Shown here in pieces: positions 1-32,066 of a stretch of 32,066 bases of DNA (position 1 is the stretch's first letter; each line of letters starts with the position of its first letter). The stretch is taken from contig SICC01000008.1 of assembly GCA_009694835.1 (NCBI GenBank), positions 1 through 32,066 of the forward strand. The letters are read 5' to 3'. This DNA comes from Patescibacteria group bacterium (GTDB taxonomy: Bacteria > Patescibacteriota > SICC01). Below the pieces are notes generated by a model. That model made no database searches and was not told the DNA's origin. It saw only the letters and a program-made list of their open reading frames with translations. Made by a program: the position numbers and the translations under genes.

Positions 1-142
1 GATCAAGTCCGGGGTCGTAACCCTGCGCTCGGCCTTCGGCCGTGCTCGGGCGTTGGGCCTGGGAATGCCGCTGGCATTCCCGTTCGAATCTTGCTCTCTT
101 CACCAGGCTGTCGTGCCCGACCTACGGTCGGACTCGCCTGCC

Positions 143-232
143 TGGCGGAGAGGGAGGGATTCGAACCCCCGAGACCCTTGCGGGCCTTCCGGTTTTCAAG
201 ACCGGTGCATTCGACCGCTCTGCCACCTCTCC
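143..232 (-). tRNA. tRNA-Ser (anticodon UGA), CCA encoded
   Basis: Reverse complement GGAGAGGTGGCAGAGCGGTCGAATGCACCGGTCTTGAAAACCGG...GGGGGTTCGAATCCCTCCCTCTCCGCCA: 7-bp acceptor stem GGAGAGG/CCTCTCC, anticodon loop CTTGAAA (TGA), long variable arm typical of tRNA-Ser, T-loop TTCGAAT, 3' GCCA. Confidence 0.95.
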
Positions 233-315
233 GTATACCTAGCGTACCGCGGTAGCCAGTAATATTCATATGCTTTAATAGGTTGCTCGCTAAAAAAGGT
301 GGTTTACCTCGACCC

Positions 316-344
316 TTGCCAAAAACGTTTAAATATGGTATATT
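316..344 (+). promoter_or_regulatory. Sigma70-like promoter upstream of the 376 CDS
   Basis: TTGCCA (316-321), 17-nt spacer, TATATT (339-344). Confidence 0.6.
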
Positions 345-375
345 TCTGTAATTTCTAAGGAAATAAAAACCAGCA

Positions 376-1302
376 ATGGACAAACTCTTACAGTGGTATA
401 ACCGCCTTCCGGCCCGAAATCTGATCGTCGCTGGCGTGGCTGCAATCGGCGTCTTCGCCGCCTTCCAGGCATTTGCCTCGGGTGGTGAATATAAGGCCGG
501 GCCGGGCACCGACGAAACCAGTCCGACTGTCTGGTCGGTTCCTGGACGCTACTTCCTGAGCTGTAAGTCAACGACCGGCGGTGACGATTGTCTCTTCCCA
601 AAGAACGCCAACACTGACGTCTACGCTAAATCGAACTATACCGTCACCTACCGAACCATCAACCTTCCGGCTGGGGCCTACGCTATGAAAATTAACTATG
701 CCAACGTTGGTAAGTCAGTTCCGACCAATTATTCCTACGCCGTAAAAATCAAAGTAAATGGCCAGCCGATTTCTGCGGGTGAAGACGGTACGGTACTGTT
801 GCCAACCACCGGCAAACAGCCGTGGAAAGCCGACTTCCCGGTCACTCTGCCAGCCGGTGAAACGACTATCTCAATGGAATGGACCAACGACAATACCAGC
901 GATCCAGCGCATGAAACGAACTTCTCGGTCTCAAACGTCAGCCTAACCTCAAAGCAAGCCACTGAAGCCGTCGCCAAACGGGACGATCAACGCCGTAACG
1001 ACTTGAACCAATACCGCAGCTCGCTGTCGAAGTACGTGGTCGCCAATAGTAAATACCCAGAACAAAATACTGCCCTTGGCATGACCCCATCAAGTGAACC
1101 GTTTGCCGCTCTGAAAGGTAAATTCATGACGACCTTTCTGACCGATCCAACCAAGAACCAAGCGTACTACTACATCAGCAACGGAAGCCGCTACGGTATC
1201 TGTGCTGACTTGGAAAGTGAGCAAGGAACCCGCTACGAAGTCGGGCCGTCTGGCAGCCGTCAGACCAAGGGTTCGGCCAAAGAGTGCGCCCTGCTGAACT
1301 AA
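376..1302 (+). CDS. Secreted/membrane-anchored protein: N-terminal TM, jelly-roll (CBM-like) domain, C-terminal pilin/pseudopilin-like domain
   Basis: Hydrophobic segment NLIVAGVAAIGVFAAFQAFA near the N terminus; beta-rich middle (NLPAGAYAMKINYANVG...FPVTLPAGETTISMEW); C-terminal RRNDLNQYRSSLSKYVVANSKYP...FLTDPTKNQAYYYISNGSRYGICADLE resembles the globular part of type IV pilins/pseudopilins. Confidence 0.6.
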   Translation: MDKLLQWYNRLPARNLIVAGVAAIGVFAAFQAFASGGEYKAGPGTDETSPTVWSVPGRYFLSCKSTTGGDDCLFPKNANTDVYAKSNYTVTYRTINLPAGAYAMKINYANVGKSVPTNYSYAVKIKVNGQPISAGEDGTVLLPTTGKQPWKADFPVTLPAGETTISMEWTNDNTSDPAHETNFSVSNVSLTSKQATEAVAKRDDQRRNDLNQYRSSLSKYVVANSKYPEQNTALGMTPSSEPFAALKGKFMTTFLTDPTKNQAYYYISNGSRYGICADLESEQGTRYEVGPSGSRQTKGSAKECALLN

Positions 1303-1305
1303 TAT

Positions 1306-1357
1306 GTCATCCCGACGCACGTCGGGATCCGGGATTCCGGCGTGCGTCGGGAATGAC
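1306..1357. repeat. REP-like palindromic element
   Basis: GTCATCCCGACGCACG...CGTGCGTCGGGAATGAC: near-perfect inverted repeat of about 16 bp (one extra A in the right arm), with internal CCCGACG-CA-CGTCGGG hairpin. Confidence 0.8.
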
Positions 1358-1382
1358 GGACTTTCTCACGTAAGATGAAACG

Positions 1383-2159
1383 GTGAGTGCGAAGCCTCAA
1401 ACTGCGTTAATCACCGGTGCCACGAGTGGTATTGGTCTTGAACTAGCCAAGTTGTTCGCTCGTGATGGTTACTCTTTGGTATTGGTCGCCCGAGACCGGA
1501 ATGACTTATCGACCGTATCGGCAGAAATCGAGCAGGAGCATAACGTGCCGGTCTTGACGATTCCAGCCGATCTCTCGAAACCCGAATCCGTTAAGAAAAT
1601 TACAAACATTCTCGCCAAACAAAAACTTCAGCCCGATGTGTTGATCAACAATGCTGGTTACGGGTTACTAGACTCCTTCACAGAATCTGACGAAACCGCC
1701 CAGCAGAACATGATGCGGGTGAATATGGATGCCGTCGTCAGACTAACTCGCGCGTTGCTGCCAGGGATGGTAAAGCGAAAGCGCGGTCGAATTTTAAATG
1801 TGGCTTCGATTGCCGCCTATTTACCTGGACCGAATATGGCCGTCTACTATGCCAGCAAGGCGTTCGTCTCGTCGTTTTCAGGAGCTCTCGCGGATGAATT
1901 ACGCAGCACCGGCATCACCGTTACAGCGTTGTGTCCTGGACCAACCCGGACCGGGTTTGAATTCCGAGCCTCGGTCACTGGTACCCCGCTTTTCCGTAAC
2001 GCCGCCAGCGCGGAGAGCGTAGCGAAAGCTGGCTACCGCGGATTGCTCAAAGGAAAACGAGTGGTGATTCCGGGGTTCGTAAACAAACTGTTTGTGCTGG
2101 GGACGCGATTAGTACCGAGTCGGCTGGCCGCCCGGTTTGCGCATCGGTCGCAACGATAA
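1383..2159 (+). CDS. Short-chain dehydrogenase/reductase (SDR) family oxidoreductase
   Basis: TGATSGIG cofactor motif, NNAGYG, catalytic YYASK; GTG start. Confidence 0.93.
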   Translation: MSAKPQTALITGATSGIGLELAKLFARDGYSLVLVARDRNDLSTVSAEIEQEHNVPVLTIPADLSKPESVKKITNILAKQKLQPDVLINNAGYGLLDSFTESDETAQQNMMRVNMDAVVRLTRALLPGMVKRKRGRILNVASIAAYLPGPNMAVYYASKAFVSSFSGALADELRSTGITVTALCPGPTRTGFEFRASVTGTPLFRNAASAESVAKAGYRGLLKGKRVVIPGFVNKLFVLGTRLVPSRLAARFAHRSQR

Positions 2160-2180
2160 ATCTTAAGATGACACATAACC

Positions 2181-2248
2181 GTCATCCTCGGGCTTGACCC
2201 GAGGATCAGTCTCGGGGTGTAACTGATTCCCGCCTTCGCGGGAATGAC
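2181..2248. repeat. REP-like palindromic element (two hairpins)
   Basis: GTCATCCTCGGGCTTGACCCGAGGATC (CCTCGGG/CCCGAGG) followed by ATTCCCGCCTTCGCGGGAAT-GAC; shares GTCAT...ATGAC termini with the 1306-1357 element. Confidence 0.8.
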
Positions 2249-2249
2249 G

Positions 2250-2396
2250 CTACTCTGTGTGTTGCTTGATCTTGTGAACGGCGAGCTGAATCAACTCGTC
2301 TTCAGTGTGATCCGAAGTCGTCGGGTCTTGGTTGAATTGAGACAGCTTCTGAATGGCTTCTTCAATCGGATCGTATTCTTTGACGACAAAATTCAT
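2250..2396 (-). CDS. Hypothetical small protein, 48 aa (not in supplied ORF track)
   Basis: MNFVVKEYDPIEEAIQKLSQFNQDPTTSDHTEDELIQLAVHKIKQHTE; ATG overlaps the stop of the upstream ORF (ATGA). Confidence 0.6.
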   Translation of the reverse strand: MNFVVKEYDPIEEAIQKLSQFNQDPTTSDHTEDELIQLAVHKIKQHTE

Positions 2397-2773
2397 AGCT
2401 GACCACCTTCCTGCATGGCCAATCCGTTTTCAATCCGATAGATCAACACTTGGGAAAGCGTGTGCTTCAAGCCATCGCGGTCACGAACATTCGTCGAGTT
2501 GAGAATATCTTCCAGGCGCAGAAAATTCTTGCCGTACCGATCACGCAGGGTTTTGTTCTGCTGGTTGAGGTTCAGTTCAAGTAACTGCTGGTACGGCACG
2601 TCAGTCAGCCGTTGCCAGGCTTCATCACCCACGAACTTCCGCAGGCGCGGATAGGTCTGATAGGCCGCCTGCAGCTCATCGGTGAGCTTCAGAACTTCGA
2701 GCAGCTGCCCTTGTACGTACTTCGATGAAATACGAAATAACGGGCGCACTTTTTTTCGGACGTCCTTCTTCAT
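2393..2773 (-). CDS. Hypothetical protein, about 126 aa (start trimmed to MKKDVRKKVRPLF)
   Basis: The C-terminal part of the 209-aa ORF looks like coherent protein (helical, charged); the N-terminal extension in the track overlaps the opposite-strand phosphomannomutase start and is probably not translated. Confidence 0.6.
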   Translation of the reverse strand: MKKDVRKKVRPLFRISSKYVQGQLLEVLKLTDELQAAYQTYPRLRKFVGDEAWQRLTDVPYQQLLELNLNQQNKTLRDRYGKNFLRLEDILNSTNVRDRDGLKHTLSQVLIYRIENGLAMQEGGQL

Positions 2774-2801
2774 AGTCTTGTCTCGAGCGTAGTCGAGAGA
2801 T

Positions 2802-2821
2802 GGCCTCCTGGCCGGGTTTTT
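2802..2821 (+). terminator. Short hairpin plus T-run, possible intrinsic terminator
   Basis: GGCC-TCCT-GGCC followed by GGGTTTTT; short stem so only weak support. Confidence 0.3.
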
Positions 2822-2917
2822 AGAGTACCGGCTAAACCGGTAGCCTGCCACCCTATCGCATAAATTTGCCTCTGTCAAGGGCTTATTTGGCCTTATGCAG
2901 CCTGGTACAATCGGTTC

Positions 2918-4249
2918 ATGACCATCAAACCAGACATCTTTCGTCGCTATGACATTCGAGGAGTCATCCCTGACGACCTCGATGAGGCCGGTGCCGAGAG
3001 AATCGGACAGGCCTTTGTCCAAGCACTGAGCCCTAAGGAAGTCATCGTTGGGCGCGACGTCCGGCTTACTGGTGAGGCTCTACAGAACGCGTTGGTTCGC
3101 GGACTAACCAGGGCTGGAGCAAGCGCTATCGAAATTGGCATCGTCTCGAGTGACGCCTTCTACTTTGCCTGCGGTGAAAAGAAGTTGCCGGGATTGATGG
3201 TGACGGCCTCACACAATCCACCTGAATACAACGGCTTCAAGATGGTGCGGCAAATACCAGAACTACTGACAAGCGATGAACTGCAAAAAGCTACTGATCT
3301 CAATCCGCCAACAGATGCCACCACACCCGGTACCGTTTCGCATGAAGACGTGACCAACGCGTTTATTAAACGAATGCTTGAGATTGTTCCGCCCGATCGA
3401 ATCAAGCCGCTGAAGGTTGTGGTCGACACCAGTAACGGATCACAAGGCGCCTACTGGAAGAAACTCGAGAAGTATTTACCAATAACCTTAATCCCTCAGT
3501 TCTTTGAACCGGATGGGAATTTTCCAAACCACGAAAACGATGTGATTCAGGAAGCCGCCCAAGCTCCGCTGAGAGAACGGGTAGTTAAAGAAAAAGCTAA
3601 CTTGGGATTAATCTTTGATCCTGACGGCGACCGCTGTTTAGCCGTCGATGATCGCGGTAAGACGGTTCCTGGAGATTTCCTGACAGCCTTACTAGCGGAG
3701 ACCATGCTCAAACGACAACCGGGAAGCGCCATTGTCTACGACATTCGCGCCAGCGACGCAGTGCCTGACCATATCCGCCAAGCCGGGGGCAAGCCAATAC
3801 CGTGGAAAATTGGTCACGCTCTCATCAAACCGAAAATGGTTGAAGAAGATGCCGTCTTTGGTGGTGAAGTGTCCGGCCACTTCTACTTCAAAGATTTTTG
3901 GTTCGTCGATTGCGGATTATTAGCTGGATTAACCCTGCTTGAATACGTCAGTGAGCTCGACGCTCCACTCAGCACCAAGCTGGTCGATCTCCAAAAGAAG
4001 TACCACTTGAGCGGAGAAATTAACTCGGTAGTCGACAACCACGAGGCCGTGCTCGCCAAGATTAAAGAACAATATAATGATGGCGAACTCAGCGAATTAG
4101 ACGGCATCGACATACGCTACCCTGACTGGCACTTTGTCGTCCGCACCGGAGCTAACCCGCCTGGAATTTTGCGACTAACGCTCGAAGCCAACTCAAACGA
4201 GCTGATGGAAGCCAAGCGTGACGAGTTGTTGAAGTCGATTCGCTCGTAA
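2918..4249 (+). CDS. Phosphomannomutase/phosphoglucomutase (alpha-D-phosphohexomutase family)
   Basis: FRRYDIRGVIP N-terminus, TASHNPPEYNGFKM active-site serine loop, DPDGDR metal-binding loop, GGEVSGH sugar-binding loop. Confidence 0.96.
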   Translation: MTIKPDIFRRYDIRGVIPDDLDEAGAERIGQAFVQALSPKEVIVGRDVRLTGEALQNALVRGLTRAGASAIEIGIVSSDAFYFACGEKKLPGLMVTASHNPPEYNGFKMVRQIPELLTSDELQKATDLNPPTDATTPGTVSHEDVTNAFIKRMLEIVPPDRIKPLKVVVDTSNGSQGAYWKKLEKYLPITLIPQFFEPDGNFPNHENDVIQEAAQAPLRERVVKEKANLGLIFDPDGDRCLAVDDRGKTVPGDFLTALLAETMLKRQPGSAIVYDIRASDAVPDHIRQAGGKPIPWKIGHALIKPKMVEEDAVFGGEVSGHFYFKDFWFVDCGLLAGLTLLEYVSELDAPLSTKLVDLQKKYHLSGEINSVVDNHEAVLAKIKEQYNDGELSELDGIDIRYPDWHFVVRTGANPPGILRLTLEANSNELMEAKRDELLKSIRS

Positions 4250-4298
4250 GACAGATACCCTGGTGACAGCGCAAATGAAAACGGTACACTGTTCCGGT

Positions 4299-6173
4299 AT
4301 GGCAAAAACCCAGACCACGGCCGGCCTCGACTACGGCATCATCGGCAACTGCGAAACCGCGGCACTCGTCAGTAAAGATGCGAGTATTGATTGGTTCTGT
4401 TTTCCGCGGTTCGACTCACCATCCGCTTTCGGTAAACTCCTCGATACCAAGGTTGGTGGGTTCTTCAGTTTACGGCCAATCGGCAAGAAGTTTTGGTCCA
4501 AACAAGAGTACGTCGAAGACACCAACGTCCTGAAGACAACCTTCGTTTCGGACGAAGCCGAAGTTGAAGTGGTCGACTTTATGCCGATTTTCTCCGAACC
4601 CTACCGGACCCGGCCGCTCCAGCGAATCTGTCGGACCGTTACGGTCATTCGTGGTACGGCCAACATCGAGATGATCATGGCTCCGGCCTTCGACTATGCC
4701 CGCGCCAACCCTAAATTCGAATTTCGGAACGGGGTGTGGTTAGCCCGTGGTGAAGGCCAAACCTTCATCCTTTCTGCCAGCGGAAAACTGGTCGATGCCT
4801 ACGACGAGAAAGCTGATCGTTTGGAAAAAACCTATAAGCTAAAGGAGGGTGAGCAAATCGACTTTGTACTCGGCTATCGCCGAAACCTGTTTGACGTCAC
4901 CCAGTTCGACGGCACCGTCGACAACGCCGACCTGCTGGCCAAGACCATTCACTTTTGGAAGCAGTGGCTCTGGAAACTTGAATACGACGGCCCCTACCTG
5001 AACGTGGTCAAGCGTTCGGCCTTGGTACTTAAACTACTGACCTTTGCACCGAGCGGTGCGGTGGTTGCAGCCGCCACGACGTCAATCCCAGAAGAAGTCG
5101 GGACACCACGAACGTGGGACTATCGTTATTGCTGGCTGCGCGATGCATCATTTACCGTCGATGCCCTCTTTAACGTCGGCCTCTACTCCGAAGCTTTAGC
5201 ATTCATGCACTGGGTGCGCGAAACCATTATGGATGCTGGACCGGAAATCCAAATCATGTACCGAGTGGACGGCACTGAGGAAATGACTGAGCTCAAGCTC
5301 GATCACCTAGCGGGCTATAAGAACAGTGTGCCAGTTCGAATTGGTAATCGGGCCGCTAACCAACTCCAACTCGATGCGTTTGGCGAAGTTATCGACGTGG
5401 CCGCAGTGGTCTTCGAGGAGAAACATTACCTCTCGCCCGACATGTGGCAGGTCATCCGTGATTTAGTCGAGGTGATCTGTAAGTTCTGGCGAGAACCGGA
5501 CAACGGCATCTGGGAACTCCACGATGAAAAGTTCAAGCTGAATTACACCTCATCCAAAGTGATGTCCTGGGTGGCCGTTGATCGTGGTGTCCGGTTGGCC
5601 AAGCGTATGAAAGACGATAATCGAATTAAACGCTGGACCACAATTCGAGAAGAAATTAAAGAAGACATCCTGACTCACGGTTGGAACAAAGAAAAGCAGT
5701 CATTCACCATTGCGTATGAAAAAGATGAAATGGATGCTTCTCTCCTTCATATGCCGTTGTTCGGATTCCTCGAGCCAAATGACCCGAAGATGAAGAAGAC
5801 GGTCAAACGGATTATCGAGGAACTGTCGCGCGGCGACTTCATTACTCGCTACAACATGCCGGACGACCAAGGCGAGACGAACAACGCCATGATTATTTGT
5901 AATCTGTGGTTAGCTCAAGTGCTGGCGTTACAAGGTAAGTATGATGACGCGCGGCGACGCTTCGAGAAAATTCTGGAACGCGGTAACCACGTGGACTTGT
6001 TTTCGGAAGATATCGATCCGAAGACAGGAGAGTTGACCGGAAACTTCCCACAGGCTTACACCCACATCGCCATCATCAACACAGCCATTCTGCTCAATAA
6101 GTCTACTAAGGGCTCGAAGAAGCCGAAAACCCAGCGCCCGACCGCCGCCAAGCGGACGAGCGCTAAGGCCTAA
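4299..6173 (+). CDS. Glycoside hydrolase family 15 protein (glucoamylase/trehalase-like)
   Basis: DYGIIGNCETAALVSKDASIDWFCFPRFDSPSAFGKLLD N-terminal domain and TWDYRYCWLRDASFT catalytic-domain signature. Start trimmed to ATG 4299 (MAKTQTTAG). Confidence 0.93.
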   Translation: MAKTQTTAGLDYGIIGNCETAALVSKDASIDWFCFPRFDSPSAFGKLLDTKVGGFFSLRPIGKKFWSKQEYVEDTNVLKTTFVSDEAEVEVVDFMPIFSEPYRTRPLQRICRTVTVIRGTANIEMIMAPAFDYARANPKFEFRNGVWLARGEGQTFILSASGKLVDAYDEKADRLEKTYKLKEGEQIDFVLGYRRNLFDVTQFDGTVDNADLLAKTIHFWKQWLWKLEYDGPYLNVVKRSALVLKLLTFAPSGAVVAAATTSIPEEVGTPRTWDYRYCWLRDASFTVDALFNVGLYSEALAFMHWVRETIMDAGPEIQIMYRVDGTEEMTELKLDHLAGYKNSVPVRIGNRAANQLQLDAFGEVIDVAAVVFEEKHYLSPDMWQVIRDLVEVICKFWREPDNGIWELHDEKFKLNYTSSKVMSWVAVDRGVRLAKRMKDDNRIKRWTTIREEIKEDILTHGWNKEKQSFTIAYEKDEMDASLLHMPLFGFLEPNDPKMKKTVKRIIEELSRGDFITRYNMPDDQGETNNAMIICNLWLAQVLALQGKYDDARRRFEKILERGNHVDLFSEDIDPKTGELTGNFPQAYTHIAIINTAILLNKSTKGSKKPKTQRPTAAKRTSAKA

Positions 6174-7244
6174 CTAGCCCAATCCCATGGCCGTCTTGGC
6201 TTCGGCCAAAGTCTTGGCGGCTACTGGTCGGGCTTTCTCTGCGCCCTTAGCTAGGATGTCGTCAACATATTTCGGGTCTGTTTCCAGCTCTTCCAAGGTT
6301 TTTTGAACCGGTTTAAGCGTTGCGATAATGACATCAGCTAAGTCCGACTTGAAGTCTCTGTAGCTCTTACCGCCGTATCGTTTTTCTAAGTCGGCTACCG
6401 ACACGTCTTCGAGTTCACTGAAAATTGTCAGTAAGTTAGTCAACGCCGGACGATCTTTGCCAGCCTTGATTTCAGTACCAGAGTCTGTGACCGCTTTAGA
6501 AATTTTCTTTTTAATAGCTTCTGGTGAATCAACCAGGGCAATGTAATTAGCCGCGGAAGACGCGCTCTTGGACATTTTCTTGCTTGGGTCATCCAATCCC
6601 ATAATCCGCGCGCCCTGTTTCGGAGTAAGAACATCCGGGACAGTAAAGGTCTCACTAAAACGCTTGTTAAACCGTTCCGCTAAATTGCGAGTTAACTCAA
6701 TATGTTGTTTTTGGTCATCACCTACTGGCACTAATTTCGGTTGATAGAGAAGAATATCGGCCGCCATGAGGGTCGGATAAGTGAATAATCCAGCCTGGAT
6801 GGAGTCGTTAGCATTTCCAGCCGACTTATCTTTGTATTGAGTCATCCGACTCAACTCACCCATGGTCGAAATGGTGTTTAACATCCAGCCAAGTTCAGCG
6901 TGGGCAGGAAGGGCTGACTGACAGAAGAACGTGGCTTGTTCAGGATCGAGCCCACACGCTAGGTAGAGATTGGCGATAGAGCGAATGCTTTTCCGAAGTT
7001 TCTCTGGATCATGAACCGTGGCTAGAGCATGCAGGTCGGCTAAAAAAAAGTACCCATCGTATTCACTTTGCAACGCAATAAACTGCTGCAAGGCTCCGAT
7101 GTAGTTACCAAGGTGAAGTTCACCGCTCGTAGTGATTCCCGAAACAACACGTTTTTTACTAGAGATAAGTCTCCAGCTGTAAGTCGTAAGAAAGCATATG
7201 CATACGTATAGCTTACAGCTCACAGCTGACGGCTTACAGCTCAC
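6174..7244 (-). CDS. trpS: Tryptophanyl-tRNA synthetase (true start uncertain)
   Basis: KKRVVSGITTSGELHLGNYIGALQQF (HIGH-like), MADILLYQPKLVPVGDDQKQHIELTRN, KMSKS. The first ~26 aa of the ORF are encoded by a repeat region. Confidence 0.95.
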   Translation of the reverse strand: MSCKPSAVSCKLYVCICFLTTYSWRLISSKKRVVSGITTSGELHLGNYIGALQQFIALQSEYDGYFFLADLHALATVHDPEKLRKSIRSIANLYLACGLDPEQATFFCQSALPAHAELGWMLNTISTMGELSRMTQYKDKSAGNANDSIQAGLFTYPTLMAADILLYQPKLVPVGDDQKQHIELTRNLAERFNKRFSETFTVPDVLTPKQGARIMGLDDPSKKMSKSASSAANYIALVDSPEAIKKKISKAVTDSGTEIKAGKDRPALTNLLTIFSELEDVSVADLEKRYGGKSYRDFKSDLADVIIATLKPVQKTLEELETDPKYVDDILAKGAEKARPVAAKTLAEAKTAMGLG

Positions 7245-7245
7245 A
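7211..7245. repeat. Short direct repeat GCTTACAGCTCACA x2 (21-bp period)
   Basis: GCTTACAGCTCACA at 7211-7224 and 7232-7245; related inverted segment AGCTGTAAG just upstream (about 7174-7182). Confidence 0.7.
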
Positions 7246-7265
7246 ACCCGCTACTATAGAGACGC

Positions 7266-8216
7266 ATGACTAAACAGGCTGCTAATGTCAAAAGCTCGGC
7301 TCCGCCGCTCGACTGGTGTGTGGTCGGAACCTTGGCTTGGTTCGGAATTCTCGGCCGACCGCTGCGGTTACCGGAACTACGGCGATTGTTGTTGAAACGA
7401 AGCGCGACCGACGCTGAACTAAAGGCTGAACTAAAGAAACTCGGCGATGCCCTGGTCGAAAAAGATGGATGCTATTCACTGAATGGTTTGCCGGTGCAGT
7501 ATCCGACTCCGGAACATGATCGCTGGTTTCGGTACAAATGGTGGCGAGCTCACCTAGCAGCCAACATCATGCGGAGAATTCCCTATGTTCGAATGGTTGG
7601 CGTTGGAAATACGCTGGCCGATCAAACCTCATCCAAAGACAGTGACATCGACGTGTTCGTAGTGATGAAGCACGGACGTTTGTTCCTTGGTCGGACACTG
7701 GTAACTGTGGCCATGCAGCTCACCGGGCTACGACGTCATGGCAAGAAAATTTCTAATCGGGTTTGTTTATCCTTTTATGCCACCGATCATCATCTCGACC
7801 TCTCGGACGTGGCCTTTGTACCATATGACATTTATCTCGCCTATTGGGTCACAGAACTTACACCGGTGCTGTCCGACAAGAATACCTATCAGAATTTCTT
7901 GAAAGCCAACCGCTGGGTGCTGAATTATCTGCCAGGCTTCGGATCGCGTCCGTGTGAGCCAGCTAAACCGTCCTGGGGAGCTCGAATCGGGGAACGCGTG
8001 TTCGACACTCGGCTCGGGGAGATGCTCGAACGACGACTATCAAAACGGCAGCTGTCACGAATCAACACCGACCTGCGGCCAGACGAGCCGGATGTACGAA
8101 TTATCGCGACCGAGTCGATGCTGAAGTTCCATGAAAAAGAGCGTCGCAAGCTCTACCGCACCGATTGGGAAGCGGCCATGAAGCGCTTTGGGTTTGATGC
8201 AGATTTGATTACGTAA
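7266..8216 (+). CDS. Nucleotidyltransferase-like protein (DNA polymerase beta superfamily-type motif)
   Basis: Motif VGNTLADQTSSKDSDIDVFVV matches the G-S...D-x-D pattern of minimal nucleotidyltransferases. Confidence 0.65.
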   Translation: MTKQAANVKSSAPPLDWCVVGTLAWFGILGRPLRLPELRRLLLKRSATDAELKAELKKLGDALVEKDGCYSLNGLPVQYPTPEHDRWFRYKWWRAHLAANIMRRIPYVRMVGVGNTLADQTSSKDSDIDVFVVMKHGRLFLGRTLVTVAMQLTGLRRHGKKISNRVCLSFYATDHHLDLSDVAFVPYDIYLAYWVTELTPVLSDKNTYQNFLKANRWVLNYLPGFGSRPCEPAKPSWGARIGERVFDTRLGEMLERRLSKRQLSRINTDLRPDEPDVRIIATESMLKFHEKERRKLYRTDWEAAMKRFGFDADLIT

Positions 8217-8221
8217 ATTTA

Positions 8222-8250
8222 TTGACAACCAAGGTATTATTTGATACCTT
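8222..8250 (+). promoter_or_regulatory. Promoter for the 57-aa sORF unit
   Basis: Perfect -35 TTGACA (8222-8227), 17-nt spacer, extended -10 TGA-TACCTT (8242-8250). Confidence 0.65.
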
Positions 8251-8304
8251 TCGAGGTTCCTTGAAAACCTGATTAGTCACTCCGTTACACAACCAAGGAG
8301 AGGT

Positions 8305-8478
8305 ATGTTCAACCGACCCAGTTTCATCAAAAAAGAACTCGGTGCCCGCACCCTGCTCGACCGCTTCACCACCTCGCGCTTCTACAGCTGGCTCGATCCC
8401 GAACGCCGCTTCAAGCGCATCCATCGCGTCGCTGACAAGCTCCAGAGCACCAGCGAAGCCACCCTCCGCAAGCTGTAA
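8305..8478 (+). CDS. Small basic protein, 57 aa, unknown function (not in supplied ORF track)
   Basis: MFNRPSFIKKELGARTLLDRFTTSRFYSWLDPERRFKRIHRVADKLQSTSEATLRKL; SD AAGGAGAGGT just before ATG; strongly C/G-ending third positions. Confidence 0.75.
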   Translation: MFNRPSFIKKELGARTLLDRFTTSRFYSWLDPERRFKRIHRVADKLQSTSEATLRKL

Positions 8479-8486
8479 CGGACCAC

Positions 8487-8533
8487 GAGAGTGCGGCGGA
8501 TCACGTCTGATTATTCAGACCCGCCGCACTCTC
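8487..8533 (+). other. Perfect nested stem-loop after the sORF stop
   Basis: GAGAGTGCGGCGG / CCGCCGCACTCTC (13 bp) enclosing ATCAC bulge and GTCTGA-TTAT-TCAGAC (6 bp). No U-tract follows. Confidence 0.85.
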
Positions 8534-8589
8534 TATTCCGTCTTTGAGTGACTAATCAGGTGATATGGTAGCCTGCTATACTATTAACT

Positions 8590-9294
8590 ATGGCTGCTTG
8601 GTATATTGAGGCACCGCGTAAGACCGGACTGAAACTGGCAGACTTTGTCTGGCCGGCACATTGTGTTGGCTGTGGTTGTCCGGAAACCTGGTGGTGCTTA
8701 GGGTGCGACCTGTCGGTGATTACGATCGACAGCCCAACCTGCCCCAGGTGCAATCGCCCGTCATTACATGGAACCTACTGTGCCACCTGCCGAAAAGGGA
8801 AGATGCTGCGTGGCGTGCTGGCTGGTGCTCAGTTTAACGGCCCATTACCAGCACTCGTAAAAGCCCTGAAGTACCGACATGCCAGAGCCGTGGCCCCGCA
8901 CCTTGTCCCGTATCTAGAGCGGCCGCTCAATACGTTGCCACACATAGAAAACGCCGTGCTGGTTCCAATTCCGCTGCATGCATCTCGAGAACGGCAACGT
9001 GGCCACAATCAATCCCGCATCTTGGCTGGATTACTATCCAAACAGACCAAGATTCCCCTGGCCGATGGGTTGGAGCGAATCAAACCGACCATATCCCAAA
9101 CTGGTCTTAATCGATCGGCTCGCCAAAAGAATGTCGAGGGTGTCTTCCGGTGGAGAAAGCGGGTCAAGCCTCGGGCAACGGCCATTCTGGTCGATGACGT
9201 CTTCACCACCGGAGCCACGCTCGAGTCAGCGGCGCGAACCTGCCGGGCTGCTGGAGTGCAGACAGTTTGGGGGCTAGCGGTGGCGAAGCGTTAG
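8590..9294 (+). CDS. ComF family protein (phosphoribosyltransferase-like)
   Basis: N-terminal Cys-rich zinc-finger region (CVGCGCPETWWCLGC...CPRCNRP...CATC), C-terminal AILVDDVFTTGAT PRPP-binding motif, RGHNQS. Confidence 0.93.
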   Translation: MAAWYIEAPRKTGLKLADFVWPAHCVGCGCPETWWCLGCDLSVITIDSPTCPRCNRPSLHGTYCATCRKGKMLRGVLAGAQFNGPLPALVKALKYRHARAVAPHLVPYLERPLNTLPHIENAVLVPIPLHASRERQRGHNQSRILAGLLSKQTKIPLADGLERIKPTISQTGLNRSARQKNVEGVFRWRKRVKPRATAILVDDVFTTGATLESAARTCRAAGVQTVWGLAVAKR

Positions 9295-11045
9295 TTTAGA
9301 CTCTTTTCACCGGAAACCGGGAACGCCGACTGCGGCTTGTAGGTCGAAAAGAAAACTCGATTAATCGGATCGGGACCGCCATCAACAACGTATCGGAACG
9401 ACGCTGTACCACCATTCGCCTCGGTCGCATTTTGTGAAAGAATTTCCGTACTCGACTTCCGCCCGTCTGACGTCCCGTAAAACTCATAGGTCAGATTTGT
9501 TCCTGACTGAGTGGTCTGAACCAAGATGTTTCCAGGTGTATTATTGATGAACTTCATGTCCGGATACGGTGGATAAATGGTGGCGTCCATACCAAGCGGT
9601 GCGTAATAATGAACGGCATAGGAATGCTCCGTCCGCGCTGTAATCGGAAGCCCGGAAGCAAGGGCGGCTCGAAACATCGTGGTCGAGACTTGGCACAAGC
9701 CGCCACCGTACTGCGGCTCTGTCTTGTTGTTGATAATGACGAGTTCCTGACGGTAGCCAGTTTCTGGGCCGACATCACCCAGGGTATCATCGAATGAAAA
9801 TTCTTCGCCAGGCTTAATCACCACTCCGTCAAACTTTGAGGCACCAACCCCAATGTTGTAGGTGCGGTTGACTGGACTACCGGCAAAGTGGGTAGTCGAA
9901 CTACCAATCAATGTTTTGATACCAAGCGAGGCCAACGTCTCCTGGCGAATATCGGCTTTCTTGGCGATGATTGGCACGGCCACTTGATGGTCGGGTCGTT
10001 TGGCCGCCGCAATCAGGGCCTCGACGGTGGCTGTCCGGTCGATGACCGTACCATCCTGCGGCTGTCCGGAAATGACGACTTGTCCGTTCTCGAAGCTGAG
10101 ACGGGCATTGACCGGGGGCTTATCGACCGCGGAAGAAAGCTCTGGAATGTACTTACCGACTTCTTCGCGATCAATATCAGCTCGCAATGTTGGCTGGACC
10201 GGGCCGAGGGAAGCAATTTCCTCGGGCGCGATGGCTAAGGCATCGTCTATCCGACGGATCAGCGTACTGCCAGCAACCAGCGGGCTCTCTGCGTCGGCAT
10301 CAGTCTGCTTGAACGTTACCCAGCTCGCCAAACGGTTCGGTGAAACAGAGAAGTTTTTTTCGCCAGCGGAAATCGACAGTGGTTGGCTGGCGATGGTTTC
10401 GGCATAGGCTTTGGCCGGCGTCAGCGTCTGCGCTTTGATCGTCGGTTGGTCGGCCTCCACCTTCATCGCCACCTGATGGTTAAAGTGTTCGGTTTGATAG
10501 AGCGTATCGCGCACGACTTGATTTACATTGATTGCCTGTCCGGAGGCTTCCGGTTTTATTTCAAAACTAGTACCGACCCGCTTAATGCTGGCATCTTCAG
10601 CTGGATCGCCGATGTCCGACGTCAGCCCGGTCAGTTTCTCCTTCAAGGCTGATTGATTCAGGGTATAGACCGGATTAATTTCGTCGCGGGCAAAGCCAAG
10701 CTGTGACGGAGTAAAGACTGACTCAAGCCCACCTTCGCGTCCTTGCTTGAGCGCCGCCTCAGCGGTGGCCTTAGCATCAATCACTAGTCCGACTTCGGCG
10801 GCCGGAATTTCAAAGCTCTGATCTTGGTAGGTGTAGTTCAATGTTTTCATCGAGTCGGCCTTTTCCTTAACCAGCTGTTCGATGTCGGCTTTCGACTTTC
10901 CAGCCACGGAAACGTCCCCAACGTAGACACCTGGTAAGGCTCGGTTTAGATACACCAGCTGGATGCTGGCGATGATGGCGACAACGGCAATAATCAGGAA
11001 AATAGCCGCGCGTACGAACGGGCGGCGGCCAGCCTGCTCAGTCAC
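9291..11045 (-). CDS. VanW family protein with putative peptidoglycan-binding repeats
   Basis: C-terminal VIKPGEEFSFDDTLGDVGPETGYRQELVI...YGGGLCQVSTTMFRAAL...HSYAVHYYAPLGMDATIYPP, characteristic of VanW; N-terminal TM and repeated PG-binding-4-like domains. Confidence 0.93.
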   Translation of the reverse strand: MTEQAGRRPFVRAAIFLIIAVVAIIASIQLVYLNRALPGVYVGDVSVAGKSKADIEQLVKEKADSMKTLNYTYQDQSFEIPAAEVGLVIDAKATAEAALKQGREGGLESVFTPSQLGFARDEINPVYTLNQSALKEKLTGLTSDIGDPAEDASIKRVGTSFEIKPEASGQAINVNQVVRDTLYQTEHFNHQVAMKVEADQPTIKAQTLTPAKAYAETIASQPLSISAGEKNFSVSPNRLASWVTFKQTDADAESPLVAGSTLIRRIDDALAIAPEEIASLGPVQPTLRADIDREEVGKYIPELSSAVDKPPVNARLSFENGQVVISGQPQDGTVIDRTATVEALIAAAKRPDHQVAVPIIAKKADIRQETLASLGIKTLIGSSTTHFAGSPVNRTYNIGVGASKFDGVVIKPGEEFSFDDTLGDVGPETGYRQELVIINNKTEPQYGGGLCQVSTTMFRAALASGLPITARTEHSYAVHYYAPLGMDATIYPPYPDMKFINNTPGNILVQTTQSGTNLTYEFYGTSDGRKSSTEILSQNATEANGGTASFRYVVDGGPDPINRVFFSTYKPQSAFPVSGEKSLN

Positions 11046-11269
11046 TGTCTACCTCCAAGAATCTCGGACAAAATCGCTCGGGCGAGTTCTTGCCGATCTT
11101 GTTCCGCGGCTTTAGCCGATACCATTCGGAGTTGCACCGTATCCCCTTCGTGAGCGTCGTCCGGCAAAGCTTCTCGCGGCCAGGACACTGTCTGACCGTT
11201 AAGGTCGAGGAGTGCCCGATCGGAGGTGACGTGCCGGATTACCGCAGTTAGTTCTTTTGATCCATCCAT
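11042..11269 (-). CDS. Small protein, DUF3006-like
   Basis: RALLDLNGQTVSWPREALPDDAHEGDTVQLRM resembles DUF3006 (VVDR..LE.DG....P...LP..A.EGD); overlaps the VanW gene start. Confidence 0.55.
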   Translation of the reverse strand: MDGSKELTAVIRHVTSDRALLDLNGQTVSWPREALPDDAHEGDTVQLRMVSAKAAEQDRQELARAILSEILGGRQ

Positions 11270-11337
11270 ATACTAGCAAGGCTTTCATTAAGAAATCTTG
11301 AGAGACCCTTTATTCTAGCCTTCACGGCAGCCAGCCG

Positions 11338-12489
11338 CTACCGTTTGAGCGATGAAGTGACGGAAAGGGCTTCATCATAGGCCGCCAGCGTCTCGACCGC
11401 CGTCTTCGACCAAGAATATTTCTTGACCTGCTGGGTACCGAGCTTCTGGAATTTCTCTCGCCGAGTTCGGTTTTTTAGAAGCTTAATAATAGTGTCCGCA
11501 ACCGACTGGGTGCTGCGTGGATTAAAGTAGTCAGCCGCATCCCCCAAAATTTCTGGCATCGGTCCGGTGTTTGATGAAGCCACCGCGGTTCCGCAGGCCA
11601 TCGCTTCGAGCGGTGGCAATCCGAATCCTTCGACCAGTGAAGGAAAGGCGAAGACTTCGGCCGCATTGTAGTACAGCGGCAGTTCTTTCTCTTTGACGTA
11701 ATCAGTCAGGATGACGTCGTCCTGAAGTCCTTGCTCGACAATGGTTTCTTTGATAATCGTGAAGGCTGGATCGATTTTTCCGGCCAGTACCAATTTTGCA
11801 TCCTGCGTAGCGCGGACCAACTTGAACGCTTTAATCAGACGTACCAAGTTTTTGTGCTCCCGCCACTGCCCCGCATACATGACGAACTGCTTGTCTAATC
11901 CTTTCTGCTTTCGAAACGCGTTGATCTGGCCTGCTGGCAACGATCGGTATTCCGGATCGACCGCCTCATAAATGACCTCAACCCGATCCGACGGAATTTG
12001 AAAGTGCTTGGTAATTAACTTGCGCTGATATTCGGAAATCGTGATGACTTTACGTCCGTGGGTAATACCGTACCGAACCACGGCCTGCATCGGAATGTGC
12101 TTCAGTCTGGAAAGTTTACTGCGTCCAGCAAACCGGAGCAACGTTAAATCATGAATGGTCACCACAAACGGCCCACGGTACCCAATCGGCATATTGAAGT
12201 TCGTAAAATGCATCAAATCGAGGTTGGCTTTTTTTAGTTCCCAACCGAAGAGTAGTTGCTCACGAGCGGTGTAATGAGGAATGTTGGTTGCCCGGACCTC
12301 GATGTTACGAGCTCGAATCGTAAAGTGCGGTCGGTCTTGTTGCCGCAAAAAGACAACGAACGTATGTTCGGACTTAATGCGGGACGCGTGACTAATTAGT
12401 TCCTGAATGTAGCGGGCCAAACCGGTGGGCGGTGCCGTCGGACCATGGAAACGCGCGTCGATACCGATCCGTCTGCTTGAACTGTTCAT
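11338..12489 (-). CDS. Glycosyltransferase family 4 (group 1)
   Basis: GIDARF N-terminus, YAGQWREHKNLVRLIKAF, FPSLVEGFGLPPLEAMACGTAVASSNTGPMPEILGDAA. Confidence 0.94.
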   Translation of the reverse strand: MNSSSRRIGIDARFHGPTAPPTGLARYIQELISHASRIKSEHTFVVFLRQQDRPHFTIRARNIEVRATNIPHYTAREQLLFGWELKKANLDLMHFTNFNMPIGYRGPFVVTIHDLTLLRFAGRSKLSRLKHIPMQAVVRYGITHGRKVITISEYQRKLITKHFQIPSDRVEVIYEAVDPEYRSLPAGQINAFRKQKGLDKQFVMYAGQWREHKNLVRLIKAFKLVRATQDAKLVLAGKIDPAFTIIKETIVEQGLQDDVILTDYVKEKELPLYYNAAEVFAFPSLVEGFGLPPLEAMACGTAVASSNTGPMPEILGDAADYFNPRSTQSVADTIIKLLKNRTRREKFQKLGTQQVKKYSWSKTAVETLAAYDEALSVTSSLKR

Positions 12490-13763
12490 GTTACAACCCG
12501 TTTCTCTTTGGCTTTCGGCAATATCAGCGTCATAGCTACTACCAGCCAGAACACCATGGCGAGATCATTTTTAAAAATGGCGGTGTCGACCATACCGTGA
12601 ACCAATATGGCGATAAGTACTGTAGACGGCAGAATCATCCAATAACTGAATCGGCGCTTAATGGTCAATATCATCGTAATAATGATGGCGATTAAGGAAA
12701 CGACCGTCAGAAATCCCCACTCGGTCCAGGCTACGAGCCAGACGTTATGAGCGTTGTGGGCTTGTGGCGCAATGTAGAGCGTCTCATCATGATTGTTTGC
12801 AACCCGCCTTCCAAACTCGTCTTGAAACTGTCCGGGGCCAACACCAAAGATTGGATCGGCCTTGATTACATTCCCAGCCTCGCGCCAAATTGGTGGACGA
12901 GATGAAACGACTTGGTCTTCGTGATGATTGATTAGTTTCGGACCAAACAGAGCCGCCGCCGCTACGCCGCCAATTACCAGCACAGAGATAGCAATCATTC
13001 GAAGTCGGCGCCCGAGGAACGGCAACGCAACCAAGATAGCGGCTCCTAGAGCCATAAAGCCACCGCGTGAGTTGGTGAAGAACAGTATGCTCAATCCAGT
13101 GACCGCGGCCAGGACTCGAATGATAACCAGTTCTCGTCGTGGCCAAACTAGAATCATCGTAATCAATGGCACCAGCAGTAATGAAAAATAGTTGGCAGTT
13201 TGGTACGGCCCCAGCAATCGATCATCGTAACTTATAGCGCGATCGACACCCAGCAAATAGAGCGTCCATATGGTAAGTACTCCCAGGGCTCCGATGACTC
13301 CGACCAGCAACGGCTTTGGATCGCGCTTCTTAAACACGGCTGTAACCGCATAGAAGAAAATGACTGGCTCGAGGATGAAGGCACGCCACAGTCCAAGCCC
13401 TTCTTTAATGTCGCTACTGAACAGTGCAGCTAACAGCGAACCGGCTAACAGTAAGCCAATCCATCGATCGTAGGAACTAGTAACTACCTTCTCTTTTGGT
13501 CCAGGAGCACCCTTAACCAGCCAGCGGCTCAAAATTCCCAGAATCACTGCCCCAAACAGTAGTTCGAGGAATGTCGTCGGCAGTCCGAACATATCTCCGC
13601 GGACCTGGTAGAGCGGTAAGGCCGCAATAATAGTAGCCAGTCCCCAGTCCGGTCGGCGGCGAGTCACTATGAAGGCCGCAATCATTACGACAATCATTCC
13701 AGCCCACATCCACGGTTCTTGAATATGAATGGTCGGCTCCATCACAATTCGAGGATCGTACAT
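12486..13763 (-). CDS. O-antigen ligase/polymerase-like membrane protein (Wzy_C superfamily)
   Basis: Multiple TM helices; FFTNSRGGFMALGAAI and IFGVGPGQFQDEF...QAHNAHNVWLVAWTEWGFLTVV motifs. Start trimmed to MYDPRIV (ATG 13763, TAATG overlap with the upstream gene). Confidence 0.85.
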   Translation of the reverse strand: MYDPRIVMEPTIHIQEPWMWAGMIVVMIAAFIVTRRRPDWGLATIIAALPLYQVRGDMFGLPTTFLELLFGAVILGILSRWLVKGAPGPKEKVVTSSYDRWIGLLLAGSLLAALFSSDIKEGLGLWRAFILEPVIFFYAVTAVFKKRDPKPLLVGVIGALGVLTIWTLYLLGVDRAISYDDRLLGPYQTANYFSLLLVPLITMILVWPRRELVIIRVLAAVTGLSILFFTNSRGGFMALGAAILVALPFLGRRLRMIAISVLVIGGVAAAALFGPKLINHHEDQVVSSRPPIWREAGNVIKADPIFGVGPGQFQDEFGRRVANNHDETLYIAPQAHNAHNVWLVAWTEWGFLTVVSLIAIIITMILTIKRRFSYWMILPSTVLIAILVHGMVDTAIFKNDLAMVFWLVVAMTLILPKAKEKRVVT

Positions 13764-15181
13764 TACTGGGCCGCCTTTCGCGGATTGAGAATGAGATTCT
13801 GAATACCAACCAACATGCCAATAGCGAACCAAGCGTGCATCAGATAGATGGCAGAAAACGTCTGGGCCTGGACAAGAATGGCGATAACCGCGGCAGCAGA
13901 TCCGACCAGGGCGGCGGTCATGTATTTACCGCGGACCCGTTTCCAGGCTCGGATAGTCCGTTCGAGTAAAACAAATCCGACGGCAAGCAAGGCAAGCAAA
14001 CCAAATATTCCCGTCTCAACCAAGGTCTCGAGTGGTTGGTTATGGACGGTTTGCGGAATTTTATCCTCAGACACAACCGTCAGCGGATCCTGATAATAGT
14101 TCCCGAAATTGCCGATCCCGATACCTACCAACGGGTGGTCTTTCACCAAATCGGCGGCGGCCTCGACCGTACCAATTCGCTGTTTACTCGAGACATCCGT
14201 ACCCGTCACTTGGAGTTGACGCGTAAAGGCCTGGAGCGGCTGTTCAGCTCCGTTAGTGGTTTGTACCAACAAGCCAACAACCATCGTGAACGTAATAATA
14301 ATTACGGCACCCGCGCCAAGCAGTACTTTGGGTTGGAAAACCGATCGGTAGTATCGGATCAACACGAGCAGCAATCCAGCACCCAACCCGAGGTAGGCCC
14401 CTCGAGCCAACGTTAGTACGAAAACGATAAAAATCAGGAAAAGCAACGCCGAGAGCCAAAACCGTTTTTTCCCTCGGTAGTAAAAGAGCATGGAGACTCC
14501 AATCAGTAGCGGCAGCAGAAGGTAATTAGCAAAGTAAAGCGGCTCAAGTGAGGTTCCGGTGATTCGGGCGAATCCAAATGCCGCGGCTCCGCTGTAGGAC
14601 GGGACCAGACCGGTTACCGAAGGTGGGAGTCCAGCGAAGTCACCAACGAATTGATACAAACCGAAGAGAGCCACCAGCCCTGAACCAACCCAGAGTGCCA
14701 CGATTGTTGGACTTAGGTTTGGACGGCTGAGTAAATTGACGACGACGAAATAGACCAAGAAGCCAACGAGCAGCTGACCAATGAGGGCAACGCCCCGAAC
14801 CAAGTCGACGGCATTTACCAGTGACAGAATTGAGGCGGCCAGTAATAGGAGTAATGGAATCCGTAACGGATTATAGGCAAAGCTAACGGTTTTAGTTATG
14901 ACGGTGCGGGCGGTCAGTGAAAGCACGATGAAAAGCGTTACCACATGGCCAAATTTCAGCGTAAAGAATCCGAGCGGCAATGCCCCGAGTCGTTCATACG
15001 GCAAACCAACTGCTAACAGCCACAAGCCTCGTTCCGGATACCGCAACAATACGAGAACATAGGCAGCAAACAGCAAGAGCCCGAGAAATACGACAATCGC
15101 CCAGATTGGGGAGATTCCAATAGCCACGCCAAGGGCGATAGCCAAGCACAATCCGATGACGGCCAGGACCTTAGTGCTCAC
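13763..15181 (-). CDS. O-antigen ligase/polymerase-like membrane protein (Wzy_C superfamily)
   Basis: Multiple TM helices; LTLARGAYLGLGAGLLL and LVGIGIGNFGNYY...VHNQPLETLVETGIFGLLALL motifs; AAGG SD before GTG start. Confidence 0.87.
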   Translation of the reverse strand: MSTKVLAVIGLCLAIALGVAIGISPIWAIVVFLGLLLFAAYVLVLLRYPERGLWLLAVGLPYERLGALPLGFFTLKFGHVVTLFIVLSLTARTVITKTVSFAYNPLRIPLLLLLAASILSLVNAVDLVRGVALIGQLLVGFLVYFVVVNLLSRPNLSPTIVALWVGSGLVALFGLYQFVGDFAGLPPSVTGLVPSYSGAAAFGFARITGTSLEPLYFANYLLLPLLIGVSMLFYYRGKKRFWLSALLFLIFIVFVLTLARGAYLGLGAGLLLVLIRYYRSVFQPKVLLGAGAVIIITFTMVVGLLVQTTNGAEQPLQAFTRQLQVTGTDVSSKQRIGTVEAAADLVKDHPLVGIGIGNFGNYYQDPLTVVSEDKIPQTVHNQPLETLVETGIFGLLALLAVGFVLLERTIRAWKRVRGKYMTAALVGSAAAVIAILVQAQTFSAIYLMHAWFAIGMLVGIQNLILNPRKAAQ

Positions 15182-15219
15182 GAATTACCTTCGCAGTGAA
15201 ACCGCCAATACGCATAAAT

Positions 15220-16392
15220 TTATTGTACTGACGTATGGTCCGAATCCGAAGGCGTCCCGACGACTCGAACGTTACTTTCACCGAGCGCTTTGTGATACGT
15301 CCCTAATGTCTTCCGAGCTGTCTGCTCCCAGCTGAATTTGGCGGCTTGTTCTCTGCCAGTTTCAGCTAATCGTTCACGCAAGGCCTCATCTGCTAATACT
15401 CGCTCAATAGCCAGGCGCAGCCCCTTAGTGTCAGCCGGATCAAAGTAGAGTGCGGCTGTTCCGCCAACTTCTGGCATGCTCGAGGTATTCGAAGTAATGA
15501 CCGGTGTGCCGCTCATCATGGCTTCCAGAATCGGCAGCCCGAACCCCTCGTAGAATGACGGGAATACAAACACTGACGCACCTTGGTACAACGCTGGTAG
15601 CTCGCGATCAGGTACATATCCCGTCAAAATCGCTCGGCTACCGAGTCCAAGTTTTCGCAAGAGCTCTTCCGTCTCATCAAACAACCACCCTTGCCCACCA
15701 GTGATAACAAGTTGCTGCGTAGTGTTTCGGCGCATAGCGGCAAACGCCAGCAACAAGTTCTTCAGATTCTTGCGCGGTTCTAAAGTGCCAACGGCTAGAA
15801 CATAGTCCTGGTCAATTCCATATTTTTCCTTGATTCGCGAAAGCTCTTCTTTCGGGACAGTTTGACCGTAAATTGGCTTGGCGGCTTGGTGTGTTGTCGT
15901 AATCTTATTGGCCGGAACGTTGAATTCTTCCATGACCGCTCGCCGAGTCGAATCAGAAACTGCAATCACGTGGCTCGCTCGCTGCAGTGAATCTGGCACG
16001 AACTTTTTCAGATACTCCAGATTCTTTTTTTCAGTGAACTCCGGGTGCGTCACAAACGACAAATCATGCATGGTTAGGGCAAACGGTTTTCGAGTAGGCG
16101 GAGCAACATAATTGGTGAAGTGCCAGAGATCAGCACCGCGATGAACCACGTCCACCGGTGGCCAGCCGATGGTTTTCCAAATCAATTGCCAGGCTCGGCG
16201 GTAATTTCCTTGGAAGTTAAAATTGTGCGCGTTCGAAGCAGTCACGTTGATTGGTGAACCCCAGAGATGATAACGATTTTCGTGATCGAGCGCTAAAAGC
16301 GCTTTGGTCAGCTCCTCGATATAGGTTCGGGTTCCGGCAGCCGCAACCTTACTTTCAATCCAGCGCGTATCGATGGCGAATGTTCGTGGCAT
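15220..16392 (-). CDS. Glycosyltransferase family 4 (group 1)
   Basis: YVLAVGTLEPRKNLKNLLLAF, VFPSFYEGFGLPILEAMMSGTPVITSNTSSMPEVGGTAALYFDP. Confidence 0.95.
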   Translation of the reverse strand: MPRTFAIDTRWIESKVAAAGTRTYIEELTKALLALDHENRYHLWGSPINVTASNAHNFNFQGNYRRAWQLIWKTIGWPPVDVVHRGADLWHFTNYVAPPTRKPFALTMHDLSFVTHPEFTEKKNLEYLKKFVPDSLQRASHVIAVSDSTRRAVMEEFNVPANKITTTHQAAKPIYGQTVPKEELSRIKEKYGIDQDYVLAVGTLEPRKNLKNLLLAFAAMRRNTTQQLVITGGQGWLFDETEELLRKLGLGSRAILTGYVPDRELPALYQGASVFVFPSFYEGFGLPILEAMMSGTPVITSNTSSMPEVGGTAALYFDPADTKGLRLAIERVLADEALRERLAETGREQAAKFSWEQTARKTLGTYHKALGESNVRVVGTPSDSDHTSVQ

Positions 16393-16437
16393 TATCGTGC
16401 AGCTTCCGTCACTTCGTATCGCATAAATCCTATTGTA

Positions 16438-17595
16438 TCAGCCGCGAGTACGAGCAGTCTGTTCCAAGTACCGCTCGATTTCTTCCGAAGTGCCCTTCCA
16501 GCCCCAGCGTTTCTTCACATCACGGTAGCCGTTCTCACCAAGTTTCTTGGCCAACACCGGATTAGACAGTACCCGGTCAATCACCGCACCAAAGGCTTTC
16601 GGGTCGCGCTTTACTAAGTAACCCGTCTTACCATCGGTAACCGATTCTCGGAATCCACCTTCATCTACGGCCACAACGGGGGTCTTGGTCGCCATCGCTT
16701 CTAGCGTCGTCAGGCCGAACGGTTCATTGTACGACGCAACGGCCAAGGTTCCGGCTTGGTTATACGCCTTCACAACTTTGGCGGTTGGCATTCCCGAACG
16801 CAGGTCTAATTCCACACCATATTTTTTGGCCAGGTTCTGTAGAGTCTTTCCAAAATCGCCGCGCGATCCGACGACCACGAATTTCGGCCGCTTGACGGGT
16901 TTGATGGTGGCAATCGATTCAATAATGAACTGGTGTCCTTTGAGCGGGTGCATCGCCCCGACGGACAAGACAAATCCCTGCCGCTTTACGTTGAGCGGCT
17001 TGAAGATGGCGGTATCAACCCCGTGTGAAATTACTTTTGAGTCGACCCCGTAGACTTCCTTGAGTCGACTCCGAGTGAACTTAGAGTTAGTAATGACGAG
17101 ATCTGCTTTCCGGATAGCTTCCCGATCGAATCCTTTGCGAAGTTGGTCATATCCGGCAAAGAATGCCTTCTTGGCGACGGACCGTGGAGTGGTCGGTCCC
17201 GGCATCGGCGATTGATCGTAGACCGAACGGAGTGGTTCAGGACAGAAGTAGACGGACGGCGTCTTCAGGTACGGCAAGATTTCCGGTGATTGGGTGACGA
17301 TGCTCATGTTCGCGAAGACGACGTCGAAATTACCGGCGTCGATCCGCTTCGCGATAGCTTTTCCGTATGACCGAATTGATAGTGCCCGACGATATCGACC
17401 GAGTGCCGAGTTCGAACCAGGCAGCGGGATTCGATGCGTTTTCTTAACGAATCGCTCTAGTTTGATGAAGCCAGTATCAGCTGTATCAGGCATGAATAAT
17501 TCATATTCATTGCCTTTAGGGGCGTACTTTAAGTATTCCTCGATAACTCGGGCGGCACCGCCGGCGAGTTGGTTATGGTAAATCGCTACTCTCAT
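16438..17595 (-). CDS. Glycosyltransferase family 4 (group 1)
   Basis: VLSVGAMHPLKGHQFIIESIATI, YNEPFGLTTLEAMATKTPVVAVDEGGFRESVTDGKTGYLV. Confidence 0.94.
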   Translation of the reverse strand: MRVAIYHNQLAGGAARVIEEYLKYAPKGNEYELFMPDTADTGFIKLERFVKKTHRIPLPGSNSALGRYRRALSIRSYGKAIAKRIDAGNFDVVFANMSIVTQSPEILPYLKTPSVYFCPEPLRSVYDQSPMPGPTTPRSVAKKAFFAGYDQLRKGFDREAIRKADLVITNSKFTRSRLKEVYGVDSKVISHGVDTAIFKPLNVKRQGFVLSVGAMHPLKGHQFIIESIATIKPVKRPKFVVVGSRGDFGKTLQNLAKKYGVELDLRSGMPTAKVVKAYNQAGTLAVASYNEPFGLTTLEAMATKTPVVAVDEGGFRESVTDGKTGYLVKRDPKAFGAVIDRVLSNPVLAKKLGENGYRDVKKRWGWKGTSEEIERYLEQTARTRG

Positions 17596-17599
17596 ACGA

Positions 17600-18448
17600 C
17601 TATCGGTTTAACGACGTTCCTTCAGGAACCGCCAAAATATCGAAGTGTGATCGATCCTTACTGTTTTCTTCCGTCAGTCGCTCCGTTGGAGTTTCAGTGA
17701 AGCCATTCAAACGATACGGTATGTAGCCATTGTCGGTCAGCGACTTCAAGAGCTCATGTCGTTCTCCATCATCCAGCGCTGGGAGACATTCGGTGATAAC
17801 AACTGGGTGAAATTCTTTCAACAGCTTGGAAAGACTTCGAATAATTTCTTTGTCGTAGCCTTCAGCATCAATTTTGATGAATGTTAATGAAGAAAGCTGG
17901 TCAGCATAGTTCGTTCGCAGATAGCGTTCAAAGTCCTGGCCTTGAACTTCAAGCTTATATTTATGCTGAGCCTTGTGTTCACCAGCTTGGTCTTTAATTT
18001 TGGACAAGAAACCGCCATTGCAAAACGAGGCGTCCGAATACTCAAACGTAAACGATCCATCTGTGTCGGTAGCCGCAAAGTTGAGCGGAACAATATTCGT
18101 ACGGTCAGTATTGAGTCCAGCATTTTCTTCGAGCACTTTAAAGACGTACGGATTTGGTTCAAGCGCCAACACTGGACCCCCCCCTGCCGCTAGAGCCATC
18201 GGAACCGCCGTGTCACCAGTAAACGCACCAATATCGATCGCCATGTCTCCCGATTTCACCCACTGCTTAAAAAAATCGAGGTGGGATTGGTCAAAGTCAC
18301 CCGGAGCTTCGAGTGGATGTTGCCACTTAGCGAATTGGACCGGACCATCAGCCAATTCAATCGTCTGGACGACTGTACCGTATTCCTTGAACGTCCGGCG
18401 TTCACGTTCGCTTTTGATTCGGGCGACGACGTTGGGAATCTTAATCAC
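17600..18448 (-). CDS. FkbM family methyltransferase
   Basis: MAIDIGAFTGDTAVPMALAAGGGPVLALEPNPYVFKVLEENA SAM-binding region, LTFIKIDAEGYDKEIIRSL. Confidence 0.9.
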   Translation of the reverse strand: MIKIPNVVARIKSERERRTFKEYGTVVQTIELADGPVQFAKWQHPLEAPGDFDQSHLDFFKQWVKSGDMAIDIGAFTGDTAVPMALAAGGGPVLALEPNPYVFKVLEENAGLNTDRTNIVPLNFAATDTDGSFTFEYSDASFCNGGFLSKIKDQAGEHKAQHKYKLEVQGQDFERYLRTNYADQLSSLTFIKIDAEGYDKEIIRSLSKLLKEFHPVVITECLPALDDGERHELLKSLTDNGYIPYRLNGFTETPTERLTEENSKDRSHFDILAVPEGTSLNR

Positions 18449-18501
18449 CCCCCTATTATACGCACAGCCGAAGCGTCGCTTTCCTTGGTAGACTGGATAC
18501 T

Positions 18502-19290
18502 ATGAGCGTCTCAGCCGTGGTCATTGCTGGAAACGAGGAGCGAATGCTGCCGGGGTGTTTGGCGTCGCTGGCGTTTGCGGACGAAGTTATTGTACTGGTT
18601 GATGCAGCTTCTACTGACCGGACCGCGGCTATCGCTCGAAAAGCCGGGGCTCGGGTTTTCAAACGAACCTTTGACACTTTTGCTGGTCAAAAAAACTTTG
18701 GAATCAAGAAAGCTATAAGTGAGTGGATTTTAATCGTTGATGCTGATGAACGAGTGACTTCTGGTTTAGCTGTTCACATACACCGCGTCCTCAAAGGTAG
18801 CGATCGCGACGGATACCGATTGAAAATTATTAACGTGCTATTCGGAAAGCGACTACAGCACGGTGATTGGGACGAAAAACATATTCGCTTAATTCGAAAG
18901 AGATTTGCAACGTATCGCGGTGCAGTCCACGAACATTTCAACCTGAATGAAGAAAAGATTGGAAAACTGAAGGGTGAAATCTGGCACCTTAGTCACCGGA
19001 GCTTTGGTGAAACCCTCCGGAAGACCGTTCACTACAGCGATCTCTGGGCCGCTCAGATGGTCAAGGAAAAACATCCGGCTGTTAAATCTAAAACCCTATT
19101 GGCCGCTCCGGCCAAACACCTATGGCGCCGGCTCGTCCGACACGCAGGTTGGCGTGATGGAATAACGGGCGTCGTGGCCGCCGGATTCGACGCGTTCGGA
19201 GCGTTCTATGCGTTCGCCGCTCTCTGGAACCTACAGCGAAAGCCGTCTCTTGATGAGACCTATCGTAAGCTCGACCGCCAGAAGTGGTAG
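18502..19290 (+). CDS. Glycosyltransferase family 2 (WaaE/KdtX-like)
   Basis: SAVVIAGNEERMLPGCLASLAFADEVIVLVDAASTDRTAAIARKAGARVF, ILIVDADERVT, YRGAVHEHF. Confidence 0.92.
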   Translation: MSVSAVVIAGNEERMLPGCLASLAFADEVIVLVDAASTDRTAAIARKAGARVFKRTFDTFAGQKNFGIKKAISEWILIVDADERVTSGLAVHIHRVLKGSDRDGYRLKIINVLFGKRLQHGDWDEKHIRLIRKRFATYRGAVHEHFNLNEEKIGKLKGEIWHLSHRSFGETLRKTVHYSDLWAAQMVKEKHPAVKSKTLLAAPAKHLWRRLVRHAGWRDGITGVVAAGFDAFGAFYAFAALWNLQRKPSLDETYRKLDRQKW

Positions 19291-20112
19291 CTAAGCGCGC
19301 CTGGCGTCGATGATTGAGAACGCGAAGCCTGGGGCTTGATCGCTTTTTCCCTGATCAACGATTTCAACTGCGAAACCATGCTTCTCAAGTAAAGCCACCG
19401 TCTTAGCCAAACTTAGGTTATGCGGCAATTCATGATGCTCCAGGAAAATTCGGTTGATTGATTCGAGTTTCTCGCCAGCCGCTTCGAGCACTTCACCTTC
19501 AGCACCTTCAATATCCATCTTCAAGAGATCGATTGGCTCCGTAAGAAATTGGTTGAGCGAGTCGGCCGGAACTTTCTCCTCGGTAATGTCATCTTTCTTA
19601 TGACCAAGTTTTCCGAGCACGTCGTATTGCGATGATGACGCGGCCAAGACGCCGCCATCGACTAAAGAACTCGTCTGGAATGTCACTGTCCCTTTCTTCT
19701 TGGCCAGTGCAAGATGAACGGCTTTCACGTCGGATAGCTGCTCAACATTCTTTTTGAGTAGTAAGAAAGTCGCTTGCGACGACTCAATGCACGTAATCCG
19801 CGCTTTTGGATAACGCAGTTTGAAATACAACGCCGCCAACCCGATGTTGGCACCGGCATCGATAATCCGCGGCGACTTGGTCGGCGCGTCGTACTCGTAG
19901 TGTTCCTCGATGAAAATCTCGTTGAAAATAAACAGCAGCAAGCCAGCACTATCGTAGGTGATGCGTTTGCCAAACATCGGCGCAGTCTTTTTGCCGGGCG
20001 AAAACTTCAGGTGAAAAATAATTCGAATGTACGTCCAGGCCACCCGAAAACGACCGAGTAGCGGCTTCTCTCGGAAAATTTTCTTCAGTGTTTTGATAGC
20101 GCCTTTCTTCAT
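19291..20112 (-). CDS. FkbM family methyltransferase
   Basis: RIIDAGANIGLAALYFKLRYPKARITCIESSQATFLLLKKNV, IDLLKMDIEGAEGEVLEAA. Confidence 0.9.
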   Translation of the reverse strand: MKKGAIKTLKKIFREKPLLGRFRVAWTYIRIIFHLKFSPGKKTAPMFGKRITYDSAGLLLFIFNEIFIEEHYEYDAPTKSPRIIDAGANIGLAALYFKLRYPKARITCIESSQATFLLLKKNVEQLSDVKAVHLALAKKKGTVTFQTSSLVDGGVLAASSSQYDVLGKLGHKKDDITEEKVPADSLNQFLTEPIDLLKMDIEGAEGEVLEAAGEKLESINRIFLEHHELPHNLSLAKTVALLEKHGFAVEIVDQGKSDQAPGFAFSIIDARRA

Positions 20113-20127
20113 GACAACTCAACCATC

Positions 20128-21123
20128 TTACTTGCGGCGCAATCGCCCAGCTACTTTAGACGGCGTCAGCAATTGGTTCGAGATGATTTCTTCCATATAA
20201 CTGTCCGGCACAGTTTTCTTTCGTTGAACCTTCCAGCGCTTCACCAAGGTGATCGGCGTCCGCAGAAACGCGCTACCCCAGGCCTTCAGTAAGGTGCCGA
20301 GCCATTTGTCCCGCGCCGCACCGACGAACGTCTTGGCCGAAAATAACCAAACTTTCGGCGTCTTGGTAAACAGCATCTTCAACGGATAGTCCTTAAGTAT
20401 GACCAGACAACGGTTGCGGTGGATATAGTAGCGCGCAAATAAGTTCGGGTTTCGTTTTCCGGTAGCGCTGACCATGTGGTAGGCCACGGCCGACGGCTCA
20501 TAGCGCGACTTAAAGCCGGCCAACTGAGCTCGGAAGTCGAGGTCGGTGTCCTCGACGTAGGTGAAGAAGGAGCGGTCGAACAGGCCAATGGTGTCAAACA
20601 TCTTTTTACGATACATAATGGCCGAGGCATTCACTGCGAATAACCATTCGGCTTTGTCGTATTGACCAGTATCCTTTTCAAACACCCCGCGCTTGGTGAA
20701 CTCGGCATACCAGCTGGCATACACACCGGTCCCGTCAAACACATTTCGTTTGTAATAGTTCACCAGCTTTCCAGCTGCCGACCCAGCTTCCGGATACTTC
20801 TTGAGGGTTTTGACCATAATCGCCATCCAATCTGGCTTGAGCTCTAAATCATTATTCAGTAGCGCAATGAACTGCCCGCGAGCAACTTCGATGCCACGAT
20901 TAGACGCCCCTGAGAAGCCTTCATTTTTTCCTAGTTCCTCAACGTGTACATCCGGCCAGGACTTTTTCAGGTACTCGACCGAGTCGTCAGTCGACCCATT
21001 ATCCACGACAATAGTTTCGAAATCCTTGAATGTTTGTTTCTGCAATGACTTCAAAACCACTGGTAAAAATTTCCGCCCGTTCCAGTTAGGAATAACCACG
21101 CTGACTGCCGGCTTCCGCGCCAT
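20128..21123 (-). CDS. Glycosyltransferase family 2 (rhamnosyltransferase-like)
   Basis: VSVVIPNWNGRKFLPVVLKSLQKQTFKDFETIVVDNGSTDDSVEYL, FIALLNNDLELKPDWMA, YVEDTDLDFRAQLAGF. Confidence 0.94.
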   Translation of the reverse strand: MARKPAVSVVIPNWNGRKFLPVVLKSLQKQTFKDFETIVVDNGSTDDSVEYLKKSWPDVHVEELGKNEGFSGASNRGIEVARGQFIALLNNDLELKPDWMAIMVKTLKKYPEAGSAAGKLVNYYKRNVFDGTGVYASWYAEFTKRGVFEKDTGQYDKAEWLFAVNASAIMYRKKMFDTIGLFDRSFFTYVEDTDLDFRAQLAGFKSRYEPSAVAYHMVSATGKRNPNLFARYYIHRNRCLVILKDYPLKMLFTKTPKVWLFSAKTFVGAARDKWLGTLLKAWGSAFLRTPITLVKRWKVQRKKTVPDSYMEEIISNQLLTPSKVAGRLRRK

Positions 21124-21125
21124 GA

Positions 21126-22544
21126 CTACGTGCTCTTTCGGAGTTTAGCCACTACAGACATATCGATACCCTTCACGAGATACAACGCGCCAGCGTAAAG
21201 CAGGGCTCCGGCTGGTACTAAGAAAAAGACGGTCCAGTCACGTAAGGCCCAAAGGAATACACCCATAACCGCGGCTGCCAGCAGAATTCGCGGCACTCGG
21301 CTGAAGCTCGGATAGTATCCAAAGAGGTGTCGGGCAAAAATAGAAATGGCAATTACGATGAGTCCCTCGGACAAGCTCGTGATGACAGCCGAGGCCATCG
21401 CTCCGTATATCGGAATGAATATCACGTTCAGAACCACGTTGAATGCCAAGGCGCCCAGATTCAACCATAGCAATACGGAAATTTTTTCTTTAGCGATTAG
21501 TCCGTAACTAAATAGGCCAGTAATAAAGGCAAAGGTAATCGCAAAGATTAGTACTTGGAATAATCCGGCCGACTCCGCGAACTGCGCACCACCGGCCAGT
21601 CGGATGATAGCCGGTGCTAGGATCACGCCGCCAACCGTCAACGGTATTCCGGCCGCCACCAACACGTCGAACGAGGTTTGAAACGTACTTTTCAATCGAG
21701 CATCGCTGTTGGCGACATACCTTGAGATCAACGGGAAGACAGAGTTCTGGAAAAAACCGGCAAAGCTAAGAATAATCTCGAGTAGTTTGGCCGCCAACGC
21801 GTACATACCAACTTCGCTGTATGGGCGGAATAAGGAGAGCAAGAAAATGTCGGCCCGGAAGTAAATCTGGTTGATAGCCACGGCCAGACCAAGCGGCAGA
21901 GCCGTCAGCAATAATGTCTTATGAACTTTATAATCCCGCAAGAACCGAATCCGGACCATTTTGCGAGCGAAGTAGTACGTTACCAAGAGAGATGCAAAGG
22001 CTCCGATGGCCGCCGTCCAAACAATCGCGTAAAAGCCTAGATTGAGCCAGGCCACCGTCACGACGGCCAGGAACGCCACTATTCGACCGACGGTGTCCGA
22101 GATGACTGCGTAGTCCATCCGCAGGCGGGCCTGAAACACCGTCACCATCGAGGAATTGACCAAACCGAATAGTACCGAGACGCCGACAATCAGAATCGCG
22201 TACCGAACGTCCGGCGTATAGGGCAAGAAGAGACTGATGATTCCGGCAAGGAGGATGACGACTACGGCTAGGGCTAATCGTAAGGTCATCACGTTGCCAA
22301 GAATTTCCTCAGTCTTTTTCGGTTCCTTGCTAATTTCTCTGACGACAATCGTAAACAGCCCAACGTCAGCGAAGATACTAAACAACGAGAGATAGGAGAT
22401 CGCTAGGTTGAATTTTCCGTAGTCGGTAGCACCTAAGTAGCGAGTCAGGATGATAACCGAAATGGCGGCGACCAAGGTCACGGCGATTTTGCCGATAACT
22501 TGGACGCCGGTGTTCAGGGCAATTTTTCTAGTAGCAGTACTCAT
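21126..22544 (-). CDS. Polysaccharide flippase (Wzx/MOP superfamily)
   Basis: Polytopic membrane protein; VIILTRYLGATDYGKFNLAISYLSLFSIFADVGLFTIVVREISK N-terminus typical of polysaccharide biosynthesis flippases. Confidence 0.92.
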   Translation of the reverse strand: MSTATRKIALNTGVQVIGKIAVTLVAAISVIILTRYLGATDYGKFNLAISYLSLFSIFADVGLFTIVVREISKEPKKTEEILGNVMTLRLALAVVVILLAGIISLFLPYTPDVRYAILIVGVSVLFGLVNSSMVTVFQARLRMDYAVISDTVGRIVAFLAVVTVAWLNLGFYAIVWTAAIGAFASLLVTYYFARKMVRIRFLRDYKVHKTLLLTALPLGLAVAINQIYFRADIFLLSLFRPYSEVGMYALAAKLLEIILSFAGFFQNSVFPLISRYVANSDARLKSTFQTSFDVLVAAGIPLTVGGVILAPAIIRLAGGAQFAESAGLFQVLIFAITFAFITGLFSYGLIAKEKISVLLWLNLGALAFNVVLNVIFIPIYGAMASAVITSLSEGLIVIAISIFARHLFGYYPSFSRVPRILLAAAVMGVFLWALRDWTVFFLVPAGALLYAGALYLVKGIDMSVVAKLRKST

Positions 22545-23374
22545 GGGCGGTCTTTGAAGAAATGTGTGAGGCTTTCCTTCCAGTCTGGCAGCTCAACACC
22601 CGCTTTGGCCAGCTGACCGCTGTCTAGTTTCGAATATCGCGGTCTGGTAGCAGGCGCATTCCACTCTGCGGCAGTCGTCGGGTTAATAATCGTCTTCGCT
22701 CCAGACTGTCGAGCGATCTCCTGAGCATATTCAAACCAGCTCGTCTCTCCTCCAGCACTGAAGTGGTGCGTACCGAAATCAGGTCGAGTCTTTAGAAGCG
22801 TTTGGAGTCCGCGAGCAAAGTCCCGAGCATAGGTCGGACTACTGACTTCATCGGACACTACCGCGAGTTCCTTCTTATCTGCAAAAAGTTTAAGCATGGT
22901 CGTCGCGAAGCTCTTGCCAGTTTGGGAGTAGAGCCATGAGGTGCGAATGACATACGTCTGATCGTGTTTCAGAGCTTCAACTTCGCCGGCGAGCTTGGTT
23001 TCCCCATACACCGACAGCGGGCCAGTTTGGTCTGTCTCGACATACGGCGATTTCTTTTCGCCATCGAACACATAGTCCGTACTCGGATACATCAATATGG
23101 CTGATACTTCGGCAGCGGCTAGTGTGACGTTGGCGGTGCCGTTACGATTCACTGCTATAGCGTCTTCTGGGTTCGATTCCGCTGCATCTACGTTCGTATA
23201 CGCTGCAGCATGGATGATGACATCTGGCTTACTTTTCTTGGCGGCTTCGATTACAGCATCTTTGTCGGTCACATCGAGTTGAGAACGGTCTAGTAATATC
23301 AATTCGTCGTCAGTGAAAACTGTTGGGACCTCACCACCCAAGCCACCATCGGCGCCTGTAACTACTATTTTCAC
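22541..23374 (-). CDS. rmlD: dTDP-4-dehydrorhamnose reductase
   Basis: VKIVVTGADGGLGGE, DVIIHAAAYTNVDAAESNPEDAIAVNRNGTANVTLAAAEV, YPSTDYVFDGEKKSPYVETDQTGPLSVYGETKLAGE. Start trimmed to GTG 23374 overlapping rmlB stop. Confidence 0.96.
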   Translation of the reverse strand: MKIVVTGADGGLGGEVPTVFTDDELILLDRSQLDVTDKDAVIEAAKKSKPDVIIHAAAYTNVDAAESNPEDAIAVNRNGTANVTLAAAEVSAILMYPSTDYVFDGEKKSPYVETDQTGPLSVYGETKLAGEVEALKHDQTYVIRTSWLYSQTGKSFATTMLKLFADKKELAVVSDEVSSPTYARDFARGLQTLLKTRPDFGTHHFSAGGETSWFEYAQEIARQSGAKTIINPTTAAEWNAPATRPRYSKLDSGQLAKAGVELPDWKESLTHFFKDRP

Positions 23375-24375
23375 TAAGCGACCTTGGTTTCCATCCGTTG
23401 CTTCGCGCTGGCAACCCACTCCGGATGATCCCGATACCATTCGACGGTCTCCTCCAAGGCTTTTTCAAACTTCTGGGCGGGTTGCCAACCAAGGTCTTTC
23501 TTAATCTTAGAAGCGTCGATCGCATACCGACGGTCGTGTCCTGGGCGGTCTTCGACGAACGAGATGAGCGATTCGGGTTTTTCGAGATGTTTGAGGATCA
23601 GCTTGGCGACATCGACATTTTTCCGTTCTTCGTTCCCACCAACGTTATAGACGTCGCCTGGCGTTCCCTTTCGCAGCACCGCGTCGATCGCATTGCAGTG
23701 ATCTTCGACGTACAGCCAATCGCGGACCTGTTTCCCGTCCCCATACAGCGGCAACGACTCGTCGGCCAAAGCTTTGCCAATCAGCACCGGAATCAAATTG
23801 TCCATCCGCGGATATGACCCGTAGTTATTGGAACAGCGGGTAGTCGTGACGTGCATACCAAAGGTCTCGACGTATGAACGACAGAGTAGATCACCGCCGG
23901 CCTTGCTGGCTGAATACGGGCTATTTGGAAGGAGTGGGGACGCTTCGGTAAATTTTCCTTTCTGACCAAGCGTTCCGTACACTTCGTCGGTCGAAACGTA
24001 GTGGAATCGATCGACGCCGGCCGCCCGAGCTTCATCCAACAAAATTTGGGTACCGAGGACGTTGGTGGTGGCAAAAACCTCCGGACCGGTGATCGATTTG
24101 TCGACTTGGGCTTCGGCGGCAAAATGAACGACCGCATCACACTCAGCCATGGCCTTCCAGACGGTTTCGTGATCCCGGATGTCACCCTCGATGAACGTAT
24201 AGCGTGGATTGTCAGCCACTTCGGCCACGTTCTCGGGATTACCCGAGTAGGTCAACAAGTCCAGATTCACTACTTCGAACGCTTGATCGCGACTGATCAG
24301 CATCCGCACATAACGACTACCGATGAATCCACACCCGCCAGTAACCAGGATTTTCTTTGGGGCGAACTCAGCCAC
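23374..24375 (-). CDS. rmlB: dTDP-glucose 4,6-dehydratase
   Basis: KKILVTGGCGFIGSRYVRMLIS, VHFAAEAQVDKSITGPEVFATTNVLGTQILLDEAR, YVSTDEVYGTL, YSASKAGGDLLCRSY. Start trimmed to GTG 24375. Confidence 0.97.
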   Translation of the reverse strand: MAEFAPKKILVTGGCGFIGSRYVRMLISRDQAFEVVNLDLLTYSGNPENVAEVADNPRYTFIEGDIRDHETVWKAMAECDAVVHFAAEAQVDKSITGPEVFATTNVLGTQILLDEARAAGVDRFHYVSTDEVYGTLGQKGKFTEASPLLPNSPYSASKAGGDLLCRSYVETFGMHVTTTRCSNNYGSYPRMDNLIPVLIGKALADESLPLYGDGKQVRDWLYVEDHCNAIDAVLRKGTPGDVYNVGGNEERKNVDVAKLILKHLEKPESLISFVEDRPGHDRRYAIDASKIKKDLGWQPAQKFEKALEETVEWYRDHPEWVASAKQRMETKVA

Positions 24376-24901
24376 CGAACGCCTCTTCGAAGGTCGGGTT
24401 GGCTTGATCTTTTTCCGAGACGATTCGTTTACCTTTTGGAATCGGCCACGTAATCCCGAGCTTGGAATCATCATAGCGGACGGCATCATACTCCCCGTCC
24501 GCACTCCAGTATTCCGGTACGAGGTACGTATAGATCACGTGTCCTGAAGTCACAGCATACGAATTACCCAAGCCTTTTGGCAAAAAGAGGGCGTTGTCTT
24601 GATTCAATTCGAATGTCTCGACCTGACCGAACGTCTCACTACTTTTGCGAAAATCGACAATAGCCGCGAACACTTCACCGGCCACGACATGGATATATTT
24701 ATCCCACGGCTCGGCGTGAATCCCGCGGATGACACCGTACTTCGACTCCGCCACGTTCATCTGAACCGGGTTCGGGGTTTCTAACCCAAGTCCTTTGAGT
24801 TTGGCCTGCTGATACGCTTCGCGAAAACTACCACGGTCATCTTTATAAGTATCGAGCTCGACCAACGTCAGCCCGGCAATCTTCGAATCGACCAGCTTCA
24901 C
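24368..24901 (-). CDS. rmlC: dTDP-4-dehydrorhamnose 3,5-epimerase
   Basis: DDRGSFREAYQ, QMNVAESKYGVIRGIHAEPWDKYIHVVAGEVFAAIVDFRKSSETFG, FLPKGLGNSYAVTS. Confidence 0.94.
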   Translation of the reverse strand: MKLVDSKIAGLTLVELDTYKDDRGSFREAYQQAKLKGLGLETPNPVQMNVAESKYGVIRGIHAEPWDKYIHVVAGEVFAAIVDFRKSSETFGQVETFELNQDNALFLPKGLGNSYAVTSGHVIYTYLVPEYWSADGEYDAVRYDDSKLGITWPIPKGKRIVSEKDQANPTFEEAFGG

Positions 24902-25632
24902 TCGAGTTTTCCTTTCCGAACCAGCTCGGCCACCTTGTTGTTGGCAGCCAACAGTTCATCGTGCGAGGTTCCAGCATCGATCCAGTAGCCATCCATGACT
25001 TCGCACTGCATGGTGCCCTCCTCAACGTAAAAATTATTGAGGTCGGTAACTTCCAGCTCACCACGTTTTGACGGTTTCAACTTATCGATCAACTCGAAGA
25101 CTCGATCGTCATACATGTAGATACCAGTCTGAGCTAGGTTGGACTTCGGCTGCTTCGGTTTTTCGATAATCGACCGTACCTTACCGCCGGCCATTTCAAT
25201 CACCCCGTACTGGCGAGCGTCCTCGACTTCCTTAGCGAACACGAACGCACCTTCTTTCCGTTTTTCGAACTTTTTTACGGTCCCAGAAAGGTCGTGGGTA
25301 AAGATATTGTCGCCAAGCAATACCAGCAGCTTGTCGCCGTGAGTGAACGGTTCGGCCAACTTGATGGCCTGGGAAATTCCGCCGGCTTCTTCCTGAATCT
25401 CGAACGAGAAGCGGACCCCAAAATCTTTTCCGCTTTGCAGCAGATTGATAAAATCGCCCGCATGTTCGGGGTTGGTGGTGATTAATACTTCCTTCACTCC
25501 GGCTCGAGCCATGGCCTCGATCGGATAGTAAATCAACGGCTTATTGTAGACCGGCAGGAGGTGCTTGTTCGTCACGTAGGTCAGCGGACGGAGTCGCGTG
25601 GCCTTGCCACCGGCGAGAATGACGCCTTTCAC
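24898..25632 (-). CDS. rmlA: Glucose-1-phosphate thymidylyltransferase
   Basis: KGVILAGGKATRLRPLTYVTNKHLLPVYNKPLIYYPIEAMARAGVKEVLITT, LVLLGDNIF; short form. Confidence 0.95.
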   Translation of the reverse strand: MKGVILAGGKATRLRPLTYVTNKHLLPVYNKPLIYYPIEAMARAGVKEVLITTNPEHAGDFINLLQSGKDFGVRFSFEIQEEAGGISQAIKLAEPFTHGDKLLVLLGDNIFTHDLSGTVKKFEKRKEGAFVFAKEVEDARQYGVIEMAGGKVRSIIEKPKQPKSNLAQTGIYMYDDRVFELIDKLKPSKRGELEVTDLNNFYVEEGTMQCEVMDGYWIDAGTSHDELLAANNKVAELVRKGKLE

Positions 25633-25650
25633 GCGTTTTATGGTAGCACG

Positions 25651-27006
25651 CTACGGCCTTGCTGACGGGCTATCTTCCCACTGCTTTCGGGGAATGCGCG
25701 ATATTACTGCCGCCGTCACGAGTACCGTCAACCACAGTCCTTGCGGCAGGCTCCAGAAGAAATGGTCAAACAGGCTGAGTCCGATGAACGTTCCGGCCAG
25801 TACGAACAGGCTAAAATTGATTGCACTCTGGAGGCGGTCCCGTACTCGCAGACGGTGAAAGAGCCAGCCAGTTCGGACCACAAACCAAATTAGCAAGACT
25901 CCGCCTAAAATCCCGGCTTCTGAAGTCGCTAGCAAGAGCGCGTTGTGAGCCGGCTGATGTTGATAGTCCGGTAACCCTGTTTCGAGTTCATCAATCGCCA
26001 CTACAAAGTTTCCGACCCCAACCCCGAGTGGGCGATTTTGAATCGCGTTACTGGCCAGATCGTAGCTAACGGCCCGGTTGGTCACGCCAGTTTCCTGAGA
26101 TGACTCCAGGGTGGCTCGGCCCGATAACGGTTGCCACAGAAGGGCCACGGCTATAAAGAATATTCCCGCCCCAATAGCTGCCCCAAGGGGCAATCGCTGC
26201 CATTTTCTGACTGAGAACAACACCACCAGTAACCCGTTTACGAGTACCAGCAGTAACCCGATTCGCGAGAACGTCACTACTAATCCGGTTGCCAGCAACC
26301 CGAGCAGTAATCCAAGTAAGACGGTCGAAACAATCGGTCGTTTCTTATTTGGCCAGAAAATGACCGTGCCAACCCAGAAGATAGCCGCGGACAACAGAGC
26401 CGCCAGCAGGTTCGGATGTGGCAACGTTCCATACCCCCGAATATGATTCAGACCATCAATCGGAACTTTGGCGACCCCGAGCATCGTCGGACTAAAATTA
26501 CTTTCTCCAATCAGCTGAGCACCGAAGTCGTGATTCACACCAAACTGCCCGATCGCCCACAGAGCTTGAACCGCCGCCGAGGCCGTCAGTGTCCACACCG
26601 CAGTCAGCAAAAATTTCTGATCGCGAAACTCATCAGCCAACATATACAGCAGTAGGAAGGCCACAAACAGGTGCCCGAACGAGGCGGCCGCGAGAGCTGG
26701 ATAGGGCGACCAGATGAACGAGATAGCCGCTAGGGCGAGTACACCAAGTAATGGTCGATACGGATGCAGCCGCCGGCCGACTGCTGGCCGATACCAGGTC
26801 CAGAGAAGCGCGGTGATGATGATGATTGGCTCCAGTACGTAGATCTTCGGAACCGCAAACGGATTATAGGTTCCAGCCACCACGGCTCGAGATTCCGAAA
26901 GCAAGATGACGGCCCCAAATGGAATCGCAAAAATAATTCCTAAGAGTAAGAGTCGGACAATTCGCTCGCCAGTCGTTGGGCCCAGCGCGTTCCACCAGCG
27001 CTGCAT
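25651..27006 (-). CDS. O-antigen ligase/polymerase-like membrane protein (Wzy_C superfamily)
   Basis: Polytopic; VVTFSRIGLLLVLVNGLLVV, RPLGVGVGNFVVAIDELETGLPDYQHQPAHNALLLATSEAGILGGVLL. Confidence 0.85.
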   Translation of the reverse strand: MQRWWNALGPTTGERIVRLLLLGIIFAIPFGAVILLSESRAVVAGTYNPFAVPKIYVLEPIIIITALLWTWYRPAVGRRLHPYRPLLGVLALAAISFIWSPYPALAAASFGHLFVAFLLLYMLADEFRDQKFLLTAVWTLTASAAVQALWAIGQFGVNHDFGAQLIGESNFSPTMLGVAKVPIDGLNHIRGYGTLPHPNLLAALLSAAIFWVGTVIFWPNKKRPIVSTVLLGLLLGLLATGLVVTFSRIGLLLVLVNGLLVVLFSVRKWQRLPLGAAIGAGIFFIAVALLWQPLSGRATLESSQETGVTNRAVSYDLASNAIQNRPLGVGVGNFVVAIDELETGLPDYQHQPAHNALLLATSEAGILGGVLLIWFVVRTGWLFHRLRVRDRLQSAINFSLFVLAGTFIGLSLFDHFFWSLPQGLWLTVLVTAAVISRIPRKQWEDSPSARP

Positions 27007-27009
27007 GAG

Positions 27010-27444
27010 CTATCCCTGTTTCTTAATCATCACGCGGCGACCCTGTCCGTCTCCGAGTGATTCCGTTTCCACGCCGTCAATTTCCTTAAGTTCCACGTGA
27101 ACCAGCCGTCGTTCGAATGAGGTCATCGGTGGCAAGGTAGCCGGTTCGCCAGTCTCGAGCACTTGAGTAGCTTTCTCTTTAGCCAGCTCTTGGAGCTTCT
27201 GATGCTGCTTAACTCGATACCCGTCAACGTCGACTATGAACCCAGCTTCTTGATCGTTCCGGTGCAAAATGACTCGGAGAACGTGTTGAAGCGCATCAAT
27301 CACTTCGCCGTGATGACCGATCAGTTCGGACGGGTCTTCCGTCTCGATGTCGAGCGTCGAGTCGTCACGGGCTTTGACGGTGGCATTTACCCCAAGCTTC
27401 TTGAGCAGTTCGGCTAATTGCGACTCCGCTACATCCGCACTCAT
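27010..27444 (-). CDS. jag: Jag/KhpB-type KH-R3H RNA-binding protein
   Basis: LIGHHGEVIDALQHVLRVILHR (KH), VDVDGYRVKQHQKLQELAKEKATQVLETGEPATLPPMTSFERRLVHVEL (R3H); adjacent to yidC. Confidence 0.95.
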   Translation of the reverse strand: MSADVAESQLAELLKKLGVNATVKARDDSTLDIETEDPSELIGHHGEVIDALQHVLRVILHRNDQEAGFIVDVDGYRVKQHQKLQELAKEKATQVLETGEPATLPPMTSFERRLVHVELKEIDGVETESLGDGQGRRVMIKKQG

Positions 27445-28304
27445 TTCTGACCGCGCTTTCGAACCGTAACGTTAGCCTTTCCAGACTTCTTTGCCTGCGG
27501 CTTGGCTTCTTCTTTGGTTGATTTCTCGCTTCCGCTATTCAGTTTCGGCTTCTGATCAATAACGTCTTTCGGGTTCGCCTGATTCCAATCGGCCACCGCC
27601 TCAGTGTGCGCCTTGCGGAGCGGCAGCTTCCGAATAATCAGATACTGCTGGACGATCATAAACAGCGTTGAGGTGGCCCAGTAGAGCGGCAAGGCGGCTG
27701 GAAGCGTCAGGGCAAACACAAACGTCAGAGCTGGGAACAGGTAGGTTATTTGCCGGTTCATGGCCGGAGCGTCCTTTGGCAACAACATGCGCGATTGCAC
27801 AAACTGCAGACCAGCCGTAATAACTGCCAAGGCAATATTGGCCGGGTGGGCTCCGGTCGAGGCTAGGTTGATGCCTAAAAAGTCCGGGTTAATCGAGGTT
27901 GGGGCTTGGATGAAAGAATAGATAGCATCGAGGTGCTGGCCCGTTACGGCATCCTTAAAGACGAAGAAGAGCGCAATCAAGATTGGGATTTGAACCAGGG
28001 TTGGTAAACACGATGAAGCCGGATTCACCCCTTCACGCTTGTAGAAAGCCATCAGCTCGCGGGAGAGCGCTTCTTTGTCGTCCTTATGTTTCTCCTGAAG
28101 CTTCTTCATTTCCGGCTGGAGAGCCTGGAGATGACGCTGGGCTTTGAAGGCCTTGCCAGACAGTGGTGCCAAAATCAGTCGCACCACAATCGTCAGGGCA
28201 ATCACCGCCAGGCCGAGATCACCAAAGATGTTGTAGAAGAAAATCAGAACATTAAAGATCGGATCGAGGATGACAGTATTGAATAGTTGGCCGATCGAGT
28301 TCAT
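27441..28304 (-). CDS. yidC: YidC/Oxa1 family membrane protein insertase
   Basis: [82 protein letters not shown]. Confidence 0.97.
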
Positions 28305-28546
28305 CGATTGCCTCCAGGTACGGGATCATGTCCGCCAGCGGCCGATGGATGACAGCGACCGATTCGCTTCATTCCCATCCAGCTGCCTTTGATAGACCCG
28401 AATCGCTGGATAGATTCCTTGGTGTATTCCGAGCAAGTCGGGCGGTAACGACAAGCCCCATACGGAAACAGGCCGCGGAGTGGCCCGTGGTCTGGTGACA
28501 GCGTGCGCTGGTACACCGTAATCAGAGCGGTCAAGACGTGTTTCAT
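28301..28546 (-). CDS. yidD: Membrane protein insertion efficiency factor
   Basis: [71 protein letters not shown]. Confidence 0.97.
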
Positions 28547-28884
28547 TACCGTAGTATTGTAGCTCGTTTCAACAATCGCAGTAATTCTTCGGACAGCTCT
28601 GGGCCAGAAACGGTAGTAGCCGGTGGCTTGGCAATCACCGCTGCCGTATGTCCATCGACAATTTCTTTGAGGTGGGTGCGAATAGTTTCGCGAAGCCGGC
28701 GCTTAATCTGGTTGCGCTTCACGGCCGACGCCGAAACGCGGGTCCCGACAATAAATCCAAAGGTGGTCGAGCCTTTACCCGGAGCTACGCGCACCGTTAA
28801 CGCCGAGCCGTGGACCGCTCGGCCGTTCTTAAAGATGTCATCGTATTCAGTTTGTCGCCGAACTCGTCGCGGCTTGGTCAACAT
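28546..28884 (-). CDS. rnpA: Ribonuclease P protein component
   Basis: [39 protein letters not shown]; between yidD and rpmH. Confidence 0.95.
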
Positions 28885-28886
28885 AG

Positions 28887-29030
28887 TCAGTCCGCGACGG
28901 TCAATCGCTTGCGCCCCTTGGCACGGCGGCGCGCCAGAATCTGCTGACCGTCAGTAGTTTGCATGCGTTTACGGAAGCCGTGGGTCTTGGCTCGTTTACG
29001 CTTCGAGGGTTGGTAGGTTCGTTTGACCAT
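28887..29030 (-). CDS. rpmH: 50S ribosomal protein L34 (not in supplied ORF track)
   Basis: [47 protein letters not shown] (47 aa), classical L34. Confidence 0.97.
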
Positions 29031-29213
29031 AATGAAATTTGGTGACCATCACAGTGTACCGCGCACCTTTATCCGCAGCCAACATCACTACAGTGCCCTG
29101 TGTCATCAAGGGGCGCGGTAAACCAAGCCAGCAGCGTTGGCGTCACTGGTGGTATGCTAGAAACGAAGCAAGCCTGATGGCGTATTGCTCGCACAATCTG
29201 CGACCTGCTATCA

Positions 29214-30590
29214 TTGCTAAGCAATTTGAGAAAGACATTGAAGGACCCGCAAAAAACTTGGCAGGCCATTTTAGGCGAACTCGAAGTCACACTCTCGGGT
29301 CCTAACTTCAAGACGTGGCTGAAGAACACTTCGCTCGATGGCGTTACTAACGAGGTTGCCTTGGTGATTGTCCCGACGGCATTTTCAAAAGCCTGGCTGG
29401 AACGAAAACTCTACGACGATATTTTGGCCGCCCTCCAAAAGCAGTTGCCGGATGTTACCAAGTTGGAGTTCAAGGTCGGGCTGATCAATCCGTCTGATAT
29501 GGAGACGGCCGAGTCGGCCGCCACTCGGACTAAACCGGCCGTAGCCGGACAGGCCGCAGCTGATCCTATTACTACTAATAACCTTCCGCGCTTGAGTTTT
29601 GATAACTTCGTAGTCGGAAAGTCCAACCAGCTCGCCCACGCCGCCTCGCTAGCAGTCTCAAAGAATCCTGGTGGGGCCTACAATCCGCTCTTCCTCTACG
29701 GCCCGGCGGGCCTTGGTAAGACCCACTTGATGAAAGCCATTGGCCGCGAAATCGAGCGAACCACTAGTAAGAAAGTTCTCTACGCCACTACGGAAAAGTT
29801 CACCAACGACTTTATTGCCGCCGTCAGTACTAACCGGACGCAACGCTTCAAAGACCAGTACCGCAAGGTCGACGTCCTGATGATCGATGACATCCAGTTC
29901 CTGGCCGGCAAAGAATCAACTCAAGAAGAATTCTTCCATACCTTCAACGCGCTCCGCGATGAAGGTGGCCAGTTAATTCTGACCTCCGACCGACCCCCGA
30001 AAGCCATTCCGACGCTAGAAGAACGTCTCCAGTCCCGGCTCTCTGGCGGCATGATTACCGATCTCGGGCCACCGGAACTTGAGACCCGAACGGCTATCCT
30101 TCAGACCAAGGCCAAGGAACGCGGATACAAAGTTCCAGATGAGGTCACCGCCTACATTGCTAAGTCGGTCCAGCAAAACGTCCGTGAGCTCGAAGGTGCC
30201 CTGATCCGAATCGTCGCCCACGCCGAACTGACTCGCGTCCCACTGACCACGGAACTAGCTGAACAGGTCCTCGGCAGTATTATGTCGACCAAGAGTCATC
30301 GTAAAGTCTCTCCAACCCAAGTTATCGAGGCGGTCGCCAAGTTCTACGACGTTTCAATTGACGACCTCAAGGGCCCTAGGCGCCAAAAAGAGATCGTGAA
30401 ACCGCGCCAAATGGTGATGTTCTTGATGCGTGAAGAGGCCAGCCTTTCCTATCCGAAAATTGGTCAGGAACTCGGCGGACGCGATCATACGACGGTTATT
30501 CACGCCGTCAGCAAGATCGGCACAGAGACGGACGCTAGCGAGCCATTACGGCACGAATTAAACCTGATAAAAGAGCGATTGTACGCATAA
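29214..30590 (+). CDS. dnaA: Chromosomal replication initiator protein DnaA (start uncertain; TTG codons at 29214, 29226, 29238)
   Basis: YNPLFLYGPAGLGKTHLMKAIGREI Walker A, VLMIDDIQFLAGKESTQEEFFHTFN, C-terminal LGGRDHTTVIHAVSKI. Confidence 0.98.
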   Translation: MLSNLRKTLKDPQKTWQAILGELEVTLSGPNFKTWLKNTSLDGVTNEVALVIVPTAFSKAWLERKLYDDILAALQKQLPDVTKLEFKVGLINPSDMETAESAATRTKPAVAGQAAADPITTNNLPRLSFDNFVVGKSNQLAHAASLAVSKNPGGAYNPLFLYGPAGLGKTHLMKAIGREIERTTSKKVLYATTEKFTNDFIAAVSTNRTQRFKDQYRKVDVLMIDDIQFLAGKESTQEEFFHTFNALRDEGGQLILTSDRPPKAIPTLEERLQSRLSGGMITDLGPPELETRTAILQTKAKERGYKVPDEVTAYIAKSVQQNVRELEGALIRIVAHAELTRVPLTTELAEQVLGSIMSTKSHRKVSPTQVIEAVAKFYDVSIDDLKGPRRQKEIVKPRQMVMFLMREEASLSYPKIGQELGGRDHTTVIHAVSKIGTETDASEPLRHELNLIKERLYA

Positions 30591-30968
30591 CTCGGGCCCG
30601 GACGGGGGATAACGCGCCTACAGTCTGGGGACGGACTGGTCTAAATGGGGATAACCCAGCTGGTCGCTAGGCGGTGATTGTCCCCGTAGTTTTCAGTCTT
30701 ACGGGAATCTGGTTTGTGTGGTAGTACTGGTTTTCTCAACAGCTCGGGGCTTTTACACACATCTTGTGCAGAGTTTTCCCATAGGCGCGTGTATAGAATT
30801 TCAGTATCATAGAAAGACTTTCCGATGGTTTCCCCAGATTCCCACGACCTACTACTCCTATTACGTATTTATATATAGAACCTTTTGAATCGACCTGTGC
30901 ATGAACCCAGCACCTCACAACATTTCCAATTACCAAAATAGTTTTTTTGTATCCAAAAGAGGTGCTGG
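30591..30968. other. dnaA-dnaN intergenic region, candidate oriC
   Basis: Location between dnaA and dnaN; degenerate DnaA-box-like TGGGGATAA (30646-30654) and GGGGGATAA (30604-30612); AT-rich TATTTATATATAG near 30866-30878. Confidence 0.5.
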
Positions 30969-30972
30969 GTGA
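30901..30972 (+). CDS. Putative dnaN leader peptide, 23 aa (not in supplied ORF track)
   Basis: ATG AAC CCA GCA CCT ... GGT GCT GGG TGA = MNPAPHNISNYQNSFFVSKRGAG; stop TGA (30970-30972) overlaps dnaN GTG (30969-30971). Confidence 0.4.
   Translation: MNPAPHNISNYQNSFFVSKRGAG
30905..30970 (+). promoter_or_regulatory. Perfect 12-bp inverted repeat sequestering dnaN SD and start
   Basis: ACCCAGCACCTC (30905-30916) and GAGGTGCTGGGT (30959-30970); right arm contains GAGG SD and the first two bases of the GTG start. Confidence 0.75.
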
Positions 30973-32063
30973 AACTTATAACGACCCAAGACCACCTCGC
31001 TAAAGCCCTCTCTGCCGTCAGCCGTCTAGTGAATCCACGAGGGACGTTGTCGGTGTTGGGAAATGTTTTATTAGAAACCAAAAATGGTCGATTACGAATA
31101 TCCGCCACTAACCTTGAGTTGGGAATTGATTATTTTATTGGTGCCAAGATCGACAAACAAGGTTCAATTACGGTTCCCGCTAGACTACTCACCGATTATG
31201 TAAACAACCTGAATGAAGAAAAAGTAGAGCTTTCTACTAAAGAAAACACGCTTCTTTTAGCAAGTACCGGAGCCCAATCAAGCATCAATGGAATTCCTGC
31301 TTCTGAATTCCCCGTTATCCCTGAAGTGAAAGACGGTAAGAGTGTGAATATTTCTGGAGCGGGCATTAAGGATATTATTCAAAAAGTCGCCATCGCGGCC
31401 TCGGTTGATGAAACTCGTCCGATTTTGTCTGGCGTTTTATTTAACTTCAAAGATCCGGAACTGAAGGTTGCGGCTACGGACAGTTATCGCTTAGCTGAGC
31501 TGAGTATGCGTTTCGAGAAATCTGCACCGGAAGCCTTAAAAGTTGCCGTACCAGCTAAGGCTCTGGCCGAACTCGGCCGGGTGATTGAAAGCGGCGAGGT
31601 GAAGGTCCGAACCGCCGACAATCAAGTCCAATTCGAAACGGAAAACGTTCGGTTGGTCAGCCGCCTCCTTGAAGGCGAGTTTCCTAACTACGAGCAAATT
31701 ATTCCGAAAAAACTCAGCACTAAAGCGGTGGTCGATCGGGAAGAATTGATTAATAAGATTCGAATTGCCGCGCTTTTCTCAGAAGATGCGGGGTACGGCA
31801 TTAGCCTATCCTTTACTTCGCCAGGCAAGATCGAGATTGCCGCCGAGACAGCTCAGGTCGGTGACTCGCATGCTTCACTCTCTGGAAAAGTCACTGGTTC
31901 AACTAATAAAGTTTCTTTTAACGCCAAATACTTACTGGACGGACTTCAAGCGTTGCAAAGCAAAAGCGTTAGCTTGGAAACCGACGGCAAACTTTCACCA
32001 TGCGTAATCACTGGTGACAAAGAGAAGGATTATCTCTACGTCATCATGCCGTTACGGGTCTGA
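30969..32063 (+). CDS. dnaN: DNA polymerase III subunit beta (sliding clamp)
   Basis: Full-length clamp with MKLITTQDHLAKALSAVSRLVNPRGTLSVLGNVLLE, DSYRLAEL, C-terminal YLYVIMPLRV. Confidence 0.97.
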   Translation: MKLITTQDHLAKALSAVSRLVNPRGTLSVLGNVLLETKNGRLRISATNLELGIDYFIGAKIDKQGSITVPARLLTDYVNNLNEEKVELSTKENTLLLASTGAQSSINGIPASEFPVIPEVKDGKSVNISGAGIKDIIQKVAIAASVDETRPILSGVLFNFKDPELKVAATDSYRLAELSMRFEKSAPEALKVAVPAKALAELGRVIESGEVKVRTADNQVQFETENVRLVSRLLEGEFPNYEQIIPKKLSTKAVVDREELINKIRIAALFSEDAGYGISLSFTSPGKIEIAAETAQVGDSHASLSGKVTGSTNKVSFNAKYLLDGLQALQSKSVSLETDGKLSPCVITGDKEKDYLYVIMPLRV

Positions 32064-32066
32064 GCT

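Follow-up and report, generated by a model that had tools for sequence, protein, structure and literature searches.

Known systems and the locus compared

In the genomes of small candidate-phyla bacteria, orphan small genes have, to our knowledge, been explored very little. For a short gene bracketed by inverted repeats, the closest described systems are MITEs, invertons and hok-like toxin mRNAs. MITEs are recognised by multiple related copies in the genome and by a target-site duplication at their ends, and the cognate recombinase of an inverton is usually found nearby. Hok-like systems are characterised by a fold-back of the mRNA that occludes translation initiation, by a small hydrophobic membrane toxin and by an antisense RNA gene. 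Invertons are DNA segments flipped between inverted repeats of 10-40 nt, for example in gut bacteria (PMC11892184), and in the hok/sok type I toxin mRNA the 5' and 3' ends fold back on each other (PMC8167048).

The locus considered here lies in a window of 32,066 nucleotides (the whole stretch of DNA that was analysed, to which all positions refer unless a contig is given) from the 578-kb draft genome, 83% complete and in 29 contigs, of a Saccharimonadia-like bacterium. A perfect 16-bp inverted repeat here brackets a Shine-Dalgarno sequence, an ORF of 57 codons and a hairpin, that is, exactly one ORF unit. As in MITEs, terminal inverted repeats delimit approximately 300 bp; unlike MITEs, the unit is present in a single copy, shows no target-site duplication and has an apparent gene inside. 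As in invertons, a short segment is enclosed by inverted repeats whose length falls between 10 and 40 nt, but here the repeats surround an entire ORF and leave its promoter outside, with no recombinase recognised nearby upon inspection. With hok/sok the unit shares its length of about 300 nt, a protein of approximately 50-60 amino acids and complementary ends, whereas the protein is basic (+8) and has no membrane segment, the predicted Shine-Dalgarno accessibility is not altered by the closing stem, the 3' arm lies past a terminator-like hairpin and the scan calls no promoter on the minus strand. Like orphan small-protein genes, the locus presents a short intergenic ORF with promoter-like, Shine-Dalgarno and terminator-like signals and no homologues, and differs from them by the flanking perfect 16-bp inverted repeat and an unusually strong preference for C-ending codons. 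It is read here, with rather more confidence than doubt, as an orphan gene for a small protein, specific to its lineage and equipped with its own signals, on an additional block of roughly 350 bp that separates a nucleotidyltransferase-like gene from comF.

An extra block upstream of comF

The comparison genomes are the two nearest known relatives, G001 and G002, from the same family and one sister genus. Collinear with both, at 42-76% protein identity, are trpS, the nucleotidyltransferase-like gene, comF and a VanW-like gene, whereby the name of the nucleotidyltransferase-like gene rests on weak or partial family matches, that of comF on NCBIfam and Pfam matches that do not exceed the cut-off, and those of trpS and the VanW-like gene on our own reading of the sequences. 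Because these genes are collinear and the relatives keep only 22 and 40 bp between the stop codon of the nucleotidyltransferase-like gene and the ATG of comF, the segment from 8217 to about 8568 (plus strand; right edge approximate), absent from both, is regarded as extra; its roughly 350 bp carry the promoter-like sequence, the leader, the ORF and the terminator-like hairpin. Gain of the block in this lineage and loss in the single sister genus both fit, although gain is favoured in that the protein was found nowhere else among the collections searched.

On the comF side, an extended -10 element, CCTGCTATACT (8572-8582, plus strand), keeps its position in the relatives (CCTGCTAAAAT; GCTTGTTAAAAT), where the extended -10 of the spacer (GCCTGCTAAAATACAGACATG; GCTTGTTAAAATAGGAGCATG) aligns with GCCTGCTATACTATTAACTATG of the window. 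This element, of the TG-N-TANNNT type, is located 6-7 nt before the ATG in all three genomes (-10/ATG sites at window 8572-8592, L056 4080-4097 and L055 1318-1335, the last on the minus strand), a distance so short that it suggests a comF mRNA that is leaderless, or nearly so, in the family of these three genomes.

A putative orphan small-protein gene

The ORF at 8305-8478 on the plus strand encodes MFNRPSFIKKELGARTLLDRFTTSRFYSWLDPERRFKRIHRVADKLQSTSEATLRKL, a protein of 57 residues with the net charge of +8 that the initial annotation had given it. Its codon score of 0.271, compared with a median of 0.247 for real gene segments, is reached by 0.7% of off-frame segments, and the codon-position signal starts at its ATG. 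The strong preference for C- and G-ending codons noted earlier is borne out by a GC3 of 0.81 versus a gene median of 0.60, a value reached by 0.9% of the 57-codon segments of other genes, and by C in 37 of the 42 pyrimidine-ending codons, as compared with 59% C in ribosomal genes. As the codon score is gene-like, the signal starts at the ATG and the codons favour C endings, the ORF is probably a real gene; the C-ending bias may reflect high expression or foreign origin, and the data fit either. A bias like that of the orphan ORF is also displayed by a VTT-domain (DedA-like) gene on another contig (C29; stretch L071 14520-15146), which with a GC3 of 0.82 is at the top of the sampled genes.

In the single-sequence AlphaFold model (mean pLDDT 72.6), the protein forms helices at residues 7-23 and 32-56, the second of which is amphipathic as judged by its hydrophobic moment. 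No membrane segment is present in the protein, with a maximum 19-residue mean hydropathy of -0.04.

No homologue of the ORF was found in any collection searched, an outcome that the initial annotation had named among those that would refute its reading. The protein was not found in 59 relatives or in GTDB contigs, nor in 382 phylum genomes compared at both the protein and the DNA level; it has no match in Pfam, PHROGs or NCBIfam or to PDB sequences, and its AlphaFold model matches no PDB fold. Viral contigs, plasmids and phages likewise yielded no homologue, and Rfam gave no match. Protein matches of low significance within the phylum (E 0.02-0.34) were taken as noise, as they are no more numerous than expected over 382 genomes and several contain internal stops, and plasmid matches with E 0.6-0.9, short DNA matches of 19-31 nt in the 382 phylum genomes and a match to Rfam Xoo2 (14 bits, E = 3) were equally rejected. 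The literature on small proteins in Saccharibacteria yielded nothing specific. With no homologue and no membrane segment, the suggested toxin-like peptide finds no specific support; what stands of the proposed small basic-protein cassette is the extra, self-contained block with its gene-like codon statistics.

Signals for expression

A candidate sigma70-type promoter on the plus strand (8222-8250), composed of TTGACA at 8222-8227, a 17-bp spacer and TACCTT at 8245-8250, predicts an RNA start at about 8257. The promoter that had been proposed upstream of the left repeat is thus recovered with respect to its -35 hexamer and start, but TACCTT is a poor -10 match and a stricter consensus promoter scan did not list the pair. 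A perfect palindrome, AAGGTAT-N6-ATACCTT (8231-8250), overlaps the spacer and the -10 hexamer; it occurs once in the genome, where near-matches are no commoner than the control. A 10-bp direct repeat, ACAACCAAGG, is shared by the promoter region (8225-8234) and the Shine-Dalgarno leader (8287-8296; positions approximate), and the copy in the leader can form base pairs with CCTTG located around 8259-8263.

The Shine-Dalgarno sequence AAGGAGAGG (8294-8302, plus strand) is present as annotated, just 5' of the ATG and with good spacing, and is partly paired in the predicted folds with or without the right arm. Likewise confirmed is the nested GC-rich hairpin at 8487-8533 on the plus strand (arms 8487-8502 and 8518-8533), which has 13 perfect base pairs and a 6-bp upper stem and is followed by TATTCCGTCTTT; together they make up a candidate intrinsic terminator, whose U tract is weak and which a simple terminator scan did not call.

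For an orphan gene of this kind, transcription would probably start from TTGACA-17-TACCTT, translation from AAGGAGAGG-ATG would probably give rise to a basic, soluble protein with a largely helical predicted fold, and most transcripts would probably end at the hairpin 8487-8533. The right arm of the repeat would lie outside most transcripts as part of the comF promoter region and, on this reading, the two arms would act, if at all, as DNA and not as an RNA stem, for example with one protein binding at both promoters. In favour of this reading are the collinear relatives that do not carry the block and the good Shine-Dalgarno spacing, and a coding-like ORF with translation signals but no homologue in the collections searched is what characterises orphan small-protein genes. 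Counted against it are that same lack of homologues, the weak promoter and U tract that scans do not call, a near-equal codon score on the antisense strand together with a 71-aa antisense ORF, and the failure to find a regulon of the repeat core TGAYTARTCA.

The 16-bp inverted repeat

The arms, ACCTGATTAGTCACTC (8267-8282, plus strand) at approximately +10 to +25 of the predicted RNA and GAGTGACTAATCAGGT (8546-8561, plus strand), are 100% complementary with 263 nt between them, so that, at the level of sequence, the perfect repeat around a single unit is real, as initially described. Its arms may be an operator pair, the ends of a recombining segment, an RNA stem or a product of chance.

As to an operator pair, the left arm contains the near-palindromic core TGATTAGTCA, with the arm core TGAYTARTCA itself nearly palindromic; the left arm is positioned in the leader, and the right arm ends 15 bp before the comF -10 hexamer. 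Elsewhere in the genome the core recurs at four sites, at least two of which are inside ORFs (C4:6308; C22:5975), while another of the four, C12:1015, is in the leader of an ftsA-like gene (Pfam FtsA). A TGAYTARTCA regulon is not supported, as there are only these four other sites, at least two are within genes and the ftsA-like one is not conserved. In the ftsA-like leader, GTGACTAATCAGG (C12 1012-1027) provides a 13-nt match to the arm right after a TACACT -10-like hexamer; neither of the two relatives conserves this site upstream of its ftsA. A long hairpin of TAGTC-like units, TAGTCACTAGTCG...CGACTAGTGACTA, is found on C29 (stretch L071 13638-13702) in a 725-bp gap between ORFs.

It is considered unlikely that the arms delimit an element that is, or once was, mobile, or an inverton that flips the ORF relative to the outside promoter. 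A perfect 16-bp repeat around 263 bp falls within the 10-40 nt range of inverton repeats (PMC11892184), its core is near-palindromic and the region is extra compared with the relatives. On the other hand, the unit is single copy in the 83% complete draft, a second self-match in the genome being the hairpin against itself, no meaningful DNA match occurs in the 382 phylum genomes, and the extra block exceeds the repeat-bounded unit with about 50 bp outside on the left. By eye, the flanks (...TTGAAA / GATATG...) share no target-site duplication, and no recombinase or transposase was recognised among the neighbouring ORFs upon inspection, with some neighbours compared to Pfam; a single tyrosine recombinase was noticed elsewhere in the genome, on contig C29. 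The MITE-like mobile unit that the initial annotation had offered is not upheld, since a single copy and no homologue leave a MITE family unsupported.

Coincidence, with the repeat surrounding an ordinary small gene, is not probable either. Extrapolated from the rate of 12-bp inverted repeats in an order-2 Markov simulation (span 100-450), the expected number of 16-bp repeats is about 0.003 per 32 kb, which makes one by chance unlikely but not impossible in a single window, whereas some are expected once many windows are read, and one would be met by chance among several hundred. Against chance, the repeat is the longest long-range perfect inverted repeat, by 3 bp, in 188 kb of stretches sampled from the genome, window included, where no other reaches 14 bp and the runners-up have 13 bp; moreover, it surrounds just one ORF with its signals.

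Distinctly unlikely is a closing stem that joins the ends of a structured, roughly 300-nt mRNA in hok-like fold-back inhibition. The fold of the whole unit has z = -6.95, and the closing stem is predicted with a probability of about 1 if the transcript passes 8561. Not listed in the initial annotation, CCGTTACA (8282-8289) extends the left arm and is complementary to TGTAACGG (8474-8481), which includes the stop codon of the ORF; the resulting second helix (8283-8289/8474-8480) continues the 5' strand of the closing stem with a probability near 1, and an extension of this kind would arise by chance with a probability of 0.013 if 7 bp are counted, or of 0.0016 if the base shared with the arm is added to make 8 bp. 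However, the interior (8283-8484) folds like shuffles with z of only -0.8, so the z-score of the whole unit stems from the closing stem and the hairpin. Furthermore, the right arm is downstream of the terminator-like hairpin, the predicted accessibility of the Shine-Dalgarno sequence (0.44) and of the AUG (0.75) is the same with and without the right arm, no antisense promoter is called and Rfam gives no match. Of the structured RNA suggested previously, two helices with thermodynamic support are retained, but not a structured interior or an effect on the accessibility of the ribosome binding site.

A small-protein cassette of a Saccharibacteria-type genome that is switchable or mobile, through recombination at the 16-bp repeats or through a fold-back-controlled mRNA, and is coupled to the comF promoter appears quite improbable. 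Minus-strand coding by the 71-aa ORF at 8209-8424 is highly improbable and the plus-strand gene is the better reading, as, despite a score of 0.263 in the aligned antisense frame that nearly equals 0.271, the codon-position signal is absent from 8209-8304, stopping at the plus-strand ATG, and continues beyond the antisense start, and the only Shine-Dalgarno sequence is on the plus strand with none near the antisense ATG.

Implications

Taken as an orphan small-protein gene, the locus is a self-contained unit that no other genome has shown so far, and it offers a clean example of a complete small gene unit present in one lineage, at a site where the surrounding genes are otherwise collinear. 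If the repeats are recombination or regulatory sites, they would constitute a testable switch beside comF in organisms with little known regulation.
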